From: Thermodesulfovibrio yellowstonii DSM 11347
GTDB lineage: Bacteria > Nitrospirota > Thermodesulfovibrionia > Thermodesulfovibrionales > Thermodesulfovibrionaceae
Reading direction: 5' to 3'
Length of the DNA: 64,000 bases
NCBI RefSeq assembly: GCF_000020985.1
Contig: NC_011296.1
Location: forward strand, 310,001 to 374,000
Shown here: positions 1-64,000 of the stretch, piece by piece
Position numbering within the stretch: the stretch's first letter is position 1
Layout: each line of letters opens with the position of its first letter
Notes under the pieces: generated by a model
Databases searched by the model: none
What the model was told of the DNA's origin: nothing
Seen by the model: only the letters and a program-made list of their open reading frames with translations
Translations under genes and position numbers: made by a program

Positions 1-787
1 CAAATTTTTTTAAATCTTGTGCTGTAAGCTTAAGTTCTTCAGCTGCTCTCATGTAATCTTCTACTCCTACATCAGAATTCTTTTTCCATAATATAGCTGC
101 ACATCCCTCTGGTGAGATAACTGAATAAATTGCATGTTCAAGCATGAAAATTTTATCACATACACTCAGTGCAAGAGCTCCTCCGCTTCCACCTTCACCT
201 ATTACAAATCCAATCAAAGGTATTTTAAGTAGCGACATCTCCATAAGATTATTTGCTATTGCTTCAGCCTGTCCCCTTTCTTCTGCACCTATTCCAGGGA
301 ATGCACCAGGAGTGTCAATCATGGTAATAACAGGTATTGAAAATTTTTCTGCCAGTTTCATGACTCTTAATGCTTTTCTGTATCCTTCTGGATGAGCCTG
401 CCCAAAGTTGCGATATATTCTTTCTTTTATTGTTCTACCTTTCTGATGTCCCACCAACGCATAGGGATCACCATCAATTTTCCCAATTCCTGCTATAACA
501 GCAGGATCATCTCCGAAACGGCGATCTCCGTGAAGTTCAATGAAATCTTCAAAAATTATTGAAATATAATCAAGTGTATAAGGCCTCTCTGGATGTCTTG
601 CAATCTGGGTTTTCTGCCATGGGGTTAGATTTGAGAAAACTTCAGTTTTTAATTCTTTTAACTTTTTGTTGAGTCTTTTTATCTCCTGAGTAAGGTCAAT
701 ATCACTGCCATCGGAGAGTTTTTTTAACTCTTCAATTTTTATTTCTAATTCCTGTATAGGTTTTTCAAAGTCAAGATAGTAGGTCAT
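1..787 (-). CDS. accA: Acetyl-CoA carboxylase carboxyltransferase subunit alpha (partial, 3' end outside window)
   Basis: These are the first 262 codons of AccA, which with AccD transfers the carboxyl group from carboxybiotin to acetyl-CoA in the first committed step of fatty acid synthesis. The visible protein has an N-terminal helical segment, GHQKGRT near residue 113, the loop [13 protein letters not shown] near 161 and [10 protein letters not shown] near 198, all typical of the alpha carboxyltransferase fold. Family members have about 315-325 residues, so the last 55-60 lie beyond base 1. The ATG shares ATGA with the dnaE stop, which suggests translational coupling, and an AGGTGAGG sequence precedes it inside dnaE. 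Confidence 0.95.
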
Positions 788-3700
788 CTTATCCTCACCT
801 GACAATCTTTGATTTTTTGTATCTTTGTTTCAAAATCAATGCATGGTTCAAAGGGACTAAGAATTATAACATGGTAATCAGGAAGATTTAAACAAATATA
901 TATGTTTCCTTCTCCATTATGTCTTTCCTCAAGGCATTGCCTCACTTCTTTTAAAATTCTGTAAGCCTTTTCAGTATCTGAACAATCAATGCTGATTTCA
1001 TATTTTATTTTTAAATCTACATTTCTCAAATCTTCTATCTCTCTTGCAAGAAATTTTGTTGAATCAGGATATTTAAATATTATTCCCTTGATAAGAATTG
1101 CATTTTTTTCTGTTAAAATATTGCTAAATTTTTTAAAAAGTTCAGGATAAATAACAACTTCAACTCTACCTGTTTCATCTTCTATTGTAATATAAGCGGT
1201 TACTCCTTTTTCTTTTGCTTTACTTTTGATTTCCTCTACAATCCCTGCAATTTTTATTTCGTGTGTTTCTTCATTGTTATTAACAAAATCATCTTCATCT
1301 GTATCAAAAATATCAGCAATGGTGGAGACATTTATTTTATTTAAAACAGGTCTAAGAGGTTTCATCGGATGTCCAGTAAGATAAAAACCAAGTGAGGATT
1401 TTTCCTCACTTAAAACTGTGTTATTATCCCATGCTTCTATATTCTCATGAGTAAAGAACAGTCCTCTTGAAGATTTAACTCCTTTAAAGGATAAAAGTTC
1501 ATGCATTGCTATTGCTCTTGCCTGATTGGGAGTGTATTGAGGATAAAGGGAATCAAAAGCTCCTGCTTTAATAAGCGATTCTATAACCTTTTTATTAACT
1601 TTCCTTGTATCTAGTCTGGTTAAAAAATCATCTATTGATGTAAATTTTTTCTTTTCTCTCTCATTAAGTATGCATTGAAGAGCAGAGCCTCCGACTCCTT
1701 TAACTGCTTCAAGACCGAATCTTATAAATTTTTCTTTTACAGTGAATGCTCTATCACTTTCATTTATATCAGGTCCTTTAATTTCTATGCCCCAAGCTTT
1801 GCATTCATTTATAAATTTAACAATTTTGTTTGTATCTCCCATTTCATTGGAAAGGTTTGCTGCAAAAAATTCCTGAGGATAGTGAGCTTTCAAATAGGCT
1901 GTAATATATGCAAGATAGGCATAGGCAGCAGAGTGAGATTTATTGAAACCGTATTCACCAAAGGCTGCCATTATATTAAATAAAGATTCTGCTTTCTCAT
2001 AGGGAATCCCGTTTTTTTGAGCACCTTGAATAAACTCTTCTTTAAGACTTGCCATTAATTCTGGAATCTTTTTCCCCATCGCCTTTCTTAAAACATCTGC
2101 CTGTCCCATTGTAAAACCTGCAATTTTATTGGCAATTTTCATAACCTGTTCTTGATAAAGAATTACTCCATAAGTTTCATCAAGTATATCTTTTAACTCT
2201 GGAAGTTCATATTCAACAGGAACTAACCCCTTTTTTCTCTTAATAAAATCATCAACCATTCCACTGCCAAGAGGACCAGGTCTATATAAGGCAACAAGTG
2301 CTATAAGGTCTTCAAATCGCTGGGGCTCCATTCGTTTTAATAGTTCCTTCATACCTCTGCTTTCAAGTTGAAATACACCAGTTGTTTGCCCAGAGGAAAG
2401 AAGCCGATAAGTTTCCGAGTCATCAAGAGGAATGTTATTTAAATCTATATCTTTCCCCTGTGCCTTGACATATTTTATTGTGTCATCTATAACAGTTAGA
2501 GTTTTTAATCCTAAGAAATCAAATTTAAGAAGTCCTACATCCTCCAGAGCTTTCATATCAAATTGACTTATTACAGTTTCTTCACCAGAATTTTTGTATA
2601 AAGGCATTAAGTCTTCAAGAGGCTCTGGAGAGATAACAACTCCAGCAGCGTGTTGGGATGCATGTCTTGCAAGTCCTTCCAGCCTAAGAGCTATATCAAT
2701 CAGTTCTTTAACTGTCTCATTTTTATTGTAGAGTTCTTTCAATCTTGGTTCTAAATTTAAAGCTTCTTCAAGAGAAGGACATGCAAAAGGTATCATTTTT
2801 GCAATTTTATCTACATCAGCATAAGGAATGTTTAATGCCCTTCCAACATCCCTTACCACCGCTCTTGCAGCCATTGTCCCAAAGGTTATAATATGAGCAA
2901 CTCTGTCTTTCCCATAGTTTTCTGCCACATATTGAATAACCTCTTCTCTCCTATCTTTGCAAAAGTCAACATCAATATCAGGCAAGCTTATTCTTTCTGG
3001 ATTCAAAAATCTTTCAAAAAGAAGTCCATATTTAATTGGATCTATATCTGTAATTTTTAGTGCGTATGCTACAAGGCTTCCTGCAGCAGAACCTCTGCCC
3101 GGTCCTACAGGGATGCTTTTTCTTCTTGCATAGTTTATAAAGTCCCATACAATAAGAAAATAGGAAGCAAAACCCATTTCAGTGATGACTTTAAGTTCTT
3201 CTTCAAGTCGCTTTATGTAGTCTTCAGCTACATTACCTTTAAATCTTTCTTTTAATCCTTCTTGAGCAAGTTTTTTTAAGTATTCCTCTGCAGTATATCC
3301 CTGAGGCACATTATATTTTGGCAGTTTATGTTCCCCGAGTCTTAACTTAAAATTACATCTTTCAGCAATTTGCAGGGTATTTTTTAAAGCTTCAGGAATT
3401 TCTACAAATGCTGAATACATTTCTTCAGGTGATTTGAAATAAAATTCATCGCTTTGAAATTTCAACCTTTTTTCATCTTTTATAGTTTTACCAGTTTGAA
3501 TACAAAGCAAAATTTCATGCGCTCTTGCATCTGATTTATGAAGATAATGGCAATCATTTGTTGCAACAACGGGTATATCAAATTTTTTTGAGAGTTCTAT
3601 TAATCCTCTGTTTGCTATTGTCTGTTCAGGTAGACTGTTTGATTGAATTTCAAGGAAAAAATTGTTTCCAAATATATCTTTTAAAGTTTTTGCTGTATTT

Positions 3701-4191
3701 TCTGCTCTTTCAATATTTTCATAAACTATATTGTAGGGGATTTCTCCCTTAAGACATCCAGAAAGAGCAAGAAGTCCCTTATTATACATACTGAGAAGTT
3801 CCATATCAATTCTTGGCTTGTAATAGAATCCTTCAAGATAAGAACGGGTAACAAGTCTTGTAAGATTTTTATATCCCTCTTCATTTTCTACTAAAAGAGT
3901 AAGGTGAAAGGATGCTTCTTCAGGCATTCCAGGGTCTTTGTTTATCTTTGTTTTATCAAAGCGGCTTTGAGGAGCGACATAGACTTCGCAGCCTATAATG
4001 GGTTTTACTCCTGCTTTATTGGCTTTTTTGAAAAATTCTACAACTCCAAAGAGATTTCCATGATCAGTTATTGCCACAGCAGGCATGTTATATTTTTTTG
4101 CCTGTTCAATTAATTCATTAATTTTAATTGCACCATCAAGCAGGCTATATTCTGTATGGATATGAAGATGAACAAACTCTGACATGCTCAT
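784..4191 (-). CDS. dnaE: DNA polymerase III alpha subunit (DnaE)
   Basis: Catalytic subunit of the replicative DNA polymerase, 1135 residues, the usual DnaE length. The N-terminal PHP domain keeps its metal-binding histidines (H8, H10, H12 in HLHIHTEYS; later TDHGNLFG). The catalytic acidic motif PDIDVDF lies near residue 402, [10 protein letters not shown] and the [11 protein letters not shown] segment are present, and a C-terminal OB fold begins near residue 980 ([25 protein letters not shown]). It lies between a radical SAM gene and accA on the minus strand and overlaps accA by 4 bases. Two Met codons (1 and 3) are possible starts; neither has a strong ribosome binding site. Confidence 0.97.
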
Positions 4192-4219
4192 ATTATGAAT
4201 GTTAAAATTTTACCTTATG

Positions 4220-5506
4220 CTAAGTCAATTTGAAGACTGCATCCATAAGAGATTCTGGTTCAGGGCTTATTTTTAAGGCTCTAACCTGTAAAATCTTTTC
4301 AATATCACTCATTTTTAAATTATCAATAAACATATCTTCCGAATCTTTCATTGTAACATCAGGGACAAGAACTAAATCTCCTGGTTCAACATAGGAAGCT
4401 AAGCCTTTAATTATATCTTCGCCATTTAAGAGTCCAGTTACTGAAACAGTTTCACCAAAAAGATTATTTTTTATAGGATAAACATCAATGGGAATGTTTT
4501 TTCCCCTTAGCTTTTCAATAAACTGGATAAGATAAGGATAAAAAGAAGTCCCTGTAAAGGTCACAAATCTTTTTTTAAATTTTGCAGAAGGTATTTTTAG
4601 TTTCATTATTTTATTAATAAATAGAGGAACCATACCAACCCCATTTTCAATCTGAGGCAGATCATCATAGATAGTTAAAGGGGGAAACGGTTTTTCAGCT
4701 TTAATGTAAAATTCGTCTGCAAGATAAACAAAACTGACTCCGTGTTTTTTCCTAAATCTTTTCTGAAACATTTCAATAATTTTAATTACTTCTTCTGCTT
4801 TGTCTTTTGTTACAGGTGTCAGCCCGTTTTTATGATATTTTGTAAGTCCTACTGGAACAATGGCGATTGAAGATACGTAAGGATAAAGTTTATGAAGCTC
4901 TATGATTGTTTTTTCAAGTATTTTTCCATCATTTATTCCCGGACACAATACTATCTGTGTATGCATTCTGATTTTAATCTTTGCAAGTTTTTTAAGCTCA
5001 AGCATAATAGGTGGAGCTTCATAATTACCTAAAAGAGCATTCCTTATCTCAGGGTCTGTAGCATGAACAGAGATATAAAGAGGACTCAGTCTGAGTTTTT
5101 TTATTCTTTCATAGTCTTTTTGTGTAAGATTTGTTAATGTGATATAGTTGCCATAAAGAAAGCTTGCTCTGTAGTCTTCGTCTTTAACATACAAAGATTT
5201 TCTCAATCCTTTGGGAAGTTGTTCAACAAAGCAAAATAAACATTTGTTTACACACCTTTTTATCCTGAAAGGTGCTACTTCAATTCCTAAGGGCAATGCA
5301 TTTTTATGAATATTAAAGCTTAGTTTTCTGCCATCTCTTTCAATTATAAGTTTAATAAATTCTTCATCTCCGTAAAACATTAAATCCAGAGCGTCTTTGA
5401 CAGGATGCCTGTTTATTGAAATTATCTTATCTCCTGCTTTTATTCCTGCTATATAAGCAGGACTTTGGGGTAATATGGATTCAATTTTAACTCCTTTATT
5501 TATCAT
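4220..5506 (-). CDS. PDZ-domain radical SAM protein of the DUF512 family
   Basis: Putative Fe-S enzyme of 428 residues whose substrate is unknown. Residues about 8-60 form a PDZ-like domain (SPAYIAGIKAGDKIISINRHPV). A radical SAM cluster motif follows at C85, C89 and C92 (CVNKCLFC, a CX3CX2C pattern), and the C-terminal half resembles DUF512, with FTGTSFYPYLI and the SVTGLLNGEDI segment. This three-part architecture is known as a conserved family in Firmicutes and other anaerobes without an established reaction. The ATG lies inside the end of pgsA (11-base overlap), so the two are probably co-transcribed. Family assignment is firm, function is not. Confidence 0.85.
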   Translation of the reverse strand: MINKGVKIESILPQSPAYIAGIKAGDKIISINRHPVKDALDLMFYGDEEFIKLIIERDGRKLSFNIHKNALPLGIEVAPFRIKRCVNKCLFCFVEQLPKGLRKSLYVKDEDYRASFLYGNYITLTNLTQKDYERIKKLRLSPLYISVHATDPEIRNALLGNYEAPPIMLELKKLAKIKIRMHTQIVLCPGINDGKILEKTIIELHKLYPYVSSIAIVPVGLTKYHKNGLTPVTKDKAEEVIKIIEMFQKRFRKKHGVSFVYLADEFYIKAEKPFPPLTIYDDLPQIENGVGMVPLFINKIMKLKIPSAKFKKRFVTFTGTSFYPYLIQFIEKLRGKNIPIDVYPIKNNLFGETVSVTGLLNGEDIIKGLASYVEPGDLVLVPDVTMKDSEDMFIDNLKMSDIEKILQVRALKISPEPESLMDAVFKLT

Positions 5507-6035
5507 TTTTTAATCTTATAAGAATGTATTGAAATAACGAAATAATAGCAAGAAAACTTACCAAAAAATATCCAAAATCAGGCATAGAAGGGATAGAAAA
5601 GTTTGTTGAAAGAAGAATATAACCAAATATAATTACCTGCGAAGCATTACTTATTTTCCCAAGCATTGTTGGATTTGCTATTTTCTTTTTTCTTAAATAC
5701 ATTTCCAGCCATCCCATAGCTACAATAGCATCCCTTATGAATACCACAGAGAGAAACCATCGGGGAGCAAGTTCATTGATATAAAAAGTTATCATAATGC
5801 TTAAAAGAAGAAGTTTGTCTGCCAGAGGATCAAGAAAAATTCCAAATTTTGATATTTGATTAAACTTTCTTGCAATAATTCCATCAAGGCTGTCTGTTAA
5901 TCCTGCTACAATCACAATTTTCAATGCAAGAGAATAGTCTTTTGAGTTCATTGCTATGATAAAAAATGGAACAAGAAATATGCGTAGAGAAGTTAGTATG
6001 TTGGGAATTGTTATTATTTTTGCATTTGCCATCAT
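5496..6035 (-). CDS. pgsA: CDP-diacylglycerol-glycerol-3-phosphate 3-phosphatidyltransferase
   Basis: Integral membrane enzyme making phosphatidylglycerol phosphate from CDP-diacylglycerol and glycerol 3-phosphate. The CDP-alcohol phosphotransferase signature is complete: DSLDG, II, AR, eight residues, G, IFL, D, PLA, D, at about residues 48-74. The 179 residues form about five or six membrane segments, matching the family. The start has tandem ATG codons. The gene overlaps the downstream radical SAM gene and sits 10 bases after the TPR gene. Other members of the family (phosphatidylserine or inositol synthases) share the motif, so the acceptor is inferred from length and best resemblance. 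Confidence 0.9.
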   Translation of the reverse strand: MMANAKIITIPNILTSLRIFLVPFFIIAMNSKDYSLALKIVIVAGLTDSLDGIIARKFNQISKFGIFLDPLADKLLLLSIMITFYINELAPRWFLSVVFIRDAIVAMGWLEMYLRKKKIANPTMLGKISNASQVIIFGYILLSTNFSIPSMPDFGYFLVSFLAIISLFQYILIRLKNDK

Positions 6036-6045
6036 AAATTATACT

Positions 6046-7068
6046 CTATGGAATATTATAAGGTTGAGTATATTTACCTTTAAGCAAGCTTTGTGCATAT
6101 TTTTTTTCAAGAGCAAAATCATACTTTTGAGTTTCATTAAATGCCTCTGAAAAATATTTTATAGCAAAAAATTTTTTTCTGTTCAGATAATGAATAATTC
6201 CTCTATGAAGTTTACAATATATAAGACCTCTGGGGTCCTTACATTTTTTAAAATTTTTCTCAGAATTTTTAATATACTGCAAAGCTACCGCATATTTTTT
6301 TCTTAAAATATTTATCATTGCCATGCTCCATAAAGTGTATGATGAACTTACAATATCTCCGATCCCACTGTAGATATTTATTGCTTTTTTAAAATTTTTC
6401 TCAGCATTTTTGTAGTCTCCTATCATTCTATATGCATTGCCAATGCCACAAAAAGAGTATGCCATACCAAATCTATCTTTGATTTTGTTAAATATTTGAT
6501 TTGCCATTCTGTAATATCTCATTGAATCTTCATAATTACCATAAACTCTTAAGCTTCCACCAAGACCACAGTAAACATATCCAAGACTCTGATTATTTTT
6601 GAGTTTTTTAAATAGTGTTAGAGATTTATAAAAGGATTGTAATGATTTTTTTATTCTCCCTCCAAATCTCCATATAGCTCCTTCAGCCCAAAATGTAAAT
6701 GCTATGCCTTTTTTGTCTTTATTTCTTTCATAAATTTTTCTTGCTTGTCTAATAAGTTTTAAAGCATCTCTCCACTGACCCATTGCCTTTTTTGAAAGCG
6801 CGAGTCCTGTTAAAGCATCTGCCATAGCAATTTTATTGTTTAAGATGTCTGAAAGTTCTATTGATTCACTGTAATAAAGCTCAGCATTTCTAAAGTTTCC
6901 AAGAATTCTGTTTAAGTCTCCAATAACTATTAAACAATCAAGCCCCAGTTCAACATCATTATTTTTAACTGCTTTTTTATAAATTTTTTTCCACAATTTC
7001 AGGGATTCTTTAAAATAACCATTCATTCTTAATTGTTCTGCTTTTTTTATTATTTCTTTAGTTTCCAT
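6046..7068 (-). CDS. Tetratricopeptide repeat protein
   Basis: Soluble 340-residue protein built almost entirely of about 40-residue TPR-like helical pairs, for example GLALSKKAMGQWRDALKLIR, GLGGSLRVYGNYEDSMRYYR and GIGNAYRMIGDYKNAEKNFK. Spacing and sequence resemble the LGN/Rapsyn type of TPR. There is no signal peptide or enzyme domain, so it is probably a protein-interaction scaffold. The start overlaps the end of rpe by 11 bases in the long minus-strand run, which gives no specific functional clue. The partner is unknown. Confidence 0.75.
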   Translation of the reverse strand: METKEIIKKAEQLRMNGYFKESLKLWKKIYKKAVKNNDVELGLDCLIVIGDLNRILGNFRNAELYYSESIELSDILNNKIAMADALTGLALSKKAMGQWRDALKLIRQARKIYERNKDKKGIAFTFWAEGAIWRFGGRIKKSLQSFYKSLTLFKKLKNNQSLGYVYCGLGGSLRVYGNYEDSMRYYRMANQIFNKIKDRFGMAYSFCGIGNAYRMIGDYKNAEKNFKKAINIYSGIGDIVSSSYTLWSMAMINILRKKYAVALQYIKNSEKNFKKCKDPRGLIYCKLHRGIIHYLNRKKFFAIKYFSEAFNETQKYDFALEKKYAQSLLKGKYTQPYNIP

Positions 7069-7717
7069 ATAACTCTTTTCTCAGTTGTTTCATGAATTTT
7101 TTATAGTCTTTTTGCTTAAAAAATGCTGAACCCATAACCAAAATATCTGCTCCTGCTTGAACAATTTTTTTTGCATTTTCAAGTTTCACGCCTCCGTCTA
7201 CTTCTATGACTGTTTGAAGTTTATTTGACAAAATCATTTTTTTAGCTCTATTAATTTTATCAAGTGTAGAAGGAATAAATTTTTGACCTCCGAACCCTGG
7301 ATTAACAGACATAATTAAAATTAAGTCAATATCATGAATAATTTCTTCAATTGAACTGAGAGAAGTAGCAGGATTTAAAGACACACCAACTCTGATACCA
7401 GATTCTTTTATCTGCCATACTGTTCGGTGCAGATGTGGACAGGCTTCAACATGAACTGTAAGAATGTCTGCTCCTGCTTTAACAAAATCTTCAATATATT
7501 TTTCAGGCTGTATGATCATTAAATGAACATCCAATGGAAGCATCGTTGCTTTTTTTACTGCCTCCACTATTAGAGGACCGATTGTTATATTTGGAACAAA
7601 GCATCCATCCATAACATCAATGTGAATCATATCTGCACCTGCTTGTTCTGCGTGTTTAACCTCTTCTGCAAGCCTTCCAAAATCAGCAGAAAGTATTGAT
7701 GGTGCTATAAGTGTCAC
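7058..7717 (-). CDS. rpe: Ribulose-phosphate 3-epimerase
   Basis: TIM-barrel enzyme interconverting ribulose 5-phosphate and xylulose 5-phosphate in the pentose phosphate pathway. The 219 residues cover the full family length, with APSILSADFGRL at the N terminus, the metal and catalytic motif HIDVMDGCFVPN near residue 33, MSVNPGFGGQKFIP near 136 and EVDGGV near 172. It overlaps the PASTA gene upstream by 4 bases and the TPR gene downstream by 11, so it is translated as part of the minus-strand operon. Confidence 0.96.
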   Translation of the reverse strand: MTLIAPSILSADFGRLAEEVKHAEQAGADMIHIDVMDGCFVPNITIGPLIVEAVKKATMLPLDVHLMIIQPEKYIEDFVKAGADILTVHVEACPHLHRTVWQIKESGIRVGVSLNPATSLSSIEEIIHDIDLILIMSVNPGFGGQKFIPSTLDKINRAKKMILSNKLQTVIEVDGGVKLENAKKIVQAGADILVMGSAFFKQKDYKKFMKQLRKELYGN

Positions 7718-8211
7718 TTCTCTTCCTCCTTTTCTCCAATGCTGACAATTAATTTTATAGCCTTCCCTCCTTGTTGCGGCTCAGGTGACTGGGCAATAAC
7801 TATGTTGTCAGGATATTTGTTTGAATGGATTTTAATAACTTTTTCAATAGGAATACCTTTCTCATTTAAAATTTTTTCAGCTTCTTCATAAGAAACTCCT
7901 CTTACATCTGGAAAGACTGTGAATTTTAATCCTTTACTCATAATTACTCCAACTTCTCTACCTTTCTTAACTTTTGTTCCTGCTGGTAGAGACTGTCTTG
8001 AAACTGTTCCTGTAGGGATATCGGAATACTCTTCCCCGTCAATTCTTATATAAAGTCCTTTTTCTTTGAGTATCTGATTTGCTTGAACAATATCTTTTCC
8101 TCTTAAGTCAGGAACTTCTATTGTCCCACCCGAAACAAAAAGGGTTAAAGAAAGATATCCAGCTAAAAAGCCTGCAAATATTGCTCCTGCTATGTATAAA
8201 ATTTTTTTCAT
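7714..8211 (-). CDS. Membrane-anchored PASTA domain protein
   Basis: A 165-residue protein with one N-terminal transmembrane helix (about residues 4-27) followed by two PASTA domains (about 30-93 and 95-160; VPDLRGKDIVQANQILKEKG, then FPDVRGVSYEEAEKILNEKG). PASTA domains bind peptidoglycan or beta-lactam-like ligands and are normally attached to Ser/Thr kinases or penicillin-binding proteins. Here they stand alone on a membrane anchor with no catalytic part. A role in cell wall sensing is inference. Overlaps of 4 bases on both sides (with rsmB and rpe) mark it as an operon member. Confidence 0.85.
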   Translation of the reverse strand: MKKILYIAGAIFAGFLAGYLSLTLFVSGGTIEVPDLRGKDIVQANQILKEKGLYIRIDGEEYSDIPTGTVSRQSLPAGTKVKKGREVGVIMSKGLKFTVFPDVRGVSYEEAEKILNEKGIPIEKVIKIHSNKYPDNIVIAQSPEPQQGGKAIKLIVSIGEKEEEK

Positions 8212-9533
8212 TTAATTCTTAAAAGTTTACCCATGAAAAATCCATCCATTCCATCTATATGTGGATATGTCCGTAATTTTTTTATACTACTAAATTCATC
8301 GTGTTTCTGTAAAAAGCTTTCAATTACTTCTTCTCCTTCCTCAGGCTCAGTTGAACATACTGAGTATACAAGAATGCCATTTTTAACTAAAAATTGTGAA
8401 ACATTTTCAAGCATGAGTTTTTGAGTTTTTGAAAGTCTTTTAATTTCTTGCTCGTTTACTCTATATCTTACATCAGGATTTCTTCTTATAACTCCTGTTG
8501 AAGAGCAAGGTGCATCAAGAATAATTCTATCAAATTTATGAGTATTGAAGCCTAAGGAATCTAAATGTTTTTTTAAACTTATCTGACAGATATCTGCCAA
8601 TATTGGTTGTATTTCAACATCAGGTAAAAACTTTTTAACTCGTGCTATATTTTCCTGTAAATTTTCTAACCTTTTTTTATTATTTTCAATACAGATAATA
8701 GTTCCTTTTTTAATTAATGCTGCTGTAAGAAGCGTTTTACCACCAGGACTTGCACATGCATCAAGAATACATGCACCTTCAAAGGGTTCTAAAAGAAAAC
8801 ACACAAGCTGAGAAGCCTCATCTTGAACAATCCAGAAAAAAGGCGATTCCTTTAAAGTTTTTCTTATTTCATATCCCTGTCCTTCAATTATTAAACCAGA
8901 AGCAACATGTTTTGAAAAGCTGACTTTAAACCCTTTTTGTGTAAAATATTCTCCTATCATTTGCCTTTCTTCAGGTTTTACAGCAATTGTAATCGGAGGT
9001 TTTTCATTGTTTGCTTTAAGTAGTGCTTTAACTTCATTTAGTTGAAATCTTTTAAGCCATCTTGTAATAAGCCATTCTGGATGTGAGTATACAACAGAGA
9101 GATTTTTATTATCAGTCTGCATTTGTTCAGTTATACGAAATATTTCATCTGCTTGATATTTCCTTAAAAAGTTTCTCAGTATAGCATTCACAACATTGGG
9201 TTTACCATTGAAAGATTTTTCAACATTTACTGTTTCATTTGCTACTGCATATGCAGGAATATGCATAAAAACTAATTGATAAATTGCGCATCTTAGATTA
9301 TTTATCGTGTACATAGAAAGTTTTTCTCTACTTTTATAAAAGTCTTCTAAAAGCCAGTCTATATAATAGAGATTTCTAAGAACACCATAAATAACTTCAA
9401 GCAGAAAAGCTCTATCAGCTTTATCAAACATTGAAAGGATGTTTTCTGTAAGGGCAAATTTTAAAGGTTTTTTTGTTCCTACTACATTGTTTAAGACTTC
9501 TACAGCTACTTTTCTTGGTGATTTATAAACCAT
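8208..9533 (-). CDS. rsmB: 16S rRNA (cytosine(967)-C(5))-methyltransferase
   Basis: Methylates C967 of 16S rRNA using S-adenosylmethionine. The 441 residues comprise an N-terminal NusB-like helical domain (about 1-150), a linker, and the NOL1/NOP2/Sun methyltransferase domain. That domain carries the SAM motif DACASPGGKTL near residue 259, DAPCSSTGVIRRNPDVR near 340 with the catalytic-site Cys, and the second Cys in SVCSTEPEEGEE near 393. The domain order matches RsmB and not RsmF. The start overlaps the end of the DUF116 gene by 28 bases. Confidence 0.93.
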   Translation of the reverse strand: MVYKSPRKVAVEVLNNVVGTKKPLKFALTENILSMFDKADRAFLLEVIYGVLRNLYYIDWLLEDFYKSREKLSMYTINNLRCAIYQLVFMHIPAYAVANETVNVEKSFNGKPNVVNAILRNFLRKYQADEIFRITEQMQTDNKNLSVVYSHPEWLITRWLKRFQLNEVKALLKANNEKPPITIAVKPEERQMIGEYFTQKGFKVSFSKHVASGLIIEGQGYEIRKTLKESPFFWIVQDEASQLVCFLLEPFEGACILDACASPGGKTLLTAALIKKGTIICIENNKKRLENLQENIARVKKFLPDVEIQPILADICQISLKKHLDSLGFNTHKFDRIILDAPCSSTGVIRRNPDVRYRVNEQEIKRLSKTQKLMLENVSQFLVKNGILVYSVCSTEPEEGEEVIESFLQKHDEFSSIKKLRTYPHIDGMDGFFMGKLLRIK

Positions 9534-10045
9534 TTAAGTGCGTCCTCAATTTTTTGTAAACTTACTGTGGTATCAATACATGGGCCGAAGGGTCTTTCAT
9601 TTAAAATTCCAATAACAGGAATTGGATAAGTATCAACTATTCCACTTGAGAGGTCTCTTTCACAGGCAACTGCGATAATTGCATCAGGTCTGACTTCCTT
9701 TACTACTTTTCTCGCAATTGTCCCTCCTGTTGCAATAGCGATTGAGATATTGTAAGTCTCTGCAATTTCAATTAAATTTTTTATTTTGCAGTTTCCGCAC
9801 CTGCGGCATTTAAAAACATCAAATGTGAGCCTTACATCGCATTTTGAGTTTTGAATGCAGTGAGGAAGCAAAAGAAGTATTTTTTTCACATTTGCATTAT
9901 CACGCATAACAAGAAGATTATTAAGCTTTACAATATATGCTTGAAATTCTGGTTTTTTTGATTTTAAAAATGCTCCTGCAAGCATCAAAACAGGATATAG
10001 AATTTTAAGGATAAAGCCTCTAAGAAAATGAGTCCATGCCTTCAT
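9506..10045 (-). CDS. DUF116 family protein
   Basis: A 179-residue protein with a hydrophobic N-terminal segment (about residues 7-28) and a soluble domain typical of DUF116. It has LLLLPHCIQNSKCD, a cysteine group (KCRRCGNCKI near residue 80) that could hold a metal or Fe-S cluster, and the conserved tract AVACERDLSSGI with PFGPCIDTTVS. DUF116 proteins are common in anaerobes next to fmt, def and rsmB, as here, but have no established biochemical role. The gene overlaps fmt by 26 bases and rsmB by 28. Confidence 0.85.
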   Translation of the reverse strand: MKAWTHFLRGFILKILYPVLMLAGAFLKSKKPEFQAYIVKLNNLLVMRDNANVKKILLLLPHCIQNSKCDVRLTFDVFKCRRCGNCKIKNLIEIAETYNISIAIATGGTIARKVVKEVRPDAIIAVACERDLSSGIVDTYPIPVIGILNERPFGPCIDTTVSLQKIEDALKWFINHQEK

Positions 10046-10946
10046 TTATTTTTCTTCCAGAGATAAATTCTTTTGCTGTCATTATTTTTTTTCCTTCTGG
10101 CTGAATAAGCAGAATTCTAAGTAACCCTTCTTGTGTTCCTACAATTAATTCATTTTTAGCTTTGATAATCAGACCTGGTGCTGCATTGCCTTCTAATACT
10201 TCTGTTTTAATTATTTTAACTCTTTCATCTTTTAAAAAACTGTATGCACATGGCCAAGGATATGTTCCTCTAACAAGATTAAAGATTTTCCTTGCAGAAT
10301 TATTCCAGTTAATTTTTCCATCATCTTTTTTAAGTTGGGGTGCATAGGTTATCTCACCAGTTTGAGGTTTGGGCGTAATAATCCCCTTCCTCATTTTATC
10401 AATTGTCTCAATAATTAATTCTGCCCCAACTACAGAGAGCTTTTCAGAAAGAGTCTCTGCATTATCTTCATCATTTATAGAAATTTCTTTTTGTAAAAGA
10501 ATGGGACCTGTGTCAAGTCCTTCATCAATAATCATTGTTGTTACACCTGTTATTTTTTCTCCATTTATTAATGCCCATTGAATCGGTGCTGCTCCTCTGT
10601 ATTTTGGTAAAAGCGAAGCATGAAGATTTATACAACCGTGTTTCGGTATCTCAAGAATTTCTTTTGGAAGTATCTTACCATAAGCAACAACTATAGCAAA
10701 CTCAGGATTTAGCGATTTTAATTTTTTTATAAAATTATCATCCTTCATTTTTTCTGGTTGACAGAGAGGTAATCCACATTGTAGTGCAACTTTTTTAATC
10801 TCAGGTGCCTGAAGATTTTTTCCTCTTCCTTTTGGTTTATCAGGTTGTGTTACAACAAGCAATATTTTTTCGCCCCTTGAAATCAAAGCTTTGAGCGAAG
10901 GAACTGCAAACTCTGGAGTGCCGAAAAAAATTATTCCAGATGACAT
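10020..10946 (-). CDS. fmt: Methionyl-tRNA formyltransferase
   Basis: Formylates the initiator Met-tRNA using 10-formyltetrahydrofolate. The 308 residues hold the formyltransferase fold with FFGTPEFAVPSL at the N terminus, the active-site stretch CINLHASLLPKYRGAAPIQWA near residue 105 (Asn and His of the catalytic triad) and DEGLDTGPIL near 142 (catalytic Asp). A C-terminal beta-barrel tRNA-binding domain follows from about 205. It directly follows def with an 8-base gap, the classic def-fmt pair, and overlaps the DUF116 gene. Confidence 0.97.
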   Translation of the reverse strand: MSSGIIFFGTPEFAVPSLKALISRGEKILLVVTQPDKPKGRGKNLQAPEIKKVALQCGLPLCQPEKMKDDNFIKKLKSLNPEFAIVVAYGKILPKEILEIPKHGCINLHASLLPKYRGAAPIQWALINGEKITGVTTMIIDEGLDTGPILLQKEISINDEDNAETLSEKLSVVGAELIIETIDKMRKGIITPKPQTGEITYAPQLKKDDGKINWNNSARKIFNLVRGTYPWPCAYSFLKDERVKIIKTEVLEGNAAPGLIIKAKNELIVGTQEGLLRILLIQPEGKKIMTAKEFISGRKINEGMDSFS

Positions 10947-10954
10947 AATATATT

Positions 10955-11452
10955 TTATTTCTTTGTTTTGAATTTTTTTCTGAAAAGCTCTCTTTTAAGT
11001 GGGCTTATTTTATCAATGAGAAGAATGCCGTCAAGATGGTCTATTTCATGCTGTAAGGCTCTTGCCAAAAGTCCTGTTGCTTCTATTTCTATTTCTTTGC
11101 CATTCCTATCCAATCCTTTTACAATAACTCTTTCTTTTCTTTTAAGTCTTGTTGTAAAGCCTGGCAAACTTAGGCATCCTTCTTCAGAAAGAATTTCTCC
11201 CTCTGAGTCTGTTATCTCAGGATTAATCAACACTATAAGGGATTGGTTCTGTTCTCTGGGAGATGTATCAACAACAATAAGTCTTTTTAAAACACCAACC
11301 TGCGGAGCAGCTAATCCAATGCCATTGGCATTATACATTGTTTCAATCATATTATCAATGAGTTTTTGTAAGTCACCATTTATCTCAGAGATAGTTTCCG
11401 CTTTTTTCTTTAATACTTCATCAGGATATTTTTTTATCTCAAGGATTGCCAT
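10955..11452 (-). CDS. def: Peptide deformylase
   Basis: Iron or zinc hydrolase removing the N-formyl group from new proteins. All three family motifs are present in 165 residues: GIGLAAPQVG near residue 45 (motif I), EGCLSLPG near 91 (motif II, metal Cys) and QHEIDHLDG near 133 (motif III, HEXXH). It is followed by fmt on the same strand. A long open frame on the opposite strand across this gene is a codon-bias shadow. Confidence 0.97.
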   Translation of the reverse strand: MAILEIKKYPDEVLKKKAETISEINGDLQKLIDNMIETMYNANGIGLAAPQVGVLKRLIVVDTSPREQNQSLIVLINPEITDSEGEILSEEGCLSLPGFTTRLKRKERVIVKGLDRNGKEIEIEATGLLARALQHEIDHLDGILLIDKISPLKRELFRKKFKTKK

Positions 11453-11464
11453 AAAAAATTATAA

Positions 11465-12415
11465 CTAAAATACACTGAATTTGAAAAATTTTTTTGGATT
11501 TTTTTTGATTTCTTCTATTAATTCTTTAAGTTCTTTTATGCTTTGTCTTAAATCATCCGCCACAGTTTTATCATTCATAAGAAGTTTAAGTGTGCCTTCA
11601 GATTTTTCAATTTCTTGTAAAAGATTATCAAGTTTTTGAGAACTCTTAAGTAAAGTTTCATACAAAGAAGGGTCATTTATCATTTTGCCAAGACTTCCCT
11701 GCTGTGAAGATATTTTGTTTGAAGTTTCTTCAAAGTTTTTTAAAGCATTTGAGAGTCTTTGATAAAATTCTTTATCCCTTGCAATCATTCCAATACTTCC
11801 AGTTCTTATTTCTTCTACTGTTTTCTTAAGGTCTGAAACTGCTGAGTTTAAATTATTGTAAAGTGAAGGATCAGTAAGTAATTTGGGAATGGTTCCTTCA
11901 GATTTATCCACTTTTGTTATCAATGAATCAATTCTCTGAATCAAGCCTTCAATTTTACTCATTGTAGAAGCTGCAACTCCTATAATTTCTCTTACTTCTG
12001 TTTGAGGTGAGCCATATAGACCTTTTGATGCATCAAAACTTTCCGGAGAATCACCAGGAAATATTTCAATATATTTGTCACCAAGCAGACCTATTGTCTG
12101 AACAGTTGCCTTTGCATCTGATTTTAAATAGTTTAAAACATCCTTATCTATTGAAACTTTTACTACTGTACCGTGTTCTTTACTGAGTTTTATTTCTTGG
12201 ACTGCTCCAATGTCAACTCCTGCAACTCTCACAGGAGCTCCTTTACGCAGTCCTTTGACATCTGTTATGTAAATATTGAGCGAAGTTCTTTGTTTAAAAA
12301 GTCCCTGTATCCCGCCTGAAAAAACTATTACAAAAAATATAATGAGCAGTGTAACTGTTATAACAATTCCAACTTTTAAAGATGCCCATTTGAGTTGTTT
12401 TTTTCTGTCAAACAT
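11465..12415 (-). CDS. MlaD/MCE family lipid transport protein
   Basis: A 316-residue periplasmic-facing protein with one N-terminal transmembrane helix (about 12-33) and a single MCE domain (about 40-117; DVKGLRKGAPVRVAGVDIGAVQEI and LLGDKYIEIFPG). A long helical, coiled-coil-prone tail follows, with repeats around 170-300 (SEGTIPKLLTDPSLYNNL, QGSLGKMINDPSLYETL, SEGTLKLLMND). MCE proteins form hexameric rings that carry phospholipids between inner and outer membranes, so this supports a Gram-negative envelope. The partner MlaE and MlaF genes are not in the window. It overlaps the flavodoxin gene by 8 bases. Confidence 0.9.
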   Translation of the reverse strand: MFDRKKQLKWASLKVGIVITVTLLIIFFVIVFSGGIQGLFKQRTSLNIYITDVKGLRKGAPVRVAGVDIGAVQEIKLSKEHGTVVKVSIDKDVLNYLKSDAKATVQTIGLLGDKYIEIFPGDSPESFDASKGLYGSPQTEVREIIGVAASTMSKIEGLIQRIDSLITKVDKSEGTIPKLLTDPSLYNNLNSAVSDLKKTVEEIRTGSIGMIARDKEFYQRLSNALKNFEETSNKISSQQGSLGKMINDPSLYETLLKSSQKLDNLLQEIEKSEGTLKLLMNDKTVADDLRQSIKELKELIEEIKKNPKKFFKFSVF

Positions 12416-12887
12416 TATTTATCCTGTTTAAAACCTCTACGTACTTATTCACCATTTCTGCTAATTCTCTTTCAATTCTTTCATCTGGTTTCCCGATTGA
12501 AACAGGACCATAATGACCGAGTCTTGTAAACCCAAGACAAAGACATCCATGAATCAAAAATGCTTTTAAAATATCAAGACATACTGTTTCTCCTCCACCA
12601 CCAATCATTCCAGTTGATGTAAAAGCTGCGACCAGTTTTCCTTCAATTTTTCTGTAGTATTTGACACTTTCATCAATAAATTTTTTAACCTCTGCTGCCA
12701 TTGTTCCAAAATAGTTAGGTGAACCAATGATATATCCATCATACTCTGTGAGGCTATCAATTTTTACTTCATCAACTCTTTTTAAATCAACATTAATTCC
12801 TTTGTCCGCAAGCCCCTGAGCAATTATTTTTGCCATTTTCTCTGTATTTCCTGTTCTTGAATAATAAGTAACAAGAACTTTTTTCAT
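12408..12887 (-). CDS. Flavodoxin-fold NAD(P)H:quinone oxidoreductase / flavodoxin
   Basis: A 159-residue FMN-binding protein. The phosphate-binding loop YYSRTGNTEKMA is at residue 8, the flavin-flanking loop GSPNYFGTMAAEVKKFID near 55, and STGMIGGGGETVC near 91, which resembles WrbA-type proteins. It probably carries electrons or reduces quinones; a physiological partner cannot be named. It is the first gene of the long minus-strand run and has a clear ribosome binding site (GGAGGTG, 6 bases before the ATG). Its promoter lies in the divergent region shared with nnr. Confidence 0.85.
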   Translation of the reverse strand: MKKVLVTYYSRTGNTEKMAKIIAQGLADKGINVDLKRVDEVKIDSLTEYDGYIIGSPNYFGTMAAEVKKFIDESVKYYRKIEGKLVAAFTSTGMIGGGGETVCLDILKAFLIHGCLCLGFTRLGHYGPVSIGKPDERIERELAEMVNKYVEVLNRINNV

Positions 12888-12913
12888 AATTCACCTCCAT
12901 AACATTTTTTTTC

Positions 12914-12942
12914 ATTTTATCATAATATACATGAATTTGCCA
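12914..12942 (-). promoter_or_regulatory. Predicted promoter of the flavodoxin-led operon
   Basis: On the minus strand TGGCAA (12942-12937) and TAAAAT (12919-12914) are separated by 17 bases and stand 26 bases before the flavodoxin ATG. The -10 is a good sigma-70 match and the -35 is weak. The ribosome binding site GGAGGTG follows, so transcript start and leader are consistent. Confidence 0.4.
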
Positions 12943-12950
12943 TTAGAAAT

Positions 12951-12969
12951 AGATTGCTAATAGCAATCT
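12951..12969. promoter_or_regulatory. Perfect inverted repeat in the divergent flavodoxin/nnr intergenic region
   Basis: AGATTGCT and AGCAATCT flank an AAT centre, giving a perfect 8-bp dyad. It lies between the two divergent starts and about 35-50 bases upstream of the nnr -10 element. Position and symmetry suit an operator bound by a dimeric regulator; there is no T-run, so it is not a terminator. The regulator is unknown. Confidence 0.4.
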
Positions 12970-13002
12970 AAAATAGCGATGCTCTATTGCCAAACCTTAG
13001 TG

Positions 13003-13011
13003 TGCTATAAT
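13003..13011 (+). promoter_or_regulatory. Extended -10 promoter of nnr, probably giving a leaderless mRNA
   Basis: TGC followed by TATAAT (13006-13011) forms a consensus extended -10 element. Transcription would begin 6-7 bases later, at about 13018, next to the second in-frame ATG at 13019. No Shine-Dalgarno sequence precedes either ATG (13013 or 13019). A TTGCCA at 12987 is only 13 bases upstream, too close to be a -35. Confidence 0.5.
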
Positions 13012-13012
13012 T

Positions 13013-14557
13013 ATGATTATGAAAATTGTTACATCTCATGAAATGGCAGAAATTGACAAATTGACAATAGATTATTATGGAATCCCTTCAACAGTTTTAA
13101 TGGAAAGAGCTGCATTAAGCATAGTTAAGCATGTGCTCAAATTTAATCCAGAAAATTTGATTATCCTCGCAGGACCGGGAAACAATGGCGGTGATGGTAT
13201 TGCCTGCGGAAGAATACTTAAAAACAAAGTTAAAAATATAAAAATTTTTCAGCTTTTTCCTGAAGAAAAGCTTTCAGAAGACTGTAAACTCCAGCTAAGT
13301 GTGGCTAAAAAATTCGGGATTCCAATAGTTGTAGGCTATCCAGACAATGATCAAATAGATAAAGCTGACCTTATTATTGATGCTATTTTTGGGACAGGAC
13401 TTAAAAGAGAAATTGAAGGCAAAGTTGCTGAGTTTATTGAGATTCTTAATTCATTTAAAAAACTTACGGTAGCTGTTGATATTCCATCAGGAGTATCCTC
13501 TGATACAGGAGAAATTCTTGGAGCGGCTATCAAGGCAAATTTGACAGTAACATTTGGACTTCCTAAAAGAGGACATTTGCTTTATCCCGGCAAAGACTAC
13601 ACAGGTGAGTTATTTATTGAAGATATCGGGTTTCCAGAAGAATTAACAAATAATGAAAACTTAAAAATTTCGCTTATTGAAAGAGAGTTTGCCCTGTCAC
13701 TTATGCCTCCAAGACCTAAGTATTCTCATAAAACAAGATATGGACATGTTTTTGTAATTGCAGGTTCTACAGGGAAAACAGGTGCTGCAATGATGACCGC
13801 AAAAGCTGCACTTAGAGCAGGTTCAGGACTTGTAACAATGGCTGTTCCTGCAGCGCTAAAAGTTGTTTTTCAGAGTAAAGTTCTTGAAGAGATGATACTT
13901 CCTCTTCCATGCACAATGAATACTCTTTCAAAGCAAGCTTTACCAGAAATTATGGATTTTGTAAAAGAAAAAGCAAATTCCATTGCTTTTGGTCCGGGTG
14001 TTGGAGTCAATGAAGATATTGAAATTATTTTAAGAGAACTTATTTTAAACTCTTCTTGTCCAATTGTAATTGATGCTGACGGACTTACAGTTCTTAGCAA
14101 AATTCTTAATGTTTTAAAAGATGCACATTCAGAGATTGTTCTTACACCTCATCCTGGAGAGTTAAGCAGACTTATAAACATCCCAGTGAAGGATATTGAA
14201 AAACAAAGAATTGATATTGCTCAGAAAGTAGCTCAAGAGTTGAATGTAATTATTGTTCTTAAGGGAGTTCCTACAGTAATTGCAGAACCTCAGGGTAGAG
14301 TATATTTAAATACAACAGGAAATCCTGGAATGGCAACAGGTGGTTCAGGAGATGTCCTTACAGGTATTATTGCTTCACTTATTGGACAGGGACTATCTCC
14401 TCTTTATGCTTCTGTGTTTGGAGTTTATATTCATGGATTAAGCGGAGATATAGCATCTCGCAGGAAGGGATTTCATGGACTTATAGCAGGGGATATTATA
14501 GAAACCCTTCCAGAGGCATTCATTGAACTCACAGATGAAATTGATTCAGAGCCCTGA
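13013..14557 (+). CDS. nnr: Bifunctional NAD(P)H-hydrate epimerase / ADP-dependent NAD(P)H-hydrate dehydratase
   Basis: Repairs hydrated NAD(P)H. The N-terminal YjeF_N domain (about 1-210) epimerises the hydrate ([14 protein letters not shown] near residue 54, [12 protein letters not shown] near 155). The C-terminal ribokinase-like domain (about 225-505) dehydrates it using ADP ([22 protein letters not shown] near 248, [10 protein letters not shown] near 379, [17 protein letters not shown] near 440). Length 514 residues matches the fused enzyme. A second ATG at 13019 (512 residues) may be the true start, because the promoter lies directly upstream and no ribosome binding site is visible. The 3' end overlaps the next gene by 23 bases. 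Confidence 0.95.
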
Positions 14558-15320
14558 AAATCCTCTGATTAAAGAAATCAAAAAGATAAAAGAAACTCAG
14601 AGGAGAAAAATTTTTTTTGAAGGAGTTCATCTTGTAGAAACCTCTCTGGTTTCAGATTATGTTTTTACTGAAAAAGTTTTTGTTACAGAGAAATTTATTG
14701 AAAAACAAAAAAATTTTTTAGAAATTCTTCAGGAGAAAAAAATACCAGTAATAATAATATCAGAAAAAGTTGCAAAAACTATTTCTGATACAGTTACTCC
14801 TCAAGGAGTTTTTGCAATTGCTGATTTTAAAATTAAAAATATTAATGATTTATCAAATCCAACTTTTATTGTAATTGCTGATAGAATTCAGGACCCTGGT
14901 AATATTGGGACAATTATACGTGCTGCAGAAGCTTTTGGTGCAGAGGCTGTTTTAGTTACACATGGAACATGTAATCCTTTTTCAAACAAGGCTTTGAGAG
15001 CTTCAGCAGGAAGTATTTTTTTTCTTCCTGTAATAAAGGTTACAGTGAAAGAAATTGAAGAATTTGTTTCTAAATATGGACTTAATCTTGTAATAACAGA
15101 TTTAAAGGCAACGATATCTTCGTTTAATATGGATTTTACAAAACCATTAGCAATTGTTTTTGGAAATGAATCTAAGGGAGTAAGTCAAGATTTAAGAGCA
15201 ATAAAGCATACAAGTTGTAAAATTCCTCATAAGGGAAAAGCTGAAAGTTTGAATGTTGCTATGGCTGCTACAGCAATTCTTTATGAAATCCTTCGTCAAC
15301 GATTTTTAAAATCTCCTTAA
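14535..15320 (+). CDS. TrmH/SpoU family RNA 2'-O-methyltransferase
   Basis: A knotted SPOUT methyltransferase for rRNA or tRNA ribose. The 261 residues contain an N-terminal substrate-binding region ([14 protein letters not shown]) and the three SpoU motifs: [20 protein letters not shown] near 118, [11 protein letters not shown] near 205 and [23 protein letters not shown] near 225. It most resembles RlmB/TsnR-type enzymes, but the target nucleotide cannot be read from sequence. I start it at ATG 14535; a TTG 12 bases upstream is also in frame. The 5' end overlaps nnr and the 3' end overlaps the convergent receiver gene by 53 bases. Confidence 0.88.
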
Positions 15321-15636
15321 ACTCATTAACAGAAAAAGGTTTATTAATGCAGAAAGCTTTTTCTTTTAAAACTTCTTCTTGAGGGCAATTTATAGTTGAT
15401 GTTATTATAACAGGTCTATCTAAAGCTATTTCTGATATACGATCAAGAAGATTTAATTCCTTAATTGTTATATAATCAGCTATAATAAAATTATAGGTTG
15501 ACCATGATTCTGTAATTATTGCTGTAGTTTCTGACTCGTAGCCCCATGCCCTAAGACATTCTGCGAGGAAATCTCTGACGAATCTATTATTTTCAATAAT
15601 AAGAACTTTCTTACTCATAAAATATATTTTATACAA
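15268..15636 (-). CDS. Stand-alone response-regulator receiver domain, degenerate acidic pocket
   Basis: A 122-residue single-domain receiver (116 if ATG 15618 is used) without an output domain. The start of the fold is VLIIENNRFVRDFL, so the usual Asp-Asp metal pair is Glu-Asn. The candidate phospho-acceptor Asp is in FIIADY, the Thr/Ser position in VIITST and the conserved Lys in CINKPF. Phosphorylation chemistry may be altered. The gene is convergent with the methyltransferase and overlaps its coding end by 53 bases. It diverges from the XRE regulator gene. No kinase is adjacent. Confidence 0.75.
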   Translation of the reverse strand: MYKIYFMSKKVLIIENNRFVRDFLAECLRAWGYESETTAIITESWSTYNFIIADYITIKELNLLDRISEIALDRPVIITSTINCPQEEVLKEKAFCINKPFSVNEFKEILKIVDEGFHKELL

Positions 15637-15691
15637 CTTTTAATATATAAAGTCAACAATTTTGCAACTAAGAATTGATAGATTTTAAAAG

Positions 15692-15713
15692 GTTTTAAGT
15701 TTTAATGTTTTAA
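15692..15713. promoter_or_regulatory. Triple GTTTTAA direct repeat before the XRE gene
   Basis: GTTTTAA occurs at 15692, 15699 and 15707, at 7-8 base spacing, immediately before the start of the XRE regulator. Phased direct repeats in front of an HTH gene suit autoregulation, but the AT-rich context makes chance repeats likely. Confidence 0.25.
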
Positions 15714-15717
15714 GTTG

Positions 15718-16041
15718 ATGAAAATAGGTGAGATAATAAAAAGACTCAGAAAAGCAAAGGGATTTTCCCAGATGGAGCTTGCTGAAAAAATTGGAATAAC
15801 CTATCAACAGCTTCAGAAGTATGAGAAGGGAAAATCAAAAATAACAGTAGACAGGCTTATTGATATAGCAAGAGCACTGGATGTGCCATTAAGTGCAATT
15901 TTATCTGAAATATACAAGAAAGAGAATATAGAGATTTATTCTGAAGAAGAAATAGTTTTTCTTGAGTATTTTAGAAAAATCTCAGACCCAGAGTTAAGAA
16001 AATCTTTTTTAAAAATTTTTGAACAACTTTCAAAGAAATAG
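15718..16041 (+). CDS. XRE-family helix-turn-helix transcriptional regulator
   Basis: A 107-residue DNA-binding protein. The N-terminal Cro/CI-type HTH (about 2-60) reads IGEIIKRLRKAKGFSQMELA then GITYQQLQKYEKGKSKI, and the remaining 45 residues are helical and may serve dimerisation. I use ATG 15718; a TTG codon directly before it is in frame. There is no clear ribosome binding site. Three GTTTTAA repeats (15692, 15699, 15707) lie directly upstream and could be an autoregulatory site. The left end of the palindromic repeat element begins 4 bases after its stop. Confidence 0.85.
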   Translation: MKIGEIIKRLRKAKGFSQMELAEKIGITYQQLQKYEKGKSKITVDRLIDIARALDVPLSAILSEIYKKENIEIYSEEEIVFLEYFRKISDPELRKSFLKIFEQLSKK

Positions 16042-16044
16042 AGG

Positions 16045-16066
16045 CTGTTCAATTACTAATTGTCAT
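16045..16066 (+). repeat. Left end of palindromic MITE-like element (copy 1), split by the IS110 insertion
   Basis: The stub begins with CTGTTCAA (16045-16052), the inverted partner of TTGAACAG at 17605-17612, and ends with TTGTCAT, where the insertion sequence starts. The same beginning, GAGGCTGTT followed by AATT and then TGTCATTCC, is found uninterrupted in copy 2 at 33375-33401, so the original joined sequence can be reconstructed. Its right part continues at 17326. Confidence 0.75.
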
Positions 16067-16080
16067 CGTATATTAAATAA

Positions 16081-16275
16081 TGGAGGTTAAAGATCGTGGT
16101 GATGGTTTACAATTATAGAGGAGGAGTAAAAGTGAAGGAGAGGAAGAGCGAGTTGTCATTGGTCATGCAAGACCGTTCGGAATGTTGCTCCCTCTCCTTG
16201 CGCTTCCTGAACCTGAACGGGAACATCAGGTCTGGAACCTGTATTACTTACCACGATGATAGGTTAAAGGAAGTC
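16081..16275 (+). ncRNA. Predicted IS110 bridge RNA
   Basis: The leader folds into two hairpins, each with a large internal loop. The target-binding hairpin has stem AAGGAGAGG/CCTCTCCTT (16135-16143 with 16191-16199), GAGC/GCTC and cap GGTC/GACC. Its loop strands are TTGTCATT (16153-16160), identical to the left target flank, and TCGGAATG (16177-16184), complementary to CATTCCGA on the right flank. The donor hairpin has stem CTTCCT/AGGAAG (16203-16208 with 16268-16273), AACCT/AGGTT and cap CAGGT/ACCTG. Its loop holds GGAACAT (16220-16226), identical to the right element end, and ACGATG (16253-16258), complementary to CATCGT at the left end. RNA ends are inferred; a weak 5' stem TTTAC/GTAAA (16106/16126) may exist. 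Confidence 0.85.
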
Positions 16276-16314
16276 CTCCGAAAAAATCAATATACTAATA
16301 AGGAGGGGTTTATA

Positions 16315-17307
16315 ATGAGCACTTACAAAGTTTTCATAGGTATTGATGTATCAAAGAAGTATCTTAATGCAGCGATACTCAATGGAGACACTACAGTAAC
16401 GTTTAAGAGCTTATATTGTCCAGAGGAATTTGAGAAGGAATTGAATAGGCATTTGAAAGAGATAGAAAAATCGGAGTTACTAATTGTTATGGAGCATACA
16501 GGGGTCTATCATCTAAGATTGGCTCATTATCTGTATGAGAGCGGATATAATGTAGGAGTGATTAATCCTTATTCAATGAGGAAATTTTTTGAGGCAAAGG
16601 GCAAGAGAGCAAAGACAGACAAAGTAGACTCCATAGTGATAGCTGAGTATGGGAGGCAATTTTTTGATGGGAAGCTATATAGACCTAAGACAGAGGCTCA
16701 GAAGCAAATAGAAACCCGGTTGAGGTTACTTGATGATTTTCAGAGGCAGATAAACATGGTTAAGAACCAGAGGGAAGCATTGAGCCATGTTCCTATGGAA
16801 GGCATCAAGAAAGTGCTAAGGTATTATGATGGGATAATAAAGGCACTGAGCAGTAGCATGAAAAAGGTAGAGAAAGAAATACAGAAGCTTTGCAGGGAAA
16901 AATTTAAGAAGCAGAGGGAATTACTTGAGAGCATACCTGGGATAAGTGACAGAGCGATAAGTGTAGTAGTATCAATGCTTAGGGGATTTGAGGGGTTTAG
17001 CAGAGCGAAGGAAGTAGGGAGTTTTGTAGGGATATGTCCCTCGCCGTATGAGAGTGGAGATACAGTGAGGGGGAGGGGAAGCATAATGAAGAGGGGCAAC
17101 AGTTATGTGAGGAAGGTTTTTTATATGTGTACACTGTCAGCGATAAGGGTGAATGTATATTGCAAGGGATTATATGAGAGATTATTGAAAAAAGGGAAGT
17201 CAAAGAAGTTGGCATTGGTGGCAGTGGGGCATAAGTTGCTCAGGCAGTGTTTTGGAGTATTGAGAAGTGGGAAAGAATTCAATCCCAGTTTGGTAAAAAG
17301 CACTTGA
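16315..17307 (+). CDS. IS110-family transposase (DEDD/serine recombinase)
   Basis: A 330-residue RNA-guided recombinase. The N-terminal RuvC-like DEDD domain has D11 (GIDVSK), E60 (MEHTGVYH), D102 and D105 (KTDKVDS). The C-terminal transposase_20 domain has LLESIPGISDRAISVVVSM and CPSPYESGDTVRGRGSIMKRG, in which S247 is the likely catalytic serine. I place the start at ATG 16315, which has AAGGAGGGG 6 bases upstream. The frame stays open to 16096, but that stretch is the bridge RNA region. All catalytic positions are intact, so the element may be active. The stop codon overlaps the TTGACA at the right end. Confidence 0.93.
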   Translation: MSTYKVFIGIDVSKKYLNAAILNGDTTVTFKSLYCPEEFEKELNRHLKEIEKSELLIVMEHTGVYHLRLAHYLYESGYNVGVINPYSMRKFFEAKGKRAKTDKVDSIVIAEYGRQFFDGKLYRPKTEAQKQIETRLRLLDDFQRQINMVKNQREALSHVPMEGIKKVLRYYDGIIKALSSSMKKVEKEIQKLCREKFKKQRELLESIPGISDRAISVVVSMLRGFEGFSRAKEVGSFVGICPSPYESGDTVRGRGSIMKRGNSYVRKVFYMCTLSAIRVNVYCKGLYERLLKKGKSKKLALVAVGHKLLRQCFGVLRSGKEFNPSLVKST

Positions 17308-17325
17308 CAAAAGAACACGGAACAT

Positions 17326-17612
17326 TCCGACGGGTCTCAATGACCCCATGAATCTCCTCCTTAAATCGGAGATAAGGAGATTCCTCGCAGACCCTTCGCC
17401 TACGGCTCAGGGCTCGCTTCGCTCGGCTCTGAATGACAGTCTTATTATGTCACCCCGAGCGTAAGCGAGGGGTCTCTTCCTTTGGAGGCGAGGAGATTCC
17501 TCGTCGCTTTGCTCCTGGGAATGACAAGAAGAGGAATGACAGATGGAGGTAATTGAAAAATTGCAAGGCTTGTGATTTATTGATTTTTAACAAATTACAA
17601 GTTTTTGAACAG
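17326..17612 (+). repeat. Right part of palindromic MITE-like element (copy 1) with REP-type palindromes
   Basis: This fills most of the 391-base gap between the transposase and rplI. It contains several REP-like palindromic units: GGAGATTCCTCG, CGCTTCGCTCGG, and CCCCGAGCG followed by TAAGCGAGGGG. TGTCATTCC also recurs in inverted form (GGAATGACA at 17519 and 17534). It ends with the hairpin at 17569-17601 and the terminal TTGAACAG (17605-17612). The unit around 17495-17526 matches 27 of 32 bases of the repeat inside metG. The block is richer in G+C than its surroundings. No open frame of interest is present. Confidence 0.75.
17569..17606 (+). terminator. Terminator-like hairpin at the right end of repeat copy 1
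   Basis: CTTGTGATTT and AAATTACAAG pair as RNA (one G-U pair), extended inward by three more pairs across one mismatch, and are followed by five T residues. The same arms form the end of copy 4 at 62460-62503, where the orientation fits the end of the activase gene. The repeat end therefore behaves as a portable intrinsic terminator. Confidence 0.5.
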
Positions 17613-17654
17613 GATAGAAATAAAAAACAGGGATAAACGATTAGCTAAAAATTA

Positions 17655-17663
17655 TGGTATGAT
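17655..17663 (+). promoter_or_regulatory. Extended -10 promoter before rplI
   Basis: TGG plus TATGAT (17658-17663) forms an extended -10 element about 35 bases before the rplI ATG. The leader contains the strong ribosome binding site GGGAGG. No convincing -35 is seen. It is the only promoter candidate between the repeat element and the rplI-dnaB run. Confidence 0.4.
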
Positions 17664-17698
17664 ATATTAAGTTAAAAAATTTTTTGTAGGGAGGCAGA

Positions 17699-18142
17699 AT
17701 GAAAGTAATTCTCAAAGAAGATGTTCATGGATTAGGCAGAGCAGGACAAACTATTAATGTAAAAGATGGATATGCAAGAAACTATCTTCTGCCAAGAGGA
17801 CTTGCATTAATTGCAGATGAAAAAAACTTAAAAGTTCTTGAGTATCAAAAAAAGAAATTTGAGGAACAAGCAAAGAAGAAACGTCAGGATGCAGAATCAA
17901 TAGCAGAGAGACTCAGTGCTCTTGAGCTTACAATTAAAGCAAAAGCTGGAGAAGATCAAAAACTTTTTGGCTCTATTACAGCAAAGGATATAGCAGAGCT
18001 TTTACAAAAAGAAGGTTTTTTAGTTGACAAAAAGCAAATCAATATTTCAGAGCCAATAAAAAGAGTAGGAGAGCATGAAGTAGAGGTCAAACTGCTTTCA
18101 AATTTAAGTGCAAAGTTAAAAATAAATGTAGTCGCAGAATAA
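17699..18142 (+). CDS. rplI: Large ribosomal subunit protein bL9
   Basis: Primary 23S rRNA-binding protein of 147 residues. The N-terminal domain signature (VILKEDVHGLGRAGQTINVKDGYARNYLLPRGLA) is complete, and a long connecting helix rich in Lys and Glu (about 40-75) and the C-terminal domain follow. GGGAGG precedes the ATG by 5 bases. The stop overlaps the dnaB start (TAATG), a common rplI-dnaB pairing. The usual partners rpsF, ssb and rpsR are not upstream; the repeat and IS110 element are there instead. Confidence 0.97.
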   Translation: MKVILKEDVHGLGRAGQTINVKDGYARNYLLPRGLALIADEKNLKVLEYQKKKFEEQAKKKRQDAESIAERLSALELTIKAKAGEDQKLFGSITAKDIAELLQKEGFLVDKKQINISEPIKRVGEHEVEVKLLSNLSAKLKINVVAE

Positions 18143-19524
18143 TGGCTTATTTAAAAGAGATAGAGAATTCTGTTGATAGACTTCCACCACAAAGCCTTGA
18201 AGCTGAACAGGCTGTGCTTGGTGCAATTATTCTTGAAGGCGAATCAATAACAAAGGCAATTGAAATAATCTCGCCAGAAGATTTTTATAGTGAGCGACAC
18301 AGAAAAATATATCAAGCAATGCTGGAGCTTTTTGATAAAAATGAACCAATTGACCTTATCACCCTTACAGAGCATTTAAAGGACAAAGGAGAACTTGAAG
18401 AAACTGGAGGACTTGGTTATTTAAGCAATCTTGCAACAGTTGTTCCCACATCTGCGAACATAAGATATCATGCCAAGCTTATAAGAGAAAAGGCTCTTTT
18501 GAGGTCAGTTATTCGTGCTTGCACAGAGATTGTTACAAAGGTTTATGAAGAGCCTGAAGATGCTGAGGAGATGATTGATTATGCAGAAAGATTGATTTTT
18601 GAAATATCAGAAAAAAGAACAAATACAAGTTTTTATAATATGAAAGATGTTGTTAAGCAAACTTTCAAGATAATAGAGAGTATGTATGAGAAGAAGGCGG
18701 TAATAACAGGTGTTTCTTCAGGATTCAAAGACCTTGATGAGTTAACATCTGGCTTTCAACCTGGTGATCTGATAATTATTGGTGGAAGACCCGGAATGGG
18801 TAAAACAGCTTTTTCATTGAATATTGCCCAGCATGTTGGAATAGAGCTTGGTGAACCTGTTGCTTTTTTCAGTCTTGAGATGTCTAAGGAACAGATTGCA
18901 ATGCGGCTTTTAAGTAGCATTGCAATGGTAAATTCTTCAGCTTTAAGGAAGGGATTTATCAGTAAGAGAGACTGGGAGCGAATTACAGATGCCGCAGTCA
19001 AGCTTAGCGAAGCTCCGATTTATATAGATGATTCATCTCAGATGAGTGTTCTTGAAATAAGGGCAAAGGCAAGAAGGCTTAAAATGGAAAAAGGTAGACT
19101 TGGATTGATTGTTATAGACTATCTTCAACTTATGCGAAGCAGAAATAACTATGATGTAAGAGAACAGGAAATAGCTGATATATCTCGTTCACTTAAAGCT
19201 ATGGCAAAGGAGTTAAAAGTTCCTGTTATTGCATTGAGTCAGCTTAATCGTTCAGTTGAAAAAACTTCTGATAGAAGACCTACTCTGGCAAACTTGAGAG
19301 AATCTGGAGCTATTGAGCAAGATGCTGATGTAATAATCTTTCTTTACAGAGATGAGGTATATAACAAGAAAAATCCTGCTAATAAAGGGAAAGCTGAAGT
19401 AATAGTGGCGAAACAAAGAAACGGACCTACTGATATAGTTTATCTTACATTCCTGAATGATTACACAAGATTTCTTGACTATACAGACAAATATATGGGA
19501 ACAGAGATAGAAGAGGAAGTATAA
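18142..19524 (+). CDS. dnaB: Replicative DNA helicase DnaB
   Basis: Hexameric helicase that unwinds DNA at the replication fork, 460 residues. The N-terminal domain begins LPPQSLEAEQAVLGAII. The RecA-like ATPase has Walker A GGRPGMGKTAFSLN near residue 213, the Walker B region LIVIDYLQLM near 325 and LRESGAIEQDADVIIFLYRDE near 390. No intein is present. It starts on the last base of the rplI stop codon and is followed without a gap by the Memo-family gene. Confidence 0.97.
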   Translation: MAYLKEIENSVDRLPPQSLEAEQAVLGAIILEGESITKAIEIISPEDFYSERHRKIYQAMLELFDKNEPIDLITLTEHLKDKGELEETGGLGYLSNLATVVPTSANIRYHAKLIREKALLRSVIRACTEIVTKVYEEPEDAEEMIDYAERLIFEISEKRTNTSFYNMKDVVKQTFKIIESMYEKKAVITGVSSGFKDLDELTSGFQPGDLIIIGGRPGMGKTAFSLNIAQHVGIELGEPVAFFSLEMSKEQIAMRLLSSIAMVNSSALRKGFISKRDWERITDAAVKLSEAPIYIDDSSQMSVLEIRAKARRLKMEKGRLGLIVIDYLQLMRSRNNYDVREQEIADISRSLKAMAKELKVPVIALSQLNRSVEKTSDRRPTLANLRESGAIEQDADVIIFLYRDEVYNKKNPANKGKAEVIVAKQRNGPTDIVYLTFLNDYTRFLDYTDKYMGTEIEEEV

Positions 19525-20334
19525 ATGATTAAGAGACGACCTTCAGTAGCAGGATATTTTTATCCATCAAATTCAAAAGAACTTTTACAGGAAATTGAAG
19601 AATACATGCCTACAACCCTTAAAATAGATGCTTTTGGAGCAATATGTCCTCATGCGGGTTATGTTTATTCTGGCAGTGTTGCAGGTGCTGTGTATTCAAA
19701 ACTTAAACCAAAAGAAATATTTATTCTTATAGGTCCGAATCACACTGGCTATGGAGAAAATGTTGCTTTAATGACAGAGGGAGAATGGGAAATTCCTCTC
19801 GGTAGCATAAAAATTCATAGTGAACTTGCAAAAAAAATTATTGAAAAAAGCCCTCTTGCCAAAGATGATATACATGCTCATCTTCATGAACATTCACTGG
19901 AGGTTCAGCTTCCATTTATTTATAAACTCAATCCAGAAGCTCAAATTGTGCCGATAACATTAAAGATGCTTTCCCTTAAGGATTGTTTGAGTTTAGCACA
20001 AGGCATTGTTTTAGCAGTGAATGAGCTTAATTTTAGAGATAAGGTTGTTGTAGTTGCAAGCACAGATATGAGCCACTATTTGCCTGATGAACTTGCAAGG
20101 AAAGTTGATTCTTTAGCAGTTGAAAAGATTAGACATTTTGATCCAGAAGGACTTTATAATACAGTATTAGAACATGGAATATCCATGTGCGGTTTTGTTC
20201 CCACTGTAACGATGCTTTATACTACAAAACTTCTTGGAGCAAAAGAGATTCAGGTGATAAAATACACAACCTCTGCAGAAGTAAGCAGAGACTACGATAA
20301 AGTTGTAGGATACTTAGGTGCAATTGTTTACTAA
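19525..20334 (+). CDS. AmmeMemoRadiSam system protein B (Memo family)
   Basis: A 269-residue Memo-like protein with a dioxygenase-type fold. Conserved segments are ICPHAGYVYSGSVAGAVY near residue 45, IGPNHTGYGENVALM near 73, HLHEHSLEVQLPF near 112, STDMSHYLPDE near 188 and CGFVPTVTMLY near 228. In prokaryotes this family co-occurs with an AMMECR1 protein and a radical SAM protein; these are not adjacent here. Its reaction is not established. It starts directly after the dnaB stop and overlaps mobA by 17 bases. Confidence 0.9.
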   Translation: MIKRRPSVAGYFYPSNSKELLQEIEEYMPTTLKIDAFGAICPHAGYVYSGSVAGAVYSKLKPKEIFILIGPNHTGYGENVALMTEGEWEIPLGSIKIHSELAKKIIEKSPLAKDDIHAHLHEHSLEVQLPFIYKLNPEAQIVPITLKMLSLKDCLSLAQGIVLAVNELNFRDKVVVVASTDMSHYLPDELARKVDSLAVEKIRHFDPEGLYNTVLEHGISMCGFVPTVTMLYTTKLLGAKEIQVIKYTTSAEVSRDYDKVVGYLGAIVY

Positions 20335-20926
20335 AATTCCTCTTACTGCAGCTATTCTTGCAGGTGGTAAATCTTCAAGAATGAAACGGCAGAAATGTCT
20401 TCTCTCTTTTGACAATGAAAAAATAATTGATATGATTGTAACAAAGCTGAAGGACATTTTTGAGGAGCTTTTCATTGTAACAAACTTCCCTGAGCTTTAT
20501 TTCTATACAGGCATTACTTTATTGGGAGATATATATCCTTTTAGAGGACCTATGTCAGGAATACATGTGGCAATCAAAAATTCAAAACATGATATATTTG
20601 CTTTTGCCTGTGATATGCCTTTTGTAAAAGGGGAAGTTATTTGCGCTCTCTCGGAGAAACATATAAAGGAAGCAAATACTGCTACAGTTCCATCATATAA
20701 TGGTAAAATTTATCCTTTACCTGGAATTTATTCCAGAAAACTTCTTGATGAACTGGAGAAATTGCTTTTGGAAGATAAACTAAGTATGACCAAATTCCTT
20801 AATGATATTGGTGCAGAAATAGTAGAAGTTGCAAATTTAGACAAAGAAGGATTATCTTTTATTAATATAAACACAGAGGAAGATTTAGAAAATTTAAAAA
20901 AGGGGGGCATAAAATGTTTGGATTAG
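20318..20926 (+). CDS. mobA: Molybdenum cofactor guanylyltransferase
   Basis: Transfers GMP from GTP to molybdopterin to form the bis-MGD cofactor precursor. The nucleotidyltransferase signature [21 protein letters not shown] is near residue 11, followed by [18 protein letters not shown] near 69 and the metal-site FACDMPF near 93. Length 202 residues suits MobA. It begins at GTG 20318 inside the end of the Memo gene. Its presence with moeA (35750) shows that the cell makes molybdenum or tungsten pterin cofactors. A CTP-type cofactor synthase is the main alternative. Confidence 0.85.
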
Positions 20927-21102
20927 GCACACAGGAATTATTGATTATCCTTGTTATAGTAATTGTTCTCTTTGGAGCAACGAGACTACCTCAGATTGGC
21001 AGGGGAATTGGTGAAGCAATAAAGAATTTCAAGAAAGCAACGAGCGAAAAAGATGAAATTGATGTGACTCCAAAAAAGGATAATACTGAAGAGAAAAAAT
21101 AA
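20914..21102 (+). CDS. tatA: Sec-independent translocase subunit TatA/TatE
   Basis: A 62-residue TatA-type pore component: [21 protein letters not shown] forms the short N-terminal membrane helix, [19 protein letters not shown] the amphipathic helix, and a charged tail follows. It exports folded, often cofactor-carrying proteins, which fits the molybdopterin gene next to it. The ATG lies inside the end of mobA, with AAAGGGGGG as ribosome binding site. tatC is not in the window. Confidence 0.92.
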
Positions 21103-21104
21103 AT

Positions 21105-22196
21105 GTGAGCAGATTTCTACAAGCAGAAATTAATTTAAAAAGTCTCATTCACAATTTCTCCAAAATTAAAGCTCACCTGAGAAATACAAGGGTATCCTGT
21201 AAAATAATTGCTATTGTTAAAGCAGATGCTTACGGACATGGTGCAGTTGAAGTTGCTCGTGTATTTGGACTTCTTGGAGTAGATTATCTTGGTGTAGCTT
21301 TTTCTGAGGAGGCTATTGTTCTAAGGGAAGCAGGGATAAAAGTCCCCATCATTGTGCTTTTTGACAGGGAAATAGAAGGCGTTTTTAAATACAATCTTAT
21401 TCCAGTAATATTTGACTACAGACAAGCAGAGTTTTTATCTAAGGAAGCATCTCGTCGTGGGGTGATTCTTCCTGTTCACATAAAGGTTGAAACAGGAATG
21501 GGAAGGCTTGGTATATATGAAAATCCCTGTGAAACAATTAAAAAGATTGCACAGTTGGACAACTTAAAAATAGACGGAGTAATGAGTCATTTTTCCCGTG
21601 CAGAAGACCTTGAATGGACACAGGAACAGATGAAAAAATTCAGTAAAATAAGGGAATTTCTTCATAATTTAGGAATGAAACCTCTTTTCCATATAGCCAA
21701 CTCTCAGGGATTGAATTATAAAGAAGCTTTATTTGATGCAGTAAGACCTGGGCTTATGCTTTATGGATATGGGGCAGAGGGCTTTATCCCATGTATGACT
21801 GTTAAAACAAAGCTTCTTGATATAAGAAAACTTCCTAAAGGAACACCAATTAGCTATGGAGGCACTTTTGTAACAAAGAAAGATAGCCTGATTGGTGTCA
21901 TACCTGTTGGCTATGCAGATGGATATTTCAGGAGTCTCAGCAATAAAGCAGAGGTCATTGTAAGAGGTAAAAGGGTTCCTGTTGTTGGAACAGTATGTAT
22001 GGACTTAACAATGATTGATTTAACAGATATTCAAGAGGTACAAATTGATGATGAGGTAATTCTTCTTGGCAAAACAGGCAGTGAAGAGATTACAGCATCG
22101 CATATAGCTCAATGGGCGGGAACAATACCCTATGAAGTGCTCACATCCTTTGGAGGCAGAGCACGGAGAAAATATATAATGGAGGAGGAAGAATGA
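21105..22196 (+). CDS. alr: Alanine racemase
   Basis: PLP enzyme making D-alanine for peptidoglycan, 363 residues. The PLP-lysine motif AIVKADAYGHGAVEVA is near residue 37, the catalytic Tyr region PISYGGTFVTK near 250, and VGTVCMDLTMIDLTD near 297. The start is GTG 21105, two bases after the tatA stop; the ATG overlapping it reads ATGTGA and stops at once. It overlaps the aminotransferase start by 4 bases. Confidence 0.95.
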   Translation: MSRFLQAEINLKSLIHNFSKIKAHLRNTRVSCKIIAIVKADAYGHGAVEVARVFGLLGVDYLGVAFSEEAIVLREAGIKVPIIVLFDREIEGVFKYNLIPVIFDYRQAEFLSKEASRRGVILPVHIKVETGMGRLGIYENPCETIKKIAQLDNLKIDGVMSHFSRAEDLEWTQEQMKKFSKIREFLHNLGMKPLFHIANSQGLNYKEALFDAVRPGLMLYGYGAEGFIPCMTVKTKLLDIRKLPKGTPISYGGTFVTKKDSLIGVIPVGYADGYFRSLSNKAEVIVRGKRVPVVGTVCMDLTMIDLTDIQEVQIDDEVILLGKTGSEEITASHIAQWAGTIPYEVLTSFGGRARRKYIMEEEE

Positions 22197-23383
22197 TAGC
22201 TGAAAGAACAAAAAAGGTTAAACCTTCACCTACTCTTGCAGTGGATTCAAAAGCCAAGGAATTGAAAGCCAAAGGATTTGATGTAGTAAATTTTGGAGTA
22301 GGAGAACCTGACTTTGACACTCCAGAACACGTTAAAGAAGCAGCAATAAAAGCAATAAGGGATGGATTTACAAAGTATACACCAGTTGGCGGAATAGATG
22401 AACTTAAAGAGGCAATTATTGATAAACTGGAAAGAGATAACGGACTTAAATATGGAAAAGAAAATATTCTTGTATCCTGCGGAGCAAAGCATTCTCTTTA
22501 TAACATTGCTCAGGCATTGTTTGGACCAGGGGATGAGGTTATGATTCCTTCTCCTTATTGGGTTTCCTATCCTGATCAGGTTCTCATAAATGATGCCCAG
22601 CCTGTAATTGTAGAAACCTATGAAGAGGACAACTTCATGCTTCAGCCAGAGGTTCTTGAAAATAAGATTACACCAAAAACAAAGGCGCTCATTCTTAATT
22701 CACCTTCTAATCCAACAGGGTTTATTTATAGTAAAAAAGTTTTAGAAAAAGTCGCAGAGATAGCTTTGAAACATAATATTTATATTATTTCCGATGAAAT
22801 ATATGAAAAACTTATATATGACGATGAAAAACATATAAGTATAGCTTCTCTTGGAGAAGAGATAAAAGAAAAAACCATAGTGGTAAATGGATTGAGCAAG
22901 TCTCATGCAATGACAGGTTGGAGAATTGGTTATGCTGCAGGTCCTGTAGAAATAATAAAGACAATGACAAAAATTCAAAGTCAGTCTACATCTAATCCCA
23001 CATCAATAGCTCAAAAAGCTGCAGTTGCAGCTCTTAGCGGTCCTCAGGACTGTGTTGAAAAGATGAGGCAGGAGTTTGAGAGAAGAAGAAACTATCTTGT
23101 AGCGGGATTAAACAGTATCGGAGGAATATCCTGCAAAATGCCAAAGGGAGCTTTTTATGCTTTCCCTAATATTAGCAAAGTGCTTGGCAAAAAAGTTTCT
23201 AATAATCAAATAAACTCATCAATGGATCTAAGCATATATTTACTTGAACAAGCTAAGGTTGCTCTTGTTCCAGGGTCTGCTTTCGGAGCAGAAGGCTATA
23301 TAAGAATATCTTATGCAACAAGCATGGAAAATCTATCCAAAGGCATTGAAAGAATCCGTAAAGCATTGGAAGAACTTAAATGA
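22193..23383 (+). CDS. Pyridoxal-phosphate aminotransferase, aspartate aminotransferase type (class I, subgroup Ib)
   Basis: Fold-type I aminotransferase of 396 residues. Key sites are NFGVGEPDFDTPEHV near residue 34, PSPYWVSYPDQV near 120, NSPSNPTGFIYSK near 170, DEIYEKLIYD near 202 and the PLP lysine in LSKSHAMTGWRIGYAAGP near 234. The sequence pattern fits subgroup Ib aspartate aminotransferases, some of which also act on prephenate or aromatic keto acids, so the exact substrate is not fixed. It sits between alr and era with 4-base overlaps on both sides. Confidence 0.9.
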   Translation: MIAERTKKVKPSPTLAVDSKAKELKAKGFDVVNFGVGEPDFDTPEHVKEAAIKAIRDGFTKYTPVGGIDELKEAIIDKLERDNGLKYGKENILVSCGAKHSLYNIAQALFGPGDEVMIPSPYWVSYPDQVLINDAQPVIVETYEEDNFMLQPEVLENKITPKTKALILNSPSNPTGFIYSKKVLEKVAEIALKHNIYIISDEIYEKLIYDDEKHISIASLGEEIKEKTIVVNGLSKSHAMTGWRIGYAAGPVEIIKTMTKIQSQSTSNPTSIAQKAAVAALSGPQDCVEKMRQEFERRRNYLVAGLNSIGGISCKMPKGAFYAFPNISKVLGKKVSNNQINSSMDLSIYLLEQAKVALVPGSAFGAEGYIRISYATSMENLSKGIERIRKALEELK

Positions 23384-24249
23384 AATGTGGATATGTTGCA
23401 TTAATTGGTAGACCTAATGTAGGCAAGTCAACGCTTATTAATACAGTTATTGGTGAAAAGGTTTCAATTGTAACTGAAAAGCCTCAGACAACAAGAAATA
23501 GAATCACCGGAATTAAAAATCTTCCTAATGCACAGATTATATTTATTGATACACCAGGGATTCATAAGCCAAGACATAAACTTGGTGAGTTTATGGTTAA
23601 AGAAGCTCAAGAAGCAATGGATATGGTTGACTTAATAGTGTTCATGGTAGAGCCCGAAGCACCGGGAAATGATGAACTTTCAATAATTGAAAGACTGAAA
23701 AAGCTTAATAAACCTGTTATTCTTGCAATTAATAAGATAGATACTGTAGCAAAACAGAATCTTCTTCCATTAATAGAGCTTTATAATGATCTTCATCCAT
23801 TTCAGGAAATTATTCCAATTTCTGCACTTAAAAAAGATGGAATTGAAAGATTAGTTGAAAGAATTATTTTTTATCTGCCAGACTCTCCCATTCTTTATCC
23901 TGAAGACATGCTTACTGACCAGGCAGAACGGTTCATGGTTGCTGAGTTTATAAGAGAAAAAATTATGAAATATACACATGATGAAATACCCTATTCAGTT
24001 GCAGTTGATATTGAAAGATGGGAAGAAACAGAAAAATTAATCTCCATAGGAGCAAATATTTATGTTGAAAGAGAAGGTCAAAAAATTATTATAATAGGAA
24101 AAAAGGGCGAACGATTGAAAAAAATTGCAACAGAGGCAAGACTTGATATTGAGAAATTTTTAGGAACAAAGATTTTTTTGGAAGTATGGGTTAAGGTTAG
24201 GAAAAAATGGAGACAGAAAGACATGTTATTGAAATCACTGGGGTATTGA
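23380..24249 (+). CDS. era: GTPase Era
   Basis: Ribosome assembly GTPase binding the 3' end of 16S rRNA, 289 residues. G1 GRPNVGKST is near residue 9, G2 region TTRNRITGI near 38, G3 DTPGIHKPRHKL near 57 and G4 NKID near 119. The C-terminal KH domain contains the KKGERLKKIATEARLDIEKFLG motif near 235. It overlaps the aminotransferase by 4 bases and is followed by the DUF151 gene and recO, a common era neighbourhood. Confidence 0.97.
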   Translation: MKCGYVALIGRPNVGKSTLINTVIGEKVSIVTEKPQTTRNRITGIKNLPNAQIIFIDTPGIHKPRHKLGEFMVKEAQEAMDMVDLIVFMVEPEAPGNDELSIIERLKKLNKPVILAINKIDTVAKQNLLPLIELYNDLHPFQEIIPISALKKDGIERLVERIIFYLPDSPILYPEDMLTDQAERFMVAEFIREKIMKYTHDEIPYSVAVDIERWEETEKLISIGANIYVEREGQKIIIIGKKGERLKKIATEARLDIEKFLGTKIFLEVWVKVRKKWRQKDMLLKSLGY

Positions 24250-24250
24250 G

Positions 24251-24703
24251 ATGTTGATTGAGATGAAAGTAGAAGGATTGCTTTTTGACCCAAGAAGTGG
24301 AATGTATATTTTACTTCTTCAGCAAGTAGATGGAGAAGAAACCCTTCCGATTTGGATTGGTAAACCCGAGGCAGATTCAATTGCTCTTGCACTGGGCAAG
24401 GTGCTAACGCCAAGACCTTTAACCCATGATTTGATAAAAAATATTCTTGATGAACTTGAGGTTCGTATTACAAAGGTTGTTATAACTGACTTGATTGACA
24501 ATACTTACTATGCCTTAATATATACACACGATGGTATTAGAGAAAAAACCATTGATTCCCGTCCTTCTGACGCAGTCGCCATTGCTTTAAGAGTTCAGGC
24601 ACCCATATTTGTTGAGGAAGGCATATTTGAGTTGAGAAAGGCTGATGAACTGGAAGAGTGGCTTAAAAATCTCAAGCCAGAAGACTTTGGCAATATCATG
24701 TAG
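24251..24703 (+). CDS. Bifunctional nuclease family protein (DUF151)
   Basis: A 150-residue protein of the BFN/DUF151 family, whose characterised members show nuclease activity on RNA and DNA. Conserved segments are LPIWIGKPEADSIALAL near 34, PRPLTHDLIKNILDEL near 56 and the acidic core RPSDAVAIALRVQAPIFV near 105. It follows era by one base and precedes recO by three, so it is part of the same operon. Its cellular role in bacteria is poorly known. Confidence 0.88.
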   Translation: MLIEMKVEGLLFDPRSGMYILLLQQVDGEETLPIWIGKPEADSIALALGKVLTPRPLTHDLIKNILDELEVRITKVVITDLIDNTYYALIYTHDGIREKTIDSRPSDAVAIALRVQAPIFVEEGIFELRKADELEEWLKNLKPEDFGNIM

Positions 24704-24706
24704 TGA

Positions 24707-25459
24707 ATGCACTATAGCACAGAAGCCATTGTCCTAAAGAACATTCCCTATGGTGAGGCGGATTTAATAGTAACTTATCTTACGAAGAATTATGGCCTTT
24801 TGAATCTTTTTGCTAAAAGTCCTCGTAAAATAAAAAGTAGATTTGGAAGTTCCCTTGAGCCTTTGACCTATTCCCAAATATCTTTTATTGGTAAAGAAGA
24901 TAATCTTCAAAAGATTATTCAATCAGATATTATCCATCCTTTTCAGACAATCAGAGAAAACTACAGATTATTTCTACAGATAGCTAATGCTCTGAGATTT
25001 TTAATACAGGCTCTACCTAAGAAAGAACCAAATAGTGAACTTTTTTATCTCCTGCTTAATACGCTTCTTTATTTAGAAAAAAGAATAAAACCTGACAACT
25101 ATATCCTCTTTCTAAAAGTTAGGGGATTAAGTATTTTGGGCTATCTTCCTGATTTTAAAAACTGTGGAGTTTGCAGACAAGAGTTAAAAGAAGAATTTTA
25201 TTATTCCAGCGGATTTATTATCTGTAAAAAATGTTCTTCTTCATATCATTATTCATCTTCAGCTCTACCTATCCCTATATCTCAGGGAGTTATAAAACTG
25301 CTTAAGGAAATATCAACATGGACATTGAATTTTTTAGAAAGAGTAAAAATTTCGGATAAACTATTCAATGAAATGGAAAAATTTCTTCAGAACCATATTT
25401 TTACAGTCTTAGGGTATAATAAGACATGGGATACAGAGAAAAATATTACAGCCTCATAG
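24707..25459 (+). CDS. recO: DNA repair protein RecO
   Basis: Mediator that helps load RecA in the RecFOR pathway, 250 residues. The N-terminal OB fold begins STEAIVLKNIPYGEADLIVTYLT, a helical domain follows, and a zinc finger uses CGVC near residue 147 and CKKC near 168. The last 34 bases overlap the start of a decayed nucleotidyltransferase reading frame in another frame. Confidence 0.93.
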   Translation: MHYSTEAIVLKNIPYGEADLIVTYLTKNYGLLNLFAKSPRKIKSRFGSSLEPLTYSQISFIGKEDNLQKIIQSDIIHPFQTIRENYRLFLQIANALRFLIQALPKKEPNSELFYLLLNTLLYLEKRIKPDNYILFLKVRGLSILGYLPDFKNCGVCRQELKEEFYYSSGFIICKKCSSSYHYSSSALPIPISQGVIKLLKEISTWTLNFLERVKISDKLFNEMEKFLQNHIFTVLGYNKTWDTEKNITAS

Positions 25460-25762
25460 AGAAACTTAAACAAGAGATAATAGAGTTCTGCGGATATAGG
25501 TTCATCAGTTTGGTAATTTTTGACTCAGTTGCCTCAGATAGATTCAGCCCTGCCAGTGATATTGATAAAGATAAATTTCCTGAAGGAATACATTTTAATT
25601 TGTCTAAAATTGCTGAAATATCTAAGTGATTAAAAAAAGAAAGAGTCTGAGGAATATACAAAAGAAGATACTTTGAAAGCTATTGAGGGAGCTAAAATAG
25701 TTATTGAGACTGCAAGAAAATTTATCAAAATAAATATAGAATATAGGAGGAGGATAACATGA
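25426..25762 (+). pseudogene. Decayed MNT nucleotidyltransferase / HEPN pair remnant
   Basis: The first part (25426-25629, 67 codons) resembles the N terminus of a MNT nucleotidyltransferase: LVIFDSVASDRFSPASDID. The family motif GS-X10-DXD has lost its Gly (DS in place of GS), and the protein stops soon afterwards. A second frame ending at 25762 encodes a helical stretch (SEEYTKEDTLKAIEGAKIVI, then ETARKFI) like the C-terminal part of a HEPN or nucleotidyltransferase-associated protein. Together they look like a toxin-antitoxin type locus reduced by deletion and frameshift. An intact MntA/HepT pair exists at 32537-33332. Confidence 0.5.
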
Positions 25763-25923
25763 AGGAACAGCAAAAACCAATGTGCATAATCTGTGCATGG
25801 AGAGCTACATGCCAAAAGCAGTTTTCCCTTAAAGCAGGGCAGAAATGTCCTGATTTTGTAAAGGATGTTACAGTGAAAATTGAAGAAGAGGAAGAAAAAG
25901 AAAAGGAACAAGAACAAAAATAA
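25759..25923 (+). CDS. Small four-cysteine protein, unknown function
   Basis: A 54-residue open frame with a very strong ribosome binding site (GGAGGAGG, 6 bases before the ATG). The protein has cysteines at 9, 12, 18 and 30 (MCIICAWRATC and GQKCPDF), a spacing able to bind zinc or an Fe-S cluster, and an extremely acidic and lysine-rich tail (EEEEEKEKEQEQK). It is directly followed by marC, whose GTG starts at the next base, so the two are probably translated together. I do not recognise a characterised family. Confidence 0.7.
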   Translation: MKEQQKPMCIICAWRATCQKQFSLKAGQKCPDFVKDVTVKIEEEEEKEKEQEQK

Positions 25924-26514
25924 GTGGAGATTTTAAATACATTTTTACTTACATTTATACCCCTTTTTGTCGCGATAGATGCGCCAGGAATTCTGCCTTT
26001 GTATATTTCTTTGGTTGAAGGAGTTCCTGATAAAGAAAGAAAACACATTGCCCGTCAGTCAGTAATAACAGCATTTTTAGTAGGAACATTATTTCTCTTT
26101 CTTGGAAATTTTATATTCTCACTTCTTGGAATAAAACTTGAAGATTTTATGATAGCAGGAGGAATTCTTTTATTAATTCTTTCAATTTCAGATATTTTAA
26201 GAGTAAAAGAAAAAGAACTTACGATTAGTGATACACTCGGAGTTGTTCCAATTGGTACTCCTTTACTTGCAGGTCCTGCAACGCTCACAACTTTAATCAT
26301 TCTTGCAGGAAACTATGGATATCCAATTGTAATTTTTTCACTTTCTCTGAATCTTTTGATTGCATGGGTAATGCTTGAAAAAGCAGAGTTTGTAATAAAA
26401 GTCATGGGAATTCATGGAATAAAAGCCTTTGCTAAAGTAATGGCACTTCTTTTAAGTGCAATTGCTGTAAGTCTTATTAAAAAAGGATTAACGAAGATTT
26501 TAGGAGTAAACTAA
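25924..26514 (+). CDS. MarC family integral membrane protein
   Basis: A 196-residue inner membrane protein with six predicted helices and family hallmarks IPLFVAIDAPGILPLYISL near residue 12, IPSTPLLAGPATLT-type segment (VPIGTPLLAGPATLTTLI near 108) and a terminal helix. MarC (UPF0056) proteins were once linked to antibiotic resistance, but their transport role is unresolved. Translation starts at GTG immediately after the stop of the small Cys protein. The next gene, cobO, follows without a gap. Confidence 0.88.
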   Translation: MEILNTFLLTFIPLFVAIDAPGILPLYISLVEGVPDKERKHIARQSVITAFLVGTLFLFLGNFIFSLLGIKLEDFMIAGGILLLILSISDILRVKEKELTISDTLGVVPIGTPLLAGPATLTTLIILAGNYGYPIVIFSLSLNLLIAWVMLEKAEFVIKVMGIHGIKAFAKVMALLLSAIAVSLIKKGLTKILGVN

Positions 26515-27015
26515 ATGATTCATGTTTACACAGGTGATGGAAAAGGTAAAACAACAGCAGCAGTAGGGCTCGCTATAAGAGCAATTGGTAATGGTTTTAG
26601 AGTATTATTTGTTCAATTCATAAAAGGAGTTCACACAGGAGAGATTGAGATATTTCAAAAATTTCCAGAACTGATTGAGATTTACCGCTGTAGCACAGGT
26701 TTTGTATATAAAACTCCTGAAGAGTCTCAGATGGAAACTGTGAAAGAATGTGTTAAAGAAATTGAAAAAAAGCTTGAAAAAAATACCTATGATATGGTTG
26801 TTTTTGATGAACTTTCTGTTGCATTGAGCATCGGATTACTCAGCCGTGAAGATGTTGAAAGATTGATTCAGCTTTCAAAAAAAGCAGAGCTTATAATTAC
26901 TGGCAGAAATGCTCCAGACTGGCTAATTGAACGAGCAGACCTTGTTACTGAAATGAAGAAAATAAAACATTACTTTGACAGAGGAATAAAAGCAAGAAAA
27001 GGGATTGAATACTGA
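26515..27015 (+). CDS. cobO: Cob(I)alamin adenosyltransferase (CobO/BtuR type)
   Basis: Transfers the adenosyl group of ATP to cob(I)alamin or a corrinoid precursor. The P-loop GDGKGKTTAAVGLAIRA is at residue 7, followed by FVQFIKG near 38, VVFDELSVALSIGLL near 98 and TGRNAPDWLIERADLVTEM near 133. The length of 166 residues is slightly short but complete. It is followed by a histidine phosphatase that may be alpha-ribazole phosphatase, together suggesting cobamide salvage. B12 use fits the MetE-like protein at 61104. Confidence 0.9.
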   Translation: MIHVYTGDGKGKTTAAVGLAIRAIGNGFRVLFVQFIKGVHTGEIEIFQKFPELIEIYRCSTGFVYKTPEESQMETVKECVKEIEKKLEKNTYDMVVFDELSVALSIGLLSREDVERLIQLSKKAELIITGRNAPDWLIERADLVTEMKKIKHYFDRGIKARKGIEY

Positions 27016-27653
27016 TGAATCCAACTCTGGTTATCTATCTATTAAGACACGGAGAAACAGAAGGACCGAAAAAGGTTTACAAAGGACACATTGATGTTCC
27101 TCTCAGTAAAATAGGGGAAAAGCAGGTGGAAAAAGTTGCGCAGTTTTTAAAAAACTATATAAAAAAATACGAACTTCAACCAAAGATTATTTATTCTTCA
27201 CCTCTTAAAAGAGCTGTAACTTCAGCTGAGATTTTAAGTAGAGCGCTTTTAGTTGAAGTTAAATCAAAGAATATTCTTAAAGAGAGAAACTTTGGAACAT
27301 GGGAAGGATTAAGCATTAATGATATAGTATCCCTATATCCTGAAGAATTTGAAAGATGGAGAAGAGATCCTCTTAGGTTCTGTCCTCCTCAGGGAGAAAG
27401 TACAATACAGGTAAGTAAGAGAGCCAGTGATGCGTTAAAAGAAATTTTGAAAAATCATAATGGTAGTCAAATTTTTATAACAGCTCATGGAGGAATAAAT
27501 AGGGTTATATTATGTAATATTCTTGGTATGCCTCTGGAAAATATCTTCAGGATTGAGCAGGAATTTGCCTGCGTTAATATAATTGAATTTTATGAATCCC
27601 AGCCTGTTGTTAAGCTTATAAATGGAGTTTTCTGGAGGGATGAATATTTTTGA
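27015..27653 (+). CDS. Histidine phosphatase family protein, possible alpha-ribazole phosphatase
   Basis: A 212-residue phosphatase of the phosphoglycerate mutase superfamily. The phospho-histidine motif LLRHGETEG is at residue 9, RAVTSAEIL near 66, and the second histidine is in FITAHGGINRV near 157. Position after cobO suggests the CobC reaction (dephosphorylation of alpha-ribazole phosphate), but the superfamily is broad and the substrate cannot be read from sequence. It overlaps cobO by one base and lpxK by about 14. Confidence 0.8.
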   Translation: MNPTLVIYLLRHGETEGPKKVYKGHIDVPLSKIGEKQVEKVAQFLKNYIKKYELQPKIIYSSPLKRAVTSAEILSRALLVEVKSKNILKERNFGTWEGLSINDIVSLYPEEFERWRRDPLRFCPPQGESTIQVSKRASDALKEILKNHNGSQIFITAHGGINRVILCNILGMPLENIFRIEQEFACVNIIEFYESQPVVKLINGVFWRDEYF

Positions 27654-28608
27654 GAGAATTTATTTATTTTTTTATTTAAGAAAGAAGAAAAAAGATTTAA
27701 AGAGTCAAAAAAAACTACCCTTTCCTGTAATAAGCGTTGGAAATTTGACAGTTGGAGGCACTGGGAAAACCCCATTTACAATAGCCCTTGCTAAGGAGCT
27801 AAAAAAAAGAGAATACAAGCCCATTATTCTTACAAGAGGCTACAGAGGTAGACTTAAAGGTCCATTAGTGGTGACAGAGGAGATGATTGCTCGGGATGTT
27901 GGAGACGAACCTCTTATGATGGCTATGGAGGGGCTTATAGTGATAAAATGCCCTGACAGATACAGTGGTGGAATTTATGCAATTGAAAAATTAGGCTTTA
28001 CTGACAAAGGCAGAGCGGTTTTTATAGTTGATGATGGATTTCAGCACTGGAAGCTTTACAGGAATGTGAATATTTTACTTATTGACGGATTTAAAGGATT
28101 TGGCAATTGTTGTTTAATTCCATGCGGTCCTCTCAGGTCGCCCCTCACCGAGATTACAGAGGCAGATATGGTTTTTATAACCAAAAAGGAAAATAATACA
28201 ATCTATCAGCATATCAAAGATATGGGAATAAAAGAGGTCTATTTCGCTCCTTTTAAAGTTGAAGGAATAATCAGCATGGATGGTAGAAAAATTGAACCAG
28301 CAGGGCAGAAAGTTTTTGCCTTTGCAGGGATTGGGAACTTTCAAGGTTTCTTAACCCTTTTAAATGGTGTCGGATTTAAAGTTGGCAGATATAAAAAATT
28401 TATTGACCATAAAAAATACAGTGAAACAACATTAAAAAAGATTTTGAATCTTGCAGCAGAGGCTGAAGTTCTTGTTACAACAAAAAAAGATTTTGTAAAA
28501 ATTAAAGATTTTAGCAATTTACCGGATAGTCTCTGCTATATGGAAATCTCTATGGAAATAAATAGCCAAACCGTTGACAAAATTATGGATTTAATGCATA
28601 ATTGCTAA
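27640..28608 (+). CDS. lpxK: Tetraacyldisaccharide 4'-kinase
   Basis: Membrane-associated kinase adding the 4'-phosphate of lipid A. The P-loop SVGNLTVGGTGKTPFTIALA is near residue 33, TRGYRGRLKGP near 67, DVGDEPLMM near 88 and the Asp-rich VDDGFQHWKLYRNVN near 132. The protein is about 322 residues from ATG 27640. An in-frame ATG at 27622 is also possible; GGAGGG abuts the 27640 ATG too closely to decide. It shows that the cell makes lipid A. The start overlaps the phosphatase gene. Confidence 0.92.
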   Translation: MNIFERIYLFFYLRKKKKDLKSQKKLPFPVISVGNLTVGGTGKTPFTIALAKELKKREYKPIILTRGYRGRLKGPLVVTEEMIARDVGDEPLMMAMEGLIVIKCPDRYSGGIYAIEKLGFTDKGRAVFIVDDGFQHWKLYRNVNILLIDGFKGFGNCCLIPCGPLRSPLTEITEADMVFITKKENNTIYQHIKDMGIKEVYFAPFKVEGIISMDGRKIEPAGQKVFAFAGIGNFQGFLTLLNGVGFKVGRYKKFIDHKKYSETTLKKILNLAAEAEVLVTTKKDFVKIKDFSNLPDSLCYMEISMEINSQTVDKIMDLMHNC

Positions 28609-28609
28609 T

Positions 28610-28723
28610 ATGATAGATATATGTGAATTTTTTGAAGAATTAAAAGAAACTCTTGAGCCTAAATGCATCGGAATGAGAGGTCATTGAAGAATATTCTGAG
28701 CAGTTTCCAGATGATTTTTAAGG
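28610..28723 (+). pseudogene. Short frameshifted reading-frame remnant
   Basis: ATG 28610 opens a 25-codon frame (ICEFFEELKETLEPKCIGMR) ending at 28687. A second frame from 28684 continues with IEEYSEQFPDDF and stops at 28723. Read across one frameshift, the two form one short acidic protein of about 37 residues. It may be a degraded small gene or chance; no family is recognised. It fills most of the gap between lpxK and the next gene. Confidence 0.25.
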
Positions 28724-28742
28724 AGGCAATTGGAGGAATAAT

Positions 28743-29132
28743 ATGAAAAAATTGTTGATTATAATTTTATCAATCTTTATTTTAGGAACTTCGGTATCCT
28801 TTGCAAAGGAGATACCTTTTACTCAGGAAGACAGAGAGAGACTTATAAGGGTTGAAGAAGGACTTAAGGCTGTAAATCAAAGAATTGATTCCCTTGATAA
28901 AAGAATTGATGATTTGAAGAATTTAATGTACATACTTATCAGTGTGATTTTTGCTCAAACAATTGGTGTTGTTGGTTTTGTAATATGGGATAGGCGCACA
29001 GCACTTCAACCAGCAATAAGGAAAAATAAGGAACTTGAAGAAAGACAGGACAGAGTGGAGAAAGCATTGAGAGAGCTTGCAAAGGTTGACTCCAGGATAG
29101 CAGAAATATTAAAAAATGCAGGATTGTTATAG
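28743..29132 (+). CDS. Exported coiled-coil protein with a second membrane helix, unknown function
   Basis: A 129-residue protein with a signal peptide (residues 1-21, ending SVSFAKE), a heptad-rich coiled coil (about 30-60, EGLKAVNQRIDSLDKRIDDL), a transmembrane helix (about 62-84) and a second helical, charged tail. The layout suggests an envelope-spanning anchor or oligomerisation unit. It lies just upstream of the pilin genes on the same strand with ribosome binding site GGAGG, so a link to the pili is possible but unproven. Confidence 0.65.
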   Translation: MKKLLIIILSIFILGTSVSFAKEIPFTQEDRERLIRVEEGLKAVNQRIDSLDKRIDDLKNLMYILISVIFAQTIGVVGFVIWDRRTALQPAIRKNKELEERQDRVEKALRELAKVDSRIAEILKNAGLL

Positions 29133-29173
29133 TTTAAACCCAAAGGAAAGGAGGTGAGAGACTTTCTTTCTGG

Positions 29174-29223
29174 AGGAAGGATTCCATAACTGCCAAGATG
29201 GGCGCCATGGTGGTTATGGAAGT
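29174..29223 (+). ncRNA. Strong RNA hairpin upstream of the pilin promoter
   Basis: TTCCATAACTGCC (29182-29194) pairs with GGTGGTTATGGAA (29209-29221) over 13 bases, with two G-U pairs, and an inner ATGG-GCG-CCAT closes the top. The wobble pairs suggest selection at the RNA level. It lies after the 28743 gene and before the sigma-54 promoter, so it would be transcribed only from upstream. There is no T-run, so it is not a standard terminator. Flanking GGAGGT (29151-29156) and ACCTCC (29242-29247) could close an outer stem. The function is unknown and no riboswitch consensus was matched. Confidence 0.45.
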
Positions 29224-29264
29224 CTCCCAGTGGCGCAACCGACCTCCAAAGAATTATGCTAACA

Positions 29265-29280
29265 TGGCATATAATTTGCA
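29265..29280 (+). promoter_or_regulatory. Sigma-54 (RpoN) promoter of the pilin genes
   Basis: TGGCAT, ATAAT, TTGCA gives the -24 GG and -12 GC elements with exactly ten bases between them, a near-perfect match to the sigma-54 consensus TGGCAY-N5-TTGCW. Transcription would begin near 29291, leaving a leader of about 25 bases with the ribosome binding site AAGGAGG before the pilin ATG. Pilins are sigma-54 dependent, with PilR as activator, in several Gram-negative groups. Confidence 0.75.
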
Positions 29281-29315
29281 CCATTAAAATTAAAAACTTA
29301 AAAGGAGGTCAGGTT

Positions 29316-29906
29316 ATGTTAAAAAATCAAAAAGGTTTTACTCTCATTGAATTAGCAATTGTCCTTGTCATTATTGGAATAATTCTTGGTGCGGTGTTAA
29401 AGGGGAAAGATCTGATTGAAAATGCAAGGACAAAGAAATTCATCAGTGATGTAAGGCAGTTTGAAGTTTTAAGCTGGACATTTTTTGACAGAAAGGGATA
29501 TTTTCCGGGTGCTGAGAAAAATGATCCCATAATAGATGGTAATCCATATGATGATATTGTAAACAAAGGCAAATTTACTGACGCACCTACAACAAATGCT
29601 ATAAATATTGGCTCCTATACCTTTTATGTATGGCTTGGAAATGATAATGGCACTCCAAAGAAAAATATAATCGCTGTTACAAATAGTAACACAACACCTG
29701 CTGCATTTTCTGATCCTGAGCTTGTTTATATGGAGGCATTTGATACAGCTGTTGATGGAGCAGTTGACGGAACAACAGGAAGAATACGAGCAGCAACAGA
29801 TGCTACAGTGAATTCAGCTTCCTGGCTGATAACTTCACCAACAATTTCAGGAGACTGGACATCTTCAACCAAAGCCTTAGTTTATTACTTTGACAGAGCT
29901 CCATAG
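29316..29906 (+). CDS. Type IV pilin-like protein 1
   Basis: A 196-residue prepilin. A short basic leader MLKNQKG is cut before Phe by prepilin peptidase, and the mature helix FTLIELAIVLVIIGIILGAV carries the essential Glu at +5. The globular part has a FFDRKGYFPGA segment, YDDIVNKGKF and a terminal YYFDRAP, without the C-terminal disulfide pair of classical PilA. I choose ATG 29316 (AAGGAGG, 8 bases upstream) over upstream in-frame codons. The gene follows the sigma-54 promoter and is tandem with a close paralogue. Major versus minor pilin status is not known. Confidence 0.88.
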   Translation: MLKNQKGFTLIELAIVLVIIGIILGAVLKGKDLIENARTKKFISDVRQFEVLSWTFFDRKGYFPGAEKNDPIIDGNPYDDIVNKGKFTDAPTTNAINIGSYTFYVWLGNDNGTPKKNIIAVTNSNTTPAAFSDPELVYMEAFDTAVDGAVDGTTGRIRAATDATVNSASWLITSPTISGDWTSSTKALVYYFDRAP

Positions 29907-29913
29907 TAATTTT

Positions 29914-29934
29914 GGGAGGCTTATGCCTCCCTTT
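29914..29934 (+). terminator. Intrinsic terminator after pilin 1
   Basis: GGGAGGC and GCCTCCC form a 7-bp GC-rich stem with a TTAT loop, followed by TTT, GAC and TTTTT. It is duplicated at 30624 after pilin 2. Confidence 0.75.
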
Positions 29935-30007
29935 GACTTTTTATTGTAATAATTAGTCTATTACCGTCTGAAGTTGGAATATATCAGAAGATTGAGGAGG
30001 TTACATT

Positions 30008-30616
30008 ATGCAGGTATTAAAGAATCAAAGAGGTTTTACACTTATTGAGCTTGCAATTGTCCTTGTTATTATTGGAATAATTCTTGGTGCAGTGTTAAAG
30101 GGGAAAGATCTGATTGAAAATGCAAGAGCTAAAAAATTTGTTAATGATGTAAGGCAGTTTGAGATTTTAAGCTGGACATTTTTTGACAGAAAGGGATATT
30201 TCCCCGGAGCTGATAAAAATGATCCTATAATAGATGGTAATCCATATGATGATATTGTAAACAAAGGTAGATTTACTGACGCACCTACAACAAATGCTAT
30301 AACTATAGGTTCCTATACCTTTTATGTATGGCTTGGGAATGATGGACAGACACAAAAAAGGAATATAATTGCTATCACAAATACAACTACCACTGGAGGA
30401 GCATCTTTTTCTGATGCTGAGCTTATTTATATGGAGGCATTTGATACAGCTGTTGATGGAGCAGTTGATGCAAAGAGCGGCAGAGTAAGAGCAGCAGAAA
30501 GTGCTACAATAACTTCAGCAAGCTGGTTGGTAAATGGTGTTACTCTGTACACCACAGATAATAACTGGACATCTGCTGCAAAAGCCTTAGTTTATTACTT
30601 TGACAGAGCTCCATAG
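30008..30616 (+). CDS. Type IV pilin-like protein 2
   Basis: A 202-residue prepilin closely related to pilin 1: leader MQVLKNQRG, mature helix FTLIELAIVLVIIGIILGAV with Glu at +5, then near-identical residues to about 90 and divergent C-terminal loops (TTTTGGASFSDAEL, TSASWLVNGVTLYTTDNNW) before the shared YYFDRAP end. The ribosome binding site GAGGAGG lies 8 bases before the ATG. The pair and their terminators arose by a tandem duplication of about 710 bases. It may be expressed by readthrough or by its own weak promoter in the 101-base gap. Confidence 0.88.
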   Translation: MQVLKNQRGFTLIELAIVLVIIGIILGAVLKGKDLIENARAKKFVNDVRQFEILSWTFFDRKGYFPGADKNDPIIDGNPYDDIVNKGRFTDAPTTNAITIGSYTFYVWLGNDGQTQKRNIIAITNTTTTGGASFSDAELIYMEAFDTAVDGAVDAKSGRVRAAESATITSASWLVNGVTLYTTDNNWTSAAKALVYYFDRAP

Positions 30617-30623
30617 TAATTTT

Positions 30624-30647
30624 GGGAGGCTTATGCCTCCCTTTTTT
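30624..30647 (+). terminator. Intrinsic terminator after pilin 2, overlapping the start of the next gene
   Basis: GGGAGGC/GCCTCCC with a TTAT loop and a run of six T residues is a strong terminator. The 5' arm also holds the only Shine-Dalgarno-like GGGAGG for the next gene, and its candidate ATG (30633) lies across the loop and the 3' arm, so transcription stop and translation start share the same bases. Confidence 0.8.
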
Positions 30648-32504
30648 AAAATGATTTTTAGTAAACTTTCCGCTGAAAAAATCCTGCTTATAATTCTTTC
30701 AGCTATTTTTTTATTTATAATGCATATATTTTTACCCAACATCGGTGGAGTTATTGCAAAGCAGGTTGAATATGTAATTTGGTTTGCTTCAGGAACAGTT
30801 GTTTTTATCGCCTGTCTGAAGGTGCTTAAAGAAAGAACTCTTAAAGAGTCACCTCTGAAAATATACATTCTTTTTTTTATTACTGCATGGATTGGTAGCA
30901 TTGTTTTCAATCAAATCAGAAACCTTGATTACTTTTTAATAAGCTCTGCATGGCTTGTGGGTGGCTTTGTCCTCTGGTTTGCCTTCCATCAGTATGAACT
31001 CACCCAGAAGCAGAAGCTTTTTATTTTTCTTTTAATATTTCTTTCTGCAGTTATTGAGTCCCTCATAGGAATTATCCAGTTTTTTGGACTTTACAGATAC
31101 ATTCCCGTTACTCCTTCTCCTGAGGCAGGAATGGTTGGAGGAGTTTTTCAGCAAAAAAATCTCTTTGCCTCATGGGTAGCAACAGGACTTATTGTAAGCC
31201 TCTATCTTGTCTCAACTGCATGGCTCAGGAGCTTTTCATCATTTAAAAAAATTCTTTTCTTTGCTGGAATTTTTCTTTTATCCTTAAGCCTCATTATTGC
31301 TCAGTCAAGAACAGGACTTCTTGGCGTAGTCCTTGCTATAATTTTGATATTTTTAGTAAGAAGAAAGACCTATAAACCAATTAAAAAGACTGTCTTTGTC
31401 TGGCTGATGCTGTTTATTGCCGGAGTCTCAGCTGGTTTTTTCCTTCTTTCTGTGAAAGACCAGCTTGGTATAGAAAAACTTGCAGTGAAAAAGATAAAGT
31501 GGTTTTCTGATCCTGAGCAGGTATCCTACAGGGAAAGAATACTCATGTATGAAACTTCATTTGATATGTTTAAGGAAAATCCTTTTACAGGACAGGGGTT
31601 TTCAAATTTTGGTAGTCTTTACATGTATTATCAGGCAAAGGTGAAAAAATCAAATCCTGATTATTATAAAGGCACAGGAAATCAGTATACCCATCATCCC
31701 CATAATGAACTTTCTCTGATTGTAGCTGAAAGCGGGATTTTTGGTATTCTGGGAGTTTTATGCCTTTTATATGGCATTTTAAAGTTTTTTAAAAAAATTG
31801 GCTATCAACGTGCGGGTCTTTATACTGCTTTACTCACTCCTTTTCTGATTCATATGATGCTTGAGTATCCCCTTCATCTTTCAGTTGCCCACTGGTTTAC
31901 CTTTGTGCTTATTGGAGCAATGGCAACATCACATTTTTTAAAGAAAACAGAGTTTAAAATCCAGAAAAAATTAAGCATAGCAGCGGCAGGAGCACTTTCA
32001 TTTCTGTTTATTTTATTTTCCGTTCACATTGTAAAAACATTTATAGCCTATAACCAGCTTGTCATATGGTATATAGAATACTCTGAAGGTAAAAATGCGA
32101 AAATTGAAAACCTGATTCCTGCAAAAGAAAATTTATATCTCAAAAACTGGGCTAAACCCATGTACATGTTTTACAGTGCTGAGAATGCTTTGAAGGATAT
32201 TGAGCAGAATCAAAATTATCTCTATGATTTTTTAAACTGGTCAGAAACTGAGAAAAAAAGAATCCCTATTCCTCAGGTTTTTCAATATGATGCCTATGTT
32301 TTGTTTAGTCTTGGAAAGCATTTTGGACAGTTTGAATATTTAAATGAGGCTGTAAAATCCTCTGAAGAGGGGCTTGCACTCTATCCAGAGAATCAAGAAC
32401 TTAAAAATCTAAGAAAGACAATTTTAGTTGAAGCATTTAGGAATATATTTAAAAACTTAAAACAACCAGAAAAATTACCTTCAAAAAAAGAGCCTGTTCA
32501 ATAA
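30633..32504 (+). CDS. O-antigen ligase/polymerase-like protein, predicted pilin O-oligosaccharyltransferase
   Basis: A 623-residue membrane protein with about 12 helices. The Wzy_C/WaaL-type periplasmic loop contains SQSRTGLLGVVLAI near 225, YRERILMYETSFDMFKENPFTGQGFSNFG near 300 and THHPHNELSLIVAESGIFG near 352. A second domain (from about 410, LEYPLHLSVAHWFTFVL) resembles Wzy_C_2 of PglL/PilO-type enzymes that attach glycans to pilins. Position right after two pilins supports this, while O-antigen ligase is the alternative. The start is ATG 30633 or 30651; earlier codons run through the terminator. The stop codon is supplied by a palindromic repeat remnant (32494-32523). Confidence 0.8.
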   Translation: MPPFFKMIFSKLSAEKILLIILSAIFLFIMHIFLPNIGGVIAKQVEYVIWFASGTVVFIACLKVLKERTLKESPLKIYILFFITAWIGSIVFNQIRNLDYFLISSAWLVGGFVLWFAFHQYELTQKQKLFIFLLIFLSAVIESLIGIIQFFGLYRYIPVTPSPEAGMVGGVFQQKNLFASWVATGLIVSLYLVSTAWLRSFSSFKKILFFAGIFLLSLSLIIAQSRTGLLGVVLAIILIFLVRRKTYKPIKKTVFVWLMLFIAGVSAGFFLLSVKDQLGIEKLAVKKIKWFSDPEQVSYRERILMYETSFDMFKENPFTGQGFSNFGSLYMYYQAKVKKSNPDYYKGTGNQYTHHPHNELSLIVAESGIFGILGVLCLLYGILKFFKKIGYQRAGLYTALLTPFLIHMMLEYPLHLSVAHWFTFVLIGAMATSHFLKKTEFKIQKKLSIAAAGALSFLFILFSVHIVKTFIAYNQLVIWYIEYSEGKNAKIENLIPAKENLYLKNWAKPMYMFYSAENALKDIEQNQNYLYDFLNWSETEKKRIPIPQVFQYDAYVLFSLGKHFGQFEYLNEAVKSSEEGLALYPENQELKNLRKTILVEAFRNIFKNLKQPEKLPSKKEPVQ

Positions 32505-32523
32505 ATTACAAGTTCTTGAACAG
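32494..32523. repeat. Minimal MITE-like remnant (copy 3)
   Basis: CTGTTCAA and TTGAACAG, the same terminal inverted repeats as in copy 1, enclose 14 bases including AAATTACAAG from the element end. It provides the last codons and stop of the oligosaccharyltransferase gene and can form an 8-bp hairpin between two convergent genes. It looks like an internally deleted copy. Confidence 0.6.
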
Positions 32524-32536
32524 ACTTTATTGTCCA

Positions 32537-32941
32537 TTAGGAGTTAAAAATATTTTGTGTCTTTTTTAAAAAATCTTGAATTTCAGGAAGTTTACTTTTT
32601 ACAATCTGAATGTTATACCAATTCATTTTTAAATATTGATGAATTGTCTCATTTCTGTGTTTTGTAAGAGGAGCTAATTTTAATGCTAAATCTCCAATAA
32701 ACTCATAACAAGCTAAAACAGTATCTTTATAAGTATCAGGAATGGTTCTATTATTTATTTTCAGTATCTCTTCGCATATATCAACAATACATAAAATAAT
32801 ATCATTAATTGTTTTATCAAGAATTGCTCTTGCATCTCTGTCAGCAAAATATCTATTTTTATCTATGCTTTTATATTTTTTTAGAAAATAATCAATAGTT
32901 TCATTCAGAAAGGACAGGAGTTTATTCGCCTTTTGATTCAT
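32537..32941 (-). CDS. hepT: HEPN-domain toxin of a MntA/HepT toxin-antitoxin pair
   Basis: A 134-residue all-helical HEPN (DUF86-like) RNase toxin. The catalytic motif RX4HXY is present as RNETIHQY near residue 102. In known type VII systems HepT is silenced when its partner MntA adds AMP to the Tyr of this motif. The gene starts inside the end of mntA (20-base overlap), so they are translated together. Whether this pair controls phage, plasmid stability or something else cannot be told from sequence. Confidence 0.82.
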   Translation of the reverse strand: MNQKANKLLSFLNETIDYFLKKYKSIDKNRYFADRDARAILDKTINDIILCIVDICEEILKINNRTIPDTYKDTVLACYEFIGDLALKLAPLTKHRNETIHQYLKMNWYNIQIVKSKLPEIQDFLKKTQNIFNS

Positions 32942-33332
32942 CTTTTATTTTTCTTCTAAATCTTATAGTTTCTGTTTCATGTAAAACTCTATCAAATAAC
33001 TTATAAAGTGTTTCAGTATCAGGTTCAACTAATGCAACTCCTTTTAAAGCTTGTTGTATGATAAAAGGAGATTCATCCTCGTCATCAAGTCTTAATATTT
33101 CCACGTCTCTGTCAATAGACATAACTATTTGTTCAATAATATCAAATGATTCATTTTCAGGAACATTTATATACAGAGCCAGATCAATGTCTGATCTGGC
33201 ATGGATATTTTTAGTTGCAGATGAACCATAAAGATATGCTAAAAGAATTTTATTTTTTTTGCGGAGTTCATTTAGTATGTGTTTTAATTGTTCTATTTCT
33301 TTTTTTTGAGCTTTTTTTATTGAAAGATTCAT
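32922..33332 (-). CDS. mntA: MNT nucleotidyltransferase antitoxin of a MntA/HepT pair
   Basis: A 136-residue minimal nucleotidyltransferase. The active-site motif GS-X10-DXD is intact in YLYGSSATKNIHARSDIDLA near residue 34, with a third acidic residue likely in VEILRLDDED near 94. It is expected to AMPylate the Tyr of the neighbouring HepT and so neutralise it. It precedes hepT on the minus strand with a 20-base overlap. The motif is intact, unlike the decayed homologue at 25426. Confidence 0.82.
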   Translation of the reverse strand: MNLSIKKAQKKEIEQLKHILNELRKKNKILLAYLYGSSATKNIHARSDIDLALYINVPENESFDIIEQIVMSIDRDVEILRLDDEDESPFIIQQALKGVALVEPDTETLYKLFDRVLHETETIRFRRKIKDESKGE

Positions 33333-33378
33333 ATAAAATTATACCACACTTTTTTTCAGGCTTTTATAATAGTTGAGG

Positions 33379-33559
33379 CTGTTTAATTTAACTGTCATTC
33401 CAAACACCATCAATGGGTCTGAGGAATCTCCGCATGTTCTGTTACGAAAAAAGCGGAGGAGATTCCTCGGCACTAACGCTCATCGGAATGATAGGTAAAA
33501 GGGCTTGGAATGGCAAGAAAAGTTAGGAATTCCAGAGGAAATTATAGTCTTTTGAATAG
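33379..33559. repeat. MITE-like palindromic element (copy 2), uninterrupted
   Basis: This accounts for most of the 305-base gap between mntA and the radical SAM gene. It begins CTGTTTAA, ends TTGAATAG (degenerate versions of the copy 1 ends), and contains TGTCATTCC at 33393-33401 and a long imperfect palindrome (GAGGAATCTCCGC with GCGGAGGAGATTCCTC). It is the empty counterpart of the IS110 target: the same sequence context lacks an insertion and differs at the target's right half (CATTCCAA instead of CATTCCGA). No gene is seen in the gap. Confidence 0.65.
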
Positions 33560-33637
33560 TCTTACTTAAACTTAAAATGAGTTTTAGAAATTTTTAAAAC
33601 CATAAACCATTACATTGAACATATGATAATATAATTT

Positions 33638-34576
33638 ATGGATTTTATTGCTGCTTATTTAAAGCTTTCTGAAAGAGAATTTGAAGAAAAAATTGAACAA
33701 GCTTTTGAGATACTAAAAAAATGCACTCTTTGCCCAAGAAACTGTCATGTTGACCGAACCTCAGGTAAAAAAGGAGTATGCAGAGTACTTGATAAACCAT
33801 ATGTTTCAAGCTGGGGACCTCATTTTGGAGAGGAATTACCTCTTGTAGGAAGATACGGCTCAGGAACAATATTTTTTGGATTTTGTAACTTAGCCTGTGT
33901 ATATTGTCAGAACTGGACAATAAGCCATCTTGGAGAGGGTGATGAAATTTCTTATGAGGAGCTTGCTAATATTATGATTTCTCTTCAAAATTCAGGCTGT
34001 CATAATATAAATCTTGTTACTCCAACACATCAAGTCCCACAGATAATTAAATCTATCTATATCGCCAGCAAACAGGGGCTTAAACTTCCCATTGTTTATA
34101 ACTCTGGTGGTTATGAATCCATTGAGACATTGAGAATTCTTGATGGAATAATTGATATTTATATGCCTGATTTTAAATATGCAGATAAAACTCTGGCAGA
34201 AAAATATTCAAAAGTTAAAAATTATCCTGATGTTGCTAAGCAGACACTCAAGGAAATGCATAGACAGGTTGGCGATTTAGTTATAAATGAACAGGGAATA
34301 GCTTTGCGAGGCTTACTTGTTAGACACCTTGTTTTGCCAAATAATATAGCAGGGACAGAGGAAGTGGTGAAATTCATTGCTGAGGAAATCTCTAAAAACA
34401 CCTATATCAACATTATGGATCAATACAGACCCTGCTGGCAGGCAAATGATTATCCAGAAATAAATAGAAGAATAACACGAAAAGAGTTTGAAGATGCTAT
34501 AAATATAGCTTTAAAATACGGATTAACAAGAATTGACTGCCTCATTTATTCAAAGAGACACTACTTCTGGTTTTAA
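33638..34576 (+). CDS. PflX/COG1313-type radical SAM protein
   Basis: A 312-residue radical SAM enzyme related to pyruvate formate-lyase activating enzymes. The cluster motif is CNLACVYC near residue 86 (CX3CX2C). An N-terminal Cys group (CTLCPRNCHVDRTSGKKGVC near 30) may bind a second cluster or metal. Later conserved parts are NLVTPTHQVPQI near 125 and YNSGGYES near 150. The substrate is unknown. Its ATG follows TATGAT and TATAAT -10-like elements by 2-10 bases and has no ribosome binding site, so the mRNA may be nearly leaderless. Its 3' end overlaps the convergent phosphodiesterase. Confidence 0.85.
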   Translation: MDFIAAYLKLSEREFEEKIEQAFEILKKCTLCPRNCHVDRTSGKKGVCRVLDKPYVSSWGPHFGEELPLVGRYGSGTIFFGFCNLACVYCQNWTISHLGEGDEISYEELANIMISLQNSGCHNINLVTPTHQVPQIIKSIYIASKQGLKLPIVYNSGGYESIETLRILDGIIDIYMPDFKYADKTLAEKYSKVKNYPDVAKQTLKEMHRQVGDLVINEQGIALRGLLVRHLVLPNNIAGTEEVVKFIAEEISKNTYINIMDQYRPCWQANDYPEINRRITRKEFEDAINIALKYGLTRIDCLIYSKRHYFWF

Positions 34577-35029
34577 ACTTTCAAGGTCAAGTATTACTGC
34601 TGTTGCCTTTCCGTAAAGCCAACCACATGCCTCACCAGGATTTATAATCAATGTATTATTTAGTTTGCGAATGTCAATCTCATGCATATGTCCATATACT
34701 ATTATGTCAAACTTACCTGAGAGCGTGAGTGCTTCAAGCATCTGAGGTTCATGCATAAGTGCAAACTTTTTACTCTCAATTTCAAATTCTCTTATCTGAG
34801 GCTGAATTCTTTCACCATACATTTTTTTAAGAAGAACTCTATCACCATCATTGTTTCCAAAAACTCCGTAGATTTCACCTTCAAATTCTTTAAAAACTCT
34901 CCATGTAAAAGGAGAAACAAAATCTCCTGCATGAATAATCTTTTTTACATTATGTTTCTTAAAAACTGCCAATGCTTTTCTTATGTTATCCATGTGGTCA
35001 TGTGTATCAGATATAATCCCTATCTTCAT
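34550..35029 (-). CDS. YfcE/MJ0936-family metallophosphodiesterase
   Basis: A 159-residue calcineurin-like phosphoesterase. The metal motifs are all visible: SDTHDHMDNI near residue 8, HAGDF near 37, FGNNDGD near 60, LMHE near 91 and YGHMHEIDI near 112. Family members hydrolyse phosphodiesters of small molecules in vitro; the natural substrate is not known. It overlaps scpA upstream by 23 bases and the radical SAM gene by 27 in convergent orientation. Confidence 0.88.
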   Translation of the reverse strand: MKIGIISDTHDHMDNIRKALAVFKKHNVKKIIHAGDFVSPFTWRVFKEFEGEIYGVFGNNDGDRVLLKKMYGERIQPQIREFEIESKKFALMHEPQMLEALTLSGKFDIIVYGHMHEIDIRKLNNTLIINPGEACGWLYGKATAVILDLESLKPEVVSL

Positions 35030-35714
35030 TTTCCTCCTCCAACTTTATTAAAATTTCACCGAAGGGATTTTTTTGAAAAGCTTTGACAAACTTTAACCTC
35101 AATAATTCCAATAATGCAAGAAAAGTTACTATAATTTCAAGCTTTGAACAATCAGGGCTAAAAAGTTCTTGAAAAGTTATAGATTTTTTAAATTTCAATA
35201 TATTCAAAATCTGCTCAATTTTTTCTTCAATTTTAATGGTTTCCTTTGGAATATATATCTTTGGCTGAGGTTTATCAAGGATTTTTCTTAAGGCTTGGAA
35301 AAGGTCAAATATACTTAATTCTTCAAGAAAAAGCTCTTGTTCCTTTGATGTATTTCTTGAAAAAGCCTTTGACCAAATCTTATATCGCTCTTTAAGAAGC
35401 TGGGAGGCTTCTTTGATTTTTTCATATTCAATTAGTTGTTCAACAAGTTCTTTTCTCGGGTCTTCCTCTTCTTCAGGCTGTTCTTGTTTCGGAAGAAGCA
35501 TTTTTGATTTTATATAAATCAATGTTGCAGCCATGACAAGAAATTCAGAGGCAATCTCAAGGTCAAGCTCTTTCATAAGCTCAAGATATTCAAGATACTG
35601 CTTTGTAATCAAGGCAATGGGGATATCATAGATATCTATTTTATTTTGTTTTATAAGATGAAGAAGTAAATCAAGAGGACCTTCAAATACAGGTAAAGCA
35701 ACCTGAATTATCAT
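35007..35714 (-). CDS. scpA: Segregation and condensation protein ScpA
   Basis: Kleisin that bridges the SMC dimer and ScpB in chromosome condensation. The hallmark N terminus FEGPLDLLLHLIKQNKIDIYDIPIALITKQYLEYL and AATLIYIKSKMLLP are present, and the C-terminal winged helix (SKLEIIVTFLALLELLRLKFVKAFQ) closes the protein. I start at ATG 35714 (235 residues), because TAAAAT lies 8 bases before it and the family starts here. An ATG 18 bases upstream is also in frame. scpB is not adjacent. It is divergent from moeA across a very short gap. Confidence 0.92.
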   Translation of the reverse strand: MIIQVALPVFEGPLDLLLHLIKQNKIDIYDIPIALITKQYLEYLELMKELDLEIASEFLVMAATLIYIKSKMLLPKQEQPEEEEDPRKELVEQLIEYEKIKEASQLLKERYKIWSKAFSRNTSKEQELFLEELSIFDLFQALRKILDKPQPKIYIPKETIKIEEKIEQILNILKFKKSITFQELFSPDCSKLEIIVTFLALLELLRLKFVKAFQKNPFGEILIKLEEENEDRDYI

Positions 35715-35736
35715 GACTAAATATTTTAGCATATTG

Positions 35737-35742
35737 TATAAT
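35737..35742 (+). promoter_or_regulatory. -10 element of moeA placed for a leaderless transcript
   Basis: A consensus TATAAT ends 8 bases before the moeA ATG (35750), so transcription would begin at or next to the start codon. A weak -35 (TGACTA, 35714-35719) lies 17 bases upstream. No Shine-Dalgarno sequence is present. The element sits in the 35-base divergent gap with scpA. Confidence 0.5.
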
Positions 35743-35749
35743 TAATCTC

Positions 35750-36985
35750 ATGCTTGATAAAAAATATCTATTTCCAGAAGATGCGGTAAGGCTTATTTTT
35801 AAACATATTACTCAGAGAAGCCTTTCTTCTGAAATAGTTCCAATTGAAGAGGCATATTCAAGAGTTACTGCAGAAGATATTATATCACCAGAAGACCTTC
35901 CTGGGTTTAATCGTTCAACTGTTGATGGATTTGCTGTGAAGGCATCTGATACATTTGGCGCAAAAGAAAGCTCTCCAGCTTATCTTAAAATCAAAGCTGA
36001 TATACCTATGGGAGCTATTCCAGATTTCTCTCTTTCAAATGGAGAAGCAGCATCAATTGCAACAGGGGGTATGCTTCCTGAAGGAGCAGATGCTGTAGTA
36101 ATGGTTGAGCATGTAAATACGGTATCAGACGATTTAATTGAAGTTTTGAAGGCTGTTTCGCCCGGTGAAAATGTTATATTTCTGGATGAAGATGCAAAGA
36201 AAGGAGAAACTATTATAAAAGCAGGTCATAGGCTTAAGCCTCAGGATATAGGTGCACTCGCTGGATTGGGAATTAAAGATGTAAAGGTTATAAGAAAGCC
36301 TGTGATTTCCATAATTCTCACAGGAGACGAGATAATGCCCCATACAGAAAAGGTCACTCCTGGTAAAGTAAGAGATGTAAATTCTTTCACTCTTGCTGGG
36401 CTATGTTATGAAAATGGTGCAATTCCTTTAAAAATGGGAATTATTAAAGATGATTACAATGAGATTAAAAAAGCTGTTACAAAGGCTTATGAACTGAGTG
36501 ATATAGTGCTTATTACAGGAGGAACATCTGCAGGCACAAAGGATTTAACTGCAAAGATTATTAATGAAATCGGCTTACCAGGAGTGCTTTTTCATGGTGC
36601 TTCAATAAAACCTGGAAAACCTATTATTGGTGGAGTCTGCAATGGGAAACCTGTTTTTGGTTTACCTGGGCATCCTGTTGCTGTTTATATATGTTTTGAG
36701 CTTTTTGTAAAGCCAGTAATTAATTACGTGTTTGGGCTTACTGATAAAAATTTTAAAAAGACAGTAAAAGCAAAGATGTCAAGAAGTATTCATTCTCAGG
36801 CTGGAAGACAGGATTTCATAAGGGTTTATCTTGAAGAGCATAATGGTGAGATATGGGCAACTCCATTACTAAGTAAATCAGGACTTATAATGAGTCTTGT
36901 GAAGGCTCACGGAATTGTTCATATTCCCTCTGAGTTACTTGGCATACTGGAAGGAGAAGAGGTTTTTGTTGAAATTATAGATTAA
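35750..36985 (+). CDS. moeA: Molybdopterin molybdotransferase MoeA
   Basis: Inserts molybdate (or tungstate) into adenylylated molybdopterin, 411 residues. Conserved parts are EDLPGFNRSTVDGFAVKASD near residue 46, GGMLPEGADAVVMVEH near 104, the molybdenum-cofactor binding domain VRDVNSFTLAGLCYENGA near 206, ITGGTSAGTKDLT near 255, and SIKPGKPIIGG with FGLPGHPVAVYICFELFV near 285-315. It works with mobA (20318). Its 3' end touches the convergent SDR gene (4-base overlap). Confidence 0.95.
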   Translation: MLDKKYLFPEDAVRLIFKHITQRSLSSEIVPIEEAYSRVTAEDIISPEDLPGFNRSTVDGFAVKASDTFGAKESSPAYLKIKADIPMGAIPDFSLSNGEAASIATGGMLPEGADAVVMVEHVNTVSDDLIEVLKAVSPGENVIFLDEDAKKGETIIKAGHRLKPQDIGALAGLGIKDVKVIRKPVISIILTGDEIMPHTEKVTPGKVRDVNSFTLAGLCYENGAIPLKMGIIKDDYNEIKKAVTKAYELSDIVLITGGTSAGTKDLTAKIINEIGLPGVLFHGASIKPGKPIIGGVCNGKPVFGLPGHPVAVYICFELFVKPVINYVFGLTDKNFKKTVKAKMSRSIHSQAGRQDFIRVYLEEHNGEIWATPLLSKSGLIMSLVKAHGIVHIPSELLGILEGEEVFVEIID

Positions 36986-37848
36986 TATTTTGCAGCATGA
37001 CTTATTTGTTCTTTATAAGGAGTTGGGCTCCTTTTAAGAATTATTTCCATTGGCAAGGCATCAGGGTTTCCGCACACATTATCTTTCCACATCATTTTAT
37101 ACTGTTCAGAAGCAAAAATTTTCAGCAGTAGCTTCGGAAAAGGAATAAAAATAATATTTTTACCAAGATGTTTTCCAAAATCATGAACTATATCTTTCAA
37201 AGTAACTTTTTCATCTCCACAGAGTTCAAAAATTCCCTGCCCATTGTAATCAATCGCTTTAAGAAAACATTCTACAACATCCCTTACATCAACTGGCTGA
37301 AAATAGTAGTTACGAATATCAGGAAATAATAAAAATGGCAGATTATTTAAAATTGTCCTTAGTTTTACAAAAAGAAGCTGTTCATGACCTATTATAAATG
37401 ATGGACGTAGTATTACAAATGGAATTCCTGTTTTTATAAGCTCTTTTTCAGCTTTAAGTTTTGTAATATGATACTTTGATGGAGCTTTTTCTCCGACTCC
37501 AAGAGCGCTCATATGTATTATTTTTTCAACGGAAAAATCCTTTAAAGTTTCATAAAGCACTTTAGAATACTCATAATGGACTTTTTCAAAGGTATCTGAC
37601 TTTTTTTCTTGAATAATTCCGATAAGATGAATAACATATTGAGGATTTATAACTTCTATTATCTTCCTCAGCTCTTTTTTATTGTTAAACTCTTTAAGTT
37701 GATATATTTTTGGTTTTTCTCCGAATAAAGCTTTAGCTTTTGTAGAATTTCTAACAATTAGATGAATATCATAGGACTTTTGGAGGGCTTCATTTACAAT
37801 ATATCTACCAACAAAACCCGTTGCACCTGTAATAAGCAGTTTTTTCAT
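36982..37848 (-). CDS. NAD(P)-dependent epimerase/dehydratase family protein (atypical SDR)
   Basis: A 288-residue Rossmann protein. The nucleotide-binding motif ITGATGFVGRYIV is at residue 5; IHLIGI near 74 and SALGVGEKAPSKYHITKLKAE near 116 contain the YxxxK-like pair. The profile resembles the NDUFA9-like and complex-I-associated atypical SDRs rather than sugar epimerases. The substrate is unknown. Its start lies 12 bases after the terminator hairpin of hsp20, so it probably depends on readthrough or a promoter inside that region. Confidence 0.82.
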   Translation of the reverse strand: MKKLLITGATGFVGRYIVNEALQKSYDIHLIVRNSTKAKALFGEKPKIYQLKEFNNKKELRKIIEVINPQYVIHLIGIIQEKKSDTFEKVHYEYSKVLYETLKDFSVEKIIHMSALGVGEKAPSKYHITKLKAEKELIKTGIPFVILRPSFIIGHEQLLFVKLRTILNNLPFLLFPDIRNYYFQPVDVRDVVECFLKAIDYNGQGIFELCGDEKVTLKDIVHDFGKHLGKNIIFIPFPKLLLKIFASEQYKMMWKDNVCGNPDALPMEIILKRSPTPYKEQISHAAKY

Positions 37849-37849
37849 A

Positions 37850-37877
37850 AAAATTAAAAGGAGGGCTTGAGCCCTCC
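37850..37877 (-). terminator. Intrinsic terminator of hsp20
   Basis: On the minus strand GGAGGGC and GCCCTCC form a 7-bp stem with a TCAA loop, followed by TTTTAATTTTT. It lies 8 bases after the hsp20 stop codon and immediately before the SDR start. Confidence 0.8.
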
Positions 37878-37884
37878 ACCTTTC

Positions 37885-38373
37885 TTATTCAATTTGAAGT
37901 TTCCTTTCCTTTTTCTTAGCTTCTTCAGTCTTTGGAATTCTTATCTCAAGCACGCCTTTTTCAAATTTTGCTTTTGCTTTATCTGTCTGAACATCTACAG
38001 GAAGTCTGAAAGTTCTTGAGAATGAGCCATATGAACGTTCATATCTGTAGTAGTCTTTCTTTTCTACTTTTTCCTCTTTCTTCTTCTCACCAGAGATGGT
38101 GAGGTAGTCATCTGTAATTTTAACTTCAATATCTTCTTTATTGATTCCTGGAAGTTCTGCCTTGACAACAAGGTCATCACCTTCTTCATATATATCTACT
38201 GCTGGAGAGACAATCTCAGCTTCCTCTCTCAATCTTGGAACAAAGGACCTGAATAGAGAAAAAGGTCTTCTCATGACCTCATCAAAGAGTCTCTCAATCT
38301 CCTCAAAGGGAGAAAGAACAGATGGTTCAACTCTTACTACATCTTTTGTCTCTTTTCTGGTCATGGCTAACAC
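37885..38373 (-). CDS. Hsp20/alpha-crystallin family small heat shock protein
   Basis: A 162-residue ATP-independent chaperone. The alpha-crystallin domain spans about residues 48-148 (VDIYEEGDDLVVKAELPGINKEDIEVKI; YGSFSRTFRLPVDVQTDKAKAKFEKGVLEIRIPK), followed by a short tail. It is monocistronic, with a sigma-70 promoter, a palindrome at the transcription start, ribosome binding site AGGAGG and its own terminator. This suggests stress control by a repressor. Confidence 0.93.
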   Translation of the reverse strand: MLAMTRKETKDVVRVEPSVLSPFEEIERLFDEVMRRPFSLFRSFVPRLREEAEIVSPAVDIYEEGDDLVVKAELPGINKEDIEVKITDDYLTISGEKKKEEKVEKKDYYRYERSYGSFSRTFRLPVDVQTDKAKAKFEKGVLEIRIPKTEEAKKKERKLQIE

Positions 38374-38388
38374 CTCCTTTTAAAGTAG

Positions 38389-38402
38389 TAGTATTGATAC
38401 TA
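38389..38402. promoter_or_regulatory. Palindromic operator candidate before hsp20
   Basis: TAGTAT and ATACTA flank a TG centre, a perfect 6-bp dyad positioned at about +2 to +15 relative to the predicted start. A bound repressor there would block transcription. It does not match CIRCE or HAIR sequences. Confidence 0.45.
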
Positions 38403-38410
38403 TTTGACTA

Positions 38411-38440
38411 AATTTATCATTAAAAATTCATATTTGTCAA
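38411..38440 (-). promoter_or_regulatory. Sigma-70 promoter of hsp20
   Basis: On the minus strand a consensus TTGACA (38440-38435) and TAAATT (38416-38411) are 18 bases apart. The predicted start falls near 38404, leaving a 30-base leader with AGGAGG before the ATG. Confidence 0.6.
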
Positions 38441-38472
38441 GAGGTATTGCCAAAATTTTTATATAATCTATA

Positions 38473-39495
38473 TCAAGCTAAAATAATCTTACCTGAGCTT
38501 TTTTCAATAATTTCCCCTATGATAGCTGATTGAATTCCAGAGGAGTTTAGTCTTGAAATCAGAGTATCTGTTCTATCTGAAGGGACAGAAATAAGAAGTC
38601 CACCAGAGGTTTGAGGGTCTGATAATATATCAAGTGTTATGGGGTCTGTGTTCCCTATTTCAACTAATTTTGAACAATAGTTTACATTTCGTCTTCCGCC
38701 TGCTGGAACAATACCCATTGAAGCAAATTCATAAACGCGTGGAAGCAATGGAACTTTATTTTTCCATAATTTTATTGTTACCTTGCTTGATTTTGCAAGT
38801 TCAAGAGCATGCCCTAAAAGTCCAAATCCTGTAATATCAGTACAGGCATTTACCCCAATATTCATCATAACTTCTGATGCTGTTTTATTAAGTAAAGCCA
38901 TTGTTTGAGTAAGAATTTTTGCAGTATCATGGTCAAGAAGTTTTCCCTTAAGAGCTGTTGACAGTATTCCTGTGCCTATAGGCTTTGTTAAAATAAGAAC
39001 ATCTCCTGTTTTTGCACCTTTATTTGTAACAAATCTGTCTGGATGGACAATTCCTGTAGCTGCGATTCCATATTTTATCTCAGGGTCATCAATGCTGTGT
39101 CCACCTATCATTAAAGCTTCTGCTTCACTTAGTTTATCTGCACCACCTTTTAAAATATCTCTTAGAATTGATTTATCCATCTCATTTATCGGAAAACAAA
39201 CAATATTAAGGGCTAAAATAGGCTTTGCACCAACTGCGTATATATCACTCAATGCATTTGCAACTGCAATCTGTCCGAAATCGTAAGGATTGTCAACAAT
39301 AGGAGTAAAAAAATCAACACTTTGCACAACTGCAAGGTCTTCTTTTAAACGATAAATCCCTGCATCAGACCAATCTTCAGAGCCGACAAGAAGATTTGGG
39401 TCCGTTGGTAGAGAAAGATATTTTAATATTTCTTCAAGGTCCCCAGGACCGATCTTTGCTGCTCAGCCAGCAGCCTTAACTTTTTCTGTAAGCAC
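38473..39495 (-). CDS. selD: Selenide, water dikinase (SelD), selenoprotein with in-frame UGA
   Basis: Makes selenophosphate from selenide and ATP, the selenium donor for Sec-tRNA. The protein of 340 residues starts at GTG 39495 (AAAGGAG upstream). Its active site reads AAG-U-AAKIGPGDL, where codon 11 (39465-39463) is TGA in the place of the catalytic Cys/Sec, followed three residues later by the conserved Lys. The frame continues through IGGHSIDDPEIKYG and DITGFGLLGHALE, both typical of SelD. A hairpin follows the UGA. Ordinary gene callers would start it late at Met 57 (39327) and lose the active site. Confidence 0.93.
39438..39450 (-). promoter_or_regulatory. SECIS-like hairpin after the selD UGA
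   Basis: On the gene strand GGTCC and GGACC pair around a TGG loop. The loop lies 17 bases after the UGA and has G as its second base, within the spacing and loop rules known for bacterial SECIS elements. The stem is only five pairs, so SelB recognition is inferred. Confidence 0.5.
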
Positions 39496-39603
39496 CTATT
39501 TAACTCCTTTTGCTTATTAACTTTTCAATTTTACCATAATTAAACTAATTTGCCTATACTCCTGAATTTGCCATTTAATGTTCTTATTTGATAACATTAA
39601 AAA

Positions 39604-40599
39604 ATGAGATTATGGAAAGCCGTAGGCATTGTTTTTCTCATTTATTTTCTATTTTTAACCCTTTATGTAACAATAGAACTCACAAAACCTATAAACATTT
39701 CAGAGGATACAGAAGTTTATATTCCAAAGGGTGCAAGTTTTTCATACATAGCAAAAATTTTTAAAGAAAAGGGCATTATAAGGAATGAAACAGTTTTTAT
39801 AATTATAGGAAGAATTTATGGAATTGAAAGAAAAGCACGAGCCGGGTATTATCTGTTCAAAAAAGAGATGACAGTTCTTGATGTTATTAAAAAACTGCTT
39901 GAAGGCAAGATAACAGAATATACAGTTACAATTATTGAGGGTGATAGTTTATATGAGATTGCTAATAAATTAGGAAGTATAAATTCTGATTTTAAAAATC
40001 AACTATTTACACTTGCCTATGATAGAGATTTTCTTAATTCTTTAAAAATAGAAGCTCCCTCTTTAGAAGGATATCTTTTCCCAGATACTTACAATATTCC
40101 CAAAGGCTTAGAGCTTGAAGAGATTGTAAAACTGATGGTAAAGAGATTCTGGGAAGTTTATGATTCAAAATTAATAGAGAAAACAAAAAAAATTGGATGG
40201 ACAATAAATGAGGTGGTTACACTTGCCTCAATAATTGAAAAGGAAGCGAAGTTAGATGAAGAAAAACCTTTAATTTCAGCAGTTTATCATAACAGATTAA
40301 AAATTGGCATGCCTCTTCAGGCAGATCCAACAGCAATTTATGGTATTAAAAGATACAAAGATGGAGTTACAAAAAAGGATCTTAAAAACAAGTCTCCGTA
40401 TAATACTTATCTGGTAAAAGGACTTCCACCCGGACCTATTGCATCACCTGGATTAAAATCAATTTTAGCGGCACTTTCTCCTGCTAAGGTTTCATATCTT
40501 TATTTTGTTTCTCGTGGAGATGGAAGTCATGAGTTTTCAGTTGATTATAAAAAACATGTATCAGTTATAAATCAACTAAAAGGAAACAAACTTGATTAA
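39604..40599 (+). CDS. mltG: Endolytic murein transglycosylase MltG
   Basis: Membrane-anchored enzyme that cuts growing glycan strands, 331 residues. One N-terminal membrane helix (about 5-24) precedes a LysM-like region and the YceG domain. The catalytic Glu is in TLASIIEKEAKLDEEKPLISAVYHNRL near residue 205, followed by MPLQADPTAIYG and KSPYNTYLVKGLPPGPIASPG. Its stop codon overlaps the TTG start of ispG. It is divergent from selD across 108 bases. Confidence 0.92.
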   Translation: MRLWKAVGIVFLIYFLFLTLYVTIELTKPINISEDTEVYIPKGASFSYIAKIFKEKGIIRNETVFIIIGRIYGIERKARAGYYLFKKEMTVLDVIKKLLEGKITEYTVTIIEGDSLYEIANKLGSINSDFKNQLFTLAYDRDFLNSLKIEAPSLEGYLFPDTYNIPKGLELEEIVKLMVKRFWEVYDSKLIEKTKKIGWTINEVVTLASIIEKEAKLDEEKPLISAVYHNRLKIGMPLQADPTAIYGIKRYKDGVTKKDLKNKSPYNTYLVKGLPPGPIASPGLKSILAALSPAKVSYLYFVSRGDGSHEFSVDYKKHVSVINQLKGNKLD

Positions 40600-41641
40600 A
40601 AGAAGGCAAACAAGAAGAATTTATGTTGGTGGTGTTTCTATCGGAGATGGAGCTCCAGTCCGTGTTCAATCAATGACAAAAACAGATACAAGAAATATTA
40701 AGGCGACTATAAGACAGATAAAACAGCTTGAACTTGCAGGTTGTGAAATAGTAAGAGTTGCAGTTCCTGATATTACTGCTGCAAAGGTTTTGGGAGAAAT
40801 AAAAAAAAGAATAAAGATTCCAATGATTGCAGACATACATTTTAATTATAAGCTTGCTCTTGAGGCAATCAAGCAGGGAGTTGATGGGTTAAGAATAAAT
40901 CCTGGCAATATAGGAGCGAAATGGAAAGTAAGGGAAGTCATTACTGCTGCAAAGGATAGGAAAATACCAATAAGAATAGGAGTTAATGCAGGTTCTCTAC
41001 CAAAAGATTTAATTGAAAAATACGGGCATCCAACTCATGAAGCAATGGTTGAAGCAGCAGAAAGACATATTGAGATTCTTGAAGAACTTGATTTTCATGA
41101 TATTAAAGTTTCGCTGAAAGCATCAGATGTAATGAAAACAGTTGAAGCATACAGACTTTTTAGTAGCAAGCATGATTATCCTCTTCATATTGGAATTACA
41201 GAAACAGGTCCTGTGCCTGAAGGTGTTGTGAAGAGTTCTATTGGTATAGGTTTGCTTCTTCTTGAAGGTATTGGTGATACAATAAGAGTCTCTCTAACAG
41301 ATTCTCCAGTGGTTGAAGTTAATGTTGCATATGAGATATTGAGAGTAACAGGCTTTAGAGAAAAGGGAGTTGAGATAATAAGTTGCCCAACCTGTGGAAG
41401 ATGTGAGGTTAATATAAAGAAAATGGTAAAGCAGGTTAAAAATGCACTTAGAAATGTAAAAGAACCTATCAAGGTAGCTGTCATGGGGTGTTCGGTAAAT
41501 GGTCCTGGAGAGGCTAAAGAGGCAGATTTCGGAATTGCTGGAGGAAAAGGTCAAGGCATAGTTTTTGTAAAAGGCAAAATTTTAAAAACTGTAAAAGAAA
41601 CTGAACTTGTGAATGCTTTAATTGAAGAGATTAGGAAATAA
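40592..41641 (+). CDS. ispG: (E)-4-hydroxy-3-methylbut-2-enyl-diphosphate synthase
   Basis: Fe-S enzyme of the methylerythritol phosphate isoprenoid pathway, 349 residues. It has VRVQSMTKTDT near residue 23, the TIM-barrel stretch IADIHFNYKLALEA near 79 and the cluster-binding Cys in SCPTCGRC near 265 and MGCSVNGPGEA near 299. Translation must begin at TTG 40592 (AAAGGAAA 7 bases upstream), as no earlier or nearby ATG exists; this overlaps the end of mltG. Confidence 0.96.
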   Translation: MIKRRQTRRIYVGGVSIGDGAPVRVQSMTKTDTRNIKATIRQIKQLELAGCEIVRVAVPDITAAKVLGEIKKRIKIPMIADIHFNYKLALEAIKQGVDGLRINPGNIGAKWKVREVITAAKDRKIPIRIGVNAGSLPKDLIEKYGHPTHEAMVEAAERHIEILEELDFHDIKVSLKASDVMKTVEAYRLFSSKHDYPLHIGITETGPVPEGVVKSSIGIGLLLLEGIGDTIRVSLTDSPVVEVNVAYEILRVTGFREKGVEIISCPTCGRCEVNIKKMVKQVKNALRNVKEPIKVAVMGCSVNGPGEAKEADFGIAGGKGQGIVFVKGKILKTVKETELVNALIEEIRK

Positions 41642-41706
41642 CTGTTACTTGCTAAAAATATGTTTTTCAGGATAAAATTAAATATTAAACTTTAACGGAG
41701 GAGAAG

Positions 41707-41907
41707 ATGAAAGAGAAAATTCATCCTGAATACAAAGAAGCAAAGGTTGTATGTGCCTGTGGTGAAACATTTGTTACGCGTTCAACAAAGCCTGTAATTA
41801 AGGTGGATATTTGTTCTAAATGCCATCCATTTTATACAGGAAAACAGAAAATTGTTGACACAGAGGGTAGAGTAGAGAAGTTCATGAAGAAATACAGTAA
41901 AAAATAG
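41707..41907 (+). CDS. rpmE: Large ribosomal subunit protein bL31 (zinc form)
   Basis: A 66-residue ribosomal protein. The zinc-binding cysteines are C16 and C18 (CACGETF) and C37 and C40 ([10 protein letters not shown]), and the C-terminal [10 protein letters not shown] motif is intact. The Cys-containing form suggests zinc-replete growth or lack of a zinc-free paralogue, though other copies cannot be excluded. GGAGGAG precedes the ATG, and a strong terminator follows. Confidence 0.97.
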
Positions 41908-41925
41908 ATATAGAACTTTTGTATA

Positions 41926-41965
41926 GGGGTTAGAACTGAATTTTCCTTTTTCTAACCCCTTTTTA
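41926..41965 (+). terminator. Intrinsic terminator after rpmE
   Basis: GGGGTTAGAA (41926-41935) pairs perfectly with TTCTAACCCC (41950-41959) across a 14-base loop, followed by TTTTTATTTT. It lies 18 bases after the rpmE stop. Confidence 0.85.
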
Positions 41966-41991
41966 TTTTGGAATATAAGGAGCATCAATAT

Positions 41992-42882
41992 ATGAAAAAA
42001 GATATTGCAATAGGTGGGCAGGCTGTAATAGAAGGTGTAATGATGAAATCTCAAAAAGGATGGGCTGTTGCCGTAAGAAATCCTGATGGTGAAATTACAT
42101 TAAAGGTAGAAAAGTTTAAAAAACAAAGCCGTCTCTCAAAGATACCAATAATAAGAGGTTTTTTTATCCTTCTTGAAACTTTGTGGCTTGGTATGAAAGC
42201 AATAGATTTCAGCAGTAAAGTTGTATTCAAAGAAGAAAAGTCAAGTCCATGGAGTCTTGCTTTATCATTATTCATGGCATTTTTAATTGGAATCTTGCTT
42301 TTTATTGTTTTACCTCTTTATCTGACGAAGCTCTCAGGTTATTTCCTTGAGATGGTATCTACAAATTCGTTTATTTTTAATTTTGTGGACGGTCTTTTAA
42401 GAGTTTTTATATTTATAGGTTATGTATTTGCAATAAGTATGTGGTCGCAGATGAGAAGAATTTTTGCCTACCATGGTGCTGAACATAAAACAATAAATGC
42501 TTTTGAATCAGGAGAGTCCTTAATTGCTGAAAATATAGGAAACTATTCAAGACTGCATGTAAGGTGCGGGACAAGCTTTATATTTATTGTTCTTGTAATA
42601 AGCATACTTGTATTTTCAATGATTCCTTCTTCATGGAGTTTTGTTTTAAAGGCTGCTTCAAGAGTTATACTTTTACCCTTAATTGCAGGAATATCTTATG
42701 AAATACTGAAACTTTCTGCAAAATGGCAAGATAATATAGCAACAAAACTTTTTATATTTCCAGGGTTGATTTTCCAGAAAATAACTACAAAAGAACCAGA
42801 TACTGCACAGATAGAAGTTGCCTGTGAAGCTTTGAAGGCTGTATTAAGTTTATCTGAAAAGGAGGAAAAGGTAAATGCTTGA
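41992..42882 (+). CDS. DUF1385 family membrane protein
   Basis: A 296-residue membrane protein starting at ATG 41992 (AAGGAG 9 bases upstream; an in-frame TTG at 41968 lies before this site). Family hallmarks are [14 protein letters not shown] at the N terminus and [16 protein letters not shown] near 155, with about four membrane helices. DUF1385 genes are typically found next to rpmE and prfA, as here. A metal-dependent function has been proposed from the conserved His/Glu residues, but no activity is established. Confidence 0.88.
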
Positions 42883-43936
42883 AAAATTAATGGAAGTGGA
42901 AAACAAATATGAAAAAATAACTCAAACACTTTCTGATCCGAAAGTGTTTTCAAATAAAGATGAGTATATGAAATATTCCAGAGAACAGGCAGAACTTGAG
43001 CCTATTGTTACAAAATTTAGAGAATATAAAAGAATTCTTAAGCAAATAGAAGAAGCTGAAGAGATGATTAAAAGCGGTGATCCTGATCTGAAAGAACTTG
43101 CTGAAGAAGAGTTACAACAACTTAAAAAAATAAAACCTCAGATTGAGCAGGAACTCAAAGTTCTACTTTTACCAAAAGACCCAAGAGATGAAAAAAATGT
43201 AATTCTTGAAATAAGAGCAGGGACAGGTGGTGAAGAAGCAGCACTTTTTGCAGCAAATTTATTCAGAATGTATGCAAAATATGCTGAATCAAAAGGATGG
43301 AAGGTAGAAATTATTGATTCTCACCCTACAGGATTGGGAGGATTTAAGGAAATAATTGCTACAATTTCTGGTAAAGGTGCTTTCAGTAAGCTGAAATACG
43401 AAAGCGGTGTGCATCGGGTTCAGAGAATTCCTGTAACAGAAGCATCAGGTAGAATTCATACATCTACTGCAACAGTAGCTGTGCTTCCAGAAGCAGAAGA
43501 AGTTGATATAAAAATTGATGAGAAAGACCTCAGAATAGACACTTTTTGTTCTTCAGGTCCTGGGGGGCAGTCTGTAAATACAGCTTATTCAGCAGTAAGA
43601 ATTGTTCATATTCCAACAGGAATAATTGTTCAATGTCAGGATGAACGGTCACAGATTAAAAATAGAGAAAAGGCTATGAAGGTTTTGAGAGCTCGTTTAC
43701 TTGAGATAGAGAGGCAAAAAAAAGAAGCAGAAAGAGCTGCTGAAAGAAAAGGGCAGGTTGGCACAGGTGAAAGAAGCGAAAGAATAAGAACTTATAATTT
43801 TCCTCAGAATAGAGTGACTGACCATAGAATAGGATTGACGCTTTATAAGCTTGAACAGGTTTTAAATGGAAATATTGATGAAATAATTGATGCATTAATT
43901 TCATATTATCAAGCGGAAAAACTTAAAGAAATGTGA
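42875..43936 (+). CDS. prfA: Peptide chain release factor 1
   Basis: Reads UAA and UAG and releases the peptide, 353 residues. The catalytic loop [10 protein letters not shown] is near residue 230, and the codon-recognition tripeptide lies in [19 protein letters not shown] near 185, the RF1 form. GGAGGA precedes the ATG inside the DUF1385 end. It overlaps prmC by 4 bases; prmC methylates the Gln of GGQ. Confidence 0.97.
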
Positions 43937-44772
43937 AAGCTCTTGATAAAATAAGAGAAATTGTCAATAAATTTTCTTTTAATATCAGAGAAGCACAAGA
44001 AATTATCTGCCATGTTCTAAAAATTGACAAAATACAACTTTATACTGAAAATCCTGAAATAACTTCTGAACAGGCGCATACCATAAAATCTCTCATAGAA
44101 AGAAGATTAAAAAAAGAACCTCTTCAGTATATTATTGGAGAATGCTATTTTTACAATATTAAAATAAAAGTTGGCAGAGGAGTATTAATTCCAAGACCTG
44201 AGACAGAGATACTGGTTGAACAGGTTCTTGAGAGACAGAAATTAATTAGCAATACAGGAAATAGAATACTTGATTTATGTACAGGCTCAGGATGCATTGC
44301 ATTGGCTATCGGTAAAAATGCTCCGGAATTTCAAATTTTTGGTATTGATAAATCAGAAAAAGCAGTTAAGTATGCAACAGAAAATAAAGCATTGAACAAT
44401 ATAAAAAATGTTATTTTTCTCGTTGGTGACATGTTTAATCCTTTCAAAGAAAAAATATTTGCTTGTATTACTGCAAATCCTCCCTATGTGAAAACAGATG
44501 AAATTTCTAAATTGCAGCCTGAGATTAAAAATTATGAACCTTTGGAAGCACTGAATGGAGGAGAAGATGGACTTAATTTTTATAGAAAGATTATAGAAAA
44601 TGCAGAGAAATATCTTCTAAATAGTGGCTTAATTTTTTTAGAAATCGGGCAAGGACAGGCTAAGGCAGTTCAAAATATAGCATTAATGTCTGGTTTTAAT
44701 GTAATTGAAGTGGTTAAAGACATTGCAGGAATTGATAGAGTTATGATATTACAAAAGAGCAAAAGTCTATAA
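43933..44772 (+). CDS. prmC: Peptide chain release factor N5-glutamine methyltransferase
   Basis: Methylates the GGQ glutamine of RF1 and RF2, 279 residues. The helical N-terminal domain ends in [24 protein letters not shown] is near 95, the SAM motif [15 protein letters not shown] near 114 and the catalytic [10 protein letters not shown] near 182. It begins at GTG within the prfA stop (ATGTGA). Confidence 0.95.
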
Positions 44773-44778
44773 TAAAAA

Positions 44779-45312
44779 ATGAAATGTAAAAAGTATGGCT
44801 ATCCCTTATGTTTTATTCTTTACATTTTGCTGTTTATATTTATTTTACTTACAGCTCCTGCTTATGCTCAGGAAAATATAATCAATTCTGTTCCTTTTTT
44901 CCCTTCAGAGGATTTTCAATGCGGTCCGGCATCCTTAGCCATGATTTTGAATTTTTTAGGGATGAAAATAACTGTAGAGGAAATAGCAAAGGAAATTTAC
45001 AGCAAAGGTGCGCAGGGAACAGCTGATTTTGATATGATTATGTTTGTTCAAAAAAAAGGTTTTAAATCTAAATATTATAGTGGGAGTCTTGAAGATATAA
45101 AGGAAAAAATAAAGGCGAATAAGCCTCTGATTGTAATGACAGATGAGGGATACTGGTTTTACAAAAAGTATCACTTTATGGTAGTTGTAGGATTTGATAG
45201 CGAGTCTGTTATAGTAAATTCAGGGACAAAAATGCACGAGAAAATTAACATGGAAGATTTTAAGAAAAAATGGAGCAAAACAGGCTTTTGGACACTTTTA
45301 ATAGAGAAATAA
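44779..45312 (+). CDS. Exported C39-like papain-fold peptidase
   Basis: A 177-residue secreted protein: signal peptide with hydrophobic core at about 10-26 and AYA cleavage site at 30, then a C39-type peptidase domain. The catalytic Cys is C48 in FQCGPASLAMIL, with the His likely H132 (YHFMVVVGF) and an Asn at 147. C39 peptidases usually process leader peptides at double glycines, but stand-alone periplasmic members also occur with unknown targets. It lies 6 bases after prmC. Confidence 0.8.
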   Translation: MKCKKYGYPLCFILYILLFIFILLTAPAYAQENIINSVPFFPSEDFQCGPASLAMILNFLGMKITVEEIAKEIYSKGAQGTADFDMIMFVQKKGFKSKYYSGSLEDIKEKIKANKPLIVMTDEGYWFYKKYHFMVVVGFDSESVIVNSGTKMHEKINMEDFKKKWSKTGFWTLLIEK

Positions 45313-45326
45313 GGAGGGACATAAGC

Positions 45327-46562
45327 ATGCCCAAAGTTTTAGCAATAGTTCTTGCAGGTGGAAAGGGTGAAAGATTGTTCCCTTTAACATCATTTAGGTC
45401 AAAGCCTTCTGTTCCTTTTGGTGCGAGATATAGAATAGTTGATTTTGTTTTAAGTAATCTTGTTAATTCTCAGATTTACTCAATTTATCTTCTTGTTCAG
45501 TATAAATCTCAGTCACTTATTGAACATATAAGGCAAAATTGGTTTTTCTCATCTGTTGGAAGTGATCACTTTGTAACAGTTGTTCCACCCCAAATGCGAA
45601 TGGGTCCTGAATGGTTTCAGGGAACAGCAGATGCAGTGTTTCAAAATATTGGATTAATCAAAGAACACAATCCTGATATTGTTTTAATTTTTGGTGCAGA
45701 TCATATTTATAGAATGGATATAAGACAGATGATAAAATTCCATATTGAAAACAATGCACATGTTACTGTAGCTGCAAGACCTGTTGCTTTAAAGCATGCT
45801 TCATCATTTGGAGTAATCATTACAGATCCGGACCACAGAATTGCAGGTTTTCAGGAGAAACCTAAAGACCCTATACCCATGCCTGATAATCCAGATATGG
45901 CTTATGTCTCAATGGGCAATTATATATTCAATGCTGATATTTTAATTGATGCTTTAGTGCGTGCTGAGAAGAAAAAACAGCATGATTTTGGTGCTCATGT
46001 AATACCTGACCTTGTGGGAAGGAAATGCAAGGTTTATGCCTATGATTTTGCTAAAAATGAGATTCCAGGAATTAAATCCTACGAAGAACGTGGTTACTGG
46101 CGAGATGTAGGGACAATAAGTGCATATTTTGATGCTCACATGGATATGCTTGGAGAAAAACCAATTTTTGAAATTTACAATAAGATGTGGCCTATTCATC
46201 CTGCCAGATATGAAGGTCCGCCTGTAAAAATTCTTGATGGAGAGATAAAGAATAGTATTATTGCCGAAGGAGCATTGATATATGGAGGTAAAATAGAAAA
46301 TTCTTTTATAAGAAGTGGTAGCATAATAGAAAAAGATGTAGAGATAAAAGATTCTCTTATTATGGATGATGTTATTATAAAAAGAAATAGTAAGCTTTAC
46401 AGAGTTATAGTTGATAAAAAAAATGTTGTTTATGAAGGGGAAAAAATTGGATTTTCAGCAGAACAAGACCGTTTTAGATGTTATATAGACTCTTCAGGGA
46501 TATGTATTCTTCCAAGAGCAGCAAGATATAATGATTGGATTAAAGAAATTAACCATGCTTAG
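45327..46562 (+). CDS. glgC: Glucose-1-phosphate adenylyltransferase
   Basis: Makes ADP-glucose for glycogen, 411 residues from ATG 45327 (AAGGAGGG 8 bases upstream; upstream in-frame codons lie inside the peptidase gene). It has VLAIVLAGGKGERLFPLT at the N terminus, KPSVPFGARYRIVDF near 23, GTADAVFQNI near 93 and FGADHIYRMD near 120. A left-handed beta-helix domain with hexapeptide repeats runs from about 295. Glycogen synthase genes are not adjacent. Confidence 0.92.
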   Translation: MPKVLAIVLAGGKGERLFPLTSFRSKPSVPFGARYRIVDFVLSNLVNSQIYSIYLLVQYKSQSLIEHIRQNWFFSSVGSDHFVTVVPPQMRMGPEWFQGTADAVFQNIGLIKEHNPDIVLIFGADHIYRMDIRQMIKFHIENNAHVTVAARPVALKHASSFGVIITDPDHRIAGFQEKPKDPIPMPDNPDMAYVSMGNYIFNADILIDALVRAEKKKQHDFGAHVIPDLVGRKCKVYAYDFAKNEIPGIKSYEERGYWRDVGTISAYFDAHMDMLGEKPIFEIYNKMWPIHPARYEGPPVKILDGEIKNSIIAEGALIYGGKIENSFIRSGSIIEKDVEIKDSLIMDDVIIKRNSKLYRVIVDKKNVVYEGEKIGFSAEQDRFRCYIDSSGICILPRAARYNDWIKEINHA

Positions 46563-48711
46563 AAATTTTTTGATTTGTATTTTTTTACTATTTTTTTGTC
46601 TTCCCGAACATGCTCAAGCACAGGAAAAGAAAAAGATTTTAATCCTTAATTCTTATCATCAGGGACTAAGCTGGACAGACAACATAGTTAAAGGTATCAA
46701 AGAATCATTGAAGGCTATGGAAAATAGTATTGACTATTATATTGAGTATATGGATACTAAGCGTTTTTATGGAGACAAATATTTTGAAAAAATTTTCAAT
46801 CTTATGAAGCAGAAATATAGTGGAATTAAATTTGACCTGATAATTGTTTCAGATAATGATGCCTTATTGTTCACAATGAAGCATTATCAAAGATTATTTT
46901 ACGAAATACCTGTTATTTTCTGTGGAATTAATAATTTTAACGATAGTTTGATAGAAAAATACAGAAAATGGTTTACTGGAGTGGCAGAGGAAACAGATGT
47001 AAGAGGCACACTTGATATAGCACTCAAGCTTCATCCTAATACACAAAGAGTTTATATTATCAATGATATAACAACAACAGGGCTTGCAATGAAAAAAGGA
47101 CTCTTAGAGATATTCCCGGAATTTTTAAATAAAATAAGTTTCATTATGCTTGAGAATCCAGATATGAAAGAATTGCAGAAAGAGGTTGAGAAAATTCCTC
47201 CAAAGAGTATTATCCTCCTTTTGCTTGTAAATAGAGACAAAACTGGCAATTTCTTCGCTTATGAGGAAAGCCTTGATTTACTTTATCCGCATACTAATTC
47301 TCCCATATACAGTGTATGGGATTTTTATCTTGGCAGAGGCATTATTGGAGGGAAATTAACAAGTGCATTTTTGCAGGGCAAAAAAGCAGGGGAGCTTGCT
47401 TTACAGGTTTTACAGGGCAAATCTCCTTCTGAGATTCCTGTTGTTAAAGAAAGCCCTAATGAATACATGTTTGATTATAATGAACTCAAAAGATTCAATG
47501 TTTCTTTAAATAGACTTCCTAAGGAAAGCAGAATTATAAATCTTCCTGAAAGCTTTTTTGTTAAGTATAGAAAAACATTAACAATGATTACACTGATTTT
47601 CATTGGTTTATCTCTGGTAATAGTTATTCTCACAATAAATATATCAAAAAGGAAGAAAATAGAAGAAGAATTAAGAATATCAGAAGAAAAATACAGGGAT
47701 CTCTATGACAATGCGCCTGATATGTATCATTCTGTTGATAAAAATGGAATTATTATTGAATGTAACGAAACAGAAGCAAAAATGTTAGGATATAAAAAAG
47801 AAGAAATAATTGGCAAACCAATAACTTATTTCATGACTGAAGAATCAAAGAAAGCTCAAGCAGAATTTTTCCCAAATATAGAAAAATACAGTTTTATTCA
47901 AGTTGAAAGAGATTTTATAAGAAAAGATGGTTCAGTGTTTACAGCATCTTTAAATGTTTATGTTGAGGTAGATGAAAAGGGAAATTTTGTTAAAACAAAA
48001 ACAATAGGAAGAGATATTACATACAGAAAACAGATTGAGGAAGAACTTAGAAAATCAAGAGAAGCATTAAGAAAACTCTCAGTATATTTACAGAACATAA
48101 GAGAAAACGAAAGAAAAGAGATTGCTAAAGAAATTCATGATGAATTAGGACAGTCTCTTACCGCACTAAAACTATCTTTATCGTGGATTAAAAAACGTGT
48201 TGAAGATGAATTTTTAAATAAAAAATTTGATGAAACACTGACCATAGTAAATGCTCTGATAAAACAGGTTCAGAATATATCAAATAGGCTACGTCCATCT
48301 CTTATTGACTATTTAACTCTTGAAGATGCTATAATGTGGCAGGTTAAAGAATTTGAAAGAAACACTTCTATAGTATGCAATGTTGATATTGCAGAACATG
48401 GAATTAAATTATCAAAAAATGTATCTTTAACTCTTTTTAGAATATTCCAGGAAGCACTTACAAATATAGCAAGACATGCAAATGCAACAGAAGTAGATAT
48501 TAAAATGTTCAGGTCGGAGGCGAGCATTTTATTAATTATTAAGGATAATGGGATAGGAATATCAGACGAAAAAATTAAAAGTCCTGAATCATTTGGTTTA
48601 ATGGCAATGAGAGAGAGAGCTTATTCTATAAATGCAACTCTTGATATACATAGAAGCTATGAAGGAGGAACTGAGATAATTATTTCAGTTCCTGTAAGAA
48701 ACAATGACTAA
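46555..48711 (+). CDS. Sensor histidine kinase with ABC substrate-binding-like sensor and PAS domain
   Basis: A 718-residue membrane sensor starting at ATG 46555 within the end of glgC. It has a signal peptide (about 1-21), then a periplasmic domain (about 25-325) like ABC_sub_bind proteins (KKILILNSYHQGLSWTDNIVKGI). A membrane helix (about 341-364), a PAS domain (about 375-490, MYHSVDKNGIIIECNETEAKMLGY) and a HisKA_3/HATPase kinase follow. The phospho-accepting His is H528 (KEIAKEIHDELGQSLTALK). This is a NarX/DegS-type kinase paired with the overlapping LuxR-type regulator. The ligand is unknown. Confidence 0.88.
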   Translation: MLRNFLICIFLLFFCLPEHAQAQEKKKILILNSYHQGLSWTDNIVKGIKESLKAMENSIDYYIEYMDTKRFYGDKYFEKIFNLMKQKYSGIKFDLIIVSDNDALLFTMKHYQRLFYEIPVIFCGINNFNDSLIEKYRKWFTGVAEETDVRGTLDIALKLHPNTQRVYIINDITTTGLAMKKGLLEIFPEFLNKISFIMLENPDMKELQKEVEKIPPKSIILLLLVNRDKTGNFFAYEESLDLLYPHTNSPIYSVWDFYLGRGIIGGKLTSAFLQGKKAGELALQVLQGKSPSEIPVVKESPNEYMFDYNELKRFNVSLNRLPKESRIINLPESFFVKYRKTLTMITLIFIGLSLVIVILTINISKRKKIEEELRISEEKYRDLYDNAPDMYHSVDKNGIIIECNETEAKMLGYKKEEIIGKPITYFMTEESKKAQAEFFPNIEKYSFIQVERDFIRKDGSVFTASLNVYVEVDEKGNFVKTKTIGRDITYRKQIEEELRKSREALRKLSVYLQNIRENERKEIAKEIHDELGQSLTALKLSLSWIKKRVEDEFLNKKFDETLTIVNALIKQVQNISNRLRPSLIDYLTLEDAIMWQVKEFERNTSIVCNVDIAEHGIKLSKNVSLTLFRIFQEALTNIARHANATEVDIKMFRSEASILLIIKDNGIGISDEKIKSPESFGLMAMRERAYSINATLDIHRSYEGGTEIIISVPVRNND

Positions 48712-49345
48712 GAGACTGAAAGTTTTAATTGTTGATGATCACACTCTTTTCAGGAAGGGATTAAAAGAGATTCTTCTTGATACTCCTTATATTAAAGAAT
48801 GTAAGGAGGCAAAAAGCGGATATGAAGCAATTGATATCCTTTCAAAAGAAAGTTTTGATATAGTGTTTCTTGACATTGCTATGTCTGATATAAATGGTAT
48901 AGAGACCCTAAAAAAAATCAAAATTTTATACCCTGAAACAAAAATACTAATGCTCAGCATGTATCCCGAAGAGCAGTATGCTATAAGATCATTAAAATGT
49001 GGGGCTTCAGGCTATCTAACAAAATCTGCAGATCCTGAAGAACTTTTAAAAGCTGTTGATAAAATAATCAAGGGTGGTAAATATTTACCACATACTTTTT
49101 CAGAGAAATTACTTCATTATATTGATAAATCTGAAGATATTCCTCCTCATGAAAAGCTCTCAGAGAGAGAATTTCAGGTTTTTTTGATGATAGCAAAAGG
49201 GAAAAGTCTTATTGAGATTTCTAAGGAGCTTTCAATAAGTATTAAAACAGTAAGCACCTATAGAGCAAGGATTCTTGAAAAACTTGGACTTGAAAACAAT
49301 GCTGAAATTATAAACTATGCTATTAAGCATGGTCTGATAGTTTAG
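48704..49345 (+). CDS. NarL/FixJ-family response regulator
   Basis: A 213-residue regulator. The receiver domain has D11 and D12 (VDDHTLF), phospho-acceptor D57 (IVFLDIAMSD) and Lys in GYLTKSADP near 107. The LuxR-type HTH (about 147-210) reads LSEREFQVFLMIAKG then ISIKTVSTYRARILEKL. It overlaps the kinase gene by 8 bases, so the two form one signalling pair. Its last 23 bases overlap the convergent MFS gene. Confidence 0.93.
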   Translation: MTKRLKVLIVDDHTLFRKGLKEILLDTPYIKECKEAKSGYEAIDILSKESFDIVFLDIAMSDINGIETLKKIKILYPETKILMLSMYPEEQYAIRSLKCGASGYLTKSADPEELLKAVDKIIKGGKYLPHTFSEKLLHYIDKSEDIPPHEKLSEREFQVFLMIAKGKSLIEISKELSISIKTVSTYRARILEKLGLENNAEIINYAIKHGLIV

Positions 49346-50474
49346 ATATAACAAAAAAACCTACAAATACGAAAATAAATAAGCCTATTATAAAACTTAT
49401 CCACCCAAAATTTTTGTATACAATTCCAGGTAAATAAGAACCAAGAACCCCACCTGAGTAATAAAAAGCTATGTATGCTCCATTTATAAGACTTTTCTGT
49501 GTTGTTGCAATTTTATTTAAATAACCAGAAGCAACTGAATGGACAAGAAACATTCCAGAACAAAAACCGAACATTGTAATAAATATTAGCAATAAATTAG
49601 GTAAACTAAATATTAAAAGAAAAAAACCATAGGTAGCAAAACCAAGAAGCATTGTTTTTCTTTCATTTCCAATCCATTTTATAATTTTTGTTGCGATAAA
49701 GGACATAAATATTCCAGTGATGTAACCTGAATAAATAAATCCTATAATCATTTCGCTGCTTTCTCTATCAATGCTTTTTATTCTAAAGGGTAAAAAGTTT
49801 GTTATCCCTGAAAAAACAAAAAAAAGGCAGAAAATTGCAATATAAATATAAAAATTTGTTTTATTCATAAAAATAAGCTTAAAATTTTTAAAACTAAAAT
49901 AGCCTGTTTGTTTTATTTTTGATAACTTTACATCTTCCATAAAATAATAAACAATGGGAAGAACCAGAAGAAGACTTACTGACATTATCTGAAAACAAGT
50001 TCTCCAACCAAAATAATTGGCTATAATGCTGCCAATGACTCTTCCAAGAAGTCCTCCAATTGTGGTAAAAGCGATATAATAGGACATAAAAAATTGAATT
50101 CTTTCCTTTACAGATTTTAATGCAATATAAGAGGTATTGGAAGTAAGAATTGCTGATATCAAAAAACCTTCTACAAATCTGAGAAATATAACTAAATAAA
50201 GATTTACTGCCATAGATATTAAAAATACAGTCAACGAATGTATTAATGCAGCTATAAGAATCATCTTCTTGGGAGATAAAAAATTGAGCAGAATTCCTGA
50301 AATTACAGGAATAAATGTAAGGGGAATGAATGTAGCACTCATAATAAGAGATATCGTGTCCATCTCAACGTTAAAAGAATGTCCCAATAAAGGTAAAAGG
50401 GGTTGAGGCATATGTAATGCTGAAATTGTAAGTATGGTTGTATAGATTATAGCGATGAAATCCTTAATTGGCAT
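49323..50474 (-). CDS. Major facilitator superfamily transporter
   Basis: A 383-residue carrier with about 12 membrane helices. The N-terminal half resembles arabinose-efflux or YnfM-like permeases (LPLLGHSFNVEMDTISLIMSA; GYITGIFMSF in the second half). No substrate can be assigned. It is convergent with, and overlaps, the response regulator gene, and stands alone on the minus strand after glpX. An inverted repeat (50514-50539) lies 40-65 bases upstream of its ATG. Confidence 0.82.
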   Translation of the reverse strand: MPIKDFIAIIYTTILTISALHMPQPLLPLLGHSFNVEMDTISLIMSATFIPLTFIPVISGILLNFLSPKKMILIAALIHSLTVFLISMAVNLYLVIFLRFVEGFLISAILTSNTSYIALKSVKERIQFFMSYYIAFTTIGGLLGRVIGSIIANYFGWRTCFQIMSVSLLLVLPIVYYFMEDVKLSKIKQTGYFSFKNFKLIFMNKTNFYIYIAIFCLFFVFSGITNFLPFRIKSIDRESSEMIIGFIYSGYITGIFMSFIATKIIKWIGNERKTMLLGFATYGFFLLIFSLPNLLLIFITMFGFCSGMFLVHSVASGYLNKIATTQKSLINGAYIAFYYSGGVLGSYLPGIVYKNFGWISFIIGLFIFVFVGFFVISKLSDHA

Positions 50475-50513
50475 AAATCAAGAATTATCCTTTTTAAAAA
50501 TTTTCCCTCTTTT

Positions 50514-50539
50514 ATTCCTTCATTGGAGTTTGAAGGAAT
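50514..50539. promoter_or_regulatory. Perfect 9-bp inverted repeat between glpX and the MFS gene
   Basis: ATTCCTTCA and TGAAGGAAT flank an 8-base centre. It lies downstream of glpX and upstream of the MFS start, both on the minus strand. Without a T-run on the gene strand it is a poor terminator, so an operator for the transporter gene is the better guess. Confidence 0.35.
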
Positions 50540-50574
50540 CTATTCCCTTTGGCTCAAGACAGTAAAAAGGAATT

Positions 50575-51540
50575 TTACAATGTTATTTTTACTAATTTGT
50601 CAAATATGTGGATTGTATCAACAAACCTTATAATCCTCTGATGTGACTCAATTACAATTGAGTGAGTTCTTGCACCACCGCCAAAAAATCTAACACCATT
50701 AAGAAGATCCCCTTTAGTCACGCCTGTTGCAACAAAAATTATATTATCAGCTGGAACAAGATCATCAAGAGTGTAAACCTTGTCTTCACTTATATCCATT
50801 CCGTAATCAATGGCTCTTTTCTTTTCTTCCTCATTTCTCCAACGCATTCTTGCCTGCATCTCTCCACCAAGACTTTTAACTGCTGCTGCTGATAAAACTC
50901 CTTCAGGTGCGCCTCCAATTCCCATGAGGGCATGAATTCCTGTGCCTTCAACAGTTGCTGCAATAGCTGGTGTAATATCACCATCTGAGATAAGTTTTAT
51001 TCTTGCGCCCGCTGCACGAATTTCTCTAATCAGATTTTCATGACGTGGCCTGTCAAGCACGACTACAACAAGGTCATCTATGTCTCTTCCGAGCGCTTTT
51101 GCGAGAGCTTCAAGATTTTCTTTAACAGATTTTCTTATGTCAACCATTCCTTTTGCCTGCGGTCTTACAACTAATTTTTCCATATAAGTATCAGGACAGT
51201 AAAGAAGTCCATTTCTGTCAGTTACAGCCATGACTGTAAGGGCATTGGGCATTCCAGTAGCACAAAGATTTGTTCCTTCAAGAGGATCAACTGCTATATC
51301 AACCTCAGGACCTGTTCCATCTCCAACTTCTTCACCTATGTAAAGCATAGGAGCTTCGTCTCTTTCTCCTTCACCAATGACAATTCTGCCTTTGATTGGT
51401 AAATCATTTAATGCTTTACGCATGGCAGTTACAGCAGCCTGGTCTGCTTCTTTACGATTTCCCTTACCCATAAGTCTTGCTGACTCAATTGCTGCTAATT
51501 CACAAACTCTTAAAATTGCTGGAGTTAAATTACTGTCCAT
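50575..51540 (-). CDS. glpX: Class II fructose-1,6-bisphosphatase GlpX
   Basis: Gluconeogenic phosphatase, 321 residues. Conserved parts are GEGERDEAPMLYIGE near residue 56, the metal and substrate site VDPLEGTNLCATGMPNALTVMA near 84, DRPRHENLIREIRAAGARI near 164 and GIGGAPEGVLSAAA near 205. AGGAGG stands 9 bases before the ATG. It follows the FmdB-like gene by 14 bases and is probably co-transcribed with it. Confidence 0.95.
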   Translation of the reverse strand: MDSNLTPAILRVCELAAIESARLMGKGNRKEADQAAVTAMRKALNDLPIKGRIVIGEGERDEAPMLYIGEEVGDGTGPEVDIAVDPLEGTNLCATGMPNALTVMAVTDRNGLLYCPDTYMEKLVVRPQAKGMVDIRKSVKENLEALAKALGRDIDDLVVVVLDRPRHENLIREIRAAGARIKLISDGDITPAIAATVEGTGIHALMGIGGAPEGVLSAAAVKSLGGEMQARMRWRNEEEKKRAIDYGMDISEDKVYTLDDLVPADNIIFVATGVTKGDLLNGVRFFGGGARTHSIVIESHQRIIRFVDTIHIFDKLVKITL

Positions 51541-51554
51541 TTTTTTTTAGCCTC

Positions 51555-51719
51555 CTAAGATTTTTTTGAGGTAATTGTACTAAATTGTGAAATCACTTTT
51601 TTTACATTCTCTGAACCACACTTGGGGCAGGTTATTTTGGATTTTTCCATCTCCATTACAGTCATTTTGACTGTAAAAGTTTTGCCACAATTCATGCACT
51701 TAAATTCATAAATTGGCAT
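51555..51719 (-). CDS. FmdB-family zinc ribbon protein
   Basis: A 54-residue protein. It begins MPIYEFKCMNCGKTF, the hallmark of FmdB-type ribbons, and has two zinc knuckles (CMNC at 8-11, CPKC at 34-37). A Ser/Thr/Lys-rich end follows. AGGAGGTG lies directly upstream. The name derives from a putative regulator of formamidase; most members have no known function. It precedes glpX by 14 bases. Confidence 0.85.
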   Translation of the reverse strand: MPIYEFKCMNCGKTFTVKMTVMEMEKSKITCPKCGSENVKKVISQFSTITSKKS

Positions 51720-51825
51720 AACCCACCTCCTGAGTTTGTTCCAAATCTGCCAAAGGCAGGTTCGGAATTTTCCCTTCAGCTTTGCCGCAGGGAGAAGTAT
51801 AAATCTATATAATATTATTTTATCT

Positions 51826-52737
51826 TTAAGTTTTATTCTCGTCTATAAGTATCTCAATAAGAATTTCTATAGGACTTGTGCCATTTTTATCAGCGATTTC
51901 TCTGAGTGTATCCATTTCTTTCGCATTTATTCCCTTGTTTTTCAGTTTAGCTAATGCTTTCTGAAGGTCAATTTTATTTTCTGCGCAGATTTGCTTTAAA
52001 GTTTTCTTACCAAGACCTTTCCCTTCAAACTCTTTAATTATTTCATCTCTTGTCCATTTTGAGGTTTTAGTCTGTTTTGTATCACTTTTTTCCAGTGGTT
52101 TTGAGTCAACTGACGTGATTTTCCCTTCAAGAGGTTTTAAAATCTCATAAATCTGAAGGGGGCTCAGCCTGTTATTTTTAGCTATTAGTCCTATACTTTC
52201 CTTTGTGGAGTTAATTTTTATTCCTTTTTGAGTTAAGGCTATGGTTGCCTGCTTGAGGTCTATATTTCTTCTTTTAGAGAACTCTTCAAGGGATAGCAAC
52301 TCTGCATGTCCAAATGGTGGTTCATATTCTGGGGACTTTATCCATGCATTTTTAAGATAATCAGAAAGGTCTAACAGGAAGTTGAAGGGAGGAAAGGGTT
52401 TCAGTGAGCCAATAAAACTCAAAATTACAATCGCGCAAACAACAGTAAGTTCTTTTCTAAGATTCAAGGCTTTTTTAGCTTTGCTGTAAATATAATTTAT
52501 GAGCACATTCCAGTTATAGTAGACGTGAAAAAAAGCAGTGAGCATGAAAACAATACAGAAAATAATATGCATATTTGTCCAGTCTGTCTTTGTGAGACCT
52601 AAAAACTTCCAGTTTATCCAGTAAGCAATTCTTCCCTGTGGTGTAAAATAAAGAATAATACCTGAAATAAAGGCAAAGACAAAGGAAAAAGCAGTAAGCA
52701 GGCTTACAAATCCTCTAAAATTAATAGATTTTTTCAT
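51826..52737 (-). CDS. DUF4405-type membrane protein with duplicated C-terminal helical domain
   Basis: A 303-residue protein starting at ATG 52737 (AAGGAG 7 bases upstream). The first 120 residues hold three to four membrane helices with histidines (DWTNMHIIF, LTAFFHVYYNW) like DUF4405 or cytochrome b-type four-helix proteins, so heme binding is possible. The soluble tail contains two related repeats of about 50 residues (RRNIDLKQATIALTQKGIKI and ENKIDLQKALAKLKNKGINA, each followed by a LSPLQIYEIL or TSPIEILIEI segment). Its start overlaps the methyltransferase gene by 17 bases, although it does not look like a restriction-modification gene. Confidence 0.7.
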   Translation of the reverse strand: MKKSINFRGFVSLLTAFSFVFAFISGIILYFTPQGRIAYWINWKFLGLTKTDWTNMHIIFCIVFMLTAFFHVYYNWNVLINYIYSKAKKALNLRKELTVVCAIVILSFIGSLKPFPPFNFLLDLSDYLKNAWIKSPEYEPPFGHAELLSLEEFSKRRNIDLKQATIALTQKGIKINSTKESIGLIAKNNRLSPLQIYEILKPLEGKITSVDSKPLEKSDTKQTKTSKWTRDEIIKEFEGKGLGKKTLKQICAENKIDLQKALAKLKNKGINAKEMDTLREIADKNGTSPIEILIEILIDENKT

Positions 52738-53737
52738 GTTGAACTCCTTTGATTGCCAATTGGTTTTGATTTGTGTCAATTTCAAATAAGGTTAAGTCTT
52801 TAGCTTTCTGAGAAGATAACATATTGATATTCTTGAGTTTTATTTCATTTTTTTCAATATCCAAATTATCTTTTGGTAATAAAAAAGCTTCTTTAAGCTT
52901 ATCCCAATCCTTATCTCTGATAGTTACAACTCTGTTAAGAAATATACTTATATAAATTCCATTGATCATGGTGACCTGTGTCTCTTTTAATTTTTTATGT
53001 GCAATTTCAATATATTTTTCATCAATATCTATGCCGATAAATCTTCTGCCGAGTCTCTTTGCTGCAATCGCTGTTGTCCCTGTGCCTACGAATGGATCAA
53101 GAATAACATCTCCTTCATCACTGGTCATTAAGAGAAGTCTTTCAATAAGATGGACTGGTAACTGACATGGATGTTTGTCTCTTCTTTTTCTATGCCTTAT
53201 TCTATGAATATCTGTCCATACATCAGAAACAAGAGGGCCAAATTGATGCATCTGAGCTTTCTTACCTCCGTAATCCTGCAAAATATACTTGCACTTTCTA
53301 CATCTTTTATGGAGCATTCTTATATCGTAAAATTTGAATTTATCAGATTTAACATAATATAAAATTCCGTAATGGTTTGGTAAAAGAGTTTTACCACGGG
53401 GAGACCCCATTGCATCCCATGCTATCCAGTGTCTAAAAATGGCTATTTCATTGAGATAAGAACCAAAATATATCAACCATTTTGGGATATTATGCACAAA
53501 AATAGAACCTGTTGGTTTTGTAATTCTTACCATCTCATAAAGCCATTCTTTACACCATGAAAGATATATCTCTACATCATGCTCATCATAGTAGCTGTTG
53601 TATTTCTTTTTTAGATTGAAAGGAGGGTCTGCAAAGGTAACATCAACGCTGTTGTCAGGGATTTTTCTCATTATCTCCAGACAGTCGCCAAAAATGATTT
53701 TATTTAAAAGACTTTTTGAAAAATTTTTATTTTGCAT
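52721..53737 (-). CDS. DNA methyltransferase (beta-type, DPPF motif) of a restriction-modification cassette
   Basis: A 338-residue site-specific DNA methyltransferase. The catalytic motif IV is DPPF (residues 37-40) near the N terminus, and the SAM motif DPFVGTGTTAIAAKRLGRRFIGIDID follows near 208, which is the order of beta-class enzymes that methylate adenine N6 or cytosine N4. A Cys cluster (CRKCKYIL) lies near 148, and about 90 residues extend past the methyltransferase core. It follows the predicted endonuclease by 27 bases. The recognition site is unknown. Confidence 0.88.
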   Translation of the reverse strand: MQNKNFSKSLLNKIIFGDCLEIMRKIPDNSVDVTFADPPFNLKKKYNSYYDEHDVEIYLSWCKEWLYEMVRITKPTGSIFVHNIPKWLIYFGSYLNEIAIFRHWIAWDAMGSPRGKTLLPNHYGILYYVKSDKFKFYDIRMLHKRCRKCKYILQDYGGKKAQMHQFGPLVSDVWTDIHRIRHRKRRDKHPCQLPVHLIERLLLMTSDEGDVILDPFVGTGTTAIAAKRLGRRFIGIDIDEKYIEIAHKKLKETQVTMINGIYISIFLNRVVTIRDKDWDKLKEAFLLPKDNLDIEKNEIKLKNINMLSSQKAKDLTLFEIDTNQNQLAIKGVQHEKIY

Positions 53738-53764
53738 TATTAGAAACTTTTTTCTTCTAAGTAA

Positions 53765-54739
53765 TTATTTCGTCCATTCTTTCAGTTTTTTTACAATTTT
53801 TAGATCCTCTTGTTCTTCCCGCCATTCTCTTATTATTTTATTTATGCTTTTTTCTAATTCTTCCGCTGACATTTCTTCTGGCTTATTACATGATACACCA
53901 TTTGAGCTAAAAAATTCGTAAATTTTAAATAAAGGATTTTTTTGTCTAAATTCAATTACAGTAATACCTTGATTTTTTGCTTCGTCTTTCATCATTTCTG
54001 TTAATTTATCTGTTAAAAATAGATTGACATTTCTCGAAAAAGCTTCATCTCCAATTTCTGGATTACCGATTCCGAGTAATTTTAATTCAACAGTCAAAGC
54101 TTCATTTTTATCATTGAGCACGATTGCATCTATTTCTCTGTTTTTGACTAATCCTTTTTTCTTCATTTCCTCATTTGTTAATATATATCTTTCATCGGGT
54201 ATATTTATCATTTTAAATATGACGAATAATAAGCCTTTTTCAGTTTTCTTCCCTACTTCGCTCCAAGCTCCTCCTTGAATTGTTAATTTCATAGCTGAAA
54301 TGATGTTCATAAAAAATAAACTTTCAATGTAATCTAGACTAATCTTTTCTTTGTCTTTTTCTATATTGATTATCATTTGATATAAATCTTCAGAATTCTC
54401 AAATTCTTCTAATAATAATTGTAAGGCTTTAATATTTTTCTTGCCTAAATCTAAGCATACTCTTTTTGCTGATGTTCCTCCTGTCATATTTTTTACAGTT
54501 TTATCATTAAGTCCGCCAAACCATAATAGCTTGAATTTATTATTCTTCCCTTGTTTTTTATAGGTATCATCCAGGAGTTTTTCAAGCCAATTATTGCCTT
54601 TTCTTTTATATTCAAATATTTCTGAAATTAACTTTTGTGCTTTATCAAGAAATCTTTTATTTATTGTTGCTAATACATACGTTCTATAATCCTGTCCTGT
54701 AAGAACTGAATGGACTATTTTACCTATTAATTCTTTCAT
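53765..54739 (-). CDS. Predicted type II restriction endonuclease (PD-(D/E)XK)
   Basis: A 324-residue protein between two DNA methyltransferase genes. A candidate nuclease site is REIDAIVLN, then VELK: D204, E218 and K220 fit the PD-(D/E)XK pattern. Overall appearance (CLDLGKKNIKALQLLLEEF, IISAMKLTIQGGAWSEVGKKTEKGL) resembles the CfrBI-type endonuclease family as I recall it, but I could not search. Its start shares one base with the end of the upstream methyltransferase. Endonuclease function is inferred from motif and context. Confidence 0.65.
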   Translation of the reverse strand: MKELIGKIVHSVLTGQDYRTYVLATINKRFLDKAQKLISEIFEYKRKGNNWLEKLLDDTYKKQGKNNKFKLLWFGGLNDKTVKNMTGGTSAKRVCLDLGKKNIKALQLLLEEFENSEDLYQMIINIEKDKEKISLDYIESLFFMNIISAMKLTIQGGAWSEVGKKTEKGLLFVIFKMINIPDERYILTNEEMKKKGLVKNREIDAIVLNDKNEALTVELKLLGIGNPEIGDEAFSRNVNLFLTDKLTEMMKDEAKNQGITVIEFRQKNPLFKIYEFFSSNGVSCNKPEEMSAEELEKSINKIIREWREEQEDLKIVKKLKEWTK

Positions 54740-56166
54740 TACTCTTTGATCCTTATATCTTCTGGGATTTTTTCTATTGCCTCTGATATTTTATCAATAT
54801 TTTTTAATAATCTCTCATTTGAAGGTTTTTTACCTCTGGTAGAAGTTCCAGGATTATTTTTTATTTGTTCTTTAAAATGTAACATTAATTCTTTCACTAT
54901 TTGAGAAACAAAGTTATCATCATTTGCAAATATATGGGTTTCCTCTTTTTTTTGCATTACTACAATATACTCTTCATCAATTTTACCAATATCTGCACTG
55001 GTATATTTTCTCGTTTTATCAATGTTTCTAAAAATCGTTTTTATTGGGATAAATCCGATTTTTTTAGCCATTTCTGTAAAGAACTTATGGCTTTCAATTA
55101 ATTCATATTCCAAACTTGAATTTCCTACAACAATTACACAAAATTTATCTCTCTTTAAAACCCTATTCATTTCTATCATTGATCGGAGCATATCTCCTAA
55201 GTATTCAGACAATAATCTAAATCTATTATTTATAAAATGGGAATGCCCCCCTATTTCATGTTTTCTGAAAAGATCAAAATCCATACCAAGCCATAACATA
55301 TTGTACATGTGAACTCTATAATAATCTAAAGCATTAACATAAGGTGGAGATGTTATGATTAAATCTATTGAATTATTTTCTATTGATAAATTTCTTGCAT
55401 CACCACAAATAACTTTAACATCGGGAGGGTCTTTAATAACTTTAGACATCTGGCTAAGAATCTGCTGCATAGATTTTATTTTTTTAATAAATAATTCATC
55501 CACATTAATACCGTTTCCGTTCTCTACCAATGACCAAATTGTTGATGACAGAGCAATTCTTCCTAAGTCAAACAAGTCATAATACCCTTCTTCTTTAATT
55601 TCTATTAGAGTCTCTCTTATAATTTCTAATTTTGAAATTATGGTTTTATTAAAAATCTTACTTACTTTTCTATTGGGAAGACCATTAATTGTTCTATCTA
55701 TGTTTCTATAATCTAAATCTAAATATTTTTTCATTTTTATTAACTTTTCATTAAGATATTTAAATTCATCCTTTTTAATTAAAGTTGTTTTAACTTTCGC
55801 TATCAGAGCAGCAAGCGGATTCAGGTCGTTTCCAATAGAATTTCTATCGTTTAAAAAAGCCTCTACCAATGTAGTACCACAACCGCACATAGGATCCAAA
55901 ACTCTTTCTCTTTCTTTTGTAAAAAGTTTTATAAAAGTTAAAGGAATCTGAGGTATAAAACGAGCAGGATAGGGATGAAAAGTGTGAGTTAGATATTGAG
56001 TTGAAAAACTCTTAAAGTCCCAATCAATGTTCTCTAAAATTTCTAAGGCTTCGTCAGAAGAATACTTTTTTTTATTTATTAAATCCAAATAATTCTGCTC
56101 ATTTGAAAAACTCTCTAAAATCAATTGATTTGAATTTTTAAAAAGCATTTTCCTATCAATCTTCAA
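54739..56166 (-). CDS. DNA methyltransferase with SPPY motif (probable N4-cytosine) of a restriction-modification cassette
   Basis: A 475-residue methyltransferase. The SAM motif VLDPMCGCGTTLVEAFL (about 89-105) precedes the catalytic TSPPY (272-276). SPPY is typical of N4-cytosine methyltransferases. The insert between them (about 125-245) may be the target recognition region, and YLTHTFHPYPARFIPQI near 59 is typical of this subgroup. It begins 4 bases within the end of radC and overlaps the endonuclease start, which implies a translationally coupled cassette. It differs in class from the second methyltransferase. Confidence 0.87.
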   Translation of the reverse strand: MKIDRKMLFKNSNQLILESFSNEQNYLDLINKKKYSSDEALEILENIDWDFKSFSTQYLTHTFHPYPARFIPQIPLTFIKLFTKERERVLDPMCGCGTTLVEAFLNDRNSIGNDLNPLAALIAKVKTTLIKKDEFKYLNEKLIKMKKYLDLDYRNIDRTINGLPNRKVSKIFNKTIISKLEIIRETLIEIKEEGYYDLFDLGRIALSSTIWSLVENGNGINVDELFIKKIKSMQQILSQMSKVIKDPPDVKVICGDARNLSIENNSIDLIITSPPYVNALDYYRVHMYNMLWLGMDFDLFRKHEIGGHSHFINNRFRLLSEYLGDMLRSMIEMNRVLKRDKFCVIVVGNSSLEYELIESHKFFTEMAKKIGFIPIKTIFRNIDKTRKYTSADIGKIDEEYIVVMQKKEETHIFANDDNFVSQIVKELMLHFKEQIKNNPGTSTRGKKPSNERLLKNIDKISEAIEKIPEDIRIKE

Positions 56167-56837
56167 ACTACTCCCCTCTCCTTCATACTAAAATATTTTC
56201 CACTACCTATGATTACATGGTCAAGGATGGGGATTTCAAGGATTTCTGAGGCTTTTTTGAGTTTTTTTGTTATCTCTATGTCCTGCTCACTGGGCGTTGG
56301 GTCTCCGCTTGGATGATTGTGTATAAGAATTACTGCATAGGCTGATTCTTTTACTGCATCTTTAAATACTTCTCTTGGATGAATTAATGATTGATTGAGA
56401 GTTCCTTCGGAGACTTTTACTTCCCTGATTAGTCTTAACTTTGTATCAAGTAAGAGGGTTATAAATACTTCCTTTTTTAATCCATTAAGTTTCGGAAAGA
56501 AATAGTTATAAACAATTTCAGCAGAGTTAAAAAACTGTTCCTGAGATTTTTCACACAGTGCTCTTTTACCAAGTTCAAAGGATGCTTTAATTTGGGCTAT
56601 TTTGGCAATGCCAAGTCCTTTAAAAGATTTAAGTTCACTTATAGATGCTTCCTCAAGACCCCTTAGACCACGAAAATTTTGCAGAAGTTCAATTGCTGTA
56701 TCAATAACAGTTTTTCCATTTGAGCCTGTTCGTAAAACTATGGCAAGTAACTGAGCGTCACTTAAAGCTTCCGCTCCATGTTTGATAAGCCTTTCTCTCG
56801 GTCTTTCAGTCTCTGGCCATTCTCTGACAGAGTTCAT
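56163..56837 (-). CDS. radC: RadC family JAMM-domain protein
   Basis: A 224-residue protein with an N-terminal helix-hairpin-helix region (LKSFKGLGIAKIAQIKASFELG near 68) and a C-terminal JAMM/MPN metal site (LIHNHPSGDPTPSEQDIEIT near 172). Once credited with DNA repair, RadC has no confirmed activity. It lies between metG (4-base overlap) and the restriction-modification cassette. Confidence 0.92.
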   Translation of the reverse strand: MNSVREWPETERPRERLIKHGAEALSDAQLLAIVLRTGSNGKTVIDTAIELLQNFRGLRGLEEASISELKSFKGLGIAKIAQIKASFELGKRALCEKSQEQFFNSAEIVYNYFFPKLNGLKKEVFITLLLDTKLRLIREVKVSEGTLNQSLIHPREVFKDAVKESAYAVILIHNHPSGDPTPSEQDIEITKKLKKASEILEIPILDHVIIGSGKYFSMKERGVV

Positions 56838-58762
56838 TTTATTCCTGCGCCAGCATTTACCTCTCTATCAATGGTTAGTATTGATATTTTCCCATCCTCC
56901 CCTGTTGCTGCAAGAAGCATACCTTGAGATTCTACTCCCATAAGCTTTGCTGGCTTAAGGTTGCTTAAAACCACAATTGACCTGCCTATGAGTTCCTCTG
57001 GTGAGTATTGCTCTCCAATCCCTGCAACTATCTGTCTTTCCTCTCCGATGTCAACAATAAGCTTTATTAGTTTCTTTGAACCTTTAACTCTTTCTGCTTG
57101 AAGCACCTTTCCAACCTTGAGCTTAATTTTCATAAAATCTTCAATGCTTATAAGGTCTTCCACCTTTGCCTCCTCTCTTTTTTCCACTTTCATCTGTTCT
57201 TCAGTTTTAATCTCTATTTTTGGGAAAAGTTGTTCAATTTTTTCTGTCTTTACCTCTTTTATATCAAGTTCCCATTTAAGCATTTTATAATCAATAATGT
57301 AATCCCTTAGTCCAAGTGCATACCATATTTTATTTGCTGTTTCAGGCATAAAGGGATAGAGAAAGACTGTAATTATTCTGATAGCATTCCATATATTGAA
57401 AAGTATCAAAGGAAGTCTTTCAGGTTCTTCTTTTAATACTTTCCAGGGTTCTGTTTTTGCAATATAGTTGTTTGTTAAAGAGATTGCCTGCCATATTTTT
57501 TCAAGAATAATGTTAAATTTGAATTCATCCCACAAGATTTCATTATTAATTTCCTCAATTAATGACTTAAAGGAAGATAAAAATTCATTGTCAGAGTAGA
57601 GATTTCGCGTGGCTTCGCTCCTCGGAATGATAGAGTTTATTTTTACAGCACCTTTCATATACTTTTCATTCATTACAAGAAATCTGTTAAGTAAATTCCC
57701 AAAATCATTGGCAAGGTCATTGTTAATTCTTCTAATCAGAGCTTCTTCTGAAAAATCACCATCAAGTCCAAAGGATACTTCTCTAAAAAGAAAATATCTG
57801 AAGGCATCTACGCCATATTTTTTTATGACCTCAGAGGGATTTACAACATTTCCAAGAGATTTTGACATCTTTTTACCTTTTACTGTCCACCATCCATGAG
57901 CAAAGATGTTTCTCGGAAGTGGAAGTTCAAGTGCCATAAGCATTGTAGACCAGTAAACAGCATGAGTTGTAAGAATATCTTTGCCAATAAGATGATGGTC
58001 TGGAGGCCACCACTCTACATTTTCTGGAGCGAGATATTTCAAAGCTGAATAGTAGTTAACAAGAGCATCAAACCATACATATGTAGTATAGTTTTCATCA
58101 AATGGCAGAATTATTCCCCACTCAAGCCTGTGTTTTGGACGGGAAATACATAGATCACCAAGAGTCCTATTTTTAAGAAAACCTAAAACCTCATTTTTTC
58201 TTGTTTCAGGAAGAATATAGGAGGGATTTTTTTCAATGTGCTCAATAAGTGCTTGTTGATACTTTGACATGAGAAAAAAGTAGTTTTCCTCTTCAATAAA
58301 TTCCACATCTCTTCCACAGTCTGGGCATTTTCCTTCTACTAAATCCTTTTCTGTCCAGAATCTCTCACAGGGGGTGCAGTACATTCCAGAGTATTTTCTT
58401 TTTACAATCTCTCCTTTATCATAAAGCCTCTGAAGGATTTCCTGAACAATCCTTTTGTGTTCTTCATCAGTAGTTCTTATAAAAGCGTCATTGCTTATAT
58501 TTAGTCCCTTCCATAATGTTTTGAAATTTTCAACCATAATATCAGCATGTTCCTTAGGAGTTTTACCTTTTTGCAATGCAGCTCTTTCTACTTTCTGCCC
58601 ATGCTCATCTGTTCCTGTAAGAAAAAAGACTTTTCTACCTTTAAGTCTCATATACCGTGCCAGTATGTCTGCTGCTATTGTAGTGTAGGCATGTCCAATA
58701 TGAGGGATATCGTTTACATAGTAAATCGGTGTGGTGATATAAAATCCTTTATTTTGATTCAT
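56834..58762 (-). CDS. metG: Methionyl-tRNA synthetase
   Basis: Charges tRNA-Met, 642 residues from ATG 58762 (GGAGG 7 bases upstream; an upstream in-frame Met lies inside the previous gene). It has YYVNDIPHIGHAY (HIGH motif) near residue 10, a zinc knuckle CTPCERFWTEKDLVEGKCPDCG near 126, KGKKMSKSLGN near 296, an anticodon-binding domain from about 350 and a C-terminal tRNA-binding domain (IKLKVGKVLQAERVKGSKKL near 550). A palindromic repeat is inserted in frame at residues 378-388 in a linker before the anticodon-binding helices. Confidence 0.95.
   Translation of the reverse strand: MNQNKGFYITTPIYYVNDIPHIGHAYTTIAADILARYMRLKGRKVFFLTGTDEHGQKVERAALQKGKTPKEHADIMVENFKTLWKGLNISNDAFIRTTDEEHKRIVQEILQRLYDKGEIVKRKYSGMYCTPCERFWTEKDLVEGKCPDCGRDVEFIEEENYFFLMSKYQQALIEHIEKNPSYILPETRKNEVLGFLKNRTLGDLCISRPKHRLEWGIILPFDENYTTYVWFDALVNYYSALKYLAPENVEWWPPDHHLIGKDILTTHAVYWSTMLMALELPLPRNIFAHGWWTVKGKKMSKSLGNVVNPSEVIKKYGVDAFRYFLFREVSFGLDGDFSEEALIRRINNDLANDFGNLLNRFLVMNEKYMKGAVKINSIIPRSEATRNLYSDNEFLSSFKSLIEEINNEILWDEFKFNIILEKIWQAISLTNNYIAKTEPWKVLKEEPERLPLILFNIWNAIRIITVFLYPFMPETANKIWYALGLRDYIIDYKMLKWELDIKEVKTEKIEQLFPKIEIKTEEQMKVEKREEAKVEDLISIEDFMKIKLKVGKVLQAERVKGSKKLIKLIVDIGEERQIVAGIGEQYSPEELIGRSIVVLSNLKPAKLMGVESQGMLLAATGEDGKISILTIDREVNAGAGIK
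57599..57630 (-). repeat. REP-type palindromic repeat inserted in frame within metG
   Basis: On the gene strand it begins TCATTCCGAGGAGCGAAGC and matches the repeat unit near 17495-17526 at 27 of 32 bases. It encodes IIPRSEATRNL within MetRS residues 378-388 without a frameshift or stop. It lies in a variable linker, so the enzyme probably tolerates it. Confidence 0.75.
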
Positions 58763-59513
58763 CTTTTCCTCCAGAAGTCTCCTCTGTTGGCTCTTCATCA
58801 GTTTCTTTTATGATAAAAGATAACTTTTTAAATTCAGGTTCTTTTTCTTCTTGTGTAATGATTTCTTCATCCTGAATTATTTCTTCTATTTCGCCGTAAT
58901 ATTCATGCCTTAGACAGCATTTTAACCTTCCGCAAACACCTGAGAGTTTTGATACATTAAGCACCATTTCCTGATCTTTAGCCATTTTTAGAGAGATTGG
59001 TTTAAAAAAGCTAACAAAGGTCTTGCAGCATATTTCCCTTCCGCAAACACCTATTCCACCGAGAAATTTTGCTTCATCTCTAACCCCTATCTGTCGCATT
59101 TCTATTCTTGTTTTGAATTTTGCTGCGAGGTCTTTAACCAGTTCTCTAAAGTCTATCCTTCCTTCTGCAGTAAAGTAAAAAATTATTCTTTTTCTATCAA
59201 GAGCAGATTCAACAACTAAAAGTTTCATGGGTAGCTTTCTCTCACTTATTTTTTCAAGACAAAAATCCCATGCATCTTTTTCCAGAGAGATGTTTTTTTC
59301 AAATGTTTCCATATCTTCTTGAGTTGCTTTTCTGATTACAGGTTTGAAAGAATTTTCATTGTCAGAGGATACTTTTACAACATAACCTAAGGTCAATCCA
59401 AAATCACCTTCTACAACAACAAAATCACCTTTTTTTAATTCCATCTCCAGATTATTCAAGTAACGGTAGACTTTGCCAAATGGTCTAATTCTTACATATA
59501 CAACGTTATTCAT
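58749..59513 (-). CDS. PSP1/RicT-type regulatory iron-sulfur protein
   Basis: A 254-residue PSP1-domain protein like Bacillus RicT (YaaT). The N-terminal beta domain reads VYVRIRPFGKVYRYL, and the conserved cysteine-rich core LGGIGVCGREICCKTFVSF with LSGVCGRLKCCLRHEY lies near 150-205, followed by an acidic tail. In Bacillus this protein joins a complex that affects RNase Y maturation and binds Fe-S clusters. The partner genes are not adjacent. It is located between holB and metG, a frequent arrangement, and overlaps metG by 14 bases. Confidence 0.85.
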   Translation of the reverse strand: MNNVVYVRIRPFGKVYRYLNNLEMELKKGDFVVVEGDFGLTLGYVVKVSSDNENSFKPVIRKATQEDMETFEKNISLEKDAWDFCLEKISERKLPMKLLVVESALDRKRIIFYFTAEGRIDFRELVKDLAAKFKTRIEMRQIGVRDEAKFLGGIGVCGREICCKTFVSFFKPISLKMAKDQEMVLNVSKLSGVCGRLKCCLRHEYYGEIEEIIQDEEIITQEEKEPEFKKLSFIIKETDEEPTEETSGGKDESK

Positions 59514-59532
59514 TAAAAGTCTCCTTATTGTT

Positions 59533-60492
59533 CTAAGTTGATGATTTCCTGTTTTCTGAAGAAGTTATTAGGTTATTGATACAGGAAACCAGATAGTTCC
59601 ATAGTATTGATTTATTTAAATTTAAATCAATGTTTCTTTTAATGTTTTGTACCTCCTCATATAGATTGAAAATTTCTTGCACAGATATATTTTCTTTTAG
59701 TTTAAAATCTAAAGGTAAAATCAGGCAACAATCTGAAGAAACTTTGTTTATAAGCTTAATAAGAGAGTCTCTAAGAAAAATACATAAAAAATCTATCCAC
59801 CACTTAATTTCTTCGTTGTCTTTCCAGATAGCTTTTTTATTATTTTCTTTAATGTTTTTTAATGTAGCACTAAACCATTGAATATCTTTTAGTATATCCC
59901 TTGACATAAAAAGTCCAGGCTTTCCCATAATAATTCTGAAAAAGGATTCCTGCTGCATATCGGGTATAATTTTTTTTATTGCATCAATTGAAAGCGGTGT
60001 AAAATAGACTTTAAAGCATCTTGAAATCAATGGTTCGGGTAAATTATGAATATTTTCACAGATAAGAATTATTGTGGTCATGAAAGGCGGTTCTTCAACT
60101 GTCTTAAGAAATGCATTTGCTGCTGCATTGTTCATTTTATGTGCTTCTTTTATAATAACAACCTTGTACTTCCCTTCAAGAGGTTTTAAAGAAACAAACT
60201 CTTCAACTTCTCTTATAGTATTTACTGTGATTACGTCTTTTTCAGGAGCTATTATTTTAATATCAGGATGTAACCTTTGCTCAATTTTTTTACATGAGTC
60301 GCAACTATCGCAGGAGTCTTCATTTTCAGAATTCAAACAATTTAATGCCTTTGCATAGGCAATGGCTGTTGATGTCTTTCCAATATAGGCATCTCCTAAA
60401 AATAATAAGGCATTTGGAATTTTCTTTGTTCTTAATGTTCCTTTGAGCAGTTTTATAGCTTTTTCCTGAGATATAATTTTATTAAAGCCCAT
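59533..60492 (-). CDS. holB: DNA polymerase III delta' subunit
   Basis: Clamp-loader subunit of 319 residues. The AAA+ module has a Walker A-like LGDAYIGKTSTAIAYAKAL near residue 32, a zinc-binding knuckle CDSCDSCKKI near 61, NAAANAFLKTVEEPP near 121 and the SRC sensor motif LPEPLISRCFKVYF near 150. The C-terminal part is divergent. It starts inside the end of tmk (11-base overlap), the classic tmk-holB pair. Confidence 0.87.
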   Translation of the reverse strand: MGFNKIISQEKAIKLLKGTLRTKKIPNALLFLGDAYIGKTSTAIAYAKALNCLNSENEDSCDSCDSCKKIEQRLHPDIKIIAPEKDVITVNTIREVEEFVSLKPLEGKYKVVIIKEAHKMNNAAANAFLKTVEEPPFMTTIILICENIHNLPEPLISRCFKVYFTPLSIDAIKKIIPDMQQESFFRIIMGKPGLFMSRDILKDIQWFSATLKNIKENNKKAIWKDNEEIKWWIDFLCIFLRDSLIKLINKVSSDCCLILPLDFKLKENISVQEIFNLYEEVQNIKRNIDLNLNKSILWNYLVSCINNLITSSENRKSST

Positions 60493-61111
60493 GTGATAGT
60501 ATTGATTTAACTTTTCTATATATGTCTTCAGCTATTTTATCTATGGATTCAGTGGCGTCTAAAACAAAAAATCTTTTTTTATATAATTCTGCAAGCTTAA
60601 GATATCCTTGCCTTACTTTTTCATGGAAAGCTAAGTTTTCCATCTCAAATCTATCTTTTTTATTAATCTTCTGATTTCTTTTAAGTCCAATATTTGCTGG
60701 ACAGTCAAGCAACACTGTTAAATCCGGCATGAATTCGTCAAGAACTATTTTGTTCAATTGTTTAATCAAATCAATTGATATACCTCTTGCATATCCTTGA
60801 TAAACCAAAGTTGAGTCTGTAAACCTATCACATATCACAATAAAACCAGATTCAATGCATGGTTTTATTTTCTCCTCAATATGTTGGACTCTGTCTGCAA
60901 AATAAAGAAGAAGTTCACATAATGGATTTATTTTAATTTCTGAATTAAGAAGTATTTTTCTGATATGCCTTCCAGCTTCTGTATCTCCGGGTTCATATGT
61001 ATATAAAACCTTCAATCCTTCTTTTTTAAGTTTTTCAGCAAGTAACTTTCCCTGTGTGGTTTTCCCAGAGCCCTCTATGCCTTCAAAAGTTATAAATATT
61101 CCTTTATTCAT
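60482..61111 (-). CDS. tmk: Thymidylate kinase
   Basis: Phosphorylates dTMP to dTDP, 209 residues. The P-loop FEGIEGSGKTTQGKLLAEKL is at residue 8, the DRX motif in ICDRFTDSTLVYQGYARG near 92, and LID-region lysines and arginines near 145. It overlaps holB downstream and the MetE-like gene upstream by 8 bases. Confidence 0.96.
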   Translation of the reverse strand: MNKGIFITFEGIEGSGKTTQGKLLAEKLKKEGLKVLYTYEPGDTEAGRHIRKILLNSEIKINPLCELLLYFADRVQHIEEKIKPCIESGFIVICDRFTDSTLVYQGYARGISIDLIKQLNKIVLDEFMPDLTVLLDCPANIGLKRNQKINKKDRFEMENLAFHEKVRQGYLKLAELYKKRFFVLDATESIDKIAEDIYRKVKSILSHGL

Positions 61112-62099
61112 TTGTTAGTTTGATTTTTAATTTTTTAAGAAGTTTACAAACTCTTTCAGAGCTTAAGATATCAAGAGACCCCATCCCACAGGATGGAGTA
61201 ATAATTGAGTTTTGAGTAATTGAAGGCAGGATTTTTGATATTTCCTCAATTTTTCTTACTGCCTGCTCAACTATTTCTTCATCGCTCAGAGCATTCAAAT
61301 CATCGGTTGTTGGAATAAATCCCCATGCAATATAACCATTTTTAGTGATGAATTCTGCAATCTCATCTCTGTAAATTTTGAAAAAATCAAAAAAGGAAAA
61401 TGCATCAAAACTCAGAACATCTATATCAATAGATAAAATTTCCTTCCAGTCAGTTCTTCCACAACAGTGAATTCCTACTCTAACACCCAGGGACTTAATA
61501 AAAGAAACAAGTTCCTTTATTAATCTTATTGCTTCAGACTGTTCAACAGAGATATATGCAGAAGTGCCAACTGCCTGAAGTATAGGCTCATCAATAAAAA
61601 TAATGATTTTTTCAGCAAAATTTTTCAGAAAATCAATCTGCCATTTAGCTTTTGCTTTAAGATGCATGAGGGCGAGTTCTCTAAGAGTCTCATCAAAATA
61701 AATAATTTTACCTTCCTCATCTTTGAGAGAAAGAGTGAATGTTACAGGTCCTGTGATCTGTCCTTTAAAGATTTTTAATTTTTTACCATTTATTAGTTCT
61801 GTGATTCTGTAGAGTCCTATCGCATATTCTTTGCTTATAGGGGAAAATATATCTTCGTGATAGTTACTTAACCATTCAGTAATAAGTTCTTCATCTCTTT
61901 TGATGTAAACTTTACCCGAACTAAGAGTTATTCCTGGCAAACCTTCACAAAACTGTGTAATCATCTGTTCATTTTGAGAATATTTAGGCATTTGGGGCCA
62001 AAAGGGAATATCAAAATATTTTAAAATAAGTTCACAAGCAGACAAAACTTCAGTATGGGGCATGCTTCCTATGCCAGTTGTGCTAAATGGTTCAAACAC
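61104..62099 (-). CDS. Core MetE-like methionine synthase family protein
   Basis: A 331-residue single TIM-barrel protein of the UROD/MetE-like superfamily. The zinc-site residues are in GIHCCGRTDW near residue 210 and SIITPSCGMGSLD near 305, with IIFIDEPILQAVGT near 170. It corresponds to the C-terminal catalytic half of MetE without the N-terminal folate half. Such short core enzymes in anaerobes use a methylcorrinoid protein as methyl donor, so methionine synthesis from a corrinoid protein is the likely role; other methyltransferases of this fold are possible. It overlaps tmk. Confidence 0.78.
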   Translation of the reverse strand: MFEPFSTTGIGSMPHTEVLSACELILKYFDIPFWPQMPKYSQNEQMITQFCEGLPGITLSSGKVYIKRDEELITEWLSNYHEDIFSPISKEYAIGLYRITELINGKKLKIFKGQITGPVTFTLSLKDEEGKIIYFDETLRELALMHLKAKAKWQIDFLKNFAEKIIIFIDEPILQAVGTSAYISVEQSEAIRLIKELVSFIKSLGVRVGIHCCGRTDWKEILSIDIDVLSFDAFSFFDFFKIYRDEIAEFITKNGYIAWGFIPTTDDLNALSDEEIVEQAVRKIEEISKILPSITQNSIITPSCGMGSLDILSSERVCKLLKKLKIKLTNE

Positions 62100-62104
62100 T
62101 GTAA

Positions 62105-62320
62105 TTACTCCATAGAACTCAGTTTTTTCAATATATCAGGAAACTCTTTTTTAAAATCAGGGAAAACTCTTTTTAAAAATAGTTTGATTGCCTTGATTTC
62201 CAAATCAATCTCTTCTATTTTGTTTAACTTTTTATCAATTAAATCAATCTTTTCTGATATGATTTTTATTTCTTTATCAATCAGGGCAATCTGTTCTTTT
62301 AAAATCAATAAATCTTTCAT
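62105..62320 (-). CDS. Small coiled-coil protein, unknown function
   Basis: A 71-residue highly charged helical protein with heptad-like spacing (LLILKEQIALIDKEIKIISEKIDLIDKKLNKIEEID) over residues 3-45 and a more basic end. It has no signal peptide or domain. It lies 5 bases upstream of the MetE-like gene and 12 after the tiny ribosomal protein gene, so it is part of the same transcript. It may be an oligomerisation partner; no function is claimed. Confidence 0.6.
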   Translation of the reverse strand: MKDLLILKEQIALIDKEIKIISEKIDLIDKKLNKIEEIDLEIKAIKLFLKRVFPDFKKEFPDILKKLSSME

Positions 62321-62332
62321 TTTTTATTCCTC

Positions 62333-62428
62333 TTATTTATTTCTTCTCTGTGCTCTCATTTTTTTACGAAGTTTTCTATATTTGTGTTTTTTTATCTTTT
62401 TCTTTCTCCACTTAAGAACATTACCCAC
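62333..62428 (-). CDS. bS22/AURKAIP1-COX24-type small ribosomal protein
   Basis: A 31-residue, extremely basic protein starting at GTG 62428 with ribosome binding site GGAGGT 7 bases upstream. The sequence begins GNVLKWRKKKIKKHKYRK and ends in MRAQRRNK, matching the short bacterial proteins annotated as AURKAIP1/COX24-domain or bS22-like 30S proteins (VLKWRKKKMxKHKxRKL pattern). It is missed by length cutoffs. Identity rests on the motif alone, so moderate to high confidence. Confidence 0.75.
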   Translation of the reverse strand: MGNVLKWRKKKIKKHKYRKLRKKMRAQRRNK

Positions 62429-62459
62429 TCAGTTCACCTCCTCTTTTTAAGTTTATAGA

Positions 62460-62503
62460 CTGTTCAAAAACTTGTAATTTATTGAAAATCAACAAATTAC
62501 AAG
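62460..62503 (-). terminator. MITE-end hairpin (repeat copy 4) acting as terminator of the activase gene
   Basis: On the minus strand CTTGTAATTT pairs with AAATTACAAG (ten bases, then three more across one mismatch), followed by TTTTTGAACAG. It begins 6 bases after the activase stop codon. The sequence is the end segment of the palindromic element seen at 17569-17612, including the terminal CTGTTCAA, with no second end present. Confidence 0.7.
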
Positions 62504-62509
62504 TCCAGA

Positions 62510-64000
62510 TTACGTTTTTATAGTTTCTATGAAAGCTTCCAGCCACAGTTCATTTACTGTAGAATTTGTGCCATCAAATGCGAGTGATACAACAGGTATA
62601 TTATAATCTCTTTGAATAAATCTTAACAAAGCAGTAACAATAGCACCAGGCATACACCCAAAAGGCATTGCGTTTATTATTCCACTTACTCCTTTTTTTA
62701 TCAAATCAACGCTTTTACCAATACTCAAAATAGTTTCTCCTTCAAAGCTATCAGGAACGTATGGTGAAGCAAATTTAAAAAGTTCCTTTATAGAGGGTTC
62801 ATGCAAAAATTTAAGTGTTTCTTTAAAGTTTGATGAAAATTTTTTCTCAACCCTCCATTGAAAAAATTTATTAATAAGAATTTTTATAATAGCAGATTTA
62901 TCCTTTTTTATCAAGGCTTTTCTTAAAGCCATTTTATTTACATAATGAATCCACTCTTCAATTGGTGTGAAATAGACCTCTGCTCCTAAGGATTCAAGTC
63001 TTTTTATCAGATTTTCATTTGAAAATGAATGAGAACGGACAAATATCTCTCCTACAATTCCTACAAGAGGTTTTTTATCTTTGTATTTGGGAATATTTTC
63101 AAAATCTTTTTTCATATTGTTCATCAGATTTTCAATATTTCCATTTCTGCTCTTTAAAGCATCGCAAATTTTTGTAAGATAGTATTCATATAGAGATTCT
63201 GTTTCACCTTTATTTTTTTCATAAGGTCTTGTCTGTAGCAAAATTTTTATAAGCAATCCGTAGGCAACAATGCCTTGCCATGCTCTGAGAGAAAATTCAC
63301 TTCCAGCAATATTTAAATCTTTGTAAAACTGAGCATCCTGTTGGGGTGAATAAACTGGCACATTGTCAAACCCTAATTTTTTAAGCATTCTTCTATGGGA
63401 AACATTATACTGTCCAAATCTACAAGGACCTGCACCAGAAGGCATAAAAAAAGCTGTTTTTTCTGGGTTGAAATCTCTTGAAAAAACAAGTTTTAACATA
63501 TCCCCTAAGGTTACAACATAAGGGAAACATTCTCCTCCACCTATATATTTTCTTGCAAGTTCAATGGATTCTTTATCAGAGGGAGGCATTACTTCTGCAT
63601 CAATTCCACAGTAGTTAAAGGCTGCTTTTAAAGCAAAGGCATGATCAGACATTCTGGGGATATATATTGTTCTTTTTGATAAATCTTTATTGGAAGTTTT
63701 GATTGATAAAGGAATAAATATTTGCTCGGATCGTTTTTCTTCTCTACTTTTTACACTGTCAATAAAAGCCTCAAGTCTTGTAACTATTCCTGCATCAGCA
63801 CTATGTTCATCAATTTCAAGAATTAAATAGGGTTTCTGAAGCATTTCTTCTTTGAAATAATTTATTATGAACGAGTCAGGTCCACAGGAAAAGTTGGTTA
63901 TAAAAAGGGGATATACTTCATCTAATTTGTGAAGAAACTTTGAGGCTCTGATTATCCTCTGCCCTGAACGCCAGTATAAATTGTTCCATTCATCCTTTAT
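62510..64000 (-). CDS. CoA-dehydratase activase, DUF2229-type region (partial, 5' end outside window)
   Basis: The last 496 codons of a larger protein; the frame is open from 64000 through Met 63842, and NFSCGPDSFIINYF in the upstream part is a family motif, so 63844 is not the start. Other conserved segments are IPRMSDHAFALKAAF, GGGECFPYVVTLGDML, FMPSGAGPCRFGQYN and MPFGCMPGAIV. These are typical of the C-terminal part of large proteins with 2-hydroxyacyl-CoA dehydratase activase (BadF/BcrA-type ATPase) domains in anaerobes. The electron acceptor and substrate are unknown. Transcription ends in a repeat-derived hairpin. Confidence 0.82.
   Translation of the reverse strand: MKDEWNNLYWRSGQRIIRASKFLHKLDEVYPLFITNFSCGPDSFIINYFKEEMLQKPYLILEIDEHSADAGIVTRLEAFIDSVKSREEKRSEQIFIPLSIKTSNKDLSKRTIYIPRMSDHAFALKAAFNYCGIDAEVMPPSDKESIELARKYIGGGECFPYVVTLGDMLKLVFSRDFNPEKTAFFMPSGAGPCRFGQYNVSHRRMLKKLGFDNVPVYSPQQDAQFYKDLNIAGSEFSLRAWQGIVAYGLLIKILLQTRPYEKNKGETESLYEYYLTKICDALKSRNGNIENLMNNMKKDFENIPKYKDKKPLVGIVGEIFVRSHSFSNENLIKRLESLGAEVYFTPIEEWIHYVNKMALRKALIKKDKSAIIKILINKFFQWRVEKKFSSNFKETLKFLHEPSIKELFKFASPYVPDSFEGETILSIGKSVDLIKKGVSGIINAMPFGCMPGAIVTALLRFIQRDYNIPVVSLAFDGTNSTVNELWLEAFIETIKT

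Follow-up and report, generated by a model that had tools for sequence, protein, structure and literature searches.

A predicted selenocysteine-containing selenophosphate synthetase in Thermodesulfovibrio yellowstonii and a candidate selenocysteine at the N-terminal motif of an MvhA-type hydrogenase

The selD gene of Thermodesulfovibrio yellowstonii DSM 11347 almost certainly encodes a selenocysteine (Sec)-containing selenide, water dikinase (selenophosphate synthetase), in which a UGA at codon 11 would be decoded as Sec. The gene lies within the window, the whole 64,000-nucleotide stretch analyzed here, which corresponds to G000:C1:310001-374000 of the complete genome of 2,003,803 bases. The coding sequence is located on the minus strand (39495..38473) and extends from a GTG start at 39495-39493 to a TGA stop at 38475-38473, giving 340 residues when the in-frame UGA at 39463..39465 is counted as Sec. 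A ribosome-binding site, AGGAG (39504..39508, minus strand), is separated from the GTG by 8 nt. With TGA translated as U, the frame begins VLTEKVKAAG-U-AAKIGPGDLEEILK... and contains this single internal TGA. A plus-strand reading of 38473-39495 was also considered and rejected, as it yields no frame.

The original prediction that the GTG start, the ribosome-binding site and read-through of codon 11 together restore a complete SelD N terminus is borne out by the profile scores. The full frame scores 383.1 bits against the NCBIfam SelD equivalog TIGR00476 (cut-off 125) and 352.8 bits against PRK00943 (cut-off 299), and the restored N terminus contributes 60 bits over the 323 bits obtained for the product truncated at codon 57. 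The best matches of known structure identified with phmmer are 2yye from Aquifex aeolicus (2.8e-77) and 3u0o, the cysteine-containing SelD of E. coli (1.8e-75), to which the protein is homologous along its whole length. Codon 11 aligns opposite the N-terminal-loop Cys of both structures, as expected if the TGA marks the catalytic Cys/Sec position, so the residue that is Cys in E. coli is UGA in this gene. The next Lys, three residues further on, is conserved as had been proposed; both U11 and K14 are invariant across 12 aligned SelDs, and the resulting U-A-A-K is an exact match to UxxK, the Sec motif tabulated for SelD in a 2026 review (PMC13188914). Matches to SelD in phages and plasmids were all below 60% identity and added nothing.

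Is the UGA a genuine sense codon, or does it terminate translation? Standard ORF calling under translation table 11 favors the latter, returning a 284-residue ORF that begins at the GTG of codon 57 and still reaches 323 bits to SelD, and a true stop or pseudogene lesion followed by a shortened SelD could be read from this call. Such a product would lose the catalytic loop and with it both the catalytic residue and Lys14. Moreover, the frame upstream of the UGA is conserved: across 12 same-genus genomes, pN/pS is 0.03 for codons 2-10, compared with values of 0.26 over codons 12-56 and 0.16 over codons 57-200. Purifying selection on codons 2-10 is strong, which would not be expected of a dead or untranslated leader. 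The UGA itself is also shared widely. In an order sample of 61 genomes, own genome included, exactly one in-frame TGA is present in all 54 SelD matches over the cut-off, and it falls at the identical residue in each of the 30 whose position was read. For these reasons, a true stop at codon 11 is regarded as extremely improbable. Among the 91 SelD matches listed for the phylum sample, 84 carry one TGA (84/90 of those including the N terminus), six extend to the N terminus and have no TGA, and one is missing that end. Five genomes of this sample (G083, G065, G064, G180 and G161) have two SelD genes each, with one in-frame UGA per gene, reflecting either duplication of a Sec-containing SelD or mixed bins.

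If the codon is translated, a further question is which amino acid is inserted. UGA has been recoded to Trp in other bacteria, and reading as Trp, or as Cys by a suppressor, either genome-wide or through leaky readthrough, could in principle preserve the frame. However, UGA terminates normal genes in this organism, selD included, and the recoded UGAs that were found coincide with positions occupied by Cys or Sec in established selenoprotein families; in one of these, the hydrogenase described below, some same-genus genes have TGT where others have UGA. The Sec machinery is also complete. The genome contains selA (617 bits), selB (385 bits) and a tRNA-Sec with anticodon UCA (72.6 bits), in agreement with the original prediction that the organism must decode Sec; no tRNA genes were found inside the 64-kb window. 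The SelD family search detected no second, intact Cys SelD, and the two other SelD-family matches are weak paralogues (best 64.5 bits against the cut-off of 125), so neither absence of the machinery nor an intact Cys-containing SelD elsewhere speaks against the assignment. Taken together, a non-Sec reading is considered very unlikely, and decoding of codon 11 as Sec is strongly preferred.

In the order sample, a tRNA-Sec was found in 55 of the 61 genomes. The nearly complete genome G035 has neither a SelD over the cut-off nor a tRNA-Sec. Of five genomes listed with no tRNA-Sec hit, three (G046, G050 and G059) have a UGA-containing SelD and gave no hit under stricter filters; since searches of more than 40 genomes applied these filters and scored only part of the candidates, such misses are expected. 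G054 (98% complete) presents the opposite combination, a tRNA-Sec and no SelD over the cut-off, which reflects either a gap in the assembly or genuine loss.

The small hairpin proposed to lie 12 bases after the UGA was recovered in the minimum-energy structure as GGUCC-UGG-GGACC (39438..39450, minus strand). Its five-pair stem begins 12 nt 3' of the UGA and is capped by an apical loop, UGG, whose first two bases are U and G. The stem retains all five pairs in 11 of the 12 copies from the genus; in copies from outside it, A.C is frequent at the outermost pair. Among 63 four-fold codons with a kept amino acid in the 12 same-genus genomes, the only one that never varies is the GGT of codon 16, which forms the 5' base of the stem. 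Neither the fold energy compared with shuffled sequence (z -0.42, not significant) nor covariation (not above shuffles) distinguishes the element, and it is from its position and the silent-site constraint, rather than covariation, that we predict it to be the probable bacterial SECIS of selD.

The model for selD expression that follows from these features begins with translation initiating at the GTG at 39495. The short hairpin just 3' of the UGA would direct SelB, which together with Sec-tRNA-Sec(UCA) would insert Sec at codon 11, placing it in the flexible N-terminal loop that holds the catalytic Cys in E. coli SelD. The resulting enzyme would supply selenophosphate to SelA, and the synthesis of SelD would thus depend on the product of SelD itself. 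No match to selU/ybbB (2-selenouridine) was found in the genome, so there is no obvious sign that selenophosphate is also used here to make selenouridine. In all of these respects the protein is an ordinary Sec-containing SelD, of a kind long known in bacteria and ranking among the two most common selenoproteins there (PMC1794560). It resembles the family (TIGR00476) and the Aquifex aeolicus enzyme (2yye/2zod) in its fold over the full length, in the Sec/Cys position, in the Lys at +3 and in the UGA with its downstream hairpin; no substantial difference from the Aquifex aeolicus type was seen, the features to record here being the GTG start and the short three-base apical loop. Literature searches on Thermodesulfovibrio selenoproteins, covering open-access papers, returned nothing relevant. 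The selD result is therefore a useful annotation and nothing new: standard calling truncates the N terminus of selD, Sec is predicted to be decoded, and selenophosphate synthesis would be dependent on Sec.

The expectation that other genes carry UGA codons hidden from standard calls was also realized, in a formate dehydrogenase and a hydrogenase that both lie outside the window; inside it, no other TGA joins exceeded the set thresholds. The selenoprotein list for the genome was built from family searches and is a lower bound. The formate dehydrogenase alpha subunit (plus strand; G000:C1 match 859768-861216, with the TGA at 1768 of L046) scores 1442 bits to TIGR01553 and contains one in-frame TGA in the context ...EHQARIUHSPTV..., followed by a hairpin (z -1.71). 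Its UHSP fits the UHxP motif given in the 2026 review (PMC13188914), and by sequence it is an ordinary Sec formate dehydrogenase. The genome encodes three FlpD/MvhD homologues, with an internal stop in none.

The second of these genes encodes an MvhA-type [NiFe] hydrogenase large subunit (G000:C1:1323639-1325105, minus strand; L055:1501-2967:-), and here the UGA occupies an unexpected position. In the translated context ...RTVSTICGVURGVHYTAS..., U replaces the second Cys of the N-terminal CGxC motif, and the C-terminal motif, DLCFAC, is intact. The second CGxC Cys is Cys84 in the numbering of D. vulgaris Miyazaki F, one of the two cysteines that bridge Ni and Fe (PMC12117559), whereas the known Sec of hydrogenases corresponds to Cys530 of the [NiFe] enzymes (PMC7324405). 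Near-identical relatives (94-96%) come from Thermodesulfovibrio sp. genomes. Among the 13 same-genus orthologues, own included, the codon is TGA in ten and TGT in three, and G015 has a more distant second copy that likewise carries TGA. The sequence ACAGCCTCAGTGAAGGCTG is invariant in the ten same-genus TGA genes and absent as such from the three TGT genes. From +6 to +11, all five codons of at least four-fold degeneracy are invariant, compared with 25/212 gene-wide.

A scan of named genomes identified TGA at the CGxC codon in 10 of 79 motif-readable hydrogenase loci. Four of these belong to the Thermodesulfovibrio group; the other six are from Dehalococcoidales, Krumholzibacteria, Latescibacteria, UBP1 and Acidobacteria. 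A hairpin follows at equal distance after the TGA in all 17 distinct TGA contexts. The mean fold of the TGA contexts is -10.0 kcal/mol versus -6.8 kcal/mol for 79 Cys contexts, values uncorrected for relatedness and base composition, and a comparable hairpin is folded by several of the Cys genes as well. With regard to the six loci with a UGA at the CGxC codon outside the Thermodesulfovibrio group (L103, L104, L122, L126, L140 and L142), five share a near-identical hairpin, GGCCTCGGGTAAGGCC, and L103 differs in the loop. This likeness across phyla might reflect horizontal transfer.

We hypothesize that this MvhA-type large subunit is probably a selenoprotein that carries Sec in place of the second N-terminal CGxC Cys, where its selenolate would bridge Ni and Fe, and that it represents a second type of [NiFeSe] site, independent of the known one, in several bacterial phyla, one that has been missed because the UGA truncates the gene call. 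The [NiFeSe] hydrogenases and the VhuU/MvhA proteins with a C-terminal UxxC belong to the same large-subunit family and likewise have Sec in place of one of the Cys residues that ligate the Ni-Fe site. In the known [NiFeSe] enzymes, however, Sec occupies the first Cys position of the C-terminal motif and is a terminal ligand, as is Cys530 of [NiFe] enzymes, whereas the Sec predicted in this MvhA would take the second Cys position of the N-terminal CGxC and act as a bridging ligand. In the 2026 review, MvhA/VhuA/VhuU and FrhA are given with UxxC only (PMC13188914), and no description of an N-terminal Sec hydrogenase was found among open-access papers, which is weak evidence of novelty. The hydrogenase lead is worth a study of its own. 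If Sec is inserted in MvhA, selenium would bridge Ni and Fe in this enzyme, in contrast to the described [NiFeSe] enzymes in which it is a terminal Ni ligand, and the pair would provide a natural test of the role of selenium at each ligand position, for example in oxygen tolerance and catalytic bias.
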